Source of the DNA: Curvibacter sp. CHRR-16
GTDB lineage: Bacteria > Pseudomonadota > Gammaproteobacteria > Burkholderiales > Burkholderiaceae_C
NCBI RefSeq assembly: GCF_018474005.1
Contig: NZ_JAHCSH010000005.1
Span: 248,001 to 312,000 of the forward strand
Direction: 5' to 3'
DNA: 64,000 nucleotides
Part shown: piece after piece, positions 1 through 64,000 of the stretch
Layout of the letters: the number at the start of each line of letters is the position of its first letter
How positions within the stretch are numbered: the first letter of the stretch is position 1
Position numbers and translations under genes: made by a program
The notes under the pieces: model-generated
What the model was told of the DNA's origin: nothing
Database searches by the model: none
Seen by the model: only the letters and a program-made list of their open reading frames with translations

Positions 1-192
1 GCCGATTTCTGAGAGCTGGGATGCAATGCCTACATCCCCCACAAAGCCCGGGGTGGCTGGGCCGATCAGAATGCCTGCCAGCAGATAGCCCACCAAAGCA
101 GGCAGCTTGATGCGTTCAGCCGCAAAGCCGAGCACCAAGGCGAAAACAAAGCCCACCGCGACGGTGGAAATGAGTGAGACATCGTGTTCCAT
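1..192 (-). CDS. CPA2 family monovalent cation:proton antiporter, N-terminal fragment
   Basis: This is the first 64 codons of a gene that runs off the left edge. The translation begins MEHDVSLISTVAVGFVFALV and continues through a second hydrophobic segment with LPALVGYLLAGILIGP, the conserved start of Kef/YbaL-type CPA2 antiporters, inner-membrane proteins that exchange K+ or Na+ for protons. The ATG at 192-190 is the only start that gives the antiporter N-terminus directly. Whether the missing part carries a C-terminal TrkA-N/RCK regulatory domain, as in YbaL, cannot be seen. The family is well supported; the ion specificity is not. Confidence 0.8.
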   Translation of the reverse strand, partial: MEHDVSLISTVAVGFVFALVLGFAAERIKLPALVGYLLAGILIGPATPGFVGDVGIASQLSEIG

Positions 193-258
193 AGCGTGCG
201 GCGATTGTGCATGCGCATGCCCGCATCACCGCACTCCTATGGCCTAGATCTGCTAGGG

Positions 259-846
259 CTATTGCTGTGCACTCTGCCCCAGCAAAGCATCTTTGAGCTT
301 GAAGTCCGCAGGAATATGCCCCAACCAAATGCGCAGCACTGCTTGGAAGAAACCCTCATCCCCCACTGGAGCCCCTTGCGCCACGCCAGCGATGAAAAAG
401 GTGGTTCCCTTGCCTGGCACGTACTCCATGGCAAAAGAATCGCCTGGCGTCAGTTTGGGTTTGCCAGAGAAGACTTCAATCAAACGATTGGTTTCTATGG
501 TGTATTTGCGCACAATTTCAGGGCTGTTGTTGTTGCTCAGCCCTTTGAGGAAAGCCACTCCCAAATCAGTCCCCGGCATTTCGCGCAAGGCAACAAAACT
601 CAAGCGTTTGTTGCCTTGCATATTGAGCACATCATCCACTTTGTTGGTTCTAGCCCCCAAGTAAAGGGCCATGTCGTACACCTTGAAAATGGCTTTGTAG
701 CGCGTGCCTGAACCATTGAGTACCAAAATCTGACCCTGCACGCCGTGGGTTGGCTCAAAAGGCGTGGCTGCATGGGCCGTTCCCCATGCTAAACATGCTG
801 CCAACGCCCATATGCCCAATGCGCGCAGTGGTGTACGAATTCCCAT
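259..846 (-). CDS. secreted chalcone isomerase-like protein
   Basis: The 195-aa product has a cleavable signal peptide (residues 1 to about 27, hydrophobic core then AHA) followed by a bacterial chalcone-isomerase-like domain. Recognisable pieces are YKAIFKVYDMALYL near residues 50-65 and the ALREMPG/LGVAFLKGL region. Bacterial members are periplasmic, have no known flavonoid role, and are thought to bind small hydrophobic ligands. The start is fixed by a strong Shine-Dalgarno sequence, GAGGAGGAG, about 7 bases before the ATG. It is co-directional with the upstream decarboxylase, with a 37-base gap, so the two may be co-transcribed. Confidence 0.72.
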   Translation of the reverse strand: MGIRTPLRALGIWALAACLAWGTAHAATPFEPTHGVQGQILVLNGSGTRYKAIFKVYDMALYLGARTNKVDDVLNMQGNKRLSFVALREMPGTDLGVAFLKGLSNNNSPEIVRKYTIETNRLIEVFSGKPKLTPGDSFAMEYVPGKGTTFFIAGVAQGAPVGDEGFFQAVLRIWLGHIPADFKLKDALLGQSAQQ

Positions 847-883
847 ATGGTGTCTCCTCCTCGGAGGTTGTTGATTTATTGTG

Positions 884-3154
884 CTATGCCTTCACGCAGT
901 CGGCGTAATAGCGCACCACGCCATCTTCACCGACTTCGCTGACCAAACCATGGATATCGGTCTCAAAGCCTGGGCACTGGCTGTTAAACGCCCGCGAGAA
1001 CTTCAAATAATCGACGATCTTGCGGTTGAACACTTCACCAGGAACCAACAGCGGAATACCGGGCGGGTATGGCGTGACCAAACCGACCGACACTCGGCCT
1101 TCGAGTTTGTCTATCTCTACACGATCTGTTTTGCGCAACGCTATATGGGAATAGGCATCGCTGGGCGTCATGGCGGGCACCAAGTCGCTTAAGTACACCT
1201 CGGTCGTCAAGCGAGCGATGTCGTGCTTGGCGTACATGGCATGGACAAACTGGCACAAATCGCGCAAACCCATGCGCTCGTAGCGTGGATGTTTTTGGCA
1301 AAACTCCGGCATGATGCGCCACATGGGTTGGTTGCGGTCGTAGTCGTCCTTGAACTGCTGCAACGCCGTCAGCATGCTGTTCCAGCGGCCTTTGGTAATG
1401 CCGATGGTGAACATGATGAAAAAGCTGTACAGGCCCGTCTTTTCCACCACCACACCATGCTCAGCTAAAAATTTGGTCACGATGCTGGCCGGAATTCCCT
1501 CTTGCGAGAATTTTCCTGTCAGATCCAAGCCGGGCGTTACGATGGTGGCCTTGATTGGGTCGAGCATGTTAAAGCCGTTGGCCAGCTTGCCAAAACCATG
1601 CCAATTGCCCTTGGTGGCTTTGGTTTCGCCCTTGATGATCCAGTCAGCTGCTTGGCCAATACCTTCTTCGGCCAAATGGTCTGGGCCCCAGACCTTGAAC
1701 CACCAGTCATCGCCATATTCCTCATCCACTTTGCGCATGGCACGGCGGAAGTCCAAGGCTTCGGCAATGCTTTCCTCCACCAAAGCGGTGCCTCCGGGGG
1801 GCTCCATCATGGCAGCAGCCACATCGCAGCTAGCGATGATGCTGTACTGCGGGCTGGTAGAGGTGTGCATCAGGTAGGCCTCGTTGAAGAGGTGCTTGTC
1901 GAGCTTGACCTTTTGCGAGTCTTGCACCAACACGTGGCTGGCTTGGCTGATACCGGCCAACAGCTTGTGAATGGATTGCGTGCTGTAGACAACGGCCTCT
2001 TTGGGACGTGGGCGGTTCTTACCCATGGCGTGGTACATGCCATAGAAGGGGTGGAACGCCGCATGGGGCAACCACGCTTCGTCAAAGTGGATGTTCTCCA
2101 CATAGCCATCGAGCATTTGCTTGATGGTTTCGGTGTTGTAAAGCACGCCGTCGTAGGTGCTTTGGGTCAGGGTCAGTATGCGTGGTTTAACCTTTTTGGC
2201 ATTCACGCCTTGCAGCAAGGGATGGGCCTTGATCTTGGCCTCAATCGCTTTGGGCTCGAACTCACTTTGCGGAATGGGGCCAATGATGCCAAAGTGGTTG
2301 CGCGTGGGCTTCAAGAAGACGGGAATAGCGCCCGTCATGATGATGGCGTGCAGATTGCTCTTATGACAGTTGCGATCGACGATCACCACATCGCCAGGGG
2401 CCACAGTGTGGTGCCACACCATCTTGTTCGATGTAGACGTGCCGTTGGTAACGAAAAAACAGTGATCCGCATTGAAAATACGTGCAGCATTGCGCTCGGA
2501 AGCACCAATGGCGCCGTTGTGATCCAGCAGCTGACCCAACTCTTCCACCGCATTGCAGACGTCGGCGCGCAGCATGTTCTCGCCAAAGAACTGGTGGAAC
2601 ATCTGACCGACCGGGCTTTTCAGGAAGGCCACGCCACCCGAGTGGCCGGGGCAGTGCCAGCTGTAAGAGCCATCCTCGGCGTAGTCCAGCAGAGCCTTAA
2701 AGAAGGGCGGCTGCACGCTTTCCAGGTAACTCTTGGCCTCACGGATGATGTGGCGCGCCACGAACTCGGGCGTGTCTTCAAACATGTGGATGAAGCCGTG
2801 CAGCTCACGCAGGATGTCATTGGGAATATGGCGGCTGGTCTTGGTCTCGCCATACACATAGATGGGCACGTCGGCATTCTTGCGGCGCACTTCTTCGATG
2901 AAGTGGCGCAGGTTTAGCACCGCGGGGTCTAGGTCCGGGCCGGGAGTGAATTCCTCGTCGTCTATGGACAGGATGAAGGCGCTGGCACGGCTTTGTTGCT
3001 GGGCGAATTGGCTCAGGTCGCCATAACTGGTGACGCCCAGCACCTCGAAACCTTCGGATTCGATCGCCTGTGCCAGAGCACGGATGCCCAGGCCGGAGGT
3101 GTTTTCGGAACGAAAGTCCTCATCAATGATGATGATGGGGAAACGAAATTTCAT
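884..3154 (-). CDS. PLP-dependent Orn/Lys/Arg decarboxylase
   Basis: A 756-aa group III (prokaryotic, fold type I) basic amino acid decarboxylase. The N-terminal wing domain (about 1-130, response-regulator-like, FPIIIIDEDFRSENTSGLG) precedes the PLP domain; the cofactor lysine sits in STQSIHKLLAGISQASHV, and HFDEAWLPHAAFHPFYGMYH holds the cofactor-binding Asp. Length and motifs match biodegradative arginine/lysine decarboxylases, which convert the amino acid to agmatine or cadaverine while consuming a cytoplasmic proton. Sequence alone does not settle the substrate. The ATG at 3154 follows a good GGAGGGAG ribosome site. No antiporter gene adjoins it, so an acid-resistance role is not demonstrated; polyamine synthesis is equally possible. 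Confidence 0.9.
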   Translation of the reverse strand: MKFRFPIIIIDEDFRSENTSGLGIRALAQAIESEGFEVLGVTSYGDLSQFAQQQSRASAFILSIDDEEFTPGPDLDPAVLNLRHFIEEVRRKNADVPIYVYGETKTSRHIPNDILRELHGFIHMFEDTPEFVARHIIREAKSYLESVQPPFFKALLDYAEDGSYSWHCPGHSGGVAFLKSPVGQMFHQFFGENMLRADVCNAVEELGQLLDHNGAIGASERNAARIFNADHCFFVTNGTSTSNKMVWHHTVAPGDVVIVDRNCHKSNLHAIIMTGAIPVFLKPTRNHFGIIGPIPQSEFEPKAIEAKIKAHPLLQGVNAKKVKPRILTLTQSTYDGVLYNTETIKQMLDGYVENIHFDEAWLPHAAFHPFYGMYHAMGKNRPRPKEAVVYSTQSIHKLLAGISQASHVLVQDSQKVKLDKHLFNEAYLMHTSTSPQYSIIASCDVAAAMMEPPGGTALVEESIAEALDFRRAMRKVDEEYGDDWWFKVWGPDHLAEEGIGQAADWIIKGETKATKGNWHGFGKLANGFNMLDPIKATIVTPGLDLTGKFSQEGIPASIVTKFLAEHGVVVEKTGLYSFFIMFTIGITKGRWNSMLTALQQFKDDYDRNQPMWRIMPEFCQKHPRYERMGLRDLCQFVHAMYAKHDIARLTTEVYLSDLVPAMTPSDAYSHIALRKTDRVEIDKLEGRVSVGLVTPYPPGIPLLVPGEVFNRKIVDYLKFSRAFNSQCPGFETDIHGLVSEVGEDGVVRYYADCVKA

Positions 3155-3253
3155 GAATCTCCCTCCAACCAGGGGTAAAAATGAATGGCGACTGGTTCGC
3201 CAAAAACCGAAGGCGCGAAGTGTAAGGATTTCTGATGACGATGCGGAGAATTT

Positions 3254-3949
3254 TTACCAGTTAGCGCCAAAAACCCGCTTCAGCAATTGGCTGGCTTGGC
3301 CTACAGGGTCTTGGCGTATGGCTTTTTCTTCGTCGCTGATGATGAGGAACAAGCCGTCGAGTGCTTTTTCCGTCACATAGTTGTCTAAGTTAGCATTTGC
3401 TTCACTGATGAGTCCCAATTTCGCTGCCTGTCCAGCATAGGTGTTGTATTTGTCGGCCAATTGCACACGCTTTGTGGCTTTGCTCACTATGGGGCGAAAT
3501 TTACTGCGCAATGCCTCGCTGCTGGTCTTGCGAAAGTACGCCGTCGCCGCGGTATCACCACCAGTCAAGATGCCCTTGGCATCTTGCACAGTCATTTGTT
3601 TGACTGCATTGAGCAAAATGGGTTTAGCTTCTTGAACCGCCGCTTCTGCTGCATGGTTCAAGGTTTGCCGCAGATCATCGGCCTGCTGGCCCATGCCAAA
3701 GGTGCGCAGCAGTTGCTCAGCTTTTTGCAAACTGTCTGGCAAGGGAATGCGCACCCGGTCATTGCCCCAAAAACCATTGCTGGCACCCAATTGCCCCACG
3801 GCCACAGTAGAAGCTTTGCTCAGTGCGTCTTTTAAACCATTAGCAACCTCTTGGTCTTTCAATGAATCCAAGCCTAGCGCCTGTGCCAGACCGGCCAAGA
3901 CCAAGAGCAGACTGCCTGCCAAACGAATGCCTATGCGTTGATTAGTCAT
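3254..3949 (-). CDS. DUF4197 domain-containing secreted protein
   Basis: A 231-aa protein with a signal peptide (MTNQRIGIRLAGSLLLVLAG, cleavage near Ala-Leu-Gly) followed by a full DUF4197 domain. Diagnostic segments are LKDALSKAST, AVKQMTVQDAKGILTGGDTA and the final QASQLLKRVFGA. The family is common in Proteobacteria; the proteins are presumed periplasmic or lipid-anchored and have no established function. An upstream in-frame ATG at 3973 would add eight residues before the signal peptide; the ATG at 3949 is preferred because it starts directly at the basic n-region. It stands alone between the decarboxylase and tRNA-Ser. Confidence 0.8.
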   Translation of the reverse strand: MTNQRIGIRLAGSLLLVLAGLAQALGLDSLKDQEVANGLKDALSKASTVAVGQLGASNGFWGNDRVRIPLPDSLQKAEQLLRTFGMGQQADDLRQTLNHAAEAAVQEAKPILLNAVKQMTVQDAKGILTGGDTAATAYFRKTSSEALRSKFRPIVSKATKRVQLADKYNTYAGQAAKLGLISEANANLDNYVTEKALDGLFLIISDEEKAIRQDPVGQASQLLKRVFGANW

Positions 3950-4074
3950 GCCCCATTGTAGTTTTGCCCCCATGCCTCACAAAGGGAGTATGCGATGACT
4001 TTGTGACGCAACAATACAGAAAATTGGGATTTTCCAGTTTTGCGCCTTATTTTCAAGCTAGAATTGCAGGCTCT

Positions 4075-4164
4075 GGAGCGGTGGATGAGCGGTTTAAGTC
4101 ACACGCCTGGAAAGCGTGCGTGGGGTAAAACCCACCGCGGGTTCGAATCCCGCCTGCTCCGCCA
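4075..4164 (+). tRNA. tRNA-Ser (anticodon GGA)
   Basis: A 90-base sequence folds as a class II tRNA. The acceptor strand GGAGCGG pairs with CTGCTCC (one G-U), the anticodon loop CTGGAAA is closed by ACGC/GCGT and gives anticodon GGA, the long variable arm lies between the anticodon and T arms, the T loop GGTTCGAATCC is canonical, and CCA is encoded at the 3' end. It reads UCC/UCU serine codons. A terminator follows directly. tRNA genes often serve as integration sites, but no integrase or duplicated tRNA end adjoins this one. Confidence 0.96.
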
Positions 4165-4170
4165 GATACA

Positions 4171-4200
4171 AAAACCTGCTGATAATTCAGCAGGTTTTTT
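4171..4200 (+). terminator. Rho-independent terminator of tRNA-Ser
   Basis: The stem AACCTGCTGA/TCAGCAGGTT encloses a four-base loop (TAAT) and runs into a T tract, seven bases after the tRNA CCA end. Confidence 0.9.
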
Positions 4201-4222
4201 TATGCCTGATCGTCTATTCGTC

Positions 4223-4654
4223 TCAGTCGGCGCGTCCAGTCAAGTCATGGCGTACGATGGGCAAACCACGGCGGGTGTATTCACGCCAGCGGTTGCGTGC
4301 TTGCTGACGGTCATGCTCATCCAGACCGACGACCTCAATCACGCGAGCGAAGGCTTCCACGCCTGCAGGCACCTCTTCTGCCAAGTTAAGCAACACCCAT
4401 GAGGCTCCATTCCTTGGGGTAAACACACTATCGGCAAGCACCACGGCGCAGCGCTCTTGAAAGGCATCCCCGTGGCGGCAATGGGCTATGAAGGCGGTGG
4501 ACTCAAAGTTCCACAGCTTGGCATCCACCCTGTCCAGCAGACTTTGGGGGCCATGGATCTGAATGCGCACGCCCTTTGCGATCGCTTTGCGCGTCAAACG
4601 ACAAAGGTAGTTCCATTTGTCAGACGCGCCGAAATGGAAAGCGACTTCGGTCAC
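4223..4654 (-). CDS. holC: DNA polymerase III subunit chi
   Basis: The 143-aa product (VTEVAFHFGASDKWNYLCRL at the start, DRQQARNRWREYTRRGLPIV near the end) matches the chi subunit, which links the clamp loader to single-stranded DNA-binding protein. The start is GTG at 4654-4652 and overlaps the pepA stop codon by four bases (GTGA), which implies translational coupling; a longer upstream ATG frame would lie inside pepA and add 38 non-conserved residues. The pepA-holC order is the usual proteobacterial arrangement. Confidence 0.88.
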   Translation of the reverse strand: MTEVAFHFGASDKWNYLCRLTRKAIAKGVRIQIHGPQSLLDRVDAKLWNFESTAFIAHCRHGDAFQERCAVVLADSVFTPRNGASWVLLNLAEEVPAGVEAFARVIEVVGLDEHDRQQARNRWREYTRRGLPIVRHDLTGRAD

Positions 4655-6096
4655 CGCACCTCCGCTTGGCTCAGCAAGTATTGCAGCAGCAAGGGGACAG
4701 GGCGGCCAGTAGCGCCTTTGGCTGCACCACCTTTCCATGCTGTTCCAGCAATATCCAGATGCGCCCAAGGTGTGTCACCGACAAAGCGTTGCAAAAATTT
4801 GGCGGCGGTCACCGAGCCTGCGGCTCGGCCAGCCACGTTGGCGACATCGGCAAAGTTGCTTTTTAAGCCTTCGCTGTACTCGTCATCCAAAGGCATGCGC
4901 CAGCAAAGATCGGCGCTTTTTTCACCAGCATTTTGCAGCGCCAAGGCCAAGCCATCGTTATTCGAAAACAATCCACTGCGCACGCTGCCCAAGGCAATTA
5001 CACATGCGCCTGTCAGGGTGGCGATATCGACAATCGCTTGGGGCTTAAAGCGTTTGGCATAGGTGAGTGCATCACACAAGATCAAACGCCCTTCTGCATC
5101 GGTGTTGAGCACCTCGATCGTTTGCCCGTCCATGCTAGTGAGCACATCACCGGGTTTGATGGATTTGCTGCTGGGCAAATTTTCACACGCAGGAATAAGC
5201 CCCACTACATTGATTTTGGGGCGCAATTGCCCCAAAGCCTCGAAAGTACCCAGCACACTGGCGGCACCGCACATGTCGAACTTCATCTCATCCATCTCAG
5301 CAGCAGGTTTGATGGAAATGCCACCACTATCAAACGTGATGCCTTTACCCACCAGCACTACCGGCGCTTTGGACTTGGCTGCACCGTCGTAACGCAACAC
5401 GATAAAGCGCAGGGGCTCATCGGAACCTTGGGCAACCCCCATAAAAGACCCCATGCCCAGTTTGGCTACTTCTTTCGGCCCTAGGACCTCACAAGTCAGG
5501 TTGGCTCGCTTGGCCAAATCTTGCGCAGCTTTTGCCAGCAGGGTTGGCGTAGCGTAGTTGCCCGGACGGTTGCCCCACTCTTTGGCCAATGCCTGACCCG
5601 TGACGGTAGCTTGCGCCAATGCCAGTGCATTTTGCAGCGCTTTGGCATTGGGTGCACGCAAACCTATTTTTTGCAAACGCACAGGCTCTGTCTTGCTGCG
5701 CGATGCGGTGTATTGGTAGAGGGCATCGGCAAACAGCGCCACTGTTTGGCGCACGAAGTCTTCATCCACTGCTTCCAAACAAGCCACAACGGTGTGGCTG
5801 CAAGTGGTTTTCAGTGTGGACAACACAGTTTGCAAGCCGGCCCGTGCAGCTTTCAAACTGGCATCATTGACCGGCAATACATACACCTTGCCAGCAGCAA
5901 TACCCACAGGCCGATAGACCGATATAAGCGGATTTTTCTTCGGATCCAAATCACCTTGGACTTGAACATCCGCCAACAGTTGGCTGATCGCGTCCGTACT
6001 ACTTGCCGCGAAAGTTGTGGGCACAAGCAAAACCAAGGCTTCGGCCTTTTCCTTTGCCAGGGTTTTGAGGTTCAAAGCTTGCAAATCAAAGTTCAT
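4651..6096 (-). CDS. pepA: leucyl aminopeptidase (M17)
   Basis: A 481-aa cytosolic M17 aminopeptidase that removes N-terminal residues from peptides using two metal ions. The C-terminal catalytic half carries VGKGITFDSGGISIKPA (metal ligands and catalytic Lys) and the signature NTDAEGRLILCDALTYA. The N-terminal alpha/beta domain is complete. The start chosen (ATG at 6096, MNFDLQALNLKTLAKEKAEA) gives the family length; the open frame continues 59 codons further but would run into lptF. In E. coli PepA also binds DNA, but nothing here tests that. It is coupled to holC downstream and divergent from lptF. Confidence 0.95.
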   Translation of the reverse strand: MNFDLQALNLKTLAKEKAEALVLLVPTTFAASSTDAISQLLADVQVQGDLDPKKNPLISVYRPVGIAAGKVYVLPVNDASLKAARAGLQTVLSTLKTTCSHTVVACLEAVDEDFVRQTVALFADALYQYTASRSKTEPVRLQKIGLRAPNAKALQNALALAQATVTGQALAKEWGNRPGNYATPTLLAKAAQDLAKRANLTCEVLGPKEVAKLGMGSFMGVAQGSDEPLRFIVLRYDGAAKSKAPVVLVGKGITFDSGGISIKPAAEMDEMKFDMCGAASVLGTFEALGQLRPKINVVGLIPACENLPSSKSIKPGDVLTSMDGQTIEVLNTDAEGRLILCDALTYAKRFKPQAIVDIATLTGACVIALGSVRSGLFSNNDGLALALQNAGEKSADLCWRMPLDDEYSEGLKSNFADVANVAGRAAGSVTAAKFLQRFVGDTPWAHLDIAGTAWKGGAAKGATGRPVPLLLQYLLSQAEVR

Positions 6097-6118
6097 AATG
6101 CGGTTTTCCTTTTCGACA
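6097..6118. promoter_or_regulatory. pepA/lptF divergent start region
   Basis: Only 22 bases separate the start codons of pepA (minus) and lptF (plus), so the promoter of each gene must lie inside the coding region of the other, or at least overlap it. The strand-specific elements could not be assigned by eye. Confidence 0.45.
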
Positions 6119-7228
6119 ATGTTATTCCATTCATCCGTACGCAAAGAGCTAGCACGCAGTTTTGGAGGCACCTTGGTGGTGTTGTCCACTGTGGTGATGA
6201 CCATGACGCTTTTGCGTACGGTGGGGGATGCATCACGTGGCACATTCAACCCGGCCGATGTGTTGCTGATCATGGGCTATACCGTGTTATCGGACATGCC
6301 CACCATACTGACCTTGAGTCTATTCATTGGCATTTTGTCCATGCTCACCCGCATGTACCGCGACAGCGAAATGGTGATTTGGTTTGGCAGCGGTGCTGGT
6401 CTTGCGCGTGTACTGCCCGCTTTGTTGCGTTTCGCTTGGCCGGTGATCTTGATGGTGGCCGGTTTGGCCATCGTGATCTTGCCGTGGGCATTTTCGCGCA
6501 TCGAAGATTTGCGCTTTGACTATGAAAAGCGTGGTGATATTGCCCGTATCGAACCTGGGCAATTTCAAGAGTCAACCGACGGGTCCCGAGTGTTTTTCAT
6601 AGAAAAAAACAGCAAAAATCAGCAAGTAGGACACAACGTATTCATATCCACCACCGAAGCGGGCAAAGAAACGGTCACAACAGGACAAAAAGGCAGCATT
6701 GAAGTGCGTGGCACGGACAAGTTTTTGCTGCTCGATAACGGCCAGCGGCTAGAACGGTCACCCGGACAGGCCGATGTCACACTCACACAATTTACCCAAT
6801 ACGGTGCCCGCGTAGGACGCAGCGAGCACGCCAGCCGGGATTACGCCCCAACCCAATCGATTTCGACATTGCAAATGCTCGGCTCCTCAGATAAGAGCTA
6901 TCAGGCTGAATTGAGCTGGCGTTTTGGCTTACCACTGGCAGCATTCAATTTGGTAATCATTGCCCTTTCCTTGGCATCGGCCAACCCCAGAGCAGGAAAA
7001 GCCAGTAATTTGGGGATGGCATTTCTTGCTTTCGTGGTCTATTTCAACCTCTTGGTATTGGGCAAAAGCTGGATTGCGTCTGCTCATATCAGCTTGTTGT
7101 CCTACCTGTTACTGGTGCATGGCGGTATAGCCTGTATTGCTGGCATTTGGCTGTTTTTGCGCCATCACAACGTTAGCTGGAGCGATTGGATTGCGCGCAG
7201 TACGCATCGCCGAGGAGGCAAAAGATGA
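6119..7228 (+). CDS. lptF: LPS export ABC transporter permease LptF
   Basis: A 369-aa LptF/LptG-family permease. It has two N-terminal transmembrane segments (about 15-35 and 55-75), a third near 95-120, a large periplasmic beta-jellyroll region (about 130-265) and three C-terminal membrane helices, one containing ASANPRAGKASNLGMAFLAF. With LptG and the ATPase LptB it extracts lipopolysaccharide from the inner membrane. ATG at 6119 (MLFHSSVRKELARSFGGTLV) is the conserved start; the upstream extension overlaps pepA. It overlaps lptG by four bases (ATGA). Confidence 0.93.
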   Translation: MLFHSSVRKELARSFGGTLVVLSTVVMTMTLLRTVGDASRGTFNPADVLLIMGYTVLSDMPTILTLSLFIGILSMLTRMYRDSEMVIWFGSGAGLARVLPALLRFAWPVILMVAGLAIVILPWAFSRIEDLRFDYEKRGDIARIEPGQFQESTDGSRVFFIEKNSKNQQVGHNVFISTTEAGKETVTTGQKGSIEVRGTDKFLLLDNGQRLERSPGQADVTLTQFTQYGARVGRSEHASRDYAPTQSISTLQMLGSSDKSYQAELSWRFGLPLAAFNLVIIALSLASANPRAGKASNLGMAFLAFVVYFNLLVLGKSWIASAHISLLSYLLLVHGGIACIAGIWLFLRHHNVSWSDWIARSTHRRGGKR

Positions 7229-8328
7229 AAACGCTGCGCAAATTGCTGTACCTAGAGGTCATTCAAGCGGTTGCTTTGGTCACAGCTGGCTTCATGGCCT
7301 TGTTTTTCTTTTTTGATGCCGTGGATGAGTTGCAAACAGTCAATCGTTTGCAAGCCCCCGGCTACCAAGCCACCCAAGCCTTGCTCTACGTGGTCATGAT
7401 GATTCCTAGCCATATCTACGAACTATTTCCTATCACGGTGCTCATTGGAACCATTTTCGTGATGGCCCGTTTGGCCCGCAGTTCTGAGTTCACGATTTTG
7501 CGTACCAGTGGATTAGGGCCCGGCCGTGCTTTGCGTTCGCTCACCCTGCTGGGTTTGAGTTTTGTGCTGTTCACTTTCGTCATTGGCGACTACGTGGCCC
7601 CACTGGCTGACAAAACAGCGCAGATGCTCAAATCCCAAGCACAAGGACGTATCAGCATCGGTAAAACAGGTGCATGGCTTAAAGAGCGCCAAGCATTCAA
7701 CCAATTTGCGGTCAATGTGGGGGCCTTGACCCCCGATTCGACCATGCAAGACATCCGCATTTTTGAGTTTGACCGCCGCGGTTTTATCGTCTCACTCACC
7801 CAAGCGGCATCTGCCAGCGTGCAAGGCGAAGCTTGGTTGCTCAATGATGTGGAACGCACCGAATTTTTGTCCCCCGATACCGATGCATCGCAGGTCAGTA
7901 TCAACCGGGTGGATAGCTTGCGCTGGCCAAGCCAGATCAGTGCGGAAATGGTGGCTGCAGCCGTGCTCAAGCCAGAACGCATGGGCACATGGGATTTGTT
8001 TCAGTACATCCGCCACCTGACAGCCAATGGACAAACTGCGCAAAAGTATGAAATTCAGTTTTGGAAAAAGCTGTTTTACCCCATGAGTTGTTTGGTGATG
8101 GTGGTACTGGCCTTGCCTTTTGCATACCTGCATTTCCGCTCAGGCAGTATTTCTGGCTACACCTTTGTAGGCGTGATGGCGGGCATTAGCTTTGTTTTGC
8201 TCAACAACGTCATGAACGACATGGGCAACTTGCGAGGGTGGGATCCCCTGCTCTCTGCCGCCTTACCCAGTCTGCTGTACGGTGGTTTGTCCTTATCGGT
8301 TTTCACTTGGTTGGTTTTAAGACGGTAG
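7225..8328 (+). CDS. lptG: LPS export ABC transporter permease LptG
   Basis: A 367-aa partner permease of LptF with the same layout: N-terminal helices (VALVTAGFMALFFFF), the coupling region around RLARSSEFTILRTSGLGP, a periplasmic domain and three C-terminal helices starting near FYPMSCLVMVVLALPFAYL. ATG at 7225 overlaps the lptF stop (ATGA), so the pair is translationally coupled. Length and motifs are normal for beta-proteobacterial LptG. Confidence 0.93.
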   Translation: MKTLRKLLYLEVIQAVALVTAGFMALFFFFDAVDELQTVNRLQAPGYQATQALLYVVMMIPSHIYELFPITVLIGTIFVMARLARSSEFTILRTSGLGPGRALRSLTLLGLSFVLFTFVIGDYVAPLADKTAQMLKSQAQGRISIGKTGAWLKERQAFNQFAVNVGALTPDSTMQDIRIFEFDRRGFIVSLTQAASASVQGEAWLLNDVERTEFLSPDTDASQVSINRVDSLRWPSQISAEMVAAAVLKPERMGTWDLFQYIRHLTANGQTAQKYEIQFWKKLFYPMSCLVMVVLALPFAYLHFRSGSISGYTFVGVMAGISFVLLNNVMNDMGNLRGWDPLLSAALPSLLYGGLSLSVFTWLVLRR

Positions 8329-8332
8329 ATTT

Positions 8333-8716
8333 ATGGCTTTTGAGCATGAACAAGCAATCGTATTGCTGGCCCACGGGTCGCGAGATCCCGCGTGGCACCA
8401 GTCCATCTTGGCCGTACAAGCGTGCATAGAAGCGCAAGCTCCCAACTTGCAAGTGGCATGCGCGTATTTGGAACTGAGCAGTCCTGAACTAGCCCAAGCC
8501 GTAGCGGATTTGGTGCAATGCAACGCGCGCCACATTGCCATATTGCCTTTGTTTTTGGGCATGGGTAAACATGCGCGGGAAGACATTCCTCCTTTGGTGG
8601 AGTCCTTGCGCACTCAATACCCCCAAGTGCGTTTCACATTGCAAGCATCGGTGGGTGAAAGCCCGCAGCTAATCGCTTTGTTGGCCCAATTGGCCTTGAC
8701 CCCTTTTCAGCCTTGA
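8333..8716 (+). CDS. CbiX/SirB-type sirohydrochlorin chelatase
   Basis: A 127-aa single-domain CbiX protein. The N-terminal IVLLAHGSRDPAW carries the metal/tetrapyrrole-binding His, and LPLFLGMGKHAREDIPPLV is the second conserved motif with His. Small CbiX proteins insert Fe2+ (SirB role) or Co2+ into sirohydrochlorin, giving siroheme or a cobalamin precursor. The next gene is cysB, the regulator of sulfate assimilation, whose sulfite reductase needs siroheme; this favours a siroheme role, by inference. It starts four bases after lptG and probably shares its transcript. Confidence 0.85.
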   Translation: MAFEHEQAIVLLAHGSRDPAWHQSILAVQACIEAQAPNLQVACAYLELSSPELAQAVADLVQCNARHIAILPLFLGMGKHAREDIPPLVESLRTQYPQVRFTLQASVGESPQLIALLAQLALTPFQP

Positions 8717-8723
8717 GACTGCT

Positions 8724-9689
8724 ATGAATTTGCACCAATTTCGCTTCGTGCAAGAAGCTGCGCGCCGCAACCTCAACCTGACCGAAGCGGCCAAGGCTTT
8801 GCATACATCGCAGCCCGGTGTGTCCAAAGCCATCATTGAGCTGGAAGAGGAATTGGGCATCGACATCTTTGCGCGCCATGGCAAACGACTCAAGCGCATT
8901 ACCGAGCCAGGGCAGCATGTCTTGCGCAGCATTGAAGTCATCCTGCGGGAAGTGAACAACCTCAAACGCATTGGCGAGCAGTTCAGCACCCAAGACAGCG
9001 GCACCTTGTCGATAGCAACCACCCACACCCAAGCGCGCTATGTGCTGCCCGAGCACGTAGCACGCTTGCGCACCTCTTACCCTAAAGTCAGCGTCAGCCT
9101 GCACCAAGGCTCGCCCGACCAAGTGGCTCGCATGCTCATCGAGGATGTGGCCGAAATTGGCATCGCAACAGAGTCCTTGGCCAATTACGAAGAACTTGTG
9201 ACCTTGCCATGCTATGAGTGGCAGCACATGCTGATACTGCCAGCAGACCACAAGCTGGCCAAGCTAGAGCGCATCAGCTTAGAAGATGTAGCGCAAGAGC
9301 CATTAATCACCTACCACCCATCATTTACCGGGCGTACCCGCATCGACAATGCATTTCACGCTCGCAAACTCGAACCCCATATCGTGTTGGAAGCGATTGA
9401 TTCCGATGTGATCAAAACCTATGTGCGCTTAGGATTGGGGATTGGCATTGCAGCAGAAATGTCGGTACACGACGTGCTGCAAGACATGCAAAGCACCCAA
9501 CAACGTAGCGATTTGGTTGTCCGCCCAGCGGGCTATCTATTTGGTCAAAACGTCACGCGCGTTGCTTTCAAACGTGGGGCCTATTTGCGCGACTTTGTGT
9601 ACACCTTTGCGGAATACCTCAGCAACCGCCTCAGCCGCAGCTTGATTGCCCGGGCCATGGATGGCCACTCCAGCGACTACGGCATCTGA
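8724..9689 (+). CDS. cysB: LysR-type regulator CysB
   Basis: A 321-aa LysR-type activator. The winged HTH (residues 1-60, ALHTSQPGVSKAIIELEEEL) has the CysB/Cbl-specific form, and the C-terminal effector domain contains STTHTQARYVLP-like sequence (IATTHTQARYVLP) that binds N-acetylserine or sulfate in CysB. It would activate sulfate assimilation genes. It begins seven bases after cbiX. Confidence is high for the family and good for CysB rather than Cbl because of the length and the whole-protein pattern. Confidence 0.88.
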   Translation: MNLHQFRFVQEAARRNLNLTEAAKALHTSQPGVSKAIIELEEELGIDIFARHGKRLKRITEPGQHVLRSIEVILREVNNLKRIGEQFSTQDSGTLSIATTHTQARYVLPEHVARLRTSYPKVSVSLHQGSPDQVARMLIEDVAEIGIATESLANYEELVTLPCYEWQHMLILPADHKLAKLERISLEDVAQEPLITYHPSFTGRTRIDNAFHARKLEPHIVLEAIDSDVIKTYVRLGLGIGIAAEMSVHDVLQDMQSTQQRSDLVVRPAGYLFGQNVTRVAFKRGAYLRDFVYTFAEYLSNRLSRSLIARAMDGHSSDYGI

Positions 9690-9690
9690 A

Positions 9691-10344
9691 TTACCAAGTT
9701 GCAGGCCCATTTCTGCGGCGAATTTCTGCTTGAATCACTTGGGCTATCTCACTACGCTGTAAACGGTTGGCAAAATCCACCGCCGTCATGCCTAGCTGAT
9801 TTTTCAAGGTCGGATCAGCCCCTGCTTTGAGCAATAACTCCACGGCAGCTTTGGGAGCATACATGGCCGCCATCATCAGCGGGGTTGTCCCATTGGGGGA
9901 CTCCGCATCGATGTAGGCATAGTGATCCAACAGCAGTTGGATGATGCCCTCATCTCCTTTGGTCGCAGCGTAATGCAAAGGCGTCCACCCGGGTTTGTTG
10001 ACATCCACCTCCCGCGCCAAAAGCTGCTGCACCAGCGGCGTCATCCCTTTCAAGCAAGCGAGCATTAGAGGGGTTTCGTCGTTGCGATTGCGCACATCGA
10101 GTTGGATATCAGGTGCTTGCACCAGCACCGCCAACACATCCAGCGCTGGACTGGCAATAGCCACAAAAATGGCTGGTATACCCTCTGGATTCACAGTATT
10201 GGGATCCATGCCACGGGCCAGTAAATTGCGCATGGCAGGCGCGCTATCGCGTTCAATAGCGGAAAAAAAGTCTTCATACGCACCCGCCTGCACCACGCTG
10301 CTGAGCAAACAACAAGCAAGGGCAATACACCAGCGTTTCAGCAT
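9691..10344 (-). CDS. secreted ankyrin repeat protein
   Basis: A 217-aa protein with a signal peptide (CIALACCLLSSVVQAGA) and about four ankyrin repeats. Typical repeat cores are NDETPLMLACLKGMTPLVQQ, GWTPLHYAATKGDEGIIQLL, NGTTPLMMAAMYAPKAAVEL and LGMTAVDFANRLQRSEIAQV. Such periplasmic ankyrin proteins bind other proteins; no partner is evident. It converges on cysB (one base between stops) and lies downstream of tatD with an 11-base gap, so it is probably the last gene of the mltG-tmk-holB-pilZ-tatD run. Confidence 0.85.
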   Translation of the reverse strand: MLKRWCIALACCLLSSVVQAGAYEDFFSAIERDSAPAMRNLLARGMDPNTVNPEGIPAIFVAIASPALDVLAVLVQAPDIQLDVRNRNDETPLMLACLKGMTPLVQQLLAREVDVNKPGWTPLHYAATKGDEGIIQLLLDHYAYIDAESPNGTTPLMMAAMYAPKAAVELLLKAGADPTLKNQLGMTAVDFANRLQRSEIAQVIQAEIRRRNGPATW

Positions 10345-10355
10345 ACGCGTATGCC

Positions 10356-11144
10356 TCAGGCAGGTTTGAACAGTTGGTCAAAATTGTGGCTGGTCTGGTG
10401 TGCCACCTGCTCCACCGTCAGTCCTTTGAGTGAGGCAATTTGCTCGGCCACATACGGCACCAACGCGGGTGTATTGACCTTGCCCCGGTACGGAACAGGT
10501 GCGAGATAAGGGCTATCGGTTTCAATCAACAAGCGATCCATGGGCACCATGCACACCACATCACGCAAAACTTGGGCATTTTTAAAGGTCACAATGCCCG
10601 ACATGGAGATGTAAAACCCCAAATCCAAAGCTGCTTGGGCTACTTGGGTGTCTTCGGTAAAACAGTGGAACACGCCACCTGCACAGCCAGAAGATCCATC
10701 CTCGCCCTCTTCACGCAAAATAGCCAAGGTGTCTTCAGAGGCTTGGCGGGTATGGATTATGAGTGGCTTACCCACCTGCCGCGCCGCCCGAATATGCACC
10801 CGAAAGCGCTCACGTTGCCACTCCATCTCGGCCACGCTGCGGCCATTGAGTCGGTAGTAATCCAGGCCCGTCTCACCAATACCCAACACCTTGGGGCGCG
10901 CAGACAAAGCCACCAAGCCATCCACCGTCGGCTCTGTGATGTCCTCGTAGTCGGGGTGAACCCCCACGGTAGACCAAATGTGGGCGTTTTGCACTGAAAA
11001 ACCATGCACCGTGTCGAACTCCTCCAAAGTGGTGCAGATGCACAAGGCGCGTGTTACTTGCGCCTCTTGCATGCGCTGCGCAATCTGGGGCCAGTCAGCT
11101 TGGAGCTCAGGGAAAGTCAGGTGGCAATGGGAGTCGGTAAACAT
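10356..11144 (-). CDS. tatD: TatD family metal-dependent hydrolase
   Basis: A 262-aa TIM-barrel nuclease of the TatD family. Metal ligands are visible in the N-terminal SHCHL, in GIGETGLDYYR, in LIIHTRQA, in the HCFTED strand and in LLIETDSPYLAPVPYRGK. Family members are 3'-5' exonucleases acting on DNA, and some have D-aminoacyl-tRNA deacylase-like activity. The position directly downstream of holB-pilZ is the conserved proteobacterial order. There are several TatD paralogues in bacteria (TatD, YcfH, YjjV); context and the position next to holB suggest the YcfH type. Confidence 0.88.
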   Translation of the reverse strand: MFTDSHCHLTFPELQADWPQIAQRMQEAQVTRALCICTTLEEFDTVHGFSVQNAHIWSTVGVHPDYEDITEPTVDGLVALSARPKVLGIGETGLDYYRLNGRSVAEMEWQRERFRVHIRAARQVGKPLIIHTRQASEDTLAILREEGEDGSSGCAGGVFHCFTEDTQVAQAALDLGFYISMSGIVTFKNAQVLRDVVCMVPMDRLLIETDSPYLAPVPYRGKVNTPALVPYVAEQIASLKGLTVEQVAHQTSHNFDQLFKPA

Positions 11145-11181
11145 GCATGCAAATGCATCGCCACAAACAGGCGATGGCTTC

Positions 11182-11544
11182 TTAAATGGTTTGGGTCGTT
11201 TTTTCTGAGTTCAGATGCACACCCAAAATTTCTTCAATTTTGAGCTTGAGTGCGCGCACTTTTTCATCTTGGGCGGGGAAGATAACCCCCACACCTTGAG
11301 CACGGCCACTGGATGCGCGAGCGGGGGTAATCCAGCCTACCTTGCCAGCCACGGGATAACGCTGGATGTCGTCAGGCAGGGTCAGCAACACGTAAATGTC
11401 ATCACCCAAGTCGTAATCGCGGTTACTGGGAATAAAGATACCGCCATCGGTGAAGACAGAAATGTAGGCGGCATGCAAAGCGGATTTTTCTTTGATCGCC
11501 AGTTGAATCACACTGGGGCGGTTATTTGATGCGGCAGTACTCAT
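11182..11544 (-). CDS. pilZ: PilZ domain protein (type IV pilus)
   Basis: A 120-aa single PilZ domain. The middle carries TDGGIFIPSNRDYDLGDD and the C-terminal half PVAGKVGWITPA followed by GVGVIF. It lacks the N-terminal RxxxR motif that binds c-di-GMP, as does the type IV pilus PilZ, which acts by protein contacts (PilB, FimX). The start (ATG at 11544) overlaps the holB stop by four bases. The tmk-holB-pilZ-tatD order is the one seen around pilZ in pseudomonads. Confidence 0.86.
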   Translation of the reverse strand: MSTAASNNRPSVIQLAIKEKSALHAAYISVFTDGGIFIPSNRDYDLGDDIYVLLTLPDDIQRYPVAGKVGWITPARASSGRAQGVGVIFPAQDEKVRALKLKIEEILGVHLNSEKTTQTI

Positions 11545-12566
11545 GGTTTTTTCCCCAGTAAAGGCAGCACTAAAGCAGATCGCGCCTGCTCCATCCAAGC
11601 CTCAAGCATAAGGCCAGCATGAAAGGGATGCTCTACGTGACGCCATATCTGTTGTAATTCGCTCGCCCATTGGCGAAGGCGTGCACCATGCACCGGAATG
11701 CCTTGCAAATCCGCTGCAGAGAAATAACGCGGAGATGCTCGGCCATGCAGTGCCAACAAATCGTGCGCCAGTTTGTAAAGAGCATCAAGCACATCACTGG
11801 CCATCCAGTTGCGCACATCGTCCAGTTGCCCTTTAAGAACCTGCTGTGGAAATGCAGACCAGTTTTGTGCAGTGCGTCCTAGCTGCTTATACCGCCAAGC
11901 TTCGTGTGGTAAACCACCTGCAGCGCGCAGCAGAACGGCTGCTTCACTGGCTTGCACCCCCTGATTTTGCAACCAGTGCAAGGCTTCATCCGTTTCAGGC
12001 CAACGCATGGTGTGGACTTGGCAGCGGCTGCGAATAGTCGGCAACAGCGCATGGGCAGACTCGGTAGCCAGCACAAAGCGTGTATCACCTGCAGGCTCTT
12101 CCAGTGTTTTGAGCAAGGCGTTGGCCGCGATGGCGTTCATCTGCTCAGCGGGGTATACCAGCACCACTTTGCCACGCCCGCGTGCACTGGTGCGTTGCGC
12201 AAACTCAACGGTATCGCGCAGCGCATCAACCCGGATTTCTTTGCTGGCCTTGCGCTTCTTGTCATCGATCTCGCTTTGGGCCTTTTCAGACAAAGGCCAC
12301 CCCTGCTCTAGCATTTGTACCTCGGGCATGAGGACCGCCAAATCCGCGTGGGCGTGTACGCCAATGGCGTGACAACTGCCGCACTCGTGGCAAGCCCCCT
12401 GCTCTGTGGGGTTGTCGCACAACCAAGTACTGGCCAGTTGCATAGCCAAGTCGTATTGCCCCAAACCCGATGGCCCCTGCAGTAGCCAAGCATGACCACG
12501 CTGGCGCTGCAAGGCTTGCAGCTGCTCTTGCAGCCAGGGCATCACCGTCTTATTCACCGCAACCAT
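11541..12566 (-). CDS. holB: DNA polymerase III subunit delta'
   Basis: The clamp-loader delta' subunit, about 341 aa from the ATG at 12566. The N-terminal region has [20 protein letters not shown] then [11 protein letters not shown], the degenerate Walker A that makes delta' unable to hydrolyse ATP, followed by a four-Cys zinc module (CHECGSC with an upstream Cys). The sensor region reads [18 protein letters not shown] and TIRSRCQ. An alternative start is the ATG at 12542 (MPWLQEQ). The chosen start overlaps the end of tmk by 13 bases; the 3' end overlaps pilZ by four. Confidence 0.9.
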
Positions 12567-13186
12567 CCTCGCTGAACAAGGGCTTGGCACACATCGGCCC
12601 ACACTTGCTCGCGTGGTTGATCAGCGGCAATGCGCGCAAAGCGTTGTGGATCAGCCTGCTGGCGGCGTGCATAGCCTTGCACCACTTGGTGAAAGAAATC
12701 CTCTGGCTGTGATTCAAACCGGTCAGCCGTGCGCGCCTGCACCAAACGGGCAGCTGCCACTGCCGGCGGCAAGTCAAACCAAATCGTCAAATCAGGCTGT
12801 AGTACAGCACCTTGTTGGCTTTGCACCCACTGCTCCAACTGCAGCAAAGTAGCCCAATCCACACCACGCCCACCCCCTTGGTAAGCAAACGACGCATCGG
12901 CAAAACGGTCACACAGCACCACATCCCCGCGCTGTAAAGCAGGGCGAATCACCTGCTGCACATGATCGCGGCGGGCTGCAAACACCAGCAAGGCCTCGGT
13001 CAGTGCATCCATGGGGTGGTTGAGCACGAGCTGACGCAACTGCTCGGCCAGTTCGGTGCCACCGGGTTCGCGACTGCGCGTAACGCTGTAGCCTTGCTGC
13101 TGCAACAGCGAAGCCAGCGCATCGATATGGCTCGATTTGCCAGCACCATCGATGCCCTCAAAGCTGATGAAAATGCCTTGGCTCAT
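12554..13186 (-). CDS. tmk: thymidylate kinase
   Basis: A 210-aa dTMP kinase. The P-loop [13 protein letters not shown] is at residues 8-20, the DR(F/Y) motif and substrate loop read [17 protein letters not shown], and the lid region around residues 145-155 is complete. It phosphorylates dTMP to dTDP. The start overlaps the mltG stop by four bases (13183-13186) and its end overlaps holB, so mltG-tmk-holB-pilZ is a translationally coupled operon. Confidence 0.95.
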
Positions 13187-14187
13187 GGCGCGTCACTTCC
13201 GGCTAATTTGGAGCGCTGGTATTGGTTCACGGCGCGGTTATGGTCTGGCAAATTGGTGCTGAACTGGCTACTGCCATCTCCACGGGCCACAAAATACAGC
13301 ACCCGACTTCCAGCGGGCTGCACAGCAGCCCACAATGCCCCTTTACCGGGCATCGCAATGGGGGTTGGCGGCAAGCCATCGCGGGTGTAGGTGTTGTAGG
13401 GAGTGTCTTGCTGCAAATCGGCTTTGCGCAAATTGCCATCAAAGCGCTCACCCAAACCGTAAATCACGGTCGGATCGGTTTGCAAACGCATACCAATGGC
13501 CAAACGGTTATTGAATACCGCCGAAATCATGGCGCGATCCGACGCTTTCCCGGTCTCTTTTTCTACGATGCTGGCCAGTATCAGAGCCTGCTCCGGGTTT
13601 TGCAGGGGAATGTCCTTGTTACGCGCACTCCATGCGCGCTCCAGTTGTTTGTCCATGGCCAACATGGCCCGTTTGAGTACAGCCAAATCACTCGATCCTT
13701 TGGCATAGGTATAGGTATCCGGAAAGAAACGCCCCTCAGCGGCCACACCCGGGCGCTGTAGCGCCTGCATGATGTCAGCATCCGCCATGGCCTGTGTGTC
13801 CGGCTTGAGTGCTTGGGCCTTGGCCAGCGCTTGGCGCACTTGGCGAAAATTCCACCCTTCTACCAAAGTCACGCTGCGCAAAGCCTCATCGCCTTGCACC
13901 AGCTTTTGCAGCAGTTCGTACGGCGTCGTTCCTGCACTGATTTCGTAGCTGCCAGCCCGAATCGCCCGCGCTTTGCCCGAGATCCGAAACCAGCTATAGA
14001 GCAGCACAGGCTCGACATCAATACCCGACTGACGCACCAACTGCGCCACCTCTTTAGGGGTACTGCCCGCTTCGATGGACAAATCCACCACCGCTTGGGC
14101 TTGGGGCATGGGGCTACCCAACCACCAGGCTGCAGCACCAACGAACGCCAGCACTGCCAACAAAAGTCCCGTCAACCAGACGCGCAC
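13183..14187 (-). CDS. mltG: endolytic murein transglycosylase MltG
   Basis: A 334-aa YceG-like enzyme with one N-terminal membrane anchor ([17 protein letters not shown]), a LysM-like subdomain (about residues 35-120) and the catalytic domain. The catalytic Glu lies in [12 protein letters not shown], and the C-terminal landmark is [20 protein letters not shown]. It cuts nascent glycan strands in the periplasm and sets their length. It is first in the mltG-tmk-holB-pilZ-tatD run and divergent from ygfZ (47-base gap). Confidence 0.93.
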
Positions 14188-14234
14188 AGCCCTTGCTCCC
14201 GTGAGTCCATAAAAGGGGAATCATAATTCAGCCC

Positions 14235-15137
14235 ATGCATACACCAGCCCTTCCTGACACACTGAAAAATGGCCACGCCGCCCTGCCCCACTGGGGGGTA
14301 CTGGAACTGCGAGGCGCTGACGCCGCCAAGTTCATCCACAACCAGCTGACGCAAGACTTCGTGCTGCTGCGCCAAGACCAATACCGTTTGGCCGCTTTGT
14401 GCTCGCCACAAGGTCGCATGCTGGGCAGCTTTTGGGGTATCAAGCCTGAAACCAACTGCGTCCTACTCATTGCGCCGCGTGCGCAAATCGCCCCCTTGTT
14501 GCAACGCTTGCGCATGTTCGTCCTGCGTGCCGCGGTTCAACTGCGCGATGCCAGTAGTGACTGGTCGCTCTGGGGTGCAACCACCACGCAAGAAACCAGT
14601 AGCACGCCACTAGAAAAGCGCGGCGCAGGCTTTGTGCTGCACTTACCCCCAGCACAAGGCTTGCAACGCCAACTGCATGTGCTGCCAAGCAACAGCGGAG
14701 AAACAAACGATTGGCCCAGCCAAGCCATGGACACCGCATGGTGGGATTGGCTGGATGTCATGAGCGGCATTGCAGCCATTTACCCCGAAACCGCCAATAT
14801 GTGGGTTCCCCAGATGCTGAACTACGAATCTGTCGGCGGCGTGAACTTCAAAAAAGGCTGCTATCCCGGACAAGAAGTGGTGGCCCGTAGCCAGTTCAGA
14901 GGCACCTTGAAACGCAGGGCTTATTTGTTACAGAGTGAAATTTTTTTACCATTGGCTAGCCCTGTTTTGGCAGCCGGTGAAGAAGTAGGACACATCGCTG
15001 TCTGTGCTGCACATCCCACTAATGGCTACACCTCTATAGCAGTGCTACAGACATCGACCGAAAACGCCGATTTGCAGGCACAAAATCAAGGACTAGAACG
15101 GCTCCCACTTCCTTACAAATTACTCGAAGACATTTGA
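14235..15137 (+). CDS. ygfZ: folate-binding protein YgfZ (Fe-S cluster repair)
   Basis: A 300-aa GcvT-fold protein. The family signature KGCYPGQEVVAR, with the redox-active Cys, is at about residues 215-226, and the N-terminal half has the T-protein-like RGADAAKFIHNQLTQDF. YgfZ uses folate to support assembly or repair of Fe-S proteins such as MiaB. It starts divergently from mltG. Confidence 0.9.
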   Translation: MHTPALPDTLKNGHAALPHWGVLELRGADAAKFIHNQLTQDFVLLRQDQYRLAALCSPQGRMLGSFWGIKPETNCVLLIAPRAQIAPLLQRLRMFVLRAAVQLRDASSDWSLWGATTTQETSSTPLEKRGAGFVLHLPPAQGLQRQLHVLPSNSGETNDWPSQAMDTAWWDWLDVMSGIAAIYPETANMWVPQMLNYESVGGVNFKKGCYPGQEVVARSQFRGTLKRRAYLLQSEIFLPLASPVLAAGEEVGHIAVCAAHPTNGYTSIAVLQTSTENADLQAQNQGLERLPLPYKLLEDI

Positions 15138-15225
15138 CGATTTCCCGATAAATACCCTGATGGCTTTACTGCAGCCTCCATAATTCACCAAGCTGTTACG
15201 ACACCAACAAGGGTTACGGAAAAAT

Positions 15226-15876
15226 ATGTCAACGCCGCTCAGCAAAGAAGAAGCTTTTTCACGTCTGGGATCCATCACGCGTGAAATGCACGAAGCCCTG
15301 ACGGCTTTGGGGTCAAACCAACTGCACAGCATCGTGCAGGAAATCCCCAACGCCCGTGATCGGCTGAGTTATGTGGGCAAGATGACCGAGGATGCTGCCA
15401 ACAAGGTGTTGAGTTTGGTTGAGCAGCACAAGCCCGAATGCGATGACCTGGCATCCCGTGGCCTGGAGTTGCGCGACTCCTTGGCCCGCATGGCCAACGA
15501 TCCCCATATGAGCTTAGACAAAGCACGTGGCTTAATGACCGTGTGCAGCAAGTTTGCCGAGCGGACTGCTGGTTTTGCCGATGGGCAAGCCAATGCGCTC
15601 AGTGACATCATGATGGCGCAAGACTTCCAAGACTTGTCGGGACAGGTCATCAAGAAGGTGATCGACATCATCACGCGCACCGAATTGCAGCTAGTGCAAT
15701 TGCTCATCGACAGCGCACCAGAGCAAGCAACACCCCATATGGCAGCCACAGGAACAGACGATGCGGCCCCAGCTGCATTGTCTGTCGATACCCACGTGCT
15801 CGAAGGCCCACAAACGGCCGACCAGGCACTCAAGCAAGAAGACGTCGACGATCTACTGGCTTCGCTGGGCTTCTGA
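15226..15876 (+). CDS. cheZ: CheY-P phosphatase CheZ
   Basis: A 216-aa all-helical protein. The catalytic region DIMMAQDFQDLSGQVIKKVI contains the conserved Asp and Gln pair that dephosphorylates CheY-P, and the extreme C-terminus EDVDDLLASLGF is the CheY-binding peptide, joined by a Pro/Ala-rich linker (about 165-200). It ends the tumbling signal in chemotaxis. No cheY or other chemotaxis gene adjoins it, although cheY is its usual neighbour. Confidence 0.93.
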   Translation: MSTPLSKEEAFSRLGSITREMHEALTALGSNQLHSIVQEIPNARDRLSYVGKMTEDAANKVLSLVEQHKPECDDLASRGLELRDSLARMANDPHMSLDKARGLMTVCSKFAERTAGFADGQANALSDIMMAQDFQDLSGQVIKKVIDIITRTELQLVQLLIDSAPEQATPHMAATGTDDAAPAALSVDTHVLEGPQTADQALKQEDVDDLLASLGF

Positions 15877-15961
15877 CCCCTTGTCACTCTGCCCAGCCCT
15901 ATAGCCTCTATATGGCTTGCTGTCTCCAGTCGGGCACCCAAATTGCTAGTATCCCGTTCAC

Positions 15962-15989
15962 TGTGTCATGGCAAGGTTGCCATGACACA
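15962..15989. promoter_or_regulatory. 28-base perfect inverted repeat upstream of the ABC transporter operon
   Basis: TGTGTCATGGCAA, two bases (GG), then TTGCCATGACACA. It ends 35 bases before the start codon of the substrate-binding protein and has no T tract after it, so an operator or leader structure is more likely than a terminator. The binding factor is unknown; an Lrp/AsnC regulator is encoded just beyond the operon. Confidence 0.55.
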
Positions 15990-16024
15990 TCCCCACATCT
16001 TTCACTCGGTTTTTTGGAGATCCA

Positions 16025-16852
16025 ATGAAAAAAGCACTGTTAGCGCTGGCAATTCCCTTTGTTCTGGTCGCCTGCGGCAAAAAAGAAGAGCCCGCAGCGG
16101 CAGCCCCTGCTCCAGCAGCCGCCCCAGCTACTGCAGAGCCTGCTGTGCTAAAAGTTGCGATTGATCCCACCTACGAGCCGTTCACCTACAAGACCCCCGA
16201 TGGCCAGCCCACTGGCTTTGACGTGGATATCGCCAAGGCCTTGTGCGACCAAATCAAGCGCAAGTGCGAGTTTGTCGAACAAGTGTGGGACGGCATGATC
16301 CCCGGCCTGATCGCCAAAAAGTACGACGTCATCATCTCCTCCATGTCAGCCACAGAAGAGCGCAAGAAAGAGATCGACTTCTCGGACAAGTACTACAGCA
16401 CCCCCAGCCGCATCGTGCTGAAAAAGGGCACCAAGTTCACCGACTTGGCGTCGTTGAAGGGCAAGAAAATTGGCGTTCTCAAAGGCTCTACCCAAGAGAA
16501 ATACGCTGTGGACAACCTCAAGCCCGTGGGCGTGGTGATCAACTCCTACGAAGCCCAAGACCAAGTCTATTTGGACATCAAATCGGGCCGTATCGACGGC
16601 ACCGTGGCGGACTATTTGGAAGTCACAGGCGGGTTCCTGTCCAAGCCTGAAGGCGCTAACTACGAATTCATCGGCCCTGTGCTGAGCGACCAGAAATACT
16701 TTGCTGGCGTTGCTGTGGCCATGCGCAAGGGCGAAGACAAGCTCAAGGCCGAGATGAGCGAAGCCATCAAGGCCCTCCGAGCCAATGGCGTTTACAAGAC
16801 CATCAACGACAAGTACTTTGCCAAGTACAACATCGATGTGTACGGCGAATAA
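16025..16852 (+). CDS. polar amino acid ABC transporter, substrate-binding lipoprotein
   Basis: A 275-aa periplasmic binding protein of the SBP_bac_3 family. A lipoprotein signal (LAIPFVLVAC, lipid-modified Cys near residue 18) and an Ala/Pro linker precede the mature domain, which opens with KVAIDPTYEPFTYKTPDGQP and contains GFDVDIAKALCDQIKRKCEF. This pattern belongs to Lys/Arg/Orn/His-binding proteins (ArgT/HisJ/ArtJ group). It is the first gene of an operon with two permeases, an M14 hydrolase and an ATPase. A 28-base inverted repeat lies just upstream. The exact ligand cannot be told from sequence. Confidence 0.87.
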   Translation: MKKALLALAIPFVLVACGKKEEPAAAAPAPAAAPATAEPAVLKVAIDPTYEPFTYKTPDGQPTGFDVDIAKALCDQIKRKCEFVEQVWDGMIPGLIAKKYDVIISSMSATEERKKEIDFSDKYYSTPSRIVLKKGTKFTDLASLKGKKIGVLKGSTQEKYAVDNLKPVGVVINSYEAQDQVYLDIKSGRIDGTVADYLEVTGGFLSKPEGANYEFIGPVLSDQKYFAGVAVAMRKGEDKLKAEMSEAIKALRANGVYKTINDKYFAKYNIDVYGE

Positions 16853-16919
16853 ATCGCCATAACCGCACACACGGCACTACCAAGGGGCGCAGCAATGTGC
16901 CCTTTTTCACACCTTCTCC

Positions 16920-17606
16920 ATGAACGCCTACTACCTCGCCATCCTCCAAGGCTCCTTGCTCACCATCGGGGTGTCCTTGCTGGCATTGTTGGTGGCCATC
17001 GTGCTGGGTTTGCTGGGCGCCAGCGCCAAGCTCTCAGGACGGCGCATTCCCCAAGCCATTGCCACCCTGTACACCACCGTCATCCGGGGCGTGCCGGACT
17101 TGGTGGTCATGCTGCTGCTCTTTTACGGTGGCACCATGGGCTTGAACAAGCTGATGGAAGCTTTGGGCAGTTCGCGCACCGTGGACATCAACCCCTTTGT
17201 GGCAGGGGTGCTGACGATCGGCTTCATCTACGGTGCCTACATGACCGAAACCTTCCGCGGAGCCATCCAATCCATACCGCCAGGGCAAATGGAAGCGGCC
17301 TGGGCATTTGGCATGGGGCGCTGGCAAACCTTTTACCGCATCACCCTGCCACAAATGGTGCGCTACGCCCTGCCGGGATTTACCAACAACTGGTTGGTAC
17401 TCATCAAATCGTGTGCGCTGGTGAGCCTCATCGGGCTCAAAGAAATGACCTATCTGGCCAAGCAAGCCAGTGCGGCCACCCGCTCACCGTTTGCTTTTTT
17501 TGTGTTCACCGCTGTGCTGTTTTTGCTCTACACCAGTGTCTCGCTGTGGGCGCTGCGCAAACTCAACCAGCGCTATAGCCTGGGCGTTAGAAAGGCCAGC
17601 GTATGA
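16920..17606 (+). CDS. polar amino acid ABC transporter permease, HisQ type
   Basis: A 228-aa inner-membrane permease with about five helices. The coupling (EAA) motif is QMEAAWAFGMGRWQTFYRIT, and the region RGVPDLVVMLLLFYGG is characteristic of HisQ/ArtQ-like subunits. It would pair with the next gene product to form the channel of a basic or polar amino acid importer. It overlaps the second permease gene by four bases. Confidence 0.88.
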   Translation: MNAYYLAILQGSLLTIGVSLLALLVAIVLGLLGASAKLSGRRIPQAIATLYTTVIRGVPDLVVMLLLFYGGTMGLNKLMEALGSSRTVDINPFVAGVLTIGFIYGAYMTETFRGAIQSIPPGQMEAAWAFGMGRWQTFYRITLPQMVRYALPGFTNNWLVLIKSCALVSLIGLKEMTYLAKQASAATRSPFAFFVFTAVLFLLYTSVSLWALRKLNQRYSLGVRKASV

Positions 17607-18316
17607 AGTGGCATGTCATTGTGGAGCCGCAGAACCTGCTCATGTACTGGCAGGGGTTGGTGACCACCATGGAGCTGCTGCTGGCCTCTCTGGCTGGTGG
17701 CGCCATCTTGGCCTTGATGTTGGCCTTGCTGCTCACCGGGCCTTGGCGCTGGGCGCGCTGGCTGGTCTCGGGCTATACCTACACGATGCGTGGCACGCCC
17801 CTGCTGTTGCAGGTGTACCTCATCTACTACGGGCTGGGACAAGTGGAGTGGATCCAAGCGCGCTGGGATGAAGTCTGGCCGTGGACCTATTTCAAAGAGC
17901 CCTTTTTCTGCGCCCTGCTCTCCTTCACCCTCAACACCGCAGCCTACACGGCCGAAATGCTGGCCGGGGCAATCCGTGAGACTCCAGCAGGCGAGATAGA
18001 AGCCGCCCATGCCTACGGCATGCCACGCTGGAAGGTCATGCTGCGCATCGTGCTGCCCAGCGCCATGCGCCGTTGCCTGCCCGCTTACAGCAATGAGGTC
18101 ATCATGATGCTGCAAAGCACCAGCTTGGCCAGTGCGGTGCCCAGCATGCTGGATATCACTGCCGCCGCCAGCCGCGTGTACTCCGACTACTTCCTGCCCT
18201 TTGAGGCCTACATGGCCGCAGCACTGATCTACCTGCTGGTCACCTTTGTCCTGATGCTGATGTTCCGTTGGGCCGAAAAACGCTGGCTGGCTTTCCAAGG
18301 CCCGCGCAACCACTGA
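17603..18316 (+). CDS. polar amino acid ABC transporter permease, HisM type
   Basis: A 237-aa permease with the HisM-type features RGTPLLLQVYLIYYGLGQ near residue 60 and the EAA-like motif EIEAAHAYGMPRWKVMLRIV. ATG at 17603 overlaps the preceding stop (ATGA), so the two permeases are translationally coupled as expected for a heterodimeric channel. Confidence 0.88.
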   Translation: MKWHVIVEPQNLLMYWQGLVTTMELLLASLAGGAILALMLALLLTGPWRWARWLVSGYTYTMRGTPLLLQVYLIYYGLGQVEWIQARWDEVWPWTYFKEPFFCALLSFTLNTAAYTAEMLAGAIRETPAGEIEAAHAYGMPRWKVMLRIVLPSAMRRCLPAYSNEVIMMLQSTSLASAVPSMLDITAAASRVYSDYFLPFEAYMAAALIYLLVTFVLMLMFRWAEKRWLAFQGPRNH

Positions 18317-18362
18317 AGCCACTTCGCAGCCACCCCATCACCGCTTACCCCTGTTTTTTTGT

Positions 18363-19487
18363 ATGCAACGACATGATCACGCACTTCTGAGCACCAGCCT
18401 GGGCACCCAGCGCGTGGTCAGCAGCTTCCACTATGGCCAAGCACTGGCTGGCTACCCCAAGGTCTACATCCAAGCCAGCTTGCACGCCGAAGAAATCCCC
18501 GGCATGTTGGTCGCCCACTTGCTCAAGCAAACCCTGCTCGAAGCAGAACAAGCCGGTCGGCTACCTGGCAGCGTGGTGCTGGTGCCCGCGGCCAACCCCA
18601 TAGGACTGGCTCAGCGCTTGGACTACAAAGCCATGGGGCGCTTTGAGCTGGGCAGCTCCGAAAACTTCAACCGCCACTACCCCGACTTGGCCCAAGCCAT
18701 CGCCGCACACGTAGCGCCCCAATTGGGCAGCGATGCCGCTGCCAATGTGCGCACCATCCGTGCCGCCGTCGGCCACTACCTGCAGCAGTGGCAACCCACC
18801 ACCGAACTCGATAGCCTGCGCAAAACGCTGGTAGGCTTGGCCTACGACGCCGACGTGGTGCTGGACATGCACTGCGACTGGGAGGCCACTCCCCACCTCT
18901 ACACCCTCAATAGCTGCTGGCCCACCATCGCCCCTTTGGCGCAACTGCTGCAAGCCAAAACCGTCTTGGTCACCGACGAAGGCGAGCACTCTTTCGAAGA
19001 ATGTTTTAGCTGGGTCTGGACCGTGTTGCACCGACAACTCCACACCCCGGAGCGTCCCATCCCGCAAGCCTGCGCCAGTACCACCTTAGAGCTGCGCGGC
19101 GAAGGCGACGTGAACTACCCCTACGCCCAACACGATGCGCAAGCCATAGCCGCCTACCTGGCGCATTTGGGCGTTTTGCAAACCAGCGATCCGCTAACCC
19201 TGCCTGCTCCCGCATGCCAAGCCACGCCCTTGGCGGGTTCTCAAAGCCTGCGTGCGCCCCACGCCGGGGTGGTGGTGTTCCTGCACCAGCCGGGCGAATT
19301 CATCCGCGTGGGGGAAGCCGTGGCCCACATCGTCAACCCCATCGACGACCTCACCACCCCCGTCTGCGCCGAGGTGGAAGGCGTTTTCTACGCCCGCATC
19401 AAAGACCGTTACGTCCACGCGCACTGCGAAATCGGCCGCATTGCGGGGGCCTTGCCCTTCAAAACAGGCCCTTTGCTAGGCGTTTGA
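18363..19487 (+). CDS. M14-family succinylglutamate desuccinylase/aspartoacylase-like hydrolase
   Basis: A 374-aa zinc carboxypeptidase-fold amidohydrolase. Zinc ligands are expected in QASLHAEEIPGM (His and Glu, around residue 40) and in VLDMHCDWEA; TTLELRGEGD may supply the catalytic Glu. The C-terminal 80 residues form a beta-sandwich typical of the AstE/aspartoacylase group (APHAGVVVFLHQPGEFIRVG). Members remove acyl groups from N-acyl amino acids. Placement inside an amino acid ABC transporter operon suggests it processes the imported compound, perhaps an acylated or conjugated basic amino acid. The specificity is inference. Confidence 0.8.
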   Translation: MQRHDHALLSTSLGTQRVVSSFHYGQALAGYPKVYIQASLHAEEIPGMLVAHLLKQTLLEAEQAGRLPGSVVLVPAANPIGLAQRLDYKAMGRFELGSSENFNRHYPDLAQAIAAHVAPQLGSDAAANVRTIRAAVGHYLQQWQPTTELDSLRKTLVGLAYDADVVLDMHCDWEATPHLYTLNSCWPTIAPLAQLLQAKTVLVTDEGEHSFEECFSWVWTVLHRQLHTPERPIPQACASTTLELRGEGDVNYPYAQHDAQAIAAYLAHLGVLQTSDPLTLPAPACQATPLAGSQSLRAPHAGVVVFLHQPGEFIRVGEAVAHIVNPIDDLTTPVCAEVEGVFYARIKDRYVHAHCEIGRIAGALPFKTGPLLGV

Positions 19488-19509
19488 CCCCACTTTTCTC
19501 CGTCTGACC

Positions 19510-20286
19510 ATGACCACCTCCCCCATCAAACTGCAAGTCACCGACATCCACAAACGCTTTGGCAGCAACGAGGTGCTCAAAGGCGTGTCCCTCACCGCCC
19601 GGGCGGGCGATGTGATCAGCATCATTGGCAGCTCGGGTTCCGGAAAAAGCACCTTTTTGCGCTGCATCAACCTGCTGGAAAAGCCATCGCAAGGCAGCAT
19701 CGCAGTGGCTGGTGAGGCCCTGCAGCTCCAAGCCGATGCCCAAGGCCAACTGCAGGCCCAAGACTCCAAGCAGTTGCAACGCTTGCGCACCAAATTGGCC
19801 ATGGTGTTCCAGCACTTCAACCTGTGGTCGCACATGACGGTGCTGCAAAACATCATCGAAGTGCCTGTGCACGTGCTGGGCGTTCCCAAAGACCAAGCCG
19901 TGGAAAGCGCCCGCCAATACCTGGCCAAAGTGGGCCTGAGCAATGTGGAAGACCGCTACCCCAACCACATGAGCGGCGGCCAACAACAGCGCGTGGCCAT
20001 TGCCCGCGCCTTGGCCGTGGAGCCCGAAGTGCTGCTGTTTGACGAACCCACCAGCGCGCTCGACCCGGAGTTGGTCACTGAGGTGCTCAAGGTCATGAAA
20101 ACCTTGGCCCAAGAAGGCCGCACCATGGTGGTCGTCACCCACGAAATGGGCTTTGCCCGCGAGGTGTCCAACCACGTAGTGTTTCTGCACAAAGGCTTGG
20201 TGGAGGAAGAAGGCGATCCCGCCACCGTACTGACCCAACCGCGCAGCGAGCGCTTGGCGCAGTTCTTGAGCGGCAGCCTCAAGTAA
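19510..20286 (+). CDS. polar amino acid ABC transporter ATPase, HisP type
   Basis: A 258-aa ABC ATPase. Walker A is GSSGSGKSTFLRCINLLE, the signature is MSGGQQQRVAIARAL, Walker B is VLLFDEPTSALDPE, and the switch His lies in VVVTHEMGFAREV. The RCINLLE and HFNLWSHMTVLQNI segments place it in the HisP/GlnQ/ArtP group. The insertion after Walker A is as long as in HisP. It is the last gene of the five-gene transporter operon and energises the two permeases. Confidence 0.92.
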   Translation: MTTSPIKLQVTDIHKRFGSNEVLKGVSLTARAGDVISIIGSSGSGKSTFLRCINLLEKPSQGSIAVAGEALQLQADAQGQLQAQDSKQLQRLRTKLAMVFQHFNLWSHMTVLQNIIEVPVHVLGVPKDQAVESARQYLAKVGLSNVEDRYPNHMSGGQQQRVAIARALAVEPEVLLFDEPTSALDPELVTEVLKVMKTLAQEGRTMVVVTHEMGFAREVSNHVVFLHKGLVEEEGDPATVLTQPRSERLAQFLSGSLK

Positions 20287-20341
20287 GCTCCACCGGCACC
20301 CCAGCCATGCGTAGCAGGGCCTTCACGGCGGTGAGAACCTT

Positions 20342-20839
20342 TCAGGCATTGCGGTCCACCCGCAGGGCCAGCACCACCGAGGTAGTGGTCTTGATCACAC
20401 CGTCGATTTCGCCGATCTCGTCCAGCAGCGCGTCCAGGCGCATCGTGGTGTCAGCCCGCAGCAGAGCCATGTAGTCGAACTCGCCGCTCACAGAAGCGAG
20501 GCGCCGCAACTCGGGCAGACGGGTGAGGCGGGCGATCACCTCGCGCTGGGCCTTGGGGCTGATGGAGATGCCCACGTAGGCCTGCACGCCGCGGTCCAGC
20601 GCCTCGCTGCCCAGACGCGCGGTGTAGCCCACGATCACTGAATCGGCCTCCAGTCGCGCTAGGCGCGCCACCACAGTGGTGCGTGCCACACCCAGTTTGC
20701 GTGCGAGGTTGGCCGTGCTCTCGCGGGCGTTGGCTTGCAGCAGTGCTATCAGGTCGCGGTCGATCTGATCTTTGGGAGCGGCTGGCATGGGGGCTGCCCC
20801 CAGGGCCGGTGTGTCGGGGTAATCTAGGTTTGCGTGCAT
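20342..20839 (-). CDS. Lrp/AsnC family transcriptional regulator
   Basis: A 165-aa regulator. The HTH (DQIDRDLIALLQANARESTA, then ARTTVVARLARLEAD) is followed by an RAM/AsnC effector domain (about 75-160). The first 17-25 residues are not part of the conserved domain; an internal ATG at 20788 (MPAAPKDQIDRD) gives a standard Lrp length. The upstream ATG lies within a sequence related to the direct repeats of the neighbouring transposon, so the annotated N-terminus may have been changed by an insertion. It converges on the ABC transporter operon (56-base gap), which it may regulate. Confidence 0.85.
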   Translation of the reverse strand: MHANLDYPDTPALGAAPMPAAPKDQIDRDLIALLQANARESTANLARKLGVARTTVVARLARLEADSVIVGYTARLGSEALDRGVQAYVGISISPKAQREVIARLTRLPELRRLASVSGEFDYMALLRADTTMRLDALLDEIGEIDGVIKTTTSVVLALRVDRNA

Positions 20840-20852
20840 TTTGTAGCGCTTT
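20829..20852 (+). repeat. left-hand copy of the TTTGCGTGCA...TTGTAGCG repeat
   Basis: This stretch matches 21 of 24 positions of the core of the two 33-base repeats at 23906 and 23991 and lies in the same orientation. It overlaps the start codon of the Lrp gene. About 84 bases further on (around 20911-20933) a weaker match (TTCGG.CAATTG.A.C) keeps the same spacing as the right-hand pair. It probably marks the left side of the transposon or of the accessory region. Confidence 0.5.
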
Positions 20853-20946
20853 CAACCAAGGGTAAACCCTTGGTTTTTAAGCCCTCGATTCAGTCTCTGC
20901 TCGCCAGTTATAGTGTTCGGCAATTGCAACCCCACAGGGAGATGCT

Positions 20947-23898
20947 TTGGCCGGATTTCATTTGCGATTCGTCGGCTCCAAGGAGCTTCCAAAGTCCCTG
21001 TCGGACTTTGATGTCGAACAGTCTTTCAAGCTGAGTTCTGGGGACATCGCGGCAATCCGCGAACGCTTCCGGACGGACCGCAGGCTTGGGGCCGCTGTTC
21101 AACTGGTGGTGCTCCGAGCAACCGGTCGAGTCCTCGACCGTGCGACCTACCTTCCGCGCACCCTACTCAAGTCTCTGTGCCACTCACTTGGTTTGAGTGA
21201 AACGGCGATAGGCTCATTGAAGACCATCTATAAGCGAGTCGCCACCCTCTACGACCATCAAAGATGGGCCCGCGAAGTAGCAGGAATCAGCGATATAGAT
21301 GATGCTGTTTTGGCCGAGTTGGCATTGGCATTGGCCGAGCTGACGAAGACGGCAGCTTCTGTGGACGACTTGGTTCAGGCTGCAGAGCGATGGCTGTTTG
21401 ATCGCCGTTATCTGCTTCCATCGGACCGGGTTTTGCGTGACCATGCTCGCGATGCATTTGCCTCCACGGAGGCCATGGCCACGGCAGGAATCAAGAAGGA
21501 AATTCCTACTCCCGCACGCAAGCATATGGTTTCCTCAGTGTTCTCACCACGCCGCGGGCGCACGGGTGGAACTATGCTGGAGTGGCTCAAAACGCCACCA
21601 GGTAAACACAGCCCCACCACCTTGGCTGAGGTTTCAGAAAAGATCACTTATCTCAAGACGCTGGAAGTCGACAAGTGGCCGCTCAGTCACATCTCCACCG
21701 CGCGTATGCGCGCCTATGCCCAAGCAGTTGCGAACCGTCCGCCTTTTGACACCAGGCGTCTGAGCGATGACACCCAGATGCTGGAGGTCACCTGCTTCTT
21801 GCGAGTCACCTTGCTGGATCTCACCGACACCTTGATGTACTTGACCGGACGCCGTGTGAATGATCTGGTACGGCATGCCTCTGGGCGGGTCCTCAGCAAG
21901 CAGGCGCGTACCGCGGTCGAATACCGGCAGCAGCGAGATGAAATGCGCTTGATCATTCATGCGGAAGGCACAACTTCCGACGAGAAGATCGAAGCCCTCA
22001 AGAAGCTCATACCCGCCGATGAGTCCGCTGCAGCAATTGGTCACGCCGCACTGGTACGCCAGTCTCTGATTGACGACACCACCAAGGTGACCTCCCTGCT
22101 GAATGTCTTCTCTGATTTGGAGATCAAGGGGGATTCGGCACAACGGCCGCTCAAACAGGTGATGGCCCTGCGAGAGCTTGATGCCAAAGGCATCAAGGAG
22201 CTTCCAGTGGACTTTGACGTGAGCATTGTCGACCCAAGCTGGCACGAGCTGCTCAACGACAAAGACCGGAGCAAGGCATTCGCTGCGTTGAAGGCATCAA
22301 CCATGCTGGCGGTTCGCCATGGTTTTCGGAGTTCTCGGCTTTGGGTCGATCACAGCTGGGACTACCGCAACCGAGAAGATTTGCTTATCCCTCCGGCGCA
22401 ATGGAAGAAAGACCGACTGCGCTTGATCAGTGCATTGAGTCTGAATGCGGATCCAGAAAAATTCCTCACCCGGTTGTACGCCCACGTGGAGGCTGGCCTG
22501 CAAGCCCTGTCCGAAGCGGTAGAAGCTGGTGAAGTCAGTATTGACGAAAGTGGTCTGGTGCATTTGCCCCAGATGGAGGCGTTGGCACAGGACCAGGCCA
22601 TTGACGCGAGCCGGAATGCGATGTTTGCCAGCATTGGAGAGGTTCAGATTGGCGACATCATTGTGGAAATGGACGCAGCCACAGGATTTAGCGAAGTACT
22701 GCTGGGCCGACGCGCAAAGTCCACCCAGGAGCTGGTCTCTTGCTACGCGGCACTGTTGGCCCACGGTACCGAGAACGATGCCAAAGGCGTGGCAGCGATG
22801 ATTCCAGGCGTCGAAGTCGCTCATATTTCTGCGGCGATGCGCTCCCTGGAGGCGCATGGGCGCCTGCGTCGGGCCAACGACCGTGTCGTGGAGTTCCAGC
22901 GTCAGCACGCCATCACGGCCAATTGGGGTTCGGGTACCAAGGCGTCTTCGGACATGATGGCGCTGGACGCTTCCCGGCACCTGTACAACTCCAGAACCGA
23001 TCCCCGGCGTCGAACCAGGGCGATCGGTCTTTATACCCACGTCCTGGATGTCTACGGGGTTGCCCATGACGAACCTATCGTCCACAACGAACGGCAAGGG
23101 TCAGTGGCCGTCAGCGGAGTTGAGGAATACAACGCCATGCAGACAGACGAACGCATGCGGTTGTCTTTGTTGGCGGTTGACACCCATGGCTACACGTTCG
23201 TCGCGATGACGTTCAGCAAGTTTCTGGGTTTTGATTTGTGCCCCCAGATGCGAGACCTCGCGGAACGTCGGCTTTACTTGCCCCGGTCAATCAAGATACC
23301 CGAGAACTTGGAGCGTATCGCGCTCACGAATGTGTCTGAGCGTGCGATTCACAAGGGGTGGGATGAGTTGCTACGCCTCGTTGCCTCGATTCGCAGCGGT
23401 CTGGTGACCCCCAAAGAACTGCTCGAAAAGATGGGTTCGTCGGCCCAAGGTGATCCCACGCACAAGGCGGCGGACCAATTGGGACGCCTGTTGCGCACGC
23501 TGTTTTTGTGTGATTACTTCAGCAACCCAGAGTTTCGGCGTGAAATACATACCTTGCTGAACCGTGGGGAGTCCGTCCACCAGTTGCAACGGGCTATCTA
23601 CTTCGGCCGGTTGGCCGCGGAGCGCGGACGCCGGCGGGACGAAATCCGGGCGATTTCTGGCTCACACACTCTTTTGACCAATTTGGTCATTGCCTGGAAC
23701 ACCATGAAGATGCAGCAAGTCGTCGATCGCTGGCGCAAGGAAAAGTACCCGATTGAAGATCTCTGGCTGCGCCGCATGGGACCAGTTCACTTCGGGCACA
23801 TCAATTTCCGTGGACTCATGGCATTTGGCGTGGAACGCTATGCCGACGCATTGTTGGATCAGCCACCCCAAAAACGCAGGGCCAGTGGTGGCGCTTAA
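20947..23898 (+). mobile_element. tnpA: Tn3-family transposase
   Basis: An intact 983-aa DDE transposase of the Tn3 family. The N-terminal DUF4158-like DNA-binding region contains RRLGAAVQLVVLRATGR; the catalytic core has Asp residues in SSDMMALDASRHLY and LLAVDTHGYTF, and the C-terminal Tn3 region reads LLNRGESVHQLQRAIYFGRL and LVIAWNTMKMQQVVDRW. The start is TTG at 20947 behind a good CAGGGAG ribosome site; no in-frame ATG lies upstream before a stop. No serine resolvase adjoins it, and the expected 38-base terminal inverted repeats could not be recognised. Related direct repeats lie on both sides. It marks the left edge of the accessory region. Confidence 0.9.
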
Positions 23899-23905
23899 TT
23901 TTTAG

Positions 23906-23938
23906 GCGTTACTGATTTGCGTGCAAATTGTAGCGGTT
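23906..23938 (+). repeat. 33-base direct repeat, copy 1
   Basis: It begins eight bases after the tnpA stop codon. It differs from copy 2 at a single base and contains the near-palindromic core TTTGCGTGCAAA. Possible roles are transposase binding sites, a recombination site, or an operator. Confidence 0.8.
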
Positions 23939-23990
23939 TGGAAAAATAAACTCATATAAATCAATGACTTACAAGTTCGCCATATTTTGA

Positions 23991-24023
23991 GCGTTACTGA
24001 TTTACGTGCAAATTGTAGCGGTT
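23991..24023 (+). repeat. 33-base direct repeat, copy 2
   Basis: 32 of 33 bases match copy 1, in the same orientation and 85 bases further on, about eight DNA turns. The 52 bases between the copies are AT-rich. A third, diverged copy lies left of tnpA. Confidence 0.8.
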
Positions 24024-24144
24024 AGCCATTTTTGGGCGTGCGTCGAAGGGATCCCCAATTCGAGGGAAATCGGGCTCCTATGTCCCGCGTTTAGGTAGTT
24101 ATTTTTTGACCCACAACAACAGCATTTGTCTGTTTATTGAACAC

Positions 24145-24870
24145 ATGACCTTTGTACTCAACATCCTGCACAAGGACTATTCTTTACTTGCTGCCGACCG
24201 TAGAGGGAAGTCAGATGGGCCAGTCAGTATGTCCGCCGGGGGCATTTCCATCACCACGACAGGTAACACCATCATCGACGGTGTTCAGAAAATCTACCTG
24301 AGCAAGAACGCAAACCAGGCCGTTGGGATTGCGGGCACCGTTGGTGATCATGGCTATCTGGAGGCATTTGCCGATGTGAGCGATGGCCAGACCGCATTGG
24401 AGTGCGTGAGCGATTTTGTCCATTTGGCATTCGACTTTGATGCCCGAGACCGGATGCTCAATGGCGAGGCGTTGATGGAAAACCAGTCCATCGTGACATT
24501 CTTTGACCCGGACAAAGGCGCATTTTTCTCCAGCCTGTACCTGTTCACACCGTTCACCCACGCTGTGCAGCTCTATGCCAGACGGGCCAACGCCAGTCCC
24601 ATGTTGCTTCACGTCGGTAGCGGCAGCAATAACTTTGAAAAAGCCGTTGGACTGGAGGAAATCAACAGTTTCGTGAAGCGGCTGGCCGAAGGGCTGGACT
24701 TGGAGGAGCGATTGACCTGGTTTGAGCAGGCGTTTGCCAAGGTCAGCGCCATTGATACCGGCTGCAGCTCATCCTATGAAGCTGTCATTGCCACCCGGGA
24801 CGCGCCTCAATTCACCTCTTTGCGCAGCAGCAACCAAATTTCCATTGTGCCCGCTCCACCGCGCAACTGA
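24145..24870 (+). CDS. proteasome beta-subunit-like Ntn hydrolase
   Basis: A 241-aa protein with the layout of a proteasome beta subunit. If Met is removed, Thr becomes residue 1 (MTFVLNILHKDYSLLAADRR), Asp in AADRR falls exactly at position 17, and the Lys of GVQKIYLSKN aligns with the catalytic Lys33 after an insertion of about 15 residues; AVGIAGTVGD matches the following strand. These are the Thr1/Asp17/Lys33 residues of proteasomes and HslV. The C-terminal half is divergent. ATG at 24145 is chosen because it exposes this Thr, though the ribosome site is weak and an in-frame start exists at 24106. It is convergent with the GHKL/STAS operon. Peptidase activity is inferred, not shown. Confidence 0.62.
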   Translation: MTFVLNILHKDYSLLAADRRGKSDGPVSMSAGGISITTTGNTIIDGVQKIYLSKNANQAVGIAGTVGDHGYLEAFADVSDGQTALECVSDFVHLAFDFDARDRMLNGEALMENQSIVTFFDPDKGAFFSSLYLFTPFTHAVQLYARRANASPMLLHVGSGSNNFEKAVGLEEINSFVKRLAEGLDLEERLTWFEQAFAKVSAIDTGCSSSYEAVIATRDAPQFTSLRSSNQISIVPAPPRN

Positions 24871-24981
24871 GACATCACATTTTTTGCGGGATTCAAGCGC
24901 GCGCGTTAAATTAAATGCGCACATAAAGCCTTGCATGTCACCAACGGATCTTGCCAAGAACAATCTTGGCCAGGGTCGGCG

Positions 24982-25317
24982 CTATCGGGCTGGAGACTTC
25001 TTCAATGCATGGGACAGGATGTCTCGCACATGGGCCACCCCGCCACCGTGGAGCGGCCCATCATCCAAGATGGAACCGCGGCCGTCTCTGTACCTGATGG
25101 TTGTTTTTGGGCGATTCGGTTCGGGAATGCTGTTCAGCTCATTCAATTTGTGAATGGTGTAGGTTCTTCGGCCAATTTTCTGAAGTGCATGGTGCTCTGA
25201 CATTTTCAGCACCGGGCCGCAGTATTGGCGCTCAGCCAAGACTTCCTCCAGTTCGCCCTGTGAGGCAGTTACCCAGGCCACCATCTCGTCCAATGAAGGC
25301 TCAATCATCACCAACAT
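24982..25317 (-). CDS. KfrB-like domain protein
   Basis: A 111-aa protein. Residues about 33-58 (YCGPVLKMSEHHALQKIGRR then IHKLNEL) resemble the KfrB domain found on IncP-type plasmids and integrative elements, with the pattern G-x-V, Q-x-x-G-R and H-x-x-x-L. It is the last gene of a six-gene minus-strand operon; its start overlaps the preceding gene by 17 bases. A KfrA-like protein is encoded 4 kb upstream on the same strand. Function is unknown beyond the plasmid-type association. Confidence 0.5.
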   Translation of the reverse strand: MLVMIEPSLDEMVAWVTASQGELEEVLAERQYCGPVLKMSEHHALQKIGRRTYTIHKLNELNSIPEPNRPKTTIRYRDGRGSILDDGPLHGGGVAHVRDILSHALKKSPAR

Positions 25318-26011
25318 TGGCTTGGAATTTGGCGATAGCCTGCATCATGGCGCGACTCGTTTTGCCCAGGTTCAATAGCGTCTGTTTGTGGTCCGGGACC
25401 GGTTGCGTGTTGTCGTTCAAGTACTGTTGAAGTGCACCACAGTAGTCCGAAAACTCATCCTCCATGGCTTCCAGTAGCGTCGCAACCTCCTTGTGGAGGT
25501 CTGCGGAAATCAACTCAAGGTTGAAAAAGGATGCACTGAACTCCCCAAAATTGGTGGTGCCTGCAGCCCAAAACTTCTTGGTGTCTTCGGCGGACGAAGT
25601 CGTTGAGGGAAGCGTACTGGACAAAGAGATGACGAACTTCACAAAGGGCTCTATGGCCACCGGAGAGACGACTTTACGAAGCCAGAAATCGTCGCTAATG
25701 GACTGTTTTCGCGCGCGTTGATCTTTGGCTCGGTTGTACTTGTACGCCAACCCACTCAATATCAATGCCGCAATGCTCGTGATAAGCGACGGGAGCGTCA
25801 GTAACCCTTTTTCCCACCAAGCCTCATCTGGCTTGCACATCAGCACGACAGCGGACGTTGGCCCATTAGCCACTTCGCAAGGCATCCCCACCACTAACGT
25901 GGTGGACTTGGTTTGTTCAACGGATTTGGGAGCGGAACTGGCAGTCGATGGCGCCTTGGCCGTCGCAGAAGCGGCTTGCTTAGGAGCGCCGGCCTGGGGC
26001 GATGTCACCAA
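25301..26011 (-). CDS. single-pass membrane protein of the GHKL/STAS operon
   Basis: A 236-aa protein not recognised as a known family. The first 60 residues are low-complexity (Ala/Ser/Thr/Pro/Lys), one transmembrane helix follows (LLTLPSLITSIAALILSGLA, about 70-90), and a basic stretch (KYNRAKDQRARKQ) suggests the remaining, mainly helical 140 residues are cytoplasmic. The start is TTG at 26011, six bases after the STAS-like gene, with GTG at 26008 as an alternative. The tight spacing places it in the same transcript as the ATPase and STAS-like protein, for which it could be a membrane anchor or effector. Confidence 0.6.
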   Translation of the reverse strand: MVTSPQAGAPKQAASATAKAPSTASSAPKSVEQTKSTTLVVGMPCEVANGPTSAVVLMCKPDEAWWEKGLLTLPSLITSIAALILSGLAYKYNRAKDQRARKQSISDDFWLRKVVSPVAIEPFVKFVISLSSTLPSTTSSAEDTKKFWAAGTTNFGEFSASFFNLELISADLHKEVATLLEAMEDEFSDYCGALQQYLNDNTQPVPDHKQTLLNLGKTSRAMMQAIAKFQANVGDD

Positions 26012-26017
26012 CCAAGC

Positions 26018-26344
26018 CTATGCAAACAGGTTTCTTGTCTGCAACGCACGTGCAACGTAGCCGTCCATCACCTCCTGGAGGAAGGCTGGTGCCTGGAAGT
26101 TGTAGCGCTTATAAAACGCTTCCTTGCTTCCTGCTTTGACAACGCTAGGGCCAAACAGTCCCAGGAAGAAGGAACTGCTGACAGTGTAGGTTTCCGTGGG
26201 AACCACGACGCTCACGGTAGCGCCTTCGGCATCCATGGCATCCAGATGCAGAGTCTCCCGTAGCAGTTCGCCACGTTGGCGGCCTGTATAGACGGGGCCG
26301 TTGTACTTTGCGAGATCAATCACAGTGATGACTTTTTCATTCAT
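26018..26344 (-). CDS. STAS-like (DUF4325) domain protein
   Basis: A 108-aa protein matching the STAS-like DUF4325 pattern: GELLRETLHL early, then VVVPTETYTVSSSFFLGLFG, a central strand-helix unit and a C-terminal helix. DUF4325 proteins are commonly encoded next to GHKL ATPases, as here: the start overlaps the ATPase stop by four bases. By analogy with SpoIIAA/SpoIIAB the pair may form a phosphorylation or partner-switching couple; that is inference. Confidence 0.65.
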   Translation of the reverse strand: MNEKVITVIDLAKYNGPVYTGRQRGELLRETLHLDAMDAEGATVSVVVPTETYTVSSSFFLGLFGPSVVKAGSKEAFYKRYNFQAPAFLQEVMDGYVARALQTRNLFA

Positions 26345-27678
26345 TTGCCTTCCCCCTCACTAGTGCTGAGTTTGGCAGTCGAAAGTGGAAATTTGATGCT
26401 CAGTATAGTCCCAGGGAAGTAAACCCCCTTCAACTCGTGGACAAACCTACTATCGGGTCTTTGGTGCAGATCATTAGCCTTATTGAAGGCGATGATCCTT
26501 ACACCGTTCTGATTCGGCTCCATTTTGTAAGTTCCATCGAACTGTACATGGGTGGATCCTGAGACCAAGGCCATACGGGCTTTGGAATCGGGGAACTCTT
26601 TGGTGCATTCCGCGTGCACCTTCTGAAAAAACTCAATCAGGTCCACACTGCCGTTGCCTCTGGTGTCTGTAGTGCTGTTGTTTTTGGTGCTGACATGTCC
26701 CTGCAACGCAATCAGTGTGTACAGGTCATCTGGGCGCCAACCAGCGGTAAACAAGCCCCCCTGTTGGTGTAAATCAATGTAACTCTGAACCTGATCGCGT
26801 GTGTAGTGGCCGGCAGGTAGTGCCTCAAAAGTCTGGGCAATTGTCCTTCCAAAGCTAAAAATCACGATTTCACAGAGCGGAACAGCCAAATGCGTATCCA
26901 AATACCCCTGGATGGACCAGTCCAGCATGCCCGCATGTTCTTCTGCATTGTCAATGACCTCTCCGATGTACTGGCAAAGTCGGTGTCGAGCTGGCGGAGT
27001 CAACGTCTTGGAGACACGCTTGAGGCAACCGTTAATGTGATCAGCGAATTTTTGGGTGACTCGTGATTTCAGATCCGACTCATTGGGGCGAACGGCGCGG
27101 ATGTAGTGTTTGCATCGCCAATCGAAGACCTCCAGGCCCGCAGCCTCTTCGGGAAGGGGGTACTCATGTTTGACCTCCAACTTCTTGATGACTCCCATAG
27201 CCCGCACAAACCGGCGTAGCCCCGGGTCGGATGGATAACTTCCGCTCCAATGCAAGCGGCGCCCGGTTCGACGGGCTTGCACCCGCAGCTCGTCCACCAG
27301 TACATCCAGAATGGCGTTAGCACCAAGGTCGTAGCTCTTTGCCTCGCTCAAATTGATCGCGATACGCCTGAAACGGCGCACCAGGAGCTGGCGGGCCAAC
27401 GGGATCAGCGCATGCAAAGTCCCTTCGGGATTCTCAATCAAGGAAAAAACCGCGGGTGCCTTGAATGTCACCTTGCCTTTGAGAATCTCTTTGGCAACGG
27501 TATTGCCTGCAACCATCTCAATGATTCGGGAGCGCGTTCCAAAGTGCTTTCCGATGATTTCGTGGTGGGATTCCTTGCGGCGCTTGTCGCGCCAAATGCG
27601 GTTGGCGCGCCTACCGAGCTTGGCCTGGTTCTTGTTGCGCAAGTACAGCGGTACGTCGATTTTCGCTAAATGCTTCAT
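26341..27678 (-). CDS. GHKL-type ATP-binding protein
   Basis: A 445-aa protein with a divergent histidine-kinase-type ATPase domain. The N box is QYIGEVIDNAEEHAGM (Glu240, Asn244, His248); the G1 region is altered (IVIFSFGRTI in place of DxGxG) and the G2-like loop is TRGNGS at about 339-344. The N-terminal half is basic (residues 1-50) and contains a STAS-like strand-helix (RRIAINLSEAKSYDLGANAI). No phospho-accepting H box or sensor domain is present, so it is not a two-component kinase. It is coupled to the STAS-like gene downstream. Altered G1 could reduce hydrolysis but need not prevent ATP binding. Confidence 0.62.
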   Translation of the reverse strand: MKHLAKIDVPLYLRNKNQAKLGRRANRIWRDKRRKESHHEIIGKHFGTRSRIIEMVAGNTVAKEILKGKVTFKAPAVFSLIENPEGTLHALIPLARQLLVRRFRRIAINLSEAKSYDLGANAILDVLVDELRVQARRTGRRLHWSGSYPSDPGLRRFVRAMGVIKKLEVKHEYPLPEEAAGLEVFDWRCKHYIRAVRPNESDLKSRVTQKFADHINGCLKRVSKTLTPPARHRLCQYIGEVIDNAEEHAGMLDWSIQGYLDTHLAVPLCEIVIFSFGRTIAQTFEALPAGHYTRDQVQSYIDLHQQGGLFTAGWRPDDLYTLIALQGHVSTKNNSTTDTRGNGSVDLIEFFQKVHAECTKEFPDSKARMALVSGSTHVQFDGTYKMEPNQNGVRIIAFNKANDLHQRPDSRFVHELKGVYFPGTILSIKFPLSTAKLSTSEGEGK

Positions 27679-27766
27679 TGGCGTTTTGGATGTTTTTTAG
27701 CCTGGACGCGCAAGCCTTTGCCATGACGTCCTCCCCGGAAAGCATTCTGCATCCCAATTCGTCCAT

Positions 27767-28660
27767 TCAAGTCTTCGACGCGCGTACCCCAAGAATTTCC
27801 GATGATTGGAGGCGCGCGAGGGAAGACGAGACGAGTGCCGCAGCAGTTGCAAGAAGCATGTTGGCGTCGTCTCGGCTGTAGTATTCCGCGGTACCACGGT
27901 CATCCACGTGATGGGCAAGCTGCGTGTAATGCCGAACGGCTTCCATCAAAGAAAACTCTCGTTCGAGCTTCGTCATGTCGCGTTTGGCAGACTTCAATTT
28001 CTGTGCTGTGGCGTCAATCGCCGGCTTTTCACCAGCCGCCAGTGCGGCGCTTTCGACGGCTAGGCGGCATTCTGAAACAACGGCGTCGAACCGCCCGTCT
28101 ACCAGGTGGGCATGAGCCCGTCGAATCCGACCAACGGCTTCCGTTAGGACATGGTCCTGTGCACACTTTGGCAGGGGAATGCCAATGACCATGTATTCAG
28201 GTCCTTGTAGCTCCTTCAAGACCTTTGCCCAGTCGCTGAGGTTCAGCCTAAAACTGATCTCATCTTGCTGTGGCCAGACTCCAGTCGGACCATCTGCCAA
28301 GGCAGTGAATCGCAATTTCAGATTGAGGTCATCTCCACCGCGCATTTTTTCCAGCGCAAACAACTGGCCTTCCGCGAGTGGGAGTTCAAATATCAGGCGC
28401 CTTGGGTTTTGGCCGCTCTTGGTGGCCAGTTCCAGGGGAACTTCAGGTTCTGCAAAGCCCAGAAACGACGGAGCCTTACCGGCATCGCCTTCTACATTGA
28501 TCCGCAACTGGAAATTGCGCAGCCTGACCCCCGCCAATGCAGTTTCGGGGACATGAAAGGCAATGGACAAACACAGCAGCGAAGCACCAACCCCTGCACG
28601 GCCAAAAACACCCGTAACTTCAATGTCTGCTACGGAGTAGCCGTTGTAGCTGAATGACAC
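27767..28660 (-). CDS. hypothetical protein (297 aa) of the GHKL/STAS operon
   Basis: This protein was not recognised. The first 150 residues look beta-rich with no membrane segment; the last 130 are helical (KLKSAKRDMTKLEREFSLME, then HHVDDRGTAEYYSRDDANML), a pattern seen in proteins with a C-terminal helical nucleotide- or protein-binding bundle. No catalytic motif is visible. It begins 18 bases after the small Ser/Ala-rich gene and ends 88 bases before the ATPase gene. Confidence 0.6.
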   Translation of the reverse strand: MSFSYNGYSVADIEVTGVFGRAGVGASLLCLSIAFHVPETALAGVRLRNFQLRINVEGDAGKAPSFLGFAEPEVPLELATKSGQNPRRLIFELPLAEGQLFALEKMRGGDDLNLKLRFTALADGPTGVWPQQDEISFRLNLSDWAKVLKELQGPEYMVIGIPLPKCAQDHVLTEAVGRIRRAHAHLVDGRFDAVVSECRLAVESAALAAGEKPAIDATAQKLKSAKRDMTKLEREFSLMEAVRHYTQLAHHVDDRGTAEYYSRDDANMLLATAAALVSSSLARLQSSEILGVRASKT

Positions 28661-28678
28661 AGGATGGCGTTCCCTTTT

Positions 28679-28927
28679 TCAGCGCTTGCGGTTGGACTGC
28701 GAAACCACCGAGCCGGCCAGTTTCTGGGTTGTGGCACTGGCGGAGTTGCTGCGCAAGGCCTTTGACGCCGTAGCTTCGATCGCTGCGCCAGTTTGCTTCC
28801 CGGTACGTGCCTGAGCCAAGGCAGAGGCAGCAAGTTGCTTCTGCACCAGTGAAGCATTGCCGCTTTGGAGTGTCTTTCCTGCAAGCGAAGCCACAGAAGG
28901 TGATGTTTGTTTTGAATTGGTTGCCAT
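28679..28927 (-). CDS. small Ser/Ala/Gln-rich protein, first gene of the operon
   Basis: An 82-aa, strongly biased protein (Ala, Ser, Gln, Lys, Thr) with an internal, roughly repeated pattern: SVASLAGKTLQSGNASLVQK is echoed by a related SNSASATTQKLAGSVVSQS toward the C-terminus. It is very basic at the end (SNRKR) and has no signal peptide or membrane helix. It looks like a conserved accessory protein rather than a random frame because it starts with a good ATG, has compatible spacing, and lies directly behind the two operators. Function is unknown. Confidence 0.6.
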   Translation of the reverse strand: MATNSKQTSPSVASLAGKTLQSGNASLVQKQLAASALAQARTGKQTGAAIEATASKALRSNSASATTQKLAGSVVSQSNRKR

Positions 28928-28961
28928 ATAAAGACCCCGTTTCTATTTGGAGAGAAAGCGC

Positions 28962-29024
28962 AACACCACTGTATATGGTGTTCTGATGCAAGGCAAGACA
29001 CTACCTATGGTGTCCAAACACCAT
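28962..29024 (-). promoter_or_regulatory. two inverted-repeat operators upstream of the six-gene operon
   Basis: Site 1 is AACACCA-N7-TGGTGTT at 28962-28982; site 2 is ATGGTGT-N4-ACACCAT at 29007-29024. All four half-sites share TGGTGT. A plausible minus-strand promoter runs through them, with a TATACA-like -10 next to site 1. The arrangement implies repression or activation by a dimeric regulator; no candidate regulator is adjacent except possibly KfrA. Confidence 0.6.
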
Positions 29025-29114
29025 TTCTGTAGTTGAAGCGCCGACGCATCCATGTACCCGCCTTCGATGGCAGTGGGTTTTATGGAGCCGCCCCTCCCAA
29101 CACGGCGGGATGGT

Positions 29115-29237
29115 TCAATGACAGTGTCGTGTTCCCGCTTTCCGATCGTTGTGACAGCCGTCTTTGTCGGTCCCGCCAGAGTGCGCAAAAACGAGGCTGG
29201 ATACCAGCAAGAGCGCGAACAAAACGATTTTCTTCAT
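29115..29237 (-). CDS. small secreted His/Cys-rich protein
   Basis: A 40-aa product: signal peptide KKIVLFALLLVSSLVFA, then a mature peptide of about 20 residues, HSGGTDKDGCHNDRKAGTRH followed by CH. The G-G-T-D-x-x-G-C-H...HCH pattern occurs in many short secreted proteins of plasmids and islands and could bind metal. ATG at 29237 is only six bases from the divergent DUF3606 start, and no clear ribosome site is visible, so expression is uncertain. Confidence 0.5.
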   Translation of the reverse strand: MKKIVLFALLLVSSLVFAHSGGTDKDGCHNDRKAGTRHCH

Positions 29238-29243
29238 GATGCT

Positions 29244-29420
29244 ATGGCTGACGATTTGAGCAAGCGCGGTCCGCAAGACCGTTCCCGTGTGAACGTAAAC
29301 GAACCCTGGGAAGTCAAGCATTGGTGCACAGAGTTCAAATGCACGGAAACCCAGTTGCGCGCTGCAGTAAAGGCTGTGGGCGTCATGGTCGCAGACGTCC
29401 GGCGCCATCTTTCCAAATAG
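29244..29420 (+). CDS. DUF3606 domain protein
   Basis: A 58-aa protein, MADDLSKRGPQDRSRVNVNE then WEVKHWCTEFKCTETQLRAA, matching DUF3606, a small conserved family of unknown function common in Proteobacteria. It fills the whole domain. ATG at 29244 gives the exact family N-terminus; the ribosome site is weak. It is divergent from the small secreted protein with overlapping control regions. Confidence 0.72.
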   Translation: MADDLSKRGPQDRSRVNVNEPWEVKHWCTEFKCTETQLRAAVKAVGVMVADVRRHLSK

Positions 29421-29435
29421 CCCCACCCAGGCAAG

Positions 29436-29478
29436 AAAAAGCCGCCAAGGTTGCGCATTGTTAAGAGGCGTGGCGGCT
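29436..29478 (-). terminator. probable Rho-independent terminator of kfrA
   Basis: Read on the minus strand, AGCCGCCA pairs with TGGCGGCT across a loop of about 23 bases and is followed by TTTTTC. It lies 13 bases after the kfrA stop codon. The long loop weakens the call. Confidence 0.55.
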
Positions 29479-29490
29479 ATGTTGAGCAAA

Positions 29491-30525
29491 TTATAGAGTG
29501 CCGGCTTCTGGTGCAGGTGTTGTCGCGCTGAGGCGCTGCAGCATGCTGGCCACAACGCCTTCTTGAGCCAATACAGCAGCCTTTGCTACAGCCAGATCCA
29601 ACTCCAGACCCTGATTCACCCCCTGTAGCGCTGTGAATTTGGCCTGTATTTCGCCGACGTTGGTCGTCAGCGTTTGATTGGCAGCAGCTTCCACCACCAG
29701 CTTTTGGCCCAACTCTTCGGTTCGCCGCTGTTCGAACGCCAGCGCATCTTTCAACGGCCGTAGCTTTCTGAGCTCTTCTTGGGCCTGATGCAACTCGGCT
29801 TGTACCCGCGTCAGATCTCCAATCAGTCGGACACCTTCTTGCTGGGCCCGCATGAGTTCCTGCTGCTTGCCGGTCAGGGTATCGGTCACCTTGCGCAGTT
29901 CGGACTGCAAATACTGCACTTGCTGGTCATGTTGGCGCTGCTCCTGCTCCCGCTGTTCTTTGGCGGAGGTGCGGAAGTGCTCCAGCGCTTCGCGGGCATG
30001 CTGGTGCTTTTCCTCCAGCGATTGCCGGTGCCGTTCTTCGGCCTCCAGCCGCTCCTGCAGGCCCAGGACTCGCTGTGTGAGCTGCGTGACCTCCAGGGTC
30101 TTGCTGGCCATTGCCTCCTGGGTCTTGGTGTGATCTGCCTTTTCGGTAGCGAGGTTGCGCTGTGTCTGCTCCAGTTGGGTGCGGATCGTCTGCCCCTCTG
30201 CCTTTAACGCGGTACTTTCTTTTTGCGCCCAGGCGAGACTGGCTGCGCTGACGGCCAAAGCCTCGGTGGAACGCGCGTCAGCCTCTTCATTCAGCCGTGC
30301 GGCCAAGCGGCCTACCAGGTCCTGGATGGCCTCGCTGACGGCCACTTTGGTGCCGGTTGTTCCACCTTCTTCCTCTTCAATTTCCTTCAAATACCGGTGG
30401 ATGGTGGTCTTGGATCCGGTACCCAATTCCGCACGTATGGCGTCGATGGACGGGTTGATTCCAGTGGCCAGCAGCTTGCTGCGTGCCCGTACAACCTCAG
30501 ATTTGTAAATTCCTGACCTGGCCAT
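29491..30525 (-). CDS. kfrA: KfrA-like DNA-binding coiled-coil protein
   Basis: A 344-aa protein. The N-terminal KfrA-type HTH region (GIYKSEVVRARSKLLATGIN, then GSKTTIHRYLKEIEEEEGG, residues 1-55) is followed by an almost unbroken coiled coil (about 90-310, rich in Glu, Gln, Leu, Lys and Arg). KfrA of IncP plasmids binds its own promoter and helps organise plasmid DNA for stable inheritance. Direct repeats upstream (30546-30573) fit autoregulation. Here it supports a plasmid or ICE origin of this segment. Confidence 0.8.
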   Translation of the reverse strand: MARSGIYKSEVVRARSKLLATGINPSIDAIRAELGTGSKTTIHRYLKEIEEEEGGTTGTKVAVSEAIQDLVGRLAARLNEEADARSTEALAVSAASLAWAQKESTALKAEGQTIRTQLEQTQRNLATEKADHTKTQEAMASKTLEVTQLTQRVLGLQERLEAEERHRQSLEEKHQHAREALEHFRTSAKEQREQEQRQHDQQVQYLQSELRKVTDTLTGKQQELMRAQQEGVRLIGDLTRVQAELHQAQEELRKLRPLKDALAFEQRRTEELGQKLVVEAAANQTLTTNVGEIQAKFTALQGVNQGLELDLAVAKAAVLAQEGVVASMLQRLSATTPAPEAGTL

Positions 30526-30545
30526 GACCCACCTTTATTTGATAC

Positions 30546-30573
30546 TAATTACATACCACGATAATACATACCA
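30546..30573 (-). promoter_or_regulatory. direct repeats in the kfrA promoter
   Basis: TAATTACATACCA (30546-30558) and TAATACATACCA (30562-30573) lie about 20 bases before the kfrA start codon in AT-rich DNA, where KfrA-type proteins typically bind to repress themselves. Confidence 0.5.
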
Positions 30574-30614
30574 AAACTATCGAATGCAAGATTGAAAATT
30601 CAGAAATATTGAGA

Positions 30615-30637
30615 TTTGATAATGGTGGATTATCAAA
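30615..30637. promoter_or_regulatory. 9-bp inverted repeat between kfrA and the 238-aa gene
   Basis: TTTGATAAT, five bases, ATTATCAAA: perfect arms in AT-rich DNA. It lies 9 bases past the stop of the upstream gene and about 90 bases before kfrA. An operator is more likely than a terminator because the stem is weak and lacks a T tract. Confidence 0.45.
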
Positions 30638-30646
30638 TGTGATGGG

Positions 30647-31363
30647 TCATTTTTCTGTTTTGGACGGCCCAATGACTTCGCGCCAAATCCCAACCCTCAT
30701 AAATCTGGCTTTGGCTTTCAAATATTTGATCGATTCGGCCAAATCATGCACTCGCAAGCCTCCCAGTTCTGGATCGGCCACTCCGACGCTGCTTGGAAGC
30801 GCCTCATCCCATCCCTCGAACGCAGGCCAGGGCATCAGCAGGTGTTCACCGCCTCGGTGTTGAACCCGCACCCAAGCGGTACCGTCCCGCATTGGGAAAT
30901 AGGCAATGGAAGACAAGGGTTTGGCCCAGGTCCAAGGGATTCCGAAGCGTTGTGCATCATCTCGATAGGGCCTGGCGCTTGGTTCCACCAAAGGCTTGCG
31001 GTTATGAAAAGCAGCATGCAGTGCTCGCACCTTCTCTTGCATGATCTGGGCGTGCATCTGCTGCTCTTTCTCCAGCAGGTCCAGAAGAGCCGCAGTGTTG
31101 CCCCGCAGAAGTTCACGCTCTGATGGCGTCAAAAGGCGTCCACTCCCGCCGCCAAACTTGGCCTTGCCAAGTGCATTGGCCCCACCAAATCGCTTGGCAA
31201 AGCATGTCGAGCCCAGCACCGTCAACTTGCCGTTTTCATCGATAACATGTATGGCTCGGTATACCCCATGGGCACAGCCCGGTTCTTGGCACTGAACTCG
31301 GGCTTCTTTTTCGACCTGCAGTATGGCAACCAGCCTTGCATTGGGGTTTGGACTCTGTGTCAT
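30647..31363 (-). CDS. hypothetical protein with N-terminal Cys/His cluster
   Basis: A 238-aa soluble protein not assigned to a known family. Near the N-terminus, VQCQEPGCAHGVYRAIHVI and LGSTCFAKRFGG hold three Cys and two His and look like a small zinc site. The middle is helical (EKEQQMHAQIMQEKVRALHA), and the C-terminal third contains WVRVQHRGGEHLLMPWPAFE. Similar proteins are typical cargo of plasmids and integrative elements. It may be under control of the palindromic sites at 31377-31406. Confidence 0.6.
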   Translation of the reverse strand: MTQSPNPNARLVAILQVEKEARVQCQEPGCAHGVYRAIHVIDENGKLTVLGSTCFAKRFGGANALGKAKFGGGSGRLLTPSERELLRGNTAALLDLLEKEQQMHAQIMQEKVRALHAAFHNRKPLVEPSARPYRDDAQRFGIPWTWAKPLSSIAYFPMRDGTAWVRVQHRGGEHLLMPWPAFEGWDEALPSSVGVADPELGGLRVHDLAESIKYLKAKARFMRVGIWREVIGPSKTEK

Positions 31364-31376
31364 GCTTAAGGTGCCA

Positions 31377-31406
31377 AAGTAGCTACTAACCGCTAAGTAG
31401 CTACTT
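31377..31406 (-). promoter_or_regulatory. paired AAGTAGCTACTT operators
   Basis: AAGTAGCTACTA (31377-31388) and the perfect palindrome AAGTAGCTACTT (31395-31406) are 18 bases apart, just upstream of the 238-aa gene start. Two identical-phase palindromes close to a start codon are typical of an operator pair. Confidence 0.55.
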
Positions 31407-31472
31407 AATGAGTTTCAAATAGATCTGTGCTACCAATGATCACTGGTCAGTACCGACAGTTGATACACGGAT

Positions 31473-32048
31473 TCATCGCGCCAAACCTGCGGAAACAGCG
31501 GCGATGATCCCGACGCCAACAACAGGGATGAGCATGTACGACATGGCCAGGATCCGCTCAGCCCCTTTCGTCAAAAGATACAGCAGGACCACAAACGCGG
31601 GATAAAGAATCCATACGGAAGACTCCTTCGTGGGAATCGATGAGGTTGCAGGGACGGTTGGTTTCGCCGTCAGATAAAGCATTCCTAGGTATGAGAACAC
31701 CAAGTAACCCAAATCGGAGATTCGGGTCAAAGGTTTTCCGCGTCTTAGAAGCAATGCACGAATAAGCGCTCCGTGAAATAACCCCAAAAGCACAGCGCAA
31801 TCAACGAAGTTCTCCGGGAATGTGTGCGCGAAAACCTTTGTGAGCAGCTCGGCAACCGGCTGAGAAAGATTGCTGCGGTAGAACACCAGTGCGTCGAGTA
31901 CGAAGCCTTTCCACTTAAAAACGACCTCTGACAAGGACGCCAGCGAACTGGTCGCCAGAAACAACGCGACACTAAGGAACACCTTCACTCTCCATGGTGA
32001 ACGATCCCAGTGCTGCGTAACCTCGTCAAAATCTGCTTTGAGTCCCAT
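31473..32048 (-). CDS. multi-pass membrane protein of unknown function
   Basis: A 191-aa protein with four or five hydrophobic segments (KVFLSVALFLATSSLASLSE; CAVLLGLFHGALIRALLL; LGYLVFSYLGMLYL; ILYPAFVVLLYLL; LIPVVGVGIIAAVSAGL). No family was recognised. The ATG at 32048 lies two bases after the EamA transporter stop codon, so it is probably the last gene of the cadR-eamA transcript; a TTG at 32054 would give a four-base overlap. Confidence 0.55.
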   Translation of the reverse strand: MGLKADFDEVTQHWDRSPWRVKVFLSVALFLATSSLASLSEVVFKWKGFVLDALVFYRSNLSQPVAELLTKVFAHTFPENFVDCAVLLGLFHGALIRALLLRRGKPLTRISDLGYLVFSYLGMLYLTAKPTVPATSSIPTKESSVWILYPAFVVLLYLLTKGAERILAMSYMLIPVVGVGIIAAVSAGLAR

Positions 32049-32050
32049 AC

Positions 32051-33103
32051 TCAAGAATGACCGTGTCGATGGTGGATATCAGGGAAATGCCTGTGATGAT
32101 GGTGCAAGATGTCATGCGTGTGGGGGTGCACATGGGCCTTGTCGCCACTCCACTCAAAGTCATGTGTGTGCTGGTGGTGCGCATCGTGTGAATGCGAGTG
32201 CGTATGCTGCATGGGCTCATGGGCATGCATGTGGTCATGGATTTCCGTCAAATGCAGCCATACACCTATCCCCATAAGCGCAGCTGCCGCCCAGAATGCA
32301 AGTCCGGTGGGCTCTCCCAACATCAGTAGTGCCACAGCGGCTCCAATAAATGGAGCGGTCGAAAAATATGCGCCTGTGCGCGCAGTACCCAGTCCACGCA
32401 GGGCTAAAACAAACATTGCCAAACTGAATCCGTAACCTAGTAGGCCCACGGTCATCGTCCCGCCAATGGTTGCAAAGCCAGGCATAGGAACATCCAACAT
32501 CGCAGCCATCGCAGTGTTCACCAAGCCTGCGACCACTCCTTTGCTGCTGGCAATGAAGAGCGCGTCCGACGCAGAGACCTTCCGGGTCAGGTTGTTGTCG
32601 ATAGCCCAGCACAAGCAGGCGACCCCAACCAACACCGGCCCGGCCCAGTCTAAGGAATTGGAAGTCTGGCCTGGCCACGACAGCACAACACCGCCAGCCA
32701 CGATGGCCACCATGCCCCATACCAAACGTTTGTCAGCGCTCTCCTTGAAAACCAGCCAGGCTATGGTGGCAGTCAAAACAGCTTCGAGATTCAGCAAGAG
32801 GGATGCGCTTGATCCACTGGTGCTTGTGAGACCAAACATCAAGGCCAAGGGCCCGAATACACCGCCAAACAGGATGGCTCCGAGCAGCCAAGGCCACTCC
32901 CCTGGCGGCAGTTCAGATGCTCGCCACCCACGATCACGAATCAAGCGAATTAGACCTAACCCGATTCCACTGCCCAAGTACAGCAAACCTGCAAGAAGGA
33001 TGGGCGACATGTCACCAACCAGCAATTTGGCAAACGGTGTACTGGCACCAAACAAGATGGCGGCCCCCAAAGCAAAAAGTGCAGCCCGATTTGAAAATAT
33101 CAT
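32051..33103 (-). CDS. EamA/DMT-family transporter with His-rich C-terminal tail
   Basis: A 350-aa transporter with ten predicted helices in two EamA repeats (first repeat from FALGAAILFGASTPFAKLL; second around GVACLCWAIDNNLTRKVSAS). The last 60 residues are a cytoplasmic tail packed with His (HDAHHQHTHDF, HPHTHDILHHHHRHFPDIHH). Such tails bind Zn, Ni or Cd in metal transporters. It follows cadR on the same strand with a 46-base gap, so it is likely a CadR-linked metal transporter; the direction and ion are unknown. ATG at 33103 starts directly at the first helix. Confidence 0.75.
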   Translation of the reverse strand: MIFSNRAALFALGAAILFGASTPFAKLLVGDMSPILLAGLLYLGSGIGLGLIRLIRDRGWRASELPPGEWPWLLGAILFGGVFGPLALMFGLTSTSGSSASLLLNLEAVLTATIAWLVFKESADKRLVWGMVAIVAGGVVLSWPGQTSNSLDWAGPVLVGVACLCWAIDNNLTRKVSASDALFIASSKGVVAGLVNTAMAAMLDVPMPGFATIGGTMTVGLLGYGFSLAMFVLALRGLGTARTGAYFSTAPFIGAAVALLMLGEPTGLAFWAAAALMGIGVWLHLTEIHDHMHAHEPMQHTHSHSHDAHHQHTHDFEWSGDKAHVHPHTHDILHHHHRHFPDIHHRHGHS

Positions 33104-33149
33104 TTGAATATGCGCGATGGGTGTGTTCGGTGCGGCTGAAACGGCGAGT

Positions 33150-33581
33150 TCAACCCAGATGAGTGTGGCGTTCGATCTTGGCCTCCGTCTCCATGGACGC
33201 AAGGCCTTGCAAAATTCCACAGGAATCGACCGCCTGTTCTGACGCGCAGCGTTCGCGTAGCTCCCGAAGCTGCTTCTTGAGATGTGTGAGCTCCTGAATT
33301 CGCTCATTCACATGAGCAATGTGCTGGTCAAAGACATCGTTGATGGCGCCACAACCGTCCGCAGGCTGATCCGCCAGTTCCAATAGCGTGTGGATTTCCT
33401 GCTGGCTCATATCGAGCGCCCGGCAATTGCGTATGAACCGCAGGCGCTCAAGGTGTTCAGGACCGTAAATCCGAAAGTTCCCCTGTGTACGCGCGGGCTC
33501 AGGGAGCAGGCCCGCCTTTTCGTAATACCGAACCGTCTCCACGGTGCACTGCGCCACTTGGGCCAATTCGCCGATTTTCAT
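33150..33581 (-). CDS. cadR: MerR-family Cd(II)/Pb(II)-responsive regulator CadR
   Basis: A 143-aa MerR-family activator. The winged HTH (KIGELAQVAQCTVETVRYYE) is followed by the dimerisation helix; Cys77, Cys112 and Cys121 match the metal ligands of the CadR/PbrR group (DGCGAIND, LRERCASE, VDSCGILQGL). A His near the C-terminus (ERHTHLG) is also typical. It is divergent from cadA with a 19-bp-spacer promoter between them and is co-directional with the EamA transporter. The Cd/Pb assignment is by ligand pattern. Confidence 0.9.
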   Translation of the reverse strand: MKIGELAQVAQCTVETVRYYEKAGLLPEPARTQGNFRIYGPEHLERLRFIRNCRALDMSQQEIHTLLELADQPADGCGAINDVFDQHIAHVNERIQELTHLKKQLRELRERCASEQAVDSCGILQGLASMETEAKIERHTHLG

Positions 33582-33600
33582 GAAGGCCTCCAGAAATGTC

Positions 33601-33631
33601 TTGACTCTATAGTAACTACAGGTTGTGTAAT
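33601..33631 (+). promoter_or_regulatory. CadR-type promoter of cadA
   Basis: -35 TTGACT (33601-33606), 19-base spacer, -10 TGTAAT (33626-33631). The spacer holds the dyad ACTCTATAG...CTACAGGT. The over-long spacer with the operator inside it is the hallmark of MerR-family activation by DNA distortion. Confidence 0.85.
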
Positions 33632-33657
33632 TTGGACATATTCAATGGAAAGTCCTT

Positions 33658-35970
33658 ATGTCCGCCTCCCATAAACACGATTCGCACGATCACGATCACC
33701 AAGATCATGGCCATGGGCACGCCCATTCCCATGATGATGCTTGTTGCGCTGCCCCATCCGTCAAACTGGAAGAACCGGGCAAGGCCAGCTCTTGTGCGAC
33801 CGACTGCTGCAGCAGTGAGGCGTCGGCTACTCAGCCATTGGTGCCACTGGCAAAGCCCGCCCGCAGTGATGGGGGCGTTCAGACGCCGATTCGCATCATG
33901 CAGATGGACTGCCCCACCGAAGAGGGGCTCCTGCGCAAGAAGCTGGGCGGCATGGCCGGCGTAAGCGGACTGGAGTTCAACCTAATGCAGCGGGTCTTGA
34001 CGGTCACCCACGCACCGAAAGACTTGGAACCCATTCTGGCCGCCGTGCGCTCCCTCGGCTTCACCCCAGAAGTCGCCACTGAAAACGCCGCTTTGGAAGA
34101 GCCGACACCGGAACCTGCCAAACCTTGGTGGCCCTTGGCGTTGGCCGGCGTGGCCGCGATAGCCTCGGAAGCGGTTGAATGGGCCGGGTTACCCACCTGG
34201 ATGGCTGCTGTGCTGGCATTGGTTGCAGTCTTCGCATGCGGGATCACGACCTACAAAAAGGGCTGGATTGCCATCAGCAATGGAAATCTCAACATCAATG
34301 CACTGATGAGCATTGCCGTCACGGGGGCGCTCTTCCTGGGACAGTGGCCAGAGGCCGCCATGGTGATGGTGTTGTTCACCATTGCTGAGTTGATCGAGGC
34401 CAAGTCGCTCGACCGGGCCCGCAATGCCATTCGCGGCTTGATGCAACTGACGCCGGAAACTGCAACGGTGTTGCAAGCCGATGGCTCTTGGAAAGACATG
34501 GCCGCCAAATCGGTTGCGGTGGATGCTCGTGTCCGTATCAAGCCGGGCGAACGCATCGCCCTGGACGGAAAAATCGTCACCGGCCGTTCGACCATCAACC
34601 AGGCGCCCATCACCGGGGAAAGCCTCCCCGTGGAAAAAACCGAGGGCGACCAGGTGTTTGCCGGCACTATCAATGAGTCTGGTTCGTTTGAGTACCTGGT
34701 GACTGCCGCTGCCAACGACAGCACCCTGGCGCGCATCATCCACGCAGTGGAAGAAGCACAAGGCGCGCGTGCACCCACCCAGCGCTTTGTGGACCAATTT
34801 GCCCGCGTCTACACCCCTGTGGTGTTCGCTATTGCCCTGGCGGTGGCCATCCTGCCGCCACTTCTGCTGGGCGGGGTGTGGTTTGCGTGGATCTACAAGG
34901 CACTGGTGTTGCTGGTGATTGCTTGCCCCTGCGCTTTGGTGATCTCTACCCCTGTCACCATCGTCAGCGGCCTGGCCGCTGCAGCTCGCCAGGGCATCCT
35001 GGTCAAAGGCGGTGTCTATCTGGAAGATGGCCGCAAGCTCAAAAGCATTGCCCTCGACAAAACCGGCACCATTACCCACGGCAAACCTGCGCAAACTGAC
35101 TTTGTGACGCTCAGCGCAATGAATGAGGCCGAACTGCGCAGTCTCGCTGCAAGCTTGGCCGGCCGTTCAGACCACCCCGTGTCCAAAGCCATCACCGAGG
35201 CGGCCAAGCGTGACAACGTTGTGCTGCGCAATGTGGACGGGTTTGAGGCATTGCCGGGTCGAGGAACCAAGGGTTCCATAGATGGAAAGCTCTTCTATTT
35301 GGGCAACCACCGCCTCATCCACGAACAAGGCCGTTGCTCCGAAGCATTGGAAGCTCGCCTGTCTGTGCTGGAAGAGCAAGGCAAGACCGTCATTCTGCTG
35401 GCCGACGACCAGGAGGTGCATGGCATGTTTGCCGTGGCTGACACCGTCAAGGACAGCAGCCGCCAGGCCATCGCTGAACTCCACGACTTGGGTATCAAGA
35501 CGGTCATGCTGACCGGCGACAACGCCCATACCGCCAAAGCCATTGCCGATCAAGTTGGAATCGACGAAGCCAGGGGCGATCTGCTGCCGGAAGACAAGCT
35601 CAAGGTGATCGAAGGCATGCTCGGTCAAGGTGGCGCCGTCGGTATGGTGGGGGATGGCATTAACGATGCTCCTGCGCTGGCCCGGGCAGATATTGGCTTT
35701 GCCATGGGTGCTGCCGGCACCGGCACCGCCATTGAGACTGCCGACGTGGCCTTGATGGACGACGACCTGCGCAAATTGCCCCGTTTTGTACGTCTCTCCC
35801 GCAGCACCCATGCGCTGTTGGTACAGAACATTGTTCTGGCACTCGGCATCAAGGCCGTGTTCCTGGTTCTGACCCTCACGGGCGCAGGCACGATGTGGAT
35901 GGCCGTTTTTGCGGACGTGGGTGCGAGCTTGCTGGTGGTTGGCAACGGACTGCGCTTGCTTCGCAAGTGA
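33658..35970 (+). CDS. cadA: Cd/Zn/Pb-translocating P1B-type ATPase
   Basis: A 770-aa heavy-metal ATPase. A His-rich N-terminus (DSHDHDHQDHGHGHAHSHDD) precedes a heavy-metal-associated fold whose usual CxxC is degenerate (MQMDCPTEEGLL). Membrane helices carry the CPC motif IACPCALVIS; the cytoplasmic domains have TGES, the phosphorylated Asp in ALDKTGTITHGK, the SDHPVSKAI nucleotide site and [13 protein letters not shown]. The CPC plus late MAVFADVGASLLV (conserved Asp) places it in the ZntA/CadA/PbrA subgroup that exports Zn, Cd and Pb. Expression is driven by the CadR promoter. Confidence 0.93.
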   Translation: MSASHKHDSHDHDHQDHGHGHAHSHDDACCAAPSVKLEEPGKASSCATDCCSSEASATQPLVPLAKPARSDGGVQTPIRIMQMDCPTEEGLLRKKLGGMAGVSGLEFNLMQRVLTVTHAPKDLEPILAAVRSLGFTPEVATENAALEEPTPEPAKPWWPLALAGVAAIASEAVEWAGLPTWMAAVLALVAVFACGITTYKKGWIAISNGNLNINALMSIAVTGALFLGQWPEAAMVMVLFTIAELIEAKSLDRARNAIRGLMQLTPETATVLQADGSWKDMAAKSVAVDARVRIKPGERIALDGKIVTGRSTINQAPITGESLPVEKTEGDQVFAGTINESGSFEYLVTAAANDSTLARIIHAVEEAQGARAPTQRFVDQFARVYTPVVFAIALAVAILPPLLLGGVWFAWIYKALVLLVIACPCALVISTPVTIVSGLAAAARQGILVKGGVYLEDGRKLKSIALDKTGTITHGKPAQTDFVTLSAMNEAELRSLAASLAGRSDHPVSKAITEAAKRDNVVLRNVDGFEALPGRGTKGSIDGKLFYLGNHRLIHEQGRCSEALEARLSVLEEQGKTVILLADDQEVHGMFAVADTVKDSSRQAIAELHDLGIKTVMLTGDNAHTAKAIADQVGIDEARGDLLPEDKLKVIEGMLGQGGAVGMVGDGINDAPALARADIGFAMGAAGTGTAIETADVALMDDDLRKLPRFVRLSRSTHALLVQNIVLALGIKAVFLVLTLTGAGTMWMAVFADVGASLLVVGNGLRLLRK

Positions 35971-36024
35971 AGTTTGTATGGCCTGATTCAGACAATCCCT
36001 AGGTAAGAGAACGGAACCAGTGCA

Positions 36025-36324
36025 ATGAGCTTTTTCGACAGACTATTCGGCGGCCATGGCGGCGGTCACGGTGGCAACCACCATGGCCATCATCGAGAGG
36101 AGCACCACGCGCCACGTCACGGTGGCCATGGCGACAGCTACGGGAGTCGGCCTCCGAACCTTGGTGGAGTCGCTTGCGCAGCCTGCAACACCCTGAATGC
36201 AGCAGATGCCAAGTTCTGCCAATCCTGCGGGAAGTCCACGCAGCCTGCCCGGTGCACCCAGTGTGCGGCCACGCTGATGGTGGGGACCAGGTTCTGCGGG
36301 CAATGTGGGAAACCAGCCGGCTGA
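36025..36324 (+). CDS. double zinc-ribbon protein with His/Gly-rich N-terminus
   Basis: A 99-aa protein. Residues 1-45 are His/Gly-rich (FGGHGGGHGGNHHGHHREEH); the C-terminal half has two zinc ribbons, CAACNTLNAADAKFCQSCGK and CTQCAATLMVGTRFCGQCGK, each with two CxxC knuckles. It follows cadA by 54 bases on the same strand, so it may be co-induced and act as a cytoplasmic metal buffer or delivery protein. The function is inference; the family name is DZR-type ribbon. Confidence 0.72.
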   Translation: MSFFDRLFGGHGGGHGGNHHGHHREEHHAPRHGGHGDSYGSRPPNLGGVACAACNTLNAADAKFCQSCGKSTQPARCTQCAATLMVGTRFCGQCGKPAG

Positions 36325-36364
36325 TAGTTCGGGGGATTGGGGAATTGAAGCTAGAATTTCTTCG

Positions 36365-36718
36365 ATGTCTGGGAAATACCGCGCTCTTTTCCTATTGGCT
36401 GTCATTTTTTGGCAGTCACTGGCAGTCCTTAGCTCCTTGAGTTTGGTGCAGCACGCGCGGGAAGACTCCCTTCAGACACCTGGTGAGGCACATGCGTTTT
36501 ATCAGCACCACCTTGATCAAACGGCTCACAAAACAGGTGAGGCGGATACCGCTTCTCATGCCCATGTCGGCGCTGTTGCCGATATCGCCGCGGTCATCGG
36601 CGATGAACCCGTAAAACTGCCCGTGTTTCGCCCTCAGTACGCAGTTGGTGCGCTTGCGGTCGCGAGGCAAACGCCGGTTTTGGCTGGGCTTCTCCGACCT
36701 CCACGAGCCCTCTCCTGA
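36365..36718 (+). CDS. small putative secreted protein of the metal island
   Basis: A 117-aa protein with an N-terminal hydrophobic segment (YRALFLLAVIFWQSLAVLSS) acting as signal peptide or anchor, then a His-containing, Cys-free stretch (HAFYQHHLDQTAHK, SHAHVGAVAD). Such short proteins often sit in czc/cad clusters and may bind or sense periplasmic metal. No family was recognised. It begins 40 bases after the zinc-ribbon gene; an upstream ATG at 36305 overlaps that gene and is less likely. Confidence 0.5.
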   Translation: MSGKYRALFLLAVIFWQSLAVLSSLSLVQHAREDSLQTPGEAHAFYQHHLDQTAHKTGEADTASHAHVGAVADIAAVIGDEPVKLPVFRPQYAVGALAVARQTPVLAGLLRPPRALS

Positions 36719-36947
36719 CATCAAGCTCCATCGCCACCTGAGTGGCTTTGGACCTTGATTCATCCCCTTAGACACGGCGCAGATCGCCTGTTTCCGTGTC
36801 TCCCTAATGTCACAGATGGATTGCCCTGCAACGAGGGCCACTGTGCATTTCTGCATTGCCCATGCGGCGCGTTTCGCGCCTCTCTCCACGGACAGAGTCC
36901 GCACTCCGGCCCCGCTGCCACCACTTGCTCCAGACTAGGAATTTGAA
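36719..36947. other. region without a convincing gene
   Basis: The 229 bases before motA contain short open frames in several phases but no recognised domain, strong ribosome site or terminator-like hairpin. It probably carries the motA promoter or decayed sequence. Confidence 0.4.
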
Positions 36948-37805
36948 ATGTTTGTAATCGTCGGATGGCTTATCTGCATCGCCTGCGTGTTTGGCGTGTT
37001 CATTATTCACGGTGGCAACATCAGCGTTGTGCTCAAGGCATTGCCGTTTGAGCTGATAACGATTGGCGGTGCCACGGTGGGAGCCTTTGTCGCCAACAAC
37101 CAGATGAAGGTCATCAAGGCCACCATCAAGGGCCTGGGGTCTTGCTTCAAAGGAAGCAAGTACACCAAGGACCGCTACATGGAGCTGATGGCACTCCTGT
37201 TCGACCTCCTTCAAAAGGCTCGCAAGGAAGGCCTGATGGCCATCGAAAAAGACGTTGAAGAACCCGAGCAGTCAGAGATTTTCAAGAAACATCCCAATGT
37301 GGGCTCTGACCACCACGTCGTGGAGTTCGTCACCGACTACTTGCGCATGATGGTGTCGGGCAACCTGAATGCCCACGAGATCGAAAACATCATGGATGGC
37401 GCCATTGAAGCGCACCATGTGGAGGCCCATGCAGCCGTCGCTGCCATCCAGCGTATTGCGGGCGGACTGCCTGCATTCGGGATTGTGGCTGCGGTGTTGG
37501 GGGTTGTGAACACCATGGGTTCAGTGGGTCAGCCGCCGGCAGTACTGGGGGGGATGATCGGCTCTGCCCTGGTGGGAACATTCCTGGGGATTTTGCTGGC
37601 CTATGCCTTCGCCGAGCCTTTGGCAGGCCTGTTGGAGCAGAAGGTTGAGGAAGGCGGCAAAGAATTGCAATGCATCAAGACCATTCTGCTTGCCAGCATG
37701 CAAGGCTACAACCCGTCCACAGCGGTAGAGTTCGGCCGCCAGATTCTGTTCTCCACCGAGCGCCCCACGTTTTCGGAGCTGGAGGCACATGTCAAGAAGA
37801 AGTAA
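36948..37805 (+). CDS. motA: MotA flagellar stator protein (orphan)
   Basis: A full-length 285-aa MotA. It has four membrane segments (first: VGWLICIACVFGVFIIHGG; last pair: FGIVAAVLGVVNTMGS and GGMIGSALVGTFLGILLAYA), conserved charged cytoplasmic residues in the LLFDLLQKARKEGLMAIEKD loop, and the conserved Pro near LPAFGIV. With MotB it forms the proton channel that drives flagellar rotation. Unusually, no motB follows: the next gene is an unrelated 81-aa protein. The location in a metal-resistance island, away from flagellar genes, is odd. It could supplement a chromosomal MotB or be passenger DNA. Confidence 0.92.
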   Translation: MFVIVGWLICIACVFGVFIIHGGNISVVLKALPFELITIGGATVGAFVANNQMKVIKATIKGLGSCFKGSKYTKDRYMELMALLFDLLQKARKEGLMAIEKDVEEPEQSEIFKKHPNVGSDHHVVEFVTDYLRMMVSGNLNAHEIENIMDGAIEAHHVEAHAAVAAIQRIAGGLPAFGIVAAVLGVVNTMGSVGQPPAVLGGMIGSALVGTFLGILLAYAFAEPLAGLLEQKVEEGGKELQCIKTILLASMQGYNPSTAVEFGRQILFSTERPTFSELEAHVKKK

Positions 37806-38034
37806 AACGGGTGGGGACGACCTGGCATCAGGGGTGAAGCCCACGAGGCGGGATGCGGCCATCCAAATGGGCGGCCGTCTCCTGTTGGTCTTAATCGGCG
37901 TACTGCAACTGGTTGCGATTGTTCAATCCGATTCGCCTGCGGACACGGTGCTTCACGGAGTTTTTCTGCTGGTACTCATCGTGTTAGGGACACGAAAGAC
38001 CAAGAGTCCCAAAAAACTGCGTGGAAGACAGTGA
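37789..38034 (+). CDS. small membrane protein overlapping motA
   Basis: An 81-aa protein with a basic start (SRRSKTGGDD) and two hydrophobic segments (LLLVLIGVLQLVAIV and LHGVFLLVLIVLG), ending in a basic tail (TRKTKSPKKLRGRQ). It overlaps the last 17 bases of motA in another frame, which implies coupling. It does not resemble MotB (no plug or OmpA-like domain). Unrecognised. Confidence 0.5.
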   Translation: MSRRSKTGGDDLASGVKPTRRDAAIQMGGRLLLVLIGVLQLVAIVQSDSPADTVLHGVFLLVLIVLGTRKTKSPKKLRGRQ

Positions 38035-38071
38035 GGCAGACAACGCGTGTTTGCCACTCCGACGGGCACGA

Positions 38072-38512
38072 TTACTTCGGCTTGGTCAGTGACACAGGCG
38101 CATGCACGTAAACGACTTCGCGCGCACCATCCGCACTCTGAAAGATCAGCGTGATCTGTACCTCAAACCCTGCGCGGATCGGTTTTTTAACGTCCACGAG
38201 CATCAAATGGTAGCCCTCCGGTTTGAACTCCAGAGTTTTGTCGGCGTGCAATTGAAGATCGACCACGGGGTGCATCGTCTTGCCGCCTTTGTCCTGAGCC
38301 GCCCCATGCACTTCTACAGCTTCTGCGGACGACGATCGGGCTGAGATGAGCTTCGTGTCTTTGGGTGACAAAAGCTGCATATAGACCGGCGCTGATCTTT
38401 CACCGGGATCACTGGGACGCGCCCAGGCTTCGGTGGCGACGACTTGGGCCCGAGCCGTCACAAAGCACAGTTCGACAAGAACCAATAGCGCAATTTTTCG
38501 AAGCAGTTTCAT
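38072..38512 (-). CDS. PCu(A)C-type periplasmic copper chaperone
   Basis: A 146-aa protein with a signal peptide (LLVLVELCFVTARA) and a PCu(A)C fold. The copper-binding Met/His set is spread over APVYMQLLSP, EVHGAAQDKGGKTMHPV and EGYHLMLVDV. Such proteins deliver Cu(I) to the CuA site of cytochrome oxidase, often with SCO proteins, one of which is encoded 1.8 kb away; in resistance islands they may act as copper buffers. It lies 38 bases downstream of the DUF3703 gene and likely shares its CadR-type promoter. Confidence 0.83.
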   Translation of the reverse strand: MKLLRKIALLVLVELCFVTARAQVVATEAWARPSDPGERSAPVYMQLLSPKDTKLISARSSSAEAVEVHGAAQDKGGKTMHPVVDLQLHADKTLEFKPEGYHLMLVDVKKPIRAGFEVQITLIFQSADGAREVVYVHAPVSLTKPK

Positions 38513-38550
38513 CGATCAATGCCCACCCTGAAATAGGTCATGCAGGCCCA

Positions 38551-38931
38551 TCAGCGGGAAAAATTTGCAGCCCGTGCAGCAGCAATCACTTGGAGTACTT
38601 CGATCGAAGGCGCCATCGCCCGGAACGCACTGATCTCCGCGCGGCCAGAGTTGCCAATTGGCAGGCGCCTGAACAGATGCCCCAAGGGAACCAGTGCGAT
38701 TCTAAAAAGCTGCCCCAGTACCTCCTTCGGCATGCGTCTTTCCCAGGCCAGCGAGAGCATCAAACAATGGACTTGCAAGTGCGGAAAGAAGCGTGTCTGC
38801 CCCACGATATGGGCGGCTTCCAGCAACAACCAACGCTGCCCATCCGGCTCATGGGCGGCACTTCGGTAGTGCTCAATCAGGCGCTGGTAAGTATCTGTAC
38901 TGTAGAAGTTGCTATTGGCTGGTATTGGCAT
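38551..38931 (-). CDS. DUF3703 domain protein
   Basis: A 126-aa soluble helical protein matching DUF3703: LLLEAAHIVGQTRFFPHLQV, then MPKEVLGQLFRIALVPLGHL and RLPIGNSGRAEISAF. The family is frequent in heavy-metal resistance clusters and its function is unknown. It is preceded by a MerR-type promoter closely related to the cadA promoter, so it is probably metal-induced together with the PCu(A)C gene downstream. Confidence 0.8.
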   Translation of the reverse strand: MPIPANSNFYSTDTYQRLIEHYRSAAHEPDGQRWLLLEAAHIVGQTRFFPHLQVHCLMLSLAWERRMPKEVLGQLFRIALVPLGHLFRRLPIGNSGRAEISAFRAMAPSIEVLQVIAAARAANFSR

Positions 38932-38971
38932 GGCTGGATAGTTCCGAGTCTTGATGAAATCATCGGCATAG

Positions 38972-39002
38972 ATTGTTCAACCTGTAGTAGCTACAGAGTC
39001 AA
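38972..39002 (-). promoter_or_regulatory. second CadR-type promoter, in front of DUF3703-PCu(A)C
   Basis: On the minus strand: -35 TTGACT (39002-38997), 19-base spacer, -10 AACAAT (38977-38972). The dyad ACTCTGTAGCTACTACAGGT matches the cadA operator at 17 of 20 positions, so the same regulator probably acts at both. Confidence 0.8.
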
Positions 39003-39019
39003 TTGGTTTTCCACTGGGG

Positions 39020-40297
39020 CTATCCGATCACGCCTTCATAGATGATCTTCCAGGCATTGCTTCGCCATTGCCAATACTGGCGCACGGTACGGCCGGTCTT
39101 TTCTCCAGCCGCCAGTTCGTCAAAGGTTGCGATCATGGTGTCGGCATCGTCCGTCCAGCGAATCAGTGAAACGTCTTTGAGTTCCACGGGGCGATCACCC
39201 CGTTGAGCAATCTCCGAGCGCAGCGAGGAACTGAAGTGGACCAAGTCCTTGCCCTCGGCATTGAAGTCATTGGCATAAAACCGCATCATGTCTGCCTCGC
39301 GGCCCGGTCTTTTGGACTGGGCCCAGGACTGGAGCGTTTCTGTGAAGGACTTCTTCTCTGCGCCCAGGTGAGATGGTTGGACCCAGCGAAAGTTGCTGCC
39401 GATCAACACGGGCGTGGTACGGATCTCGACGGTGTTGATGATCCGCAGAAGATCGGGATTGGCCACGGCCACACAACCATCCGTCGCCTGGGGCGCGCGG
39501 GTGAACTGGGTGGACGGGGTGCCATGCAGCCAAATACCACCCCCAGTCTTCCCACGGCGCAGATCCAGTATGTTGGGGTAGTTCACCGGAAGCGCTCCAG
39601 ACCCATACAGGTCCTTCAAGCTCGTGGGGTCCAGGTTGCTGGTGATGAAGTAGGCTCCTAAGGGCGTCCGCTGATCACCTTCCACGTTCTTCCCAACACC
39701 GGCCTTGCCCACGGATATGTAGTAGTTGGCCAGTAGCCGGGGGCCAGCTTCGGTGTTTTCGAACAGATAGAGACGCGCTTTTGCCGTGTCCACCGCGATG
39801 GCGTGCTTGTTGCGCTTTGCCAATGCAACGAACTGCGCCGGAATCCGATCGGCGGGAGGTGGCTCCTTGATGGCCGCAATGCGGAGTTGAGACTCCGCTC
39901 GGAGTGCCTGCAGATTCTTTGCGCCGGCTTGGGCAAGATCAGCAGGCACATCCCCTATGCCTTGGATTGGGCGTGACCGTGCAGAGAGCAGATCGCCCAG
40001 CACCAACTGCGCCAGCTGGAAATGGGGATAGTCGGCCACCAAAGAGGAGGCCAGCTTCAACGCATCCTGCGTATTGGCATTTCCAATCTGGCGATACACC
40101 TCAATCAGCCGGGCTTCGGCCAGACCATCGCGGGGCTGCTCAGCTCGCGCGGCAGGTTTTGGCTTGGGTTTTACCTTCTTGTCAGTTGTTCCAAGCGCCT
40201 CGGTGCTGATGCCCATCACCAGACAAAAGGCTGCAGACACATGCAGTAGCCGGGTTCGGCGCAAGGGCCTAGCCCAAGGTCGTTCTTTCGAATCCAT
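39020..40297 (-). CDS. L,D-transpeptidase family protein (YkuD domain)
   Basis: A 425-aa protein with a signal peptide (LLHVSAAFCLVMGISTEALG), a Lys/Pro-rich linker, a helical region (60-150) and a YkuD catalytic domain (about 170-300). The active site is GGIWLHGTPSTQF with ATDGCVAVANPDL, giving His and Cys. A C-terminal NTF2-like segment (about 310-425, ending RQYWQWRSNAWKIIYEGVIG) resembles that of ErfK-type enzymes. It would form 3-3 peptidoglycan cross-links or attach proteins. It is last in the lspA-dsbB-dsbA-SCO operon (14-base gap). Confidence 0.85.
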   Translation of the reverse strand: MDSKERPWARPLRRTRLLHVSAAFCLVMGISTEALGTTDKKVKPKPKPAARAEQPRDGLAEARLIEVYRQIGNANTQDALKLASSLVADYPHFQLAQLVLGDLLSARSRPIQGIGDVPADLAQAGAKNLQALRAESQLRIAAIKEPPPADRIPAQFVALAKRNKHAIAVDTAKARLYLFENTEAGPRLLANYYISVGKAGVGKNVEGDQRTPLGAYFITSNLDPTSLKDLYGSGALPVNYPNILDLRRGKTGGGIWLHGTPSTQFTRAPQATDGCVAVANPDLLRIINTVEIRTTPVLIGSNFRWVQPSHLGAEKKSFTETLQSWAQSKRPGREADMMRFYANDFNAEGKDLVHFSSSLRSEIAQRGDRPVELKDVSLIRWTDDADTMIATFDELAAGEKTGRTVRQYWQWRSNAWKIIYEGVIG

Positions 40298-40311
40298 TCA
40301 CGTCTCCGGCA

Positions 40312-40938
40312 TTACTTGTAAGCAAGAAGCTTCTTGATATCACTGGCAATGACTTTGGCTTCCGTGCCGTAGCTGGAAAAAAGGCGCACCTTGCCCGTGG
40401 TGTCGAAGATGTACTTACCGGCCGAATGGTCCATGGTGTACGAGGTGGGCGTTTTGCCAGGGACCTTGCGGTAGTACACCTTGAAGGAGTCAGCCAGTCC
40501 TTGGAGTTGAGCTGGTTCAGGCCGCAGGGCCAGAAATGTCGGGTCAAAGTTCCGCATGTACTCGCTGAGCAAGCGCGGCGTGTCCCGCTCGGGGTCCACG
40601 GTGATAAACAGCACCTGCAGCCGATTGCCAAGATCTCCCAGAAGTTCTTTGACGCCAGACATCGTGCTCATGGAGGTCGGACAGACGTCCGGGCATTGGG
40701 TGAAACCAAAGAAGATCACTACGATCTTGTCGCGGAAGTCAGCCAGACTCCTTATGTTTCCGCCGTGGTCCATGAGACGAAAGTCCTTGGCATAGTCCGC
40801 ACCGGTGATGTCGGTGCTCTCGAACTTGGGTGGCTGGGGTGAGCATCCGTTCAAAGCGAATCCAGTTGCGATACCCAAGGCCGCAGTAGCGCAAAAGCTA
40901 CGGCGAATGGGGTTGAAGTGTGGAGTGTGGGTGTCCAT
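40312..40938 (-). CDS. SCO1/SenC family copper-binding protein
   Basis: A 208-aa lipoprotein-like protein (FCATAALGIATGFALNGC; Cys lipid site) with a thioredoxin fold. The copper/redox motif is TQCPDVCPTSMSTM and the third ligand His lies in TSYTMDHSAGKYIFD. SCO proteins assemble the CuA centre of cytochrome c oxidase or act as thiol reductases. It sits in an operon with DsbA- and DsbB-like genes (15-base gap upstream), which fits thiol chemistry during copper stress. Confidence 0.9.
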   Translation of the reverse strand: MDTHTPHFNPIRRSFCATAALGIATGFALNGCSPQPPKFESTDITGADYAKDFRLMDHGGNIRSLADFRDKIVVIFFGFTQCPDVCPTSMSTMSGVKELLGDLGNRLQVLFITVDPERDTPRLLSEYMRNFDPTFLALRPEPAQLQGLADSFKVYYRKVPGKTPTSYTMDHSAGKYIFDTTGKVRLFSSYGTEAKVIASDIKKLLAYK

Positions 40939-40953
40939 GGCGCAGAGCTCCGC

Positions 40954-41610
40954 TTACTTCTTGATCTTGGCGACTTCTTCTGCCACCAAAGACTCCAACT
41001 GAGCAGCACCAAAGCTGGGCAAGCTTCTGCCGTTCACAAAAAACGTAGGCGTCTTGGTCACCTCCAGCGCGGTCAAGTCTTCAACATCCTGTTTAAGCGC
41101 TGCGGCCACCGCAGGGGATTGGGCATCAAACAAGGCCTTATTGAGGTCTACGCCGACCCGAACAGCCGACTGGTATGCAACGTACAAATTGGGTTCCCCA
41201 TGGGATGCCCATAGAGGTTGGTCGGCCAAAACGGCATCCAGGACTTCCCAGTATTTCCCCTGGACCTTGGATGCCTCCAGCATCTTGACCACGAGGTCTG
41301 AATTCCTATGAAACGGCGCGTAGCGCACCACCAACCGTACGTCGTTGGGGTACTTTTTCAGCAGTTCTTTGACGATGGGATAGAACTCGCGGCAGGTCTC
41401 GCAAGCCGGGTCAAAGAATTCGACGATAGTGACCGGCGCATTGACCGGCCCCAGGACCGGGGAATGCATGCGGACCAAGCGCGCCTCTGCCTGGCTGACC
41501 TTGTCTTGCTGCGAATTCTTCACCCGCTGTTGATAGGAATACATGCCAAAGGCGAAAAAGCTCAGTACAACGGCCACCAAGACGGCGACGGTGATTTTTT
41601 TGGAGTTCAT
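40954..41610 (-). CDS. DsbA-like thiol:disulfide oxidoreductase
   Basis: A 218-aa membrane-anchored protein (one N-terminal helix, KKITVAVLVAVVLSFFAFGM) with a thioredoxin/DsbA-like domain. The active site is EFFDPACETCREFYP and the cis-Pro is in VTKTPTFFVNGRSL. The CxxC and domain order match BdbD/DsbA-type oxidants. It overlaps the DsbB-like gene by four bases, so the two form an oxidation pair. ATG at 41610 is preferred over longer frames because it lies directly before the anchor helix. Confidence 0.88.
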   Translation of the reverse strand: MNSKKITVAVLVAVVLSFFAFGMYSYQQRVKNSQQDKVSQAEARLVRMHSPVLGPVNAPVTIVEFFDPACETCREFYPIVKELLKKYPNDVRLVVRYAPFHRNSDLVVKMLEASKVQGKYWEVLDAVLADQPLWASHGEPNLYVAYQSAVRVGVDLNKALFDAQSPAVAAALKQDVEDLTALEVTKTPTFFVNGRSLPSFGAAQLESLVAEEVAKIKK

Positions 41611-42023
41611 TTGGATGTTTTCTTGAGATAGTGAGTAAGCAAGACCAAGATGGTCAGAAAAGCTGCAACTGAGAGCCAGGGGATCTGCAGTCCCCCGAGG
41701 ATTGCCAGTTCCTGGTCGGCGCACGAGACGCCCGCACTACAAGGAACCCAGATCTTGGGTATCAAGTCCGCAACGAGCAGGCAGTGGTATGCCGCAAAGC
41801 CGCTGCCGACGATGGCAAATGGCATTGCATAGACCGCACTACGGCGGTCATCGTTGAAACACCCTATGCCCAGGATGATGGCCATGGGAAACATGCAAAT
41901 CCGCTGGTACCAGCACAGGGTGCACGGCGTCATCAACATGACCTCGCCAATGAACAGTGCACCTAGGGTTGCAAGGACGGACACGATCCAGGCCAGTAGC
42001 AGTACACGCCATGGCGCCTTCAT
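41607..42023 (-). CDS. DsbB/BdbC-like disulfide bond formation protein
   Basis: A 138-aa four-helix membrane protein. The first periplasmic loop holds the CxxC of TPCTLCWYQRICMFPMA, and the second has a Cys pair in VPCSAGVSCADQELAILGG, as in BdbC/DsbI-type proteins. It re-oxidises the DsbA-like partner with quinone. ATG at 42023 overlaps the lspA stop by four bases; the longer frame overlaps lspA and is not conserved. Confidence 0.88.
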   Translation of the reverse strand: MKAPWRVLLLAWIVSVLATLGALFIGEVMLMTPCTLCWYQRICMFPMAIILGIGCFNDDRRSAVYAMPFAIVGSGFAAYHCLLVADLIPKIWVPCSAGVSCADQELAILGGLQIPWLSVAAFLTILVLLTHYLKKTSK

Positions 42024-42544
42024 GCCCCAGTCTCCGGCAACTGGCTCTTGGATGTGGATTGAAGCTGCAACTTGAGGCTCAGGATCAGCCAGGCCAATAC
42101 AGCTGCGACGACAAAGATGTCGGCAAGGTTGAAGGCCGGCCAATGCAGCCCTCGCCAATGCAAATCCAGATAGTCCACCACTGCGCCCGACTGAATGCGA
42201 TCGATGAGATTTCCACCCCCGCCGGCAACGACAAGCGCCCCTACCTTGCGCTCAAAGGGGTCTGTTCTGCGCATCAGCGAAGCAAATGTGACTCCGATGA
42301 CTACAACGACCCCAATGGCGATGAAGAAGTACCGCTGCCAGCCACCGGCATCTGCCAGGATGGAGAAGGCAGCACCGGTGTTGAGGACGTGGACGAGGTT
42401 GAACCAGCTGGTGACTTCAATCCCAGATCCCAGTGCAATGGTGTTGGCAAAGTAGGTCTTGGCGAGTTGATCTGCCGCTACCAGTAGCGCGACAAACAAG
42501 AGCCAAACCAGGCGCGGGTATCGGAATAGCCCGATTGAAGGCAT
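42020..42544 (-). CDS. lspA: lipoprotein signal peptidase (accessory LspA, PbrC-like)
   Basis: A 174-aa signal peptidase II with four helices. The catalytic Asp residues are in GNLIDRIQSG and AFNLADIFV, and VLNTGAAFSILAD carries the conserved N-x-G. It removes signal peptides from lipoproteins. An extra LspA is a known component of lead-resistance (pbr) loci, where it is called PbrC; its role is not settled. Here it heads an operon of disulfide and copper proteins. Confidence 0.88.
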   Translation of the reverse strand: MPSIGLFRYPRLVWLLFVALLVAADQLAKTYFANTIALGSGIEVTSWFNLVHVLNTGAAFSILADAGGWQRYFFIAIGVVVVIGVTFASLMRRTDPFERKVGALVVAGGGGNLIDRIQSGAVVDYLDLHWRGLHWPAFNLADIFVVAAVLAWLILSLKLQLQSTSKSQLPETGA

Positions 42545-42737
42545 AGGAACAGTTCCAGGAATGTTGGTATTCCCAGCCTTGTGGGCTGGGCCAATGCATT
42601 CGGCGTGCCTGGATTGAAGTACGCCAACCAGCAGTGCGAGAACGCACCGTGGCGGGGTATTGAATGCGCTTTGCGAGGATGGCTAGCCAGTGCCAAAAAG
42701 CGACTGACCAACCACCCAAGCGAAAGCTAACCCCCGG

Positions 42738-43100
42738 TTAAGACCGGGAGAGCCACTGAGGGCGATCTGGAACCTTAAGCGGAAGTGAGGCCAAGACGCG
42801 ATCGGCGCTTGGCTCAATGACGGCAATGCCAGGAAGGACTGAACTACCGACAGCGGTGGCCACTGCCAAGGAGCAACCCGCATGGCAACTGCCACAGTCC
42901 AAATCAAAACCTTTGGATGGGGACTTGTCCGACTGGGAGAGCTCCCCTGGCTGCACCTGATGCTGGTGGCCATGGTGTCCCAGGTGCTTGGTAGCTACGC
43001 CAATTTCGTGCTGGCAATAGCCAGCCGTTGCAGCCAAAGCGAACTGCATCGGAATTACCAGCAACAAGAAAACGGCAAGCCATTTGCGCATGGGCAACAT
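42738..43100 (-). CDS. CzcI-like small secreted metal-resistance protein
   Basis: A 120-aa protein with a CzcI-type start (MRKWLAVFLLLVIPMQFALA, then ATAGYCQHE) and His-, Cys-rich middle (HLGHHGHQHQV; DLDCGSCHAGCS). CzcI-like proteins are found with czc and related efflux genes and are suspected of regulating or buffering them. The start is uncertain: ATG at 43100 (MLPMRKW) or ATG at 43091 (MRKWLAV). Confidence 0.68.
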   Translation of the reverse strand: MLPMRKWLAVFLLLVIPMQFALAATAGYCQHEIGVATKHLGHHGHQHQVQPGELSQSDKSPSKGFDLDCGSCHAGCSLAVATAVGSSVLPGIAVIEPSADRVLASLPLKVPDRPQWLSRS

Positions 43101-43170
43101 TGTAGTAGCTTCAAGTTTTGAGTGAACCACAAGGAATAGCGATCAGCAGCGGCGAGTACCTGGTCTGAAT

Positions 43171-43194
43171 AAAAAAAGAGCCCCGAGGGGCTCT
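43171..43194 (-). terminator. Rho-independent terminator after copK
   Basis: Minus-strand read: AGAGCCCC, TC, GGGGCTCT followed by seven T. It lies between copK (ends 43261) and the CzcI-like gene and ends the copK transcript. Confidence 0.88.
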
Positions 43195-43260
43195 GAACTT
43201 AATTGCCAAAAACTGCTGTCAACATTTCGGCAGCATTTATTTTAGACTCCTGACGCCAAC

Positions 43261-43548
43261 TCACTTGACCGGACGACCATAGTGGTCGCGAATCACCGAA
43301 GACAGCAGTGCGACTTCGTCACTGTTCATCGTGATCGTTGTCCCGTCGGCCGCAGTCATGGTTTCACCCGCATTCATCCGGGTGGGACGACCGTACTTGT
43401 CTTCCATTGCCATCTTGCCATTCTTGAACTGATGAACGACCGAGCCGTCCTTCAACGGAATCGATTTGTCGATGGCGAGATCCATGGAGAAGGCGGAGGC
43501 AAAGGGAACGGCCAAGGCCAAGGCGAGGACAGATTTGCGAATGGACAT
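43261..43548 (-). CDS. copK: CopK family periplasmic copper-binding protein
   Basis: A 95-aa protein: signal peptide (RKSVLALALAVPFASAFS) then a mature domain VVHQFKNGKMAMEDKYGRPT and ADGTTITMNSDEV. The pattern matches CopK, a Met-rich beta-barrel protein that binds Cu(I)/Cu(II) in the periplasm of copper-resistant Cupriavidus. A diverged CopR-type site lies upstream (43664-43681), and copSR is encoded next to it. Confidence 0.85.
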   Translation of the reverse strand: MSIRKSVLALALAVPFASAFSMDLAIDKSIPLKDGSVVHQFKNGKMAMEDKYGRPTRMNAGETMTAADGTTITMNSDEVALLSSVIRDHYGRPVK

Positions 43549-43663
43549 AATTCAAACTCCTTCAATGTGAGTAAACCCCACGAGGTATTTCGTGGGTACG
43601 ATGCAATCGCTGCACCGTTGACTCCAATGTAGAAATTTGCCCCCAACACAAGCATGACCTGCA

Positions 43664-43681
43664 CGTTACAAGTACGTCATG
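43664..43681 (-). promoter_or_regulatory. diverged CopR-type box upstream of copK
   Basis: The sequence CGTTACAAGTACGTCATG keeps the TTACAA...GT.AT frame of the perfect palindrome at 45866-45883 (about 12 of 17 matched positions). It is about 115 bases before the copK start codon and just downstream of copS. Confidence 0.4.
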
Positions 43682-43718
43682 TTTTGGTCAAGCACTGCCG
43701 TGGTCTTGTCGGTCCGAA

Positions 43719-45131
43719 TCAGACCGGCGCGTTGGTATTTGCTGTCAGGCCACTGGCTTTGGGAAACCGCAGCGTGAAGCGCGTCATGCCGGCCTCGGAC
43801 GAAACCGCAATCCCACCGCCATGCGTATCCATGATGGCGCGTGTGATGGCCAGGCCCAACCCCGCGCCATCACTCTCGGGATGGGTTCGAGATTTGTCCA
43901 CCCGGAAAAAGCGATCAAAGAGACGCGGTTGCATATCCGGGCTGATGGTGTTCCCAGGATTGGTGACGCTCACCTCCGTCCAGTCATGCGTATATTCAAT
44001 GTGGATGGAGACCGTGGAGTCCGGCGTAGCGTGACGTATCGCATTGGAAAGCAGGTTGCTCAGTGCGCGCCTCAGCATCAGACGATCACCACTGATCGCG
44101 CCACTGCCAGTCAACTCCAGGCGAATATCCTTGTCCGTTGCCAGTGCTTCGTAGAAGTCGAACAAGGCCTGCGCCTCGACCTCTACCTCAACAGTCTCTT
44201 GGCTTGGCAGTGCCAGACCGTGCTCCGTTTTAGCAAGGAAGAGCATGTCCGACACCATTCTGGCTAGACGTTGCAGCTCCTCTGAATTGGATGCCAGCAC
44301 GTCCTGGTAGTCTTCGTTGCTTCTCTTTGTCGATAGCGTGACTTGGGTTTCCGTCAGCAGATTGCTGATCGGCGTTCTGAGCTCGTGTGCCAAGTCTGAC
44401 GAAAACTCTGAAAGACGACGAAAGTCTTCCTGCAGGCGGTCCAGCATGTCGTTCAAGGTGCTGGCTAGGTCCGCCATTTCTACCGGGACGGCTTCGACCG
44501 GCATGCGCTCTTCGAACTTGTTCGAGGTCACGGCTTGGGCACGCGTTCGCATGATCCGCAGTGGCGCCAATCCGCGGTTTGCAGCAAGCCACCCCAGCAA
44601 TCCGCTGAACAGCGTGGCGAGAGTCACATAAAACACCAACGTCGTCTGAAAATGCGCCTGGAAATGATCGTGCGACTTGGTGTCCAAGGCTACCCACACT
44701 GCCAAAGGCTCATCCCGTTGGAAATCTGTGGCGATCAGCGTGCCCAATGCGCGGTACTGATGCCCTGCGTCTTGCCAGTTGGATACGCTTTGCGTGCGCA
44801 GGTCCCGCCCGATTTGGCTTGCGTACCTGTCAGGTATCTTGAGCGGGGCAGTCTCATACAGAATCTTCCCATTGACCTGGACGGCAACGATCAACCCTTC
44901 ATGGCTGTGCAGTACTTCGTTAAGGCGATCTTGAAAATCCTTCCGTGACGTTGCCTTCGTTGCGACTTCCTGGACAAGGTGGATTTTGTCCTCCAAGAGG
45001 CTGCGGTCTAGGTCCTCGAAGTGCTGATTCATCGCGAGCGAGGTCACCCCTCCCAGGCCCAGCAGAACGGTAGCTGATGCCAGTGTGTAAAACAGGGTAA
45101 GACGGGTGGTGAGTGAGAAGCGCTGCGTCAT
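43719..45131 (-). CDS. copS: heavy-metal sensor histidine kinase
   Basis: A 470-aa CusS/CopS-type kinase. It has an N-terminal helix ([20 protein letters not shown]), a periplasmic sensor domain (about 35-165), a second helix near 170-190, a HAMP region, the H box [21 protein letters not shown] box [14 protein letters not shown], and G1/G2 boxes [19 protein letters not shown]. It phosphorylates CopR on periplasmic copper or silver. The gene overlaps copR by four bases. Confidence 0.92.
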
Positions 45132-45814
45132 GGCGTGGTCAGCGGATTTTCCAGAACATAGCCCATGCCACGTACCGTCTGGAGCAGCTTGGGCTCGAAC
45201 GCGTCGTCAATCTTGCTGCGCAAGCGCCGCACCGCCACTTCAATGACGTTGGTATCACTGTCAAAATTCATATCCCAGACCTGCGAGGCGATGAGGGAGC
45301 GTGGCAAAACCTCACCTTGCCGACGCATCAGCAGTTCCAGCAAACCGAATTCCTTGGAAGTCAAATCGATGCGTTTGCCCGCACGCGTCACGCGGCGGCG
45401 CAGTAGATCCAGCTCCAGGTCGGCCACTTTCAAGGAGGTTGCCTCGACGCCGGACTTGCCCCGCCGCAAGATGGTGCGAACACGGGCCAGCAGCTCCGCA
45501 AACGAAAACGGTTTGACCAGGTAATCATCTGCGCCCAGCTCCAAGCCTTTGATCCGGTCCTCAACCTGGTCCCTGGCGGTCAGGAACAGCACGGGAACCT
45601 CGTTGCCTTTGCGACGCAGATTGCGCATCACCTCCCAGCCGTCCATGCCTGGGAGCATCACATCCAGGATGATGAGGTCATGTTCGCCTTCAAGGGCAGC
45701 GTGCAAACCGTCGTTTCCGTTGTGGAGCAAGTCCACGATAAAGCTGGCCTCCTTGAGGCCTTGGCGCAAGTATTCGCCCGTTTTGGGCTCATCTTCAATG
45801 ATCAGTATCTTCAC
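45128..45814 (-). CDS. copR: OmpR-family copper response regulator
   Basis: A 228-aa regulator. The receiver has [18 protein letters not shown] and the phosphorylated Asp in [14 protein letters not shown], with the switch Lys in [13 protein letters not shown]. The C-terminal winged helix reads [20 protein letters not shown] and [15 protein letters not shown]. It matches CusR/CopR. It is divergent from the copper operon across a perfect 18-bp palindrome (45866-45883). Confidence 0.93.
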
Positions 45815-45865
45815 AGTCGGCGTCCTTTTCCCGAGTGTGCACCGACGGGCCTAGTCACCGCCGAA

Positions 45866-45883
45866 GATTACAAATTTGTAATC
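45866..45883. promoter_or_regulatory. CopR box (perfect palindrome)
   Basis: GATTACAAATTTGTAATC, between the divergent copR and the copper-operon genes: 52 bases before the copR start and 72 before the next start codon. Sequence and place fit the CusR/CopR operator type. Confidence 0.85.
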
Positions 45884-45954
45884 TGAACGACAGGTTGGCG
45901 TTGGGACTGCCTCGATAGAGTTCAGCCAGTTTCACACAACCCCAAAGGACTCTC

Positions 45955-47061
45955 ATGCACCGTGTTCCGAACCAGCGACGCAAACCGCTACGGTTGGCAA
46001 CGCTCGCTTTGTGCGCACTAGCTGGTGTTGCATCCGCCCAGCCGACCACCCAGGAGCCTGTGGAGCAAGGCTCCATGGATTGGCGCAAAGCCAATGAAGC
46101 AGTCTCCCAATTCAAGCGGGGACATGCGGATGTTCTCAAATGGGAGCAGGCCAACGACACCGCATCCAAGGAAATTTCTGCCGTAGCACCGGACTTTTGG
46201 CTCAAGACGGCCGACGCCGCTGTTCGGCAAGCATGGCGTGCACGCCCCGAACTGGGATCGTCCTTATCCCAGCTGGGCGCAGTCAACCAGGAGCACATTG
46301 CCCAAGGGCGTTGGCTGGAGGTTGATCCTGCCGTACGTCGCCATGTGGATGAATTTGACGCGATTCTCGACACAGCGGTGGATGCCCGCAAGGCCTGGTG
46401 GGGGGCCGTGGCCGCCCAAGCCAGCCTGAAGTCTCAGCGCGACATGCAAGAGGCGTCTTCCGCTGCTGCCGAACTGGCCCGTCGCATGGCGCGCGTTGGA
46501 AATTGGAGCCGTATGGAACAGGCCCAGTCGCAGTCGAGGCTGGGTAGCGTCAAGCTGCAAACACTGAAGGCAGAGGCTGAATCCAAACAGGCCCATATTG
46601 CCTTGCTCAAGGCACTTCGGCTGCAGGGGACTGCATCGAGCGTGGGCTTACCAGATACCTTGCCAGAAGTAACCACGCCAGTAATCACCGCAGAAACCAT
46701 TCAAAAAGGGCTGAAGGCCCTTCGTCCAGTGCTCCCACGTGCCGAGGGCATGCGCGTCCAGGCAACGGCAAAGCAGGCTTTTGACATCTATGAGGCCAGC
46801 TACGCAGCTGCCCGTCTGTCGCAAGAAGAGCAGACATTGCGCCAGTTCGTCTACGACGAAACCGTGCTTCGGTACAACGGAATGTTGCTCAGTGTCTGGG
46901 ATCTCCTGGCAGAGACCGGTGCCCAGCTGCAGGCCAATGTGTCCGCGATCAATGCCAAGCGCGACCTCCTGATTGCCGAAGCTGATTTGCAACTGGTTTT
47001 GCAAGGCGGAGCCCCGGCCAGCTTCGTGGGCGTGGGCTCTGGCGCCACGGCTGAGAAATAA
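45955..47061 (+). CDS. TolC/OEP-like outer membrane protein
   Basis: A 368-aa secreted protein: signal peptide (LRLATLALCALAGVASA) and long helices with features of the OEP family (TAVDARKAWWGAVAAQ; RRMARVGNWSRMEQAQSQ; TVLRYNGMLLSVWDLLAETG). It is shorter than TolC, so one repeat may be reduced. It is the first gene after the CopR box, followed by a multicopper oxidase with a 12-base gap. It might provide an outer-membrane channel for the oxidase module or be a helical periplasmic protein. Confidence is moderate. Confidence 0.65.
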   Translation: MHRVPNQRRKPLRLATLALCALAGVASAQPTTQEPVEQGSMDWRKANEAVSQFKRGHADVLKWEQANDTASKEISAVAPDFWLKTADAAVRQAWRARPELGSSLSQLGAVNQEHIAQGRWLEVDPAVRRHVDEFDAILDTAVDARKAWWGAVAAQASLKSQRDMQEASSAAAELARRMARVGNWSRMEQAQSQSRLGSVKLQTLKAEAESKQAHIALLKALRLQGTASSVGLPDTLPEVTTPVITAETIQKGLKALRPVLPRAEGMRVQATAKQAFDIYEASYAAARLSQEEQTLRQFVYDETVLRYNGMLLSVWDLLAETGAQLQANVSAINAKRDLLIAEADLQLVLQGGAPASFVGVGSGATAEK

Positions 47062-47073
47062 CTAGGAAACACC

Positions 47074-48486
47074 ATGGATCAAACCAATTCCCGTCGCCGA
47101 TTTTTTGCAGGTGCTGCTACTGCTGTAGCGGGTATGGCGGTGGCTCGCTCTGCGCTGGCCACCTTGCCGGAACCGGTCATTCAGACTTCCGTGAATACAG
47201 CGCCACCGCTCATTCCTACGACCGGGCGTCCCTACAACCCTGTTGTGACTCTGAATGGCTGGACGCTGCCATGGCGTATGAACAACGGCGTCAAGGAGTT
47301 TCACTTGGTCGCCGAGCCCGTTGAACGGGAAGTCTCACCCGGCTTCAAAGTCAATATGTGGGGCTACAACGGCCAAAGCCCAGGTCCCACCATCGAGGTG
47401 GTGGAAGGCGACCGGGTACGAATCTTCGTCACCAACAAGCTTCCTGAGCACACAACCATCCACTGGCACGGTCAGCGACTGCCCAGCGGCATGGACGGTG
47501 TGGGTGGCCTCAACCAAAAGGCTATTCCCGTTGGCAAGACCTATATGTACGAGTTTGTCGCGCGCCGGCCGGGGACATTCATGTACCACCCGCACGCCGA
47601 CGAAATGGTGCAAATGGCCATGGGCATGATGGGCTTCTGGGTCACGCATCCCAAGGAAAAACACCCCCATATCAGTGATGTGGATCGGGACTTCTGCTTC
47701 CTGCTGAACGCCTTTGACGTGGAAGCTGGGACCAAGACGCCCAAGATCAACACGATGACCGACTTCAACATCTGGTCTTGGAACAGCCGCGTATTCCCGG
47801 GCATCGACACCCTCAATGTGCGCCACAACGACCGGGTCCGCATCCGCGTGGGCAACCTGACGATGACCAACCACCCCATCCACGTCCATGGACACGAGTT
47901 CCTGGTCACCGGCACGGACGGGGGGCCAACGCCACCAACCTCTCGCTGGTACGAAGTCACTACCGATGTGGCCGTCGGGCAAATGCGCCAGATTGAGTTC
48001 GTTGCCGATGAAGAAGGTGACTGGGCCATGCACTGCCACAAGAGTCACCACACCATGAATGCTATGGGGCACACCGTGCCCACCATGGTGGGGGTGGACC
48101 ACCGGGGATTGATCAAGAAAATCCAGAAAGTCACACCCGATTACATGCTCATGGGCGAGCGCGGCATGGCCGACATGGGTGAAATGGAAATGCCCATTCC
48201 CGAAAACACGGCCCCCATGATGACCGGTCAAGCCCAGTTTGGTCCCGTCGAAATGGGTGGCATGTTCACTGTGCTCAAGGTGCGCAAGGACCAAAAGCCG
48301 GGGGACTACAGCGACCCGGGCCCGTACCAATTCCCTGCGGGCACTGTGGCTCAGGAATTTACGGGTGTGCTCCCTGAACCTGCGCGGCTGCGCTCAGAGA
48401 TCGCCTCGGGCAAGCCCGCGAACGACAAACCAACCCCTACCACCGTACTGAATGCGCGCAAACCGTCGTCGCACTCCGGTCACTGA
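47074..48486 (+). CDS. multicopper oxidase (Tat-exported copper resistance)
   Basis: A 470-aa Tat-signal protein (RRRFFAGAATAVAGMAVA) with cupredoxin domains. Copper-ligand motifs are IHWHGQRLPSGMDG, FMYHPHADEM, NHPIHVHGHEF and MHCHKSHHTMNAMGH (T1 and T2/T3 sites); a His/Met-rich segment lies near residue 360 (MADMGEMEMP). It would oxidise Cu(I) to the less toxic Cu(II) in the periplasm. The pattern resembles two-domain copper oxidases of metal islands more than three-domain CopA. Confidence 0.88.
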   Translation: MDQTNSRRRFFAGAATAVAGMAVARSALATLPEPVIQTSVNTAPPLIPTTGRPYNPVVTLNGWTLPWRMNNGVKEFHLVAEPVEREVSPGFKVNMWGYNGQSPGPTIEVVEGDRVRIFVTNKLPEHTTIHWHGQRLPSGMDGVGGLNQKAIPVGKTYMYEFVARRPGTFMYHPHADEMVQMAMGMMGFWVTHPKEKHPHISDVDRDFCFLLNAFDVEAGTKTPKINTMTDFNIWSWNSRVFPGIDTLNVRHNDRVRIRVGNLTMTNHPIHVHGHEFLVTGTDGGPTPPTSRWYEVTTDVAVGQMRQIEFVADEEGDWAMHCHKSHHTMNAMGHTVPTMVGVDHRGLIKKIQKVTPDYMLMGERGMADMGEMEMPIPENTAPMMTGQAQFGPVEMGGMFTVLKVRKDQKPGDYSDPGPYQFPAGTVAQEFTGVLPEPARLRSEIASGKPANDKPTPTTVLNARKPSSHSGH

Positions 48487-48524
48487 TCTCGTACACCACT
48501 GTTTTTTAACCCAAGGAACCCACC

Positions 48525-49010
48525 ATGAAGTTTGCAAAATTTGTCTCTTCCATCATCGTTGTCGCCAGCATTGCGGCTATTTCCACTGGAGCCCTGGCCA
48601 GCGGCAATCACGCCGGCGGCCATGATGAAGAGTCCGCCATCGGAAAAGCTGGCGTTGCCGCCAAGGCCACTCGCACAGTGACCGTGGAGATGGCCGATAG
48701 CATGCGCTACACCCCCTCTGAGATCCAGGTCAAGAAGGGTGAGACCATCCGCTTTGTAGTGAAGAACGTGGGTAAGGTCCGGCACGAGCTGAGCTTGGGC
48801 ACGGAGAAAGAGCTGCTGGAACACTTGGAACAAATGAAGAAGTTCCCCGGCATGGAACACGATGAGCCCAGCAAGATCACACTGGATTCCGGCAAACAAG
48901 GTGAAATCGTCTGGCAGTTCACCAAAGCTGGAACCGTCAACTTCGCCTGCTTGATGCCTGGTCACTATGAGGCTGGCATGAAAGGTCAAGTGAAGGTCGG
49001 TGCCAAGTAA
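48525..49010 (+). CDS. periplasmic cupredoxin
   Basis: A 161-aa protein with signal peptide (FVSSIIVVASIAAISTGALA) and a plastocyanin/azurin-like domain. Copper ligands are visible in KVRHELSLG (His), VNFACLMPGHYEAGM (Cys, His, Met). It likely binds copper or shuttles electrons with the multicopper oxidase upstream, 38 bases away. Confidence 0.86.
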   Translation: MKFAKFVSSIIVVASIAAISTGALASGNHAGGHDEESAIGKAGVAAKATRTVTVEMADSMRYTPSEIQVKKGETIRFVVKNVGKVRHELSLGTEKELLEHLEQMKKFPGMEHDEPSKITLDSGKQGEIVWQFTKAGTVNFACLMPGHYEAGMKGQVKVGAK

Positions 49011-49063
49011 GCGGTACAGCGACCTCTAAGAAATTCGTTCCCATCCATACAGGAGTACTCAAC

Positions 49064-49405
49064 ATGACACGTATCCCACACGCTCTCGCAGCTACTGCCA
49101 CCGCTTTGTTGGCCTTGGTCAGCATGCCTGGCGTTGTCCACGCGCAGATGGACAACGCAAAGATGAATGAGACACAAATGACCTCCATGACCGACGGCGA
49201 GATCCGCAAGGTGGACAAAGACGCCGGCAAGGTCACGATCAAGCATGGAGACATCAAAAACCTGGATATGCCTGGAATGACCATGATTTTTGTGGCCAAA
49301 GAAAAGTCGCTGCTGGACAAGATTCAAGCAGGTGACAAGGTGAAGTTTGCCGTGATCAACGACGGCGGCAAGCTGGTGGTCACCGAGATCCAACCCGTCA
49401 AGTAA
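49064..49405 (+). CDS. CusF-like periplasmic copper-binding protein
   Basis: A 113-aa protein: signal peptide (ATATALLALVSMPGVVHA) then a CusF-like OB fold with KVTIKHGDIKNLDMPGMTMI; the Met/His set (H, MPGMTM) matches CusF, which hands Cu(I)/Ag(I) to the CusCBA pump. The Trp of CusF is not seen here. It lies 53 bases after the cupredoxin gene and is followed by a terminator. Confidence 0.85.
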   Translation: MTRIPHALAATATALLALVSMPGVVHAQMDNAKMNETQMTSMTDGEIRKVDKDAGKVTIKHGDIKNLDMPGMTMIFVAKEKSLLDKIQAGDKVKFAVINDGGKLVVTEIQPVK

Positions 49406-49447
49406 GACTTCCTGTACGCAAGTGAGGCTTGCAGGCAGTTTCCGGAA

Positions 49448-49478
49448 ATAACGAGGCGCCGTTGTGGCGCCTTGTTAT
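49448..49478 (+). terminator. Rho-independent terminator after the CusF-like gene
   Basis: ATAACGAGGCGCC pairs with GGCGCCTTGTTAT across GTTGT (one mismatch) and runs into TTTGT. It separates the oxidase block from the DUF411 and ATPase genes. Confidence 0.75.
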
Positions 49479-49528
49479 TTGTCAAAGCCGGAATGGTGTT
49501 TTGTCGTCAAACTACTAAGGAGCAAACC

Positions 49529-50002
49529 ATGGGCACTCAATTCAAGACCAGACTACAGCGCCGAATGCTGCTCGGATCTGTTTTGATACTGGCACTGCCT
49601 TGCGTACATGCCGCCAGCCATGGAGCCTCTATCGAGGTGTGGAAAGACCCTAACTGTGGATGCTGCAAGGACTGGGTGACTCACCTGGAGAAATCCGGCT
49701 TCACAGTGAAGGTCAACCAAAACGGCAACGATGTGGTCCGCGAGCGCTTGGGCATGCCCAGGCAATTGGGTTCCTGCCACACGGCCGTGGTCGGTGGTTA
49801 TGTCATTGAGGGGCATGTGCCGGCGAATGACATCAAACGGCTTCTGAAGGAGAAACCCACAGCCATCGGCTTGTCTGTACCAGGTATGCCAGTGGGCTCA
49901 CCTGGTATGGATGGGGCGGTTTACGCCGGACGCAAAGGTGCCTATGACGTCCTGCTGGTAGCCAAGGATGGCAGCTCGCGCGTCTACCAGGGTTATCGCT
50001 GA
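49529..50002 (+). CDS. DUF411 metal-binding protein
   Basis: A 157-aa protein with a signal peptide (RRMLLGSVLILALPCVHA) and a DUF411 domain: VWKDPNCGCCKDWVTHLEKS carries the Cys cluster and LGSCHTAVVGGYVIEGHVPA the second conserved block. The family is common next to copper genes, but its role is unknown. ATG at 49529 follows AAGGAG; an upstream in-frame start would precede the terminator and is unlikely. Confidence 0.85.
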   Translation: MGTQFKTRLQRRMLLGSVLILALPCVHAASHGASIEVWKDPNCGCCKDWVTHLEKSGFTVKVNQNGNDVVRERLGMPRQLGSCHTAVVGGYVIEGHVPANDIKRLLKEKPTAIGLSVPGMPVGSPGMDGAVYAGRKGAYDVLLVAKDGSSRVYQGYR

Positions 50003-50056
50003 CTTGGAATTTCTGGGCTCATAGTGGCCTTCGTAGGTTTACAGGGAGAAAGAAGC

Positions 50057-52399
50057 ATGGACCATTCGACACACGCAGGACACCACGGGCACCATCAAGC
50101 AGGGTCTTCCAACGATGAGAGTCCGCTCAAAGACCCCGTGTGCGGAATGAAGGTCACTGTTCAGTCACCTCATCGCTCCGAGCACATGGGGCACGACTTC
50201 TTTTTTTGCGGCCCCAAATGCAAGGCGAAGTTCGACGTCAGTCCCATGCAATACATGGGAGGGATTCAAGAGAAGCCGGCCTCACAGCCCGCGGCGACGG
50301 GGACGGTCTATACCTGTCCCATGCACCCCGAGATACGGCAAGACCATCCGGGAAGCTGCCCCAAATGCGGCATGGGATTGGAGCCGGTCATGCCGTCGTT
50401 GGACGACGAAGAGAATCCTGAACTGGCTGATTTTGAACGCCGTTTTTGGTGGACGCTGCCTCTGACAGCCGTTGTGTTTGTGCTGGCCATGTTTGGACAC
50501 CGATTGCAGTGGATGGACATGGCAGTACAGAGCTGGGTGGAGTTCGCGCTGGCCACGCCCATCGTGGTGTGGGCCGGTTGGCCATTTTTTGTCCGGGCCG
50601 CGCAATCCTTCGTCAATCGCAGTCCCAATATGTGGACGCTCATTGGCCTTGGTACAGGGGCGGCATACCTCTATAGCGTAGTGGCCACCCTTACTCCAGG
50701 CGTGTTTCCTGATTCCTTTGTCTCGATGGGTCGGGTTGCCGTGTACTTTGAAGCGGCGGCCGTCATCATTTCATTGACTCTGTTGGGTCAGATGCTGGAG
50801 CTCAAGGCCCGTTCCCGAACCTCGGCGGCTATCAAATCCCTCCTGGGCCTGGCTCCCAAGACGGCACGACGCATCAAGCCCGACGGGACAGAAGAGGACA
50901 TTGAACTGAGCCACGTCCATCTTGGCGATCTGCTGCGTGTACGCCCTGGTGAGAAAGTACCAGTGGATGGGGTGGTCACAGAAGGCAGCAGTGCTGTCGA
51001 TGAATCCATGCTCACTGGTGAGCCGCTGCCAGTTACCAAACGAGTGGGCGACAAGGTCATCGGTGCAACCCTCAACACCAGCGGTTCCCTGGTCATGAAG
51101 TCCGAAAAAGTGGGATCGGACACTGTCCTTTCTCAAATCGTGCAGATGGTGGCCCAGGCGCAGCGGTCCAGAGCGCCCATGCAACGCATGGCCGATGTGG
51201 TGGCGGGCTACTTCGTGGTTGCCGTAGTGAGTATTGCGGTTCTGACGTTTCTCGGCTGGGGCCTCTTCGGCCACCAACCTAGCTGGGTGTATGGCCTGAT
51301 CAATGCGGTTGCGGTGTTGATCATTGCCTGCCCATGCGCCCTGGGTCTTGCGACTCCCATGTCCATCATAGTTGCAACGGGCAAAGGCGCCGTCAATGGC
51401 GTGTTGTTCCGTGACGCGGCCGCCATTGAGAACCTGCGCAAGGTGGACACCCTCATCATTGATAAAACTGGCACTTTGACCGAAGGTCGCCCCACGTTCG
51501 AGAAAGCAATCCCCAGTGATGGGTTGGATGCTGACGAAGTTCTGCGTCTGGCGGCCAGCCTGGACCAAGGCAGTGAGCACCCGTTGGCTGCGGCCATTGT
51601 GGCGGCGGCGCGCGAGCGCAAGCTGGTGCTGGAAAAACCAGAGAACTTCGAGTCTGGTTCAGGCATTGGTGTGCAGGGTCACGTGGCCGGCCGCCATTCG
51701 GTGCTGGGAAATACGGCCCTGATGCAGCAGATCAATGTCTCTGTGGATAGTCTGAAAGTTCAGGCCGAAGCCTTGCGTGCTGAGGGTGCCAGCGTGATGC
51801 ACCTTGCCATCGATGGAAAACTAGCCGGTCTGCTTGCCGTGTCGGATCCAATCAAGGCCAGCACGATGGAAGCCCTGGCTTCCCTCAAAGCCTCCGGCAT
51901 GCGCATCGTGATGGCGACCGGTGATGGCGTCACCACCGCCAAGGCCGTGGGTGCCAAGCTTGGGATTGATGAAGTGCATGGCGAAGTCAAACCTCAGGAC
52001 AAACTAGCCTTGGTGGAGCAGCTGCAAAAGCAAGGCCGAATCGTGGCCATGGCCGGTGACGGGATCAATGACGCGCCGGCTCTGGCCAAGGCCGATGTGG
52101 GAATTGCCATGGGAACGGGCACGGATGTGGCCATGAACAGCGCACAAGTCACTTTGGTCAAAGGCGATCTACGTGGGATTTCCATAGCACTCGCACTGTC
52201 CAATGCCACCGTGGGCAATATGAAGCAAAACCTGATGTTTGCTTTTCTGTACAACGCGTTGGGGATTCCGTTGGCCGCTGGCTTGCTCTACCCATTCACC
52301 GGTTGGCTGCTATCGCCCATGGTCGCCGCCTTGGCCATGAGCTTCAGTTCAGCATCCGTCATCGGGAATGCCCTGCGTTTACGGGGCAAAACGCTGTAG
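50057..52399 (+). CDS. copper/silver P1B-type ATPase with YHS and heavy-metal-binding domains
   Basis: A 780-aa ATPase of the CopF/SilP group. The N-terminus has a His-rich stretch ([12 protein letters not shown]), a YHS domain ([15 protein letters not shown] with Cys pair) and a heavy-metal-binding segment [20 protein letters not shown]. The core has [38 protein letters not shown] and [14 protein letters not shown]. It pumps Cu(I) or Ag(I) to the periplasm, where CusCBA can take it up. A good ribosome site (GGGAGAAAG) supports ATG at 50057. Confidence 0.92.
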
Positions 52400-52448
52400 C
52401 GGGAACCCTGGTTTGGCGTTGAACTTCCACTTCGGGTTTAATCAGATC

Positions 52449-52817
52449 GTGCGCACCGTTCGTCTCATTCTGTTGATGATGCTCAGCCTGGCAATCCCAT
52501 TGGCGGGATATGCGGGCTTGGGCGTGCCGAAGATGCCTTGCCCCATGGAAATGGCCGCCATGGCAGAACTTCAGCTCAGTGCCGACATGGAGCAGACACC
52601 CGTAGCCAAAATGGGCAAGTGCTGCAATGACATGGAAACCCTGCTCAAAACGGGCAAGACCTGCAAGGTAGGCCAAGACTGCAAGATTGGCAGCCTGGGA
52701 CTTTCCGTCCATTTCCCCGCAATCCCCGAAGTTTTCAGCAAAGACACCCTCTTGGCCCGTCTGAACGACCGTGCCATAGAGCCTCGACCCATCCCCATCT
52801 GGCGTCCGCCAGCCTGA
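52449..52817 (+). CDS. small Cys/Met-rich secreted protein
   Basis: About 122 aa from GTG at 52449, with a signal peptide (LILLMMLSLAIPLAGYAG) and a Cys/Met/Lys-rich mature part: PKMPCPMEMAAMAELQ, KMGKCCNDMETLLKTGKTCK and GQDCKIGS. Such proteins are typical of Cus clusters and probably bind copper; no family was named. The start is uncertain, since an ATG at 52368 is in frame but inside the ATPase gene. Confidence 0.6.
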   Translation: MRTVRLILLMMLSLAIPLAGYAGLGVPKMPCPMEMAAMAELQLSADMEQTPVAKMGKCCNDMETLLKTGKTCKVGQDCKIGSLGLSVHFPAIPEVFSKDTLLARLNDRAIEPRPIPIWRPPA

Positions 52818-52899
52818 CCCCAACCCCTTGAATCCGTGCCTTGCCGTCTTTGTGCGGCCAGGTCGTCGCGCGCAAGCGCAATATTTCAGGAGTTGGGAC

Positions 52900-54180
52900 A
52901 TGCATTGTTCCGTTCACCCCCTTGGGCACCGTGTCAGCCGCAGGTTGATTGCATTTGCCTTCCCGCTCACAGTGGCCGTGCCGCTATGGGCCACGCCACT
53001 GTCCTTTGAGCAGGCCTTGTCCCTGGCTATCCGGGGAGCGCCCACCCTTGCAGCATCCCAAGCCAGGGTGGATACCGCACGTGCAGCAGCCGTTCCGGCT
53101 GGAGAGCTGCCAGACCCCAAGCTCGCAGTCGGTGTCGAGAACCTGCCCGTCGCAGGGCCAGATCGGTATAGCTTGACTGGTGATTTCATGACGATGCAGC
53201 GTATCGCCTACATGCAGGACATCCCCAATCGCAGCAAACGGGAAGCCCGTGTTGCAGTGGCCCAGGCCAAGGTCCAGCAAGCCGAATCTGCACAGCAGCT
53301 CTCTACCTTGACCGTGCGCAGAGAAACCGCCGTGGCCTGGATCCGCCGCTATGCCTTGGAACGACAGATCGCACTGTTCGACGGTCTCTTCCAACAAAAC
53401 AAGCTCCTGGAATCAGCGGTCCAGGCACAACTGGCCGGTGGGCGCGGCGCCATCGCCGACGTATTGATGCCCAGGCAGGAGGCGGCCATGCTGGCCGAGC
53501 GCCTGGACGAGCTGCGAACTCAGCGTGCACAGGCCATTGCCGCACTGCAACGCTGGATTGGAGCTGCCGCCGGTGAATCGCTGGAGGGCGAACCGCCCAG
53601 TTGGGCACTGGACCGTGAGGCGTTGGCCCACCGCATTCAAGACCATCCCGATGTCAACCTGCTCAGCAGCACCAGCCGTGTGCTGGATGCCGAGCTACAG
53701 GAAGCGCAGGCCGCTAAAAAGCCAGACTGGGGTGTGGAGCTCGCCTACCAGCGCCGCGGGGAGCAGTTTGGCGACATGGTCTCCTTCAAAGTAACTTTTG
53801 ACCTTCCAACGGCACCAGCGAAGCGCCAGGATCCGCTCATCGCGGCCAAGCAGCTGGAGCGGATGGGCCTGGATGCAGAGCTGGAGCTTGTGCGGCGTGA
53901 ACACCTGCAGGAACTTGACACCGAGTGGGCGGAACTGGCGCGCCTGAACCTGGCCGTGGAACGCAACCAGACTGTTCTGCAACCCCTCATGCGCGACAAG
54001 GTCGCCCTGACGCTGTCCGCCTACCAGGCCGGCAAAGGCAGTCTGGTGGAGCACCTGAACGCACGCCGGGAATCTCTGGAAACCCAACTCAGGCTGTTTG
54101 CCCTCCAAGGAGAACGCCAAGTGCTCAGCGCACGCCTTCACTTCACCAACGATGCCCCACTGACCGGAGGTGCGCAATGA
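52900..54180 (+). CDS. cusC: heavy-metal efflux outer membrane protein (CusC-like)
   Basis: A 426-aa TolC-family protein with a signal peptide and two helical-barrel repeats (LSFEQALSLAIRGAPTLAAS; LTLSAYQAGKGSLVEHLNAR). It forms the outer-membrane exit duct of the tripartite RND pump. ATG at 52900 lies behind CAGGAG. It overlaps cusB by four bases (ATGA at 54177-54180). Confidence 0.87.
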   Translation: MHCSVHPLGHRVSRRLIAFAFPLTVAVPLWATPLSFEQALSLAIRGAPTLAASQARVDTARAAAVPAGELPDPKLAVGVENLPVAGPDRYSLTGDFMTMQRIAYMQDIPNRSKREARVAVAQAKVQQAESAQQLSTLTVRRETAVAWIRRYALERQIALFDGLFQQNKLLESAVQAQLAGGRGAIADVLMPRQEAAMLAERLDELRTQRAQAIAALQRWIGAAAGESLEGEPPSWALDREALAHRIQDHPDVNLLSSTSRVLDAELQEAQAAKKPDWGVELAYQRRGEQFGDMVSFKVTFDLPTAPAKRQDPLIAAKQLERMGLDAELELVRREHLQELDTEWAELARLNLAVERNQTVLQPLMRDKVALTLSAYQAGKGSLVEHLNARRESLETQLRLFALQGERQVLSARLHFTNDAPLTGGAQ

Positions 54181-55673
54181 GCTTCACACCCATGCAAAAG
54201 AATCTGTCCCTCACTGCAATTGGCTTGGTGATCTTGGCCCTGGGCGTTGCGGGAGGTGCTTGGTGGACCAAGCGCAGCTCCAACATGGCACCGGCCACTG
54301 CCGAATCTGCCAAGTCTGAACGCAAAGTGCTTTACTGGTACGACCCCATGAAGCCGGATGCCAAGTTCGACAAAGCGGGGCCATCCCCGTTCATGGACAT
54401 GCAACTGGTGCCGCGCTATGCCGACGAAGGTGGCGCGGACACGGCCGCACTGACCATCTCCACACGTGCCAGCCAAAGTTTGGGAATGCGGGTTGCCACA
54501 GTCGTGCAACGGGACCTCTCCGGCACGGTGGAGGTCGCTGGAACCCTGCAACTCAGCGAGCGGGATGTCAGCATCGTCCAGGCCCGCACCGGTGGCTTTG
54601 TCGAGCGCGTTTACGCCCGTGCGCCTGGGGATGTCATCAGCGCAGGCAGCCCTCTGGCCGACGTCACCAATCCGGAATGGGTGGGTGCACAGCAAGAGTT
54701 CCTGGCCGTCAAAGCCATGGGAGACGCCACACTGACCCAAGCCGCACGCCGGCGCATGGCGCTGCTAGGCATGTCCTCCAGTTTGATCCAGCGCGTGGAC
54801 AGCAGCAATCGCACCATGGCGTTGACCACCATCACGGCGCCTGGTTCGGGCGTGATCTCGGAGTTGATGGTGCGCCAGGGCATGAGCCTGAGCCCCGGTA
54901 TGACACTGGCCCGGATTACCGGGTTGGGCACGGTCTGGCTGGAACTGGCCGTGCCGCAGGCCCAGGCATCTACCCTCGACATCGGGCAAGCGGTGGAGGC
55001 CCGTCTTTCTGCCGCACCTGAAACCCTCCTCAAGGGCAAAGTGACATCGGTGCTCGCAGAAACCAACCCGGACACGCGAACCTTGCGCGTCAGGGTCGAA
55101 CTTCCCAATCCGGGCCAGAGGCTGCGTGCCGGCATGTTGGCCACAGCGACCTTGCACGGCCCCACAGAGTCGGTCCTGCTGGTGCCCTCCGACGCCGTGA
55201 TCCGCACCGGCAAGCGCGCATTGGTCTATCTGGCCGAGGACGGAGGCCAATACAGACCGGTTGACGTACAGCTCGGTGCGGAACGTGATGGCCAGTTGGT
55301 CATACGCCAAGGCCTCAGTGCGGGCCAAAAAGTGGTGGCATCGGGGCAGTTCCTGCTGGACTCGGAAGCCAGCATGCGAGGGATCGTCCCTCCATCGAGC
55401 CTGTCATCCACCCCGATGAATACTGCTGCCCCCAGGCTGGAGAAGGTTGCGGCCTTTGAAACACAGGGGGTGATCGAGGAACTGGATGCCTCCAACATCA
55501 AGCTACGCCACGAACCCGTGCCAGCGCTCAAATGGCCGGCCATGACCATGGGCTTCAAGCGCGCCAAGGAGTTGCAGTCGTCTGGCTTCAAAGTTGGGGA
55601 CACCGTGCAGTTCCAGTTCAGGGCTGTCGGTGACGAATACGAGGTGGTGGCGCTCAAGGGGGTGAAGCCATGA
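54177..55673 (+). CDS. cusB: CusB-like membrane fusion protein with C-terminal CusF domain
   Basis: A 498-aa adaptor. It has an N-terminal anchor ([20 protein letters not shown]), a CusB heavy-metal-binding segment ([20 protein letters not shown] then FMDMQLVP), the barrel-sandwich/helical core ([20 protein letters not shown]), and, after a linker near 425, a CusF-like domain ([17 protein letters not shown], with Trp and MTM ligands). Fusion of CusB to CusF is known in several beta-proteobacteria. It is translationally coupled to cusC and cusA. Confidence 0.9.
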
Positions 55674-58600
55674 TTGCGGCCATCATCCGCGGGTCGGTCT
55701 CAAACCGCTTTCTGGTGCTGCTGGCCACGGTGTTTTTGGCGGGTGCGGGCCTCTGGGCCGTGCGTTCCACCCCCATCGACGCCTTGCCGGACCTATCTGA
55801 TGTGCAGGTCATCATCCGCACCAGCTACCCCGGCCAGGCGCCTCAGATTGTGGAAAACCAGGTCACCTACCCGTTGGCCACCACCATGCTGTCCGTGCCG
55901 GGAGCCAAGACGGTACGGGGCTTCTCGTTCTTTGGGGACTCCTTCGTCTACATCCTGTTCGATGACGCCACCGATCTGTACTGGGCGCGCTCTCGCGTCC
56001 TGGAATACCTCAACCAGGTACAGGGACGACTGCCTGCAGGTGCCAAGTCGGCCCTGGGGCCCGATGCCACCGGTGTCGGCTGGATCTACCAGTACGCCTT
56101 GGTGGACCGTACAGGTGGACATGATCTGTCCCAACTGCGGGCATTGCAGGACTGGTTTCTGAAGTTCGAACTCAAGACCCTGCCCAACGTCGCTGAAGTG
56201 GCCAGTGTGGGCGGCATGGTCAAGCAGTACCAGGTCGTGCTGGCCCCCCTCAAGCTCAATGGCTACGGCATCACCTACGAGCAGGTGCGCCAGGCACTGA
56301 TGAACGGGAATCAGGAAACGGGCGGTTCGGTGCTGGAACTGGCCGAAGCCGAGTACATGGTGCGGGTCAATGGCTACCTGCGGACCCTTGACGATTTCCG
56401 GGCCATCCCACTTTCCAGCCGCGGCGGCATTGCAGTTCGGCTTGGGGACGTGGCGACGGTGCAAGTCGGACCCGAGATGCGCCGCGGCGTGGCCGAACTC
56501 GACGGCCAGGGAGAGGTCGCGGGAGGTGTGGTGCTACTGCGCTCCGGCAAGAATGCCCAAGAAACCATCCGTGCTGTCAAAGCCAAGCTGGCCGAACTGC
56601 AAAAAAGCCTGCCACCCGGAGTGGAGGTCGTCACCACCTACGACCGCAGCGCCCTGATTGAGCGGGCCATCGACAACCTGTCTGCCAAGCTCGTGGAGGA
56701 GTTCGTCGTGGTGGCGCTGGTATGTGTACTTTTTCTGGGCCATCTGCGATCTGCGTTGGTTGCCATCATCTCGTTGCCACTGGGCATCGTGGCGGCCTTT
56801 GTGGTGATGCACATCCAAGGCATCAACGCCAACATCATGTCCTTGGGCGGCATTGCCATTGCCATCGGAGCCATGGTGGACGCGGCCGTGGTCATGATCG
56901 AGAACGCCCACAAGAAGCTGGAGGCCTGGCAGCATGCCCACCCCGATCAGGTCTTGCAAGGACAAGAACGGTGGAACGTCATCACCGAAGCGGCCGTTGA
57001 GGTCGGGCCGGCTTTGTTTTTCTCATTGATGATCATCACCTTGTCGTTCATTCCGGTGTTCACACTGGAGGCCCAAGAGGGTCGCTTATTTGGCCCCTTG
57101 GCATTCACCAAGACCTATGCGATGGCAGCGGCGGCCGGACTCTCTGTGACTTTGATCCCCATCCTGATGGGGTACTGGATCCGGGGGCGCATCCCGGATG
57201 AGCAGCGCAACCCCATCACCCGGGCCCTGATCGCGGTGTACCGCCCCGCACTGGAGTGGGTGCTGCAGTGGCCCAAAGTCACTTTAGCTATTGCCGTTCT
57301 GGTCTTTGCCACCACGCTGTGGCCGGTGAGCCAGTTGGGCGGGGAATTCCTGCCTCCCTTGGACGAAGGGGATTTGCTCTACATGCCTTCAGCCTTGCCG
57401 GGGCTGTCGGCGCAGAAAGCGTCGGAGCTGCTGCAAATCACCAACCGCATGATCAAGACCGTGCCCGAGGTGGAACGCGTGTTTGGCAAAGCGGGTCGGG
57501 CGGAGACGGCCACCGACCCTGCGCCCATGGAGATGTTCGAGACCACCGTGCAGCTCAAACCCCGGGACCAGTGGCGCGCCGGTATGACGCAGGAGAAACT
57601 GATCGAAGCGCTGGACCTGGCTGTCAAGGTGCCCGGCCTGTCCAACATCTGGATTCCGCCGATCCGCAATCGCATCGACATGCTCGCCACCGGGGTCAAA
57701 AGCCCCATTGGCGTCAAAGTCAACGGGACTGACCTGGCCACTATCGACCGCATGGCTAGCCAGATCGAGCAGGTAGCCAAAGGCGTGCCCGGGGTGTCCA
57801 GTGCTTTGGCTGAGCGGTTAACTGGAGGCCGCTATGTCGATGTTCAGATCGACCGGGTGGCCGCCGGGCGCTATGGACTGAACATCAATGACGTGCAGGC
57901 TTTGGTGTCGGGCGCGATTGGTGGCGAGAACGTGGCAGAGACCATTGAAGGATTGGCGCGCTTTCCCATCAATTTGCGCTACCCGAGGGAATGGCGAGAT
58001 ACCCCCGAGAAGTTGGCCCAGCTTCCCATCCTGACACCCATGGGGCAACAGATCACCCTTGGTACGGTGGCCAAAGTCAGGATCACCGATGGCCCGCCCA
58101 TGCTCAAAACTGAAAACGCGCGCCCCTCCAACTGGGTCTATGTGGACGTGCGTGGGCGAGATCTGGCTTCCGTCGCCAACGATCTCCGTCAGGCGGTGAG
58201 CCAGCAGGTCAAGCTCGAACCAGGGGTCAGCATTACCTATTCGGGCCAGTTTGAGTTCCTGGAGCGCGCCAATGCCCGGCTCAAGGTCGTGGTACCGGCC
58301 ACCTTGCTGATCATCTTCGTACTGCTGTACCTGACCTTCAACCGACTGGATGAGGCTGCGCTGATCATGGCCACGCTGCCATTTGCGCTGGCGGGTGGGG
58401 TCTGGTTTCTGTACCTGATGGGCTACCACCTGTCAGTGGCCACCGGCGTGGGGTTCATCGCGCTGGCGGGGGTAGCGGCAGAGTTTGGCGTGGTGATGCT
58501 GCTCTATCTCAAGCAAGCCTTGGCCGAGCGAACTATCCTAGATGAAGCCCCCGGAGTTGTCATGGTTCTGGATGCCATTCGCGAAGGTGCAGTGCTTCGA

Positions 58601-58804
58601 GTGCGCCCCAAGGCCATGACGGTAGCGGTGATCCTGGCGGGCCTGATTCCCATTGTCTGGGGAAGTGGTACTGGCTCGGAGGTGATGAGCCGGATTGCGG
58701 CGCCCATGCTGGGAGGAATGATCACGGCGCCACTGCTGTCACTCTTCATCATCCCAGCCGCCTACCGGATGATGCGTGTGCGCGCGGCACGCAGACGCGA
58801 TTAG
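55670..58804 (+). CDS. cusA: heavy-metal RND efflux transporter CusA
   Basis: A 1044-aa HME-RND proton antiporter with 12 helices. Signature parts: [40 protein letters not shown] (proton-relay Asp), [40 protein letters not shown] (Met of the copper path) and [20 protein letters not shown]. These place it in the Cu(I)/Ag(I) exporting CusA/SilA group. It starts within the cusB stop (ATGA) and ends within the stop codon of the convergent metallophosphoesterase. Confidence 0.94.
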
Positions 58805-59607
58805 TTCAGGGGAATCACCAGTTTTTTGTCAAAGAGCGGATTCTCAAACTGAAAGTCCCCCTTGGAGGCTGCCAAGGCCCGGTTGCGGACGTACCCCGCG
58901 GGGTTGGCCACCACACGGCACCGGCCAACTTGGTAGTCAAAGGAGTCGTGCACATGGCCATGCAGCCACAGGTCAACGTTGGGCATCAACGCGGACAGAT
59001 CGCTCACGTACGCCCCGTTACGCTTATCTCCCACATACCGAGGGTGGACAGACAAGGGATGGGGGCCATGGTGGGTAATGACCACAGTTTTCCCGTCAAA
59101 TGGCTTCGCTAGTTCCTGTGTCAGCCAATGTCGGGAGGCCGCATGCTGATCCAAGGCATCCTGCGGCGTAAAGGCTTGCGAGCCCGTTTGGATAAAGAAG
59201 TGGTCTTGGATGCGCTGCTGCACGTCTTCCATGACGTGTGCCTGTGAATACATGGATCGCAGACGGTAGTCGGTCCACATCGTACAACCCAGAAAACGCA
59301 TGCCACCAAGGATCAGAACATCCTGCTGAAGATAGTGGATTCCGGCCGCCGCCGCGGATTCTCGAAGCCGGTGTTCCACAGCGTCCAGAGAATCTCCGTA
59401 AAACTCATGGTTGCCGGCTATGTAGATGATGGGGACATGGCTTTGCGCAGCCCACTGCGCAAATGTGTCGATGGCCAAAGTGCCTTTGTGGATATCTCCT
59501 GCCAAAACCAGAACGTCTGCGGCCTGGGCCGGACAGATCAACCGCTCTTCAGGCCAACGCGTGTGCAAGAGGTCCAAATGCAGGTCGGAAGCGAGCTGAA
59601 TGTTCAT
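58801..59607 (-). CDS. calcineurin-like metallophosphoesterase
   Basis: A 268-aa phosphoesterase. The metal motifs are in order: [42 protein letters not shown] and [13 protein letters not shown]. The substrate is unknown (nucleic acid, nucleotide or phosphoprotein). It converges on cusA with overlapping stop codons and is not part of the metal block; the HTH-HAD pair 0.5 kb away may be related to it. Confidence 0.88.
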
Positions 59608-59674
59608 GGACCGGGCTGACACTTGCAGTCGCAGCAGACCTGCGGATGTTGCGGATAGCAGCTCAAAAGTCAGT

Positions 59675-60130
59675 TCAGTTGACGAGTTTGAACTTCATCG
59701 CATCCAGCTGGAACTCGTCGGCATTGTGTCCAACGAACGAAGCGGAATACAACTCCCCGGTTGTCGTTTCAAAGACATCCATGGGGCTGTGTTCGGTATC
59801 GGGTTCACGACCGGACCAGACAGCGCCAATCTGATCCATTTTCCAGTTGTCGGTCCCGTTCACATGGCCCGGAGTGAGGATATGCACGGATTTCAACCGA
59901 ATGCCACTCTCAGGCCCCAAGCCAATCAGCTGCTCCACACCGCTGAACTCTGCAAACAGTATGGTGCGGCCGCAGGCGAACTCTTCGTCCTCCATTGTTT
60001 CGGATTGCTCAAAGTAGGCCAGAAACCAGGTTTGTTGCAAGGCAAGCTCGGTTGCCGTCCAAACAGTCTCGTCGGGCTCACAAAACAGGGCTGAAATAGG
60101 AGAGCGAAATGGGGCGCGAGTGAGGAACAT
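59675..60130 (-). CDS. hypothetical protein (151 aa)
   Basis: A soluble acidic protein with no recognised domain; the best-ordered segments are TVWTATELALQQTWFLAYFE, FAEFSGVEQLIGLGPESGIR and the C-terminal SASFVGHNADEFQLDAMKF. It is divergent from the HTH gene and shares a 65-base control region with it. It is 67 bases from the metallophosphoesterase start, on the same strand. Confidence 0.5.
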   Translation of the reverse strand: MFLTRAPFRSPISALFCEPDETVWTATELALQQTWFLAYFEQSETMEDEEFACGRTILFAEFSGVEQLIGLGPESGIRLKSVHILTPGHVNGTDNWKMDQIGAVWSGREPDTEHSPMDVFETTTGELYSASFVGHNADEFQLDAMKFKLVN

Positions 60131-60195
60131 AGAGACTCAAAATGAACACTATAGATTGTAGCCCTATAGAGGTCATTGCTAATTAATCGGTGAGC
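60131..60195. promoter_or_regulatory. divergent control region between the 151-aa gene and the HTH gene
   Basis: Contains two CTATAG palindromes (in ACTATAGATTGTAGCCCTAT and TAGAGG, about 15 bases apart), a plausible operator for the Xre-type regulator encoded beside it. Confidence 0.35.
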
Positions 60196-60489
60196 ATGTC
60201 AAATGCCACCAAACCACGAAACAACTTCGCCACCGCGCTACGATCCGTCCGTCGCTCCAAGGGGTTGAGCCAGGAGGCTTTTGGCCTGGTTTCAAGCCGA
60301 ACTTATGTCAGTACCCTGGAGAGAAAGATCCAATCTCCAACGCTGAATAAGGTGGATGTCTTGGCGGAAGTCTTGGGCGTTCATCCTTTGACCCTGCTCG
60401 CCAGGTCCTACCTCCGTAAGACGGACGCAACCTCGGTGGACAAGGTGTTGGCCCTCGTCGCCACCCAGATTTCGGAGCTCGACAAGTAG
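60196..60489 (+). CDS. Xre-type helix-turn-helix regulator
   Basis: A 97-aa DNA-binding protein with a lambda-repressor-type HTH covering about residues 10-65 (LRSVRRSKGLSQEAFGLVSS then TYVSTLERKIQSPTLNKVDV). The C-terminal 30 residues are helical, perhaps for dimerisation. ATG at 60196 is chosen over GTG at 60190 because of the CGGTGAG ribosome site. It lies 90 bases before the HAD gene. Confidence 0.82.
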   Translation: MSNATKPRNNFATALRSVRRSKGLSQEAFGLVSSRTYVSTLERKIQSPTLNKVDVLAEVLGVHPLTLLARSYLRKTDATSVDKVLALVATQISELDK

Positions 60490-60579
60490 CTATTCGTAAT
60501 TCTGGAAAGTCCAAACGCGCGGTGCTTTCCATGGAGCCAGGCTGTATAGACTAGTGCAGTCGCCATCGGAAGCACCGCC

Positions 60580-61074
60580 ATGCTCTATTCAAGCCCAAGC
60601 CACAGGGCAACTGCAGCCGTACAAGTTATTTTTCTGGATTTTGATGGGGTGATGCACCCTGAGTTTTGCCATGAATCCAAGCACTTTGTGCACCTGGATA
60701 TCTTTGAGGCGGTGATGCGTACAGCCCCCCACGTTGAGCTGGTGATTTCCAGCACATGGCGCTACAAACGATCCTTGGAAGAACTCAAAGCCTTGTTTTC
60801 GGACGATGTGGCGGCGCGGATAGTTGGCGCTACGCCGCCATACGCACAGCTGGAGGATGTTCCCGATGTGCTGGTTGGCTATGAGCGCGAGGCCGAATGC
60901 AGGAATTGGTTGGAGCAACATGGACGCACAACACGAGAGTGGCTGGCCGTGGATGACCGGTCCTGGAATTTCCGCCCCTTCAATCCCCATGTTTTCCTTG
61001 TGGACGGAGATGTGGGACTGGATGTGAGCGCTGCAGCGAAACTTGCGGCCCGCATCCATGGTGCATTGGCCTGA
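60580..61074 (+). CDS. HAD-domain protein (RNA-repair-type HAD family)
   Basis: A 164-aa protein with the HAD nucleophile motif VIFLDFDGVMHPEFCHES, motif II VELVISSTWRYKRSLEELKA and the distal acidic site WLAVDDRSWNFRPF. It resembles the small HAD domain described in bacterial RNA-repair proteins, which are phosphatases acting on nucleic-acid ends. No ligase or kinase domain is fused to it. It may form a small module with the Xre regulator upstream. The substrate is inferred. Confidence 0.75.
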   Translation: MLYSSPSHRATAAVQVIFLDFDGVMHPEFCHESKHFVHLDIFEAVMRTAPHVELVISSTWRYKRSLEELKALFSDDVAARIVGATPPYAQLEDVPDVLVGYEREAECRNWLEQHGRTTREWLAVDDRSWNFRPFNPHVFLVDGDVGLDVSAAAKLAARIHGALA

Positions 61075-61128
61075 TCATTGCTGTCACGGTTACTGTAATG
61101 TCTGTCCGAAGCACTACCGACTGATGCC

Positions 61129-62085
61129 ATGAGCAACGTTGACGACTATCTCAAAGCCGCGGAACGCCAGAACACGCTGTTGAGCTACGCCTCAGCGATC
61201 CGGCATTTTGAGGAGGAATGGAAAGGCCTGTTGCCGGCCAGCAGCGATGCCATTGCCCGATACCTGGCGGACTATGCGGCCACGCTATCAGGAAACACGC
61301 TGCGCCACAGGCTGGCAGCGCTGTCACGGTGGCACCTGGACCAAGGCTTTGCCGATCCGACCAAGACCACCACCATCCGGCAACTTCTCAAGGGCATCCG
61401 CACCGTGCACAACACCCCGGAAAACCGGGCGCGGCCACTGGATCTGGAGGTCTTGGAGCGGGTGGACGGTTGGCTGGTGGAAAGCATTGAACGGTCCCAG
61501 CGTCAAGGTGACAACGCTTCGACGCTGAGATTCACCCGTGACCGCAGTCTGATTCTGTTGGGGTTCTGGCGCGGATTCCGGTCTGATGAGTTGGTCCGCC
61601 TCACTGTTGAAAACGTCCAAATCGTGTCTACCGAGGGGATGACCTGCTACCTCGAGCGCAGCAAAGGTGACCGTCAGACCTTGGGCAAGACCTACAAATG
61701 CCCATCCTTGTCCAGACTGTGCCCGGTAACGGCATTTGCCCAGTGGGTCGCACTGGCCAAGCTTGAGCATGGACCGGTGTACAGGGGTGTTGATCGGTGG
61801 GGCCACCTGTCGAGTAAAGCCATGCATCCCAACAGCCTGATTCCGCTGCTGCGCACCATGTTGTCCCTAGCGGGTGTACCGGAAGTGAAGGAGTACAGCA
61901 GTCACTCTTTGCGGCGCGGCTTTGCCGGCTGGGCCCGCGCCAGTGGGTGGGATATCAAGGACCTGATGGAATACGTGGGGTGGCAGGACATCAAGTCGGC
62001 CATGCGCTATCTGGATACACCAGACGCTGAATTGCAGAACAGGTTTGAGCAAGGTCTACAGAAGGGCAACCCCAAGAATGAGTAG
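61129..62085 (+). CDS. tyrosine recombinase/integrase
   Basis: A 318-aa site-specific recombinase. The core-binding N-terminal domain (residues 1-100) has QNTLLSYASAIRHFEEEW and GNTLRHRLAALSRWHLDQGF. Catalytic residues are visible: Arg151 in FWRGFRSDELVRL, Lys179 (ERSKGDRQTLGK), His259 and Arg262 in SSHSLRRGFAGWA, Trp285 in the HxxW position, and nucleophile Tyr294 in KSAMRYLD. It overlaps the next gene by eight bases. It is a candidate integrase for this region, although no att sites were recognised. Confidence 0.93.
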   Translation: MSNVDDYLKAAERQNTLLSYASAIRHFEEEWKGLLPASSDAIARYLADYAATLSGNTLRHRLAALSRWHLDQGFADPTKTTTIRQLLKGIRTVHNTPENRARPLDLEVLERVDGWLVESIERSQRQGDNASTLRFTRDRSLILLGFWRGFRSDELVRLTVENVQIVSTEGMTCYLERSKGDRQTLGKTYKCPSLSRLCPVTAFAQWVALAKLEHGPVYRGVDRWGHLSSKAMHPNSLIPLLRTMLSLAGVPEVKEYSSHSLRRGFAGWARASGWDIKDLMEYVGWQDIKSAMRYLDTPDAELQNRFEQGLQKGNPKNE

Positions 62086-63277
62086 AAAAATACCTGCAAA
62101 GTTGCTTCAGCAGATCTATCACGCTCTTTCTGAAAAGAATCGCCGCTTCGGTGACTTTGCCCAATACGCGCCTCTCGATGACATCATCGTTGCGCGCGGG
62201 TGGGTCTACAACATTGAGTTGGAGGAATTGCTTCTTGCAACAGATTCGCGGGTTGCGCATCTGGACCTGAATCGGTTGACGGAATACCTTGAGATCCCAT
62301 GGCGCACGGTTTACAAACGTCCACGGTACCTGTCCGCCGGTGCTGTGGCCATCAATGCGCTCACTCTGGCCGACGCAGCATGCCTGTTTGTTCGGATGGA
62401 GGAAATGGGGTTTGACAGTCATCCCGAGCGCTTGGTCGAGCATGGGCTCCGTGCCCAAAGGGACCTGACGCATATCACGGATAGCGAATGGACTTTGCTG
62501 TCTTACCCGAAGCGGCGCCTGAAAGAAGAGTTTTTTGCCCAATCGGATGGGCAGAACGATGATGGGGAGTGGGTGCCACACAACTGGAAAGACGCGCAGG
62601 GACGCCACATCGAATTCACCTTGGTAGGGAAACTGCCCCACCTATTGACGGTTAGAGGGCCCAAGTACAGAAGGCCTGCGCCCCAGGTAAGCACCACCTG
62701 TCCAACCTGTGGATGCCGCTATACCAAGGGCGACCCGGAAGGCGCGCTGTTTCACCGGTCAGAACATGCCCGGGTAATGCGGTTCATGAATCCGCGGCCA
62801 CTCGCAGCGTTTCAGACCAGACTGGAAAAGCATGCCGATCCAGAGTTGGTGATCGGTGATTCACCCATATGGATGCACCGAGAGGTCCATCAACGCGCGC
62901 TCCAGTTCAAACGCGAATTTCAGTACGACTTCCTTCAATGGGAAGGGTCCCTAAGGAAAAAGAACCTTCGCCCGGAAAGTCACGGCTATCTGTTCGCGGA
63001 TCACACTGACACATATGGGCCAGGCACGGCAATAGGTGCCTGCGCCTTCTGGCATGAAGGTGAGAAATGGCGGATGCGTTGGATCTGGGTGTGTCCATCC
63101 ATGCGTCGCACTGGAGTCTTGGCCAAGCGTTGGGCAGAGTTTCTGCAACGGTACGGTGATTTTGAAATCGACACACCGCTGTCAGAAGCCATGGCGGTGT
63201 TTGTGAAAAAGCATGGTACTGCGAAGCAAAAACAGTATTTGCAGGCCCAGCCACCGACCGACTCCTCTGACCTGTAG
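62078..63277 (+). CDS. Eco1/ESCO-like acetyltransferase with C2H2 zinc finger
   Basis: A 399-aa protein. Residues 208-230 form a C2H2 finger, CPTCGCRYTKGDPEG then LFHRSEH (C-x2-C-x14-H-x3-H), followed after 100 residues by WRMRWIWVCPSMRRTGVLAK and a C-terminal GDFEIDTPLSEAMAVFVKKH. This order and the RIWV-RRxGIA-AFSxP-like pattern resemble eukaryotic cohesin acetyltransferases (Eco1/ESCO); RRTG would be the acetyl-CoA loop. The N-terminal 200 residues are unassigned. It overlaps the recombinase by eight bases, so the two are coupled. The ATG at 62078 (MSRKIPAKLL) avoids the longer frame. The family call is tentative. Confidence 0.52.
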   Translation: MSRKIPAKLLQQIYHALSEKNRRFGDFAQYAPLDDIIVARGWVYNIELEELLLATDSRVAHLDLNRLTEYLEIPWRTVYKRPRYLSAGAVAINALTLADAACLFVRMEEMGFDSHPERLVEHGLRAQRDLTHITDSEWTLLSYPKRRLKEEFFAQSDGQNDDGEWVPHNWKDAQGRHIEFTLVGKLPHLLTVRGPKYRRPAPQVSTTCPTCGCRYTKGDPEGALFHRSEHARVMRFMNPRPLAAFQTRLEKHADPELVIGDSPIWMHREVHQRALQFKREFQYDFLQWEGSLRKKNLRPESHGYLFADHTDTYGPGTAIGACAFWHEGEKWRMRWIWVCPSMRRTGVLAKRWAEFLQRYGDFEIDTPLSEAMAVFVKKHGTAKQKQYLQAQPPTDSSDL

Positions 63278-63287
63278 CCATACCAAT

Positions 63288-64000
63288 ATGCAGTTGCCAC
63301 TCGCACCGAGCCACGAAGAAATCGTCACCAAGTTCAATGTGGAGATTCTGAAGTCTCCAGGTGATCTAGTTCTGAGAAACGGCGATATCGCGGTGACCAA
63401 AAGCGGCGATCTGATGCTGAACAACGAGCACTACAGCGCGATGCGTCGGTTTGTCAGTGCATGGCGATTCAACGCGCCCATGCTCAAGTCACTTTTTGAC
63501 CTGACCATGGTCGTCAGTTCGCGGTCCCAGGACTTGAAAAGAAGCCTGGACCAGGGTGTCGACTACCGACGTGATCCGAGTCAAAAACCATTTCCGCCCG
63601 GCTCGACATCTTTCAAACGTAGGTTCGCGTTGACCGAGGAAATCGCCGCCAATATGTTGGGTTCTGAGTCCTGCGCCGGCGCAATACTGCTGAACTTGAC
63701 GGGTTTCCTCCAAGCTCTGAAAGATGACATCAATGCAGGTCGCCTCGACTGGGAGGGCACTGCGCCATTGATCCATGGGCATTCAGTGGGGGTTATTTTG
63801 GTTGCGACCTCAAATTACTTTCGGCATTGGGACGAGTGGAGAAAAACCTCGCCGCCGACAACCAGACAGGCAACGTCGATGGATGTTCTGAACGCCGTTT
63901 TACACAGTGCCGGGTTGAAGCAGCGCAACCATCGACTCATGGGGGTCGAGGGGATATGCACAAAGATCTTGGATGTTCTGAGCGATGGTGATTTCGAAAT
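63288..64000 (+). CDS. hypothetical protein, cut by the right edge
   Basis: An open frame begins ten bases after the Eco1-like gene (MQLPLAPSHEEIVTKFNVEI) and is still open at the window end after 237 codons. Segments such as LRNGDIAVTKSGDLMLNNEH, ILLNLTGFLQALKDDINAGR and HSVGVILVATSNYFRHWDEW are well ordered, with no membrane helix, signal or recognised domain. Placement suggests a third gene of the recombinase operon. Confidence 0.6.
   Translation, partial: MQLPLAPSHEEIVTKFNVEILKSPGDLVLRNGDIAVTKSGDLMLNNEHYSAMRRFVSAWRFNAPMLKSLFDLTMVVSSRSQDLKRSLDQGVDYRRDPSQKPFPPGSTSFKRRFALTEEIAANMLGSESCAGAILLNLTGFLQALKDDINAGRLDWEGTAPLIHGHSVGVILVATSNYFRHWDEWRKTSPPTTRQATSMDVLNAVLHSAGLKQRNHRLMGVEGICTKILDVLSDGDFE

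Follow-up and report, generated by a model that had tools for sequence, protein, structure and literature searches.

At the end of a transposon in Curvibacter sp. CHRR-16 lies a gene for a protein in which a C2H2 zinc finger, by its sequence profile of the kind found in the cohesin acetyltransferases ESCO1 and ESCO2, precedes a predicted acetyltransferase domain of the GNAT superfamily. The gene was studied within a window, the 64,000-nucleotide stretch of DNA that was analysed, and we read its product, with a probability of roughly 0.55, as a protein acetyltransferase of mobile elements that acts on a DNA-associated protein. We commit to a protein acetyltransferase because of the predicted GNAT fold, the conserved acetyl-CoA loop, the protein acetyltransferases among its structural neighbours and its mobile distribution. 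Acetyl-CoA would be bound through a conserved R-x-x-G loop and a lysine of the DNA-associated protein would be acetylated, while the finger may either brace the GNAT domain or help to locate the substrate on DNA, and the N-terminal 200 residues of the full-length forms may add targeting. The benefit would probably go to the element itself, in its maintenance or in conflict with phage or host defence. What deserves attention is that plasmids, a transposon and phages encode a close copy of the ESCO finger followed by a GNAT domain. Should the protein act on a target bound to DNA, mobile elements would steer the DNA machines of hosts or rivals by protein acetylation, and it would become testable where the Eco1 architecture came from. 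A literature search of titles and the starts of abstracts found no description of a bacterial ESCO-like family, and it is no proof of absence given that most subscription journals and all preprints lay outside its scope.

The finger-GNAT gene is real. Copies at two Rhodoferax loci are 91% and 83% identical to that of the window, and the three pairs formed by these copies give dN/dS values of 0.079, 0.148 and 0.132, therefore the protein is under purifying selection. Its features and those of the surrounding element are collected in Table 1. The finger is formed by C208, C211, H226 and H230, within CPTCGCRYTKGDPEGALFHRSEH, exactly as given in a preliminary description of this DNA, which was also right about the eight-base overlap with the recombinase reading frame (start at 62078, end of the recombinase at 62085). 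The same description had recognised the order IWV...RRTG...AMAVF of eukaryotic cohesin acetyltransferases. The three strings are indeed present in this order (at residues 336, 343 and 371), but the order IWV...RRTG is common to GNATs generally, and AMAVF is probably no counterpart of the ESCO stretch IAFSDPT, for which FEIDTPLS is the likelier match in an alignment by eye. The N-terminal region of about 200 residues is found in most full-length relatives and is missing in some phage forms.

Table 1. Features of the window and of the plasmid loci discussed in the text (positions in the window unless a locus is named).
Feature	Position	Strand	Evidence
Left inverted repeat, GTGTC before it	20816..20875	+	48/60 positions match right repeat
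Tn3-family transposase, 983 aa	20947..23898	+	DDE_Tnp_Tn3 E 3.7e-106
Helix-turn-helix protein	60190..60489	+	HTH_3 E 5.2e-8
HAD_SAK_2 protein, conserved upstream of recombinase	60580..61074	+	E 1.5e-28
Tyrosine recombinase, 318 aa, 8-base overlap with finger-GNAT gene	61129..62085	+	Phage_integrase E 3.1e-11
Finger-GNAT gene, 399 aa	62078..63277	+	ORF and translation, Pfam, dN/dS
N-terminal region, ~200 residues, no known domain	62078..62674	+	Pfam search, alignment; AlphaFold2
ESCO-type C2H2 zinc finger, residues 208-230	62699..62767	+	profile searches
GNAT domain, about residues 255-390	62840..63247	+	weak Acetyltransf_1 (E 0.084); predicted fold
Downstream gene, 254 aa, no assigned function	63288..64000, stop at 64052 beyond window	+	
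Gabija/Mza neighbour genes	L025 5709-8476; L024 6619-10180; L026 5685-10120		

Profile comparisons assign the finger to the ESCO type. The zf-C2H2_3 family is the best Pfam match of the window protein (E 3.3e-4; 20.8 bits, under the curated cut-off of 27), it is matched by 14 of the 17 members of the family alignment A1 (best E 9.8e-9), and a phage member (L039) lies over the same cut-off with 31.3 bits. Partial rows of A1 are P0005, L025, L005, L006 and L017, and three rows hold no finger: L005 and L006 are relatives that lack one, and L025 was taken from its annotated start, below its finger. An in-frame finger at L025 5046-5138 lies just upstream of the start assigned to the GNAT gene and was left out by the annotation. 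Both cysteines and both histidines are kept in all 18 sequences of alignment A6, a set chosen for having the finger. The finger did not score as a generic C2H2 only, as ESCO2 (2.5e-4) and ESCO1 (2.8e-3) were the top two matches when the family profile was searched against 177,635 distinct PDB sequences. A profile of finger and GNAT domain together gave ESCO1 at 2.4e-5 and ESCO2 at 2.1e-4, with the next match at 0.17, a single phage member gave 7.5e-6 and 0.0042 for the same two proteins, and the window protein alone had no PDB match by sequence search. In profile-profile comparison the finger matches the ESCO finger with E 7.8e-12 and 46% identity over 35 columns. It stands directly before the GNAT domain both in the alignment and in the predicted models, a layout described for eukaryotic cohesin acetyltransferases (PMC7300003, PMC5349539).

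The C-terminal part is predicted to adopt a GNAT fold, and the modelled structure does not single out one subfamily. Acetyltransf_1 (PF00583) reaches 13.6 bits on the window protein against a cut-off of 20.7, and is matched weakly in 14 of the 17 members of A1. In the AlphaFold2 model of the window protein the N-terminal region is mostly under pLDDT 50 and residues 201-390 have means of 54-91 in blocks of 10 residues; the model of a phage core has a mean pLDDT of 76.9 and a pTM of 0.69. Both models bear out the GNAT-like C-terminus proposed in the preliminary description: in a Foldseek search against 350,542 PDB chains ESCO1 (5t53) takes rank 1 for the window model (4.6e-5) as well as for the phage core (4.8e-7), and the top rows are all GNAT-type acetyltransferases. 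TM-scores to ESCO1 are low, 0.23/0.45 for the window model and 0.45/0.48 for the phage core by query/target length, and alpha-tubulin acetyltransferase, GCN5/PCAF and aminoglycoside acetyltransferases follow close behind. The first 15 rows of the phage core are mostly protein acetyltransferases (ESCO/Eco2, alpha-tubulin acetyltransferase, GCN5/PCAF); they include nine Eco1/ESCO chains, eight of which are xEco2 in a construct that starts after the finger, and with the window model the next Eco1-type chain after ESCO1 comes only at rank 15. The canonical acetyl-CoA loop of GNATs reads R/Q-x-x-G-x-G/A. R343 and G346 of this loop, the two residues by which alone the acetyl-CoA site was judged, are present in 27 of 27 rows (all 17 of A1, and the 10 that remain in alignment A5 once its Rhodoferax rows are set aside), and the loop ends in L, V, M or F. 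The family shares with the GNAT superfamily (PF00583) the predicted fold, a weak profile match and the conserved R-x-x-G, whereas this third loop position, an invariant P-x-S following the final core strand, the finger and the N-terminal extension set it apart.

The finger-GNAT gene is spread over plasmids, other elements and phages. Relatives (E ≤ 1e-5) were found in 135 of 72,556 plasmid records, of which 126 are Pseudomonas, with Stutzerimonas, Piscinibacter and Cupriavidus among the other carriers, and 131 of the 135 cover at least 80% of the window protein; a nucleotide search gave no match in plasmids. One of the Pseudomonas homologues lies on the megaplasmid of P. fluorescens SBW25 (NC_009444). 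Neighbouring genes were read in 6 of the 126 Pseudomonas records (L002, L003, L014, L015, L016 and L027), and the Shinella record is unannotated. Whole genomes rarely hold a relative: 1 of 200 in the family of the host, which is the host itself, and 4 of 398 in the phylum (5 by profile search), again with the host included. Not every relative has the finger: L005 and L006 are without it, and the one at L006 637-1653 is a 338-aa protein that joins the GNAT part of the family to a different N-terminal region. A Methylobacterium plasmid protein (L018 6001-6294) resembles the N-terminal region only (residues 37-131, E 4e-3), hinting that this region also exists on its own. Among 50,697 phage records a single one (MT835634, L017) has a relative; it is labelled Bacteriophage sp., and its neighbouring genes look like those of an integrative conjugative element. 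IMG/VR contigs yielded 5 loci with profile A1 and 10 loci with profile A2, and no relatives with the window protein alone or with alignment A3; the viral loci read were those other than L035-L037, L040 and L041. A Mu-like phage (L034; Mu transposase, AAA ATPase, Mor, tape measure) has a full-length copy, L039 has a finger-GNAT protein lacking the N-terminal region beside major head and minor tail genes, and L032 encodes a finger-GNAT protein of 187 aa near a primase gene. Finger-less GNAT proteins of 160-200 aa occur in the viral contigs L029, L030, L031, L042 and L043, and the fragment in L033 is also finger-less. For the phage profile phrog_36762 (165 positions, no known function) the E-value is 1.7e-11 with the window protein, in its GNAT part, and 7.2e-20 and 1.3e-19 with the finger-less forms of L030 and L031; the matches span the GNAT part, and the finger and N-terminal region lie outside.

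This distribution gives some room to a role in anti-phage defence or counter-defence, in which the protein would modify a phage protein or the ATPase of a defence system, a tentative proposal that is compatible with our preferred reading. Copies occur in phages, and three plasmid copies have Gabija or Mza genes beside or close to them: on a plasmid of Agrobacterium Q15/94 the family gene is directly followed by GajA and GajB, on the plasmid of Agrobacterium CFBP6623 GajB and GajA are one gene away and on the opposite strand, and on a Rhodovastum plasmid MzaB and MzaC come directly after it. However, the neighbours scanned were 10 proteins that either looked defence-related or stood immediately downstream, 4 of which were unmatched, with no background rate; since they were pre-selected, the association with defence is a lead and not a statistic. 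Nor do the annotated gene names suggest defence around the six Pseudomonas loci, the Neorhizobium locus and the Rhodoferax loci, and no PADLOC model matched the window protein at E ≤ 0.1.

The preliminary description had named the protein an Eco1/ESCO-like acetyltransferase that might modify an SMC-like protein. This name fits the finger type, the order of the domains and the first structural match, but not the GNAT part, whose specific ESCO identity found no support in its sequence. The expected ESCO acetyltransferase family Acetyltransf_13 (PF13880) was matched neither by the window protein (E ≤ 10) nor by the 17 members of A1 (E ≤ 1) or 9 viral members, and the phage GNAT part alone found no ESCO among PDB sequences at E ≤ 10. 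Profile-profile comparison of the GNAT domain with that of ESCO gave a probability of 1.9%, against 0.13% for reversed ESCO and 24.8% for one unrelated GNAT of the Rhodovastum plasmid. When the profile alignment with ESCO1 and ESCO2 was run past the finger, it scored 51.4 (51.43) over 159 columns, compared with 49.9 for the finger alone, 51.2 for the finger with a reversed GNAT, 51.6 ± 0.95 (maximum 55.9) for 100 column shuffles and 56.1 for the ESCO finger joined to that unrelated GNAT. A score of 60.45 over 160 columns with three ESCO sequences had looked convincing for Eco1 orthology, and was undone by the column shuffles with two ESCO sequences. The catalytic residues of ESCO are S809 and D810 of the human protein (PMC7300003); the corresponding S-D-P is present in 0 of the 27 rows, which read [DEQGS]-x-P at what we infer to be the same position, and by eye no C-terminal FLVYNF stretch of ESCO was seen in the family alignment. 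In sequence the GNAT part resembles ESCO no more than it resembles one unrelated bacterial GNAT, matches no Acetyltransf_13 and has no S-D-P, therefore the likeness of this bacterial family, set on mobile elements, to Eco1, ESCO1 and ESCO2 is one of architecture, and orthology to Eco1 is not established by the sequences compared.

It is thus unlikely that the protein is a true relative of Eco1/ESCO and works in the same way, with the ATPase head of a bacterial or phage SMC-type protein as its substrate. Such kinship keeps a small share of the probability, since the finger matches strongly and GNATs change fast in sequence; the identical domain order, the first rank of ESCO1 and the Eco1/ESCO chains of the phage-core search, nearly all finger-less, would agree with it, as would the match of the neighbouring GajA of L025 to SMC_N (5.2e-14). 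A bolder version, which we consider a long shot, is a bacterial, phage-spread counterpart of the cohesin acetyltransferases that would acetylate and thereby switch the ATPase head of an SMC/RecN/OLD-type DNA machine such as GajA of Gabija; control in the manner of Eco1 would then extend beyond eukaryotes, and the finger-GNAT architecture of Eco1 might have come from this family.

Three observations count against our reading as a protein acetyltransferase: the L, V, M or F at a loop position where G or A is usual, the Acetyltransf_1 score below cut-off in the window protein, and the closeness in fold of AAC(3)-type small-molecule enzymes. It is nevertheless improbable that the protein acetylates a small molecule, e.g., an aminoglycoside or a polyamine. 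AAC-type structures are among the first Foldseek rows of the window model and AAC(3)-Ib stands at ranks 5 and 7 for the phage core, but small-molecule acetyltransferases do not usually carry a zinc finger and a long N-terminal region, and the occurrence of copies in phages also speaks against such a substrate. Mom of phage Mu is a GNAT-related protein that modifies DNA bases, and the full-length copy of the Mu-like phage, placed between the transposition genes and Mor, could suggest that the protein modifies the bases of its element in the same manner; this is very improbable, as PHROGs matches were only to families of unknown function or named 'acetyltransferase', and none was named Mom.

The preliminary description had also coupled the gene to its overlapping recombinase. 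Positions 20816-64135 are a Tn3-family transposon of 43,320 bp, by its transposase, inverted repeats and 5-bp duplication (GTGTC at both ends), with the last 135 bases outside the window. It resembles Tn3-family elements with tyrosine-type resolvases (TnpI; TnpS and TnpT; PMC7157771) in transposase, repeats, 5-bp duplication and internal tyrosine recombinase, and differs in that some 37 kb separate the transposase from the recombinase, which is placed at the other end. The right repeat is also present in Rhodoferax sp. TH121 (L011), R. bucti (L012) and plasmid pOS401; the left ends of these three were not found within the stretches examined. A megaplasmid location of the window was considered and rejected, the right flank having Tex-, katG- and purL-like genes (named from translations).

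The recombinase and the finger-GNAT gene are coupled because both sit at the right end of one Tn3-family transposon. In pOS401 (L028) the gene that comes after a 93%-identical recombinase is an unrelated one of 285 aa (6985-7842) with no Pfam match, and homology to the window ends at 62057 and resumes at 64080-64135; therefore the recombinase is part of the transposon itself, and the finger-GNAT gene has the look of an interchangeable passenger at the end of this element. The eight-base overlap is confined to this transposon (3 of 3 Rhodoferax-type loci, i.e., the window and the two Rhodoferax copies) and occurs in none of the 12 other annotated plasmid loci (L002, L003, L013-L016, L018, L024-L027 and L052; L018 matches the N-terminal region only, and L024 and L052 carry an identical gene set). 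At L014 an integrase gene lies 375 bases upstream on the opposite strand. In view of the transposon borders and the pOS401 allele we reject the recombinase as a conserved partner; in the mechanism that we prefer it would be the transposon's own and not required. That the recombinase is the substrate, an earlier suggestion which the overlap in all three loci favours, is hardly credible given the different gene of pOS401 and the 12 loci without it. Equally far-fetched is a toxin-antitoxin pair in which the finger-GNAT protein would be the toxin and the 254-aa gene downstream its partner. The two genes adjoin in the three Rhodoferax-type loci, and such pairs are often carried by Tn3-family elements (PMC7157771); against this, relatives of the downstream gene are found in 2 of 72,556 plasmid records with no finger-GNAT gene beside them, and finger-GNAT relatives elsewhere have different neighbours, so that a constant partnership was not borne out in the plasmid records and annotated plasmid loci. 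The transposon also holds metal-efflux-like genes, e.g., a CusA-like gene at 55670-58804 (name from the pOS401 annotation).
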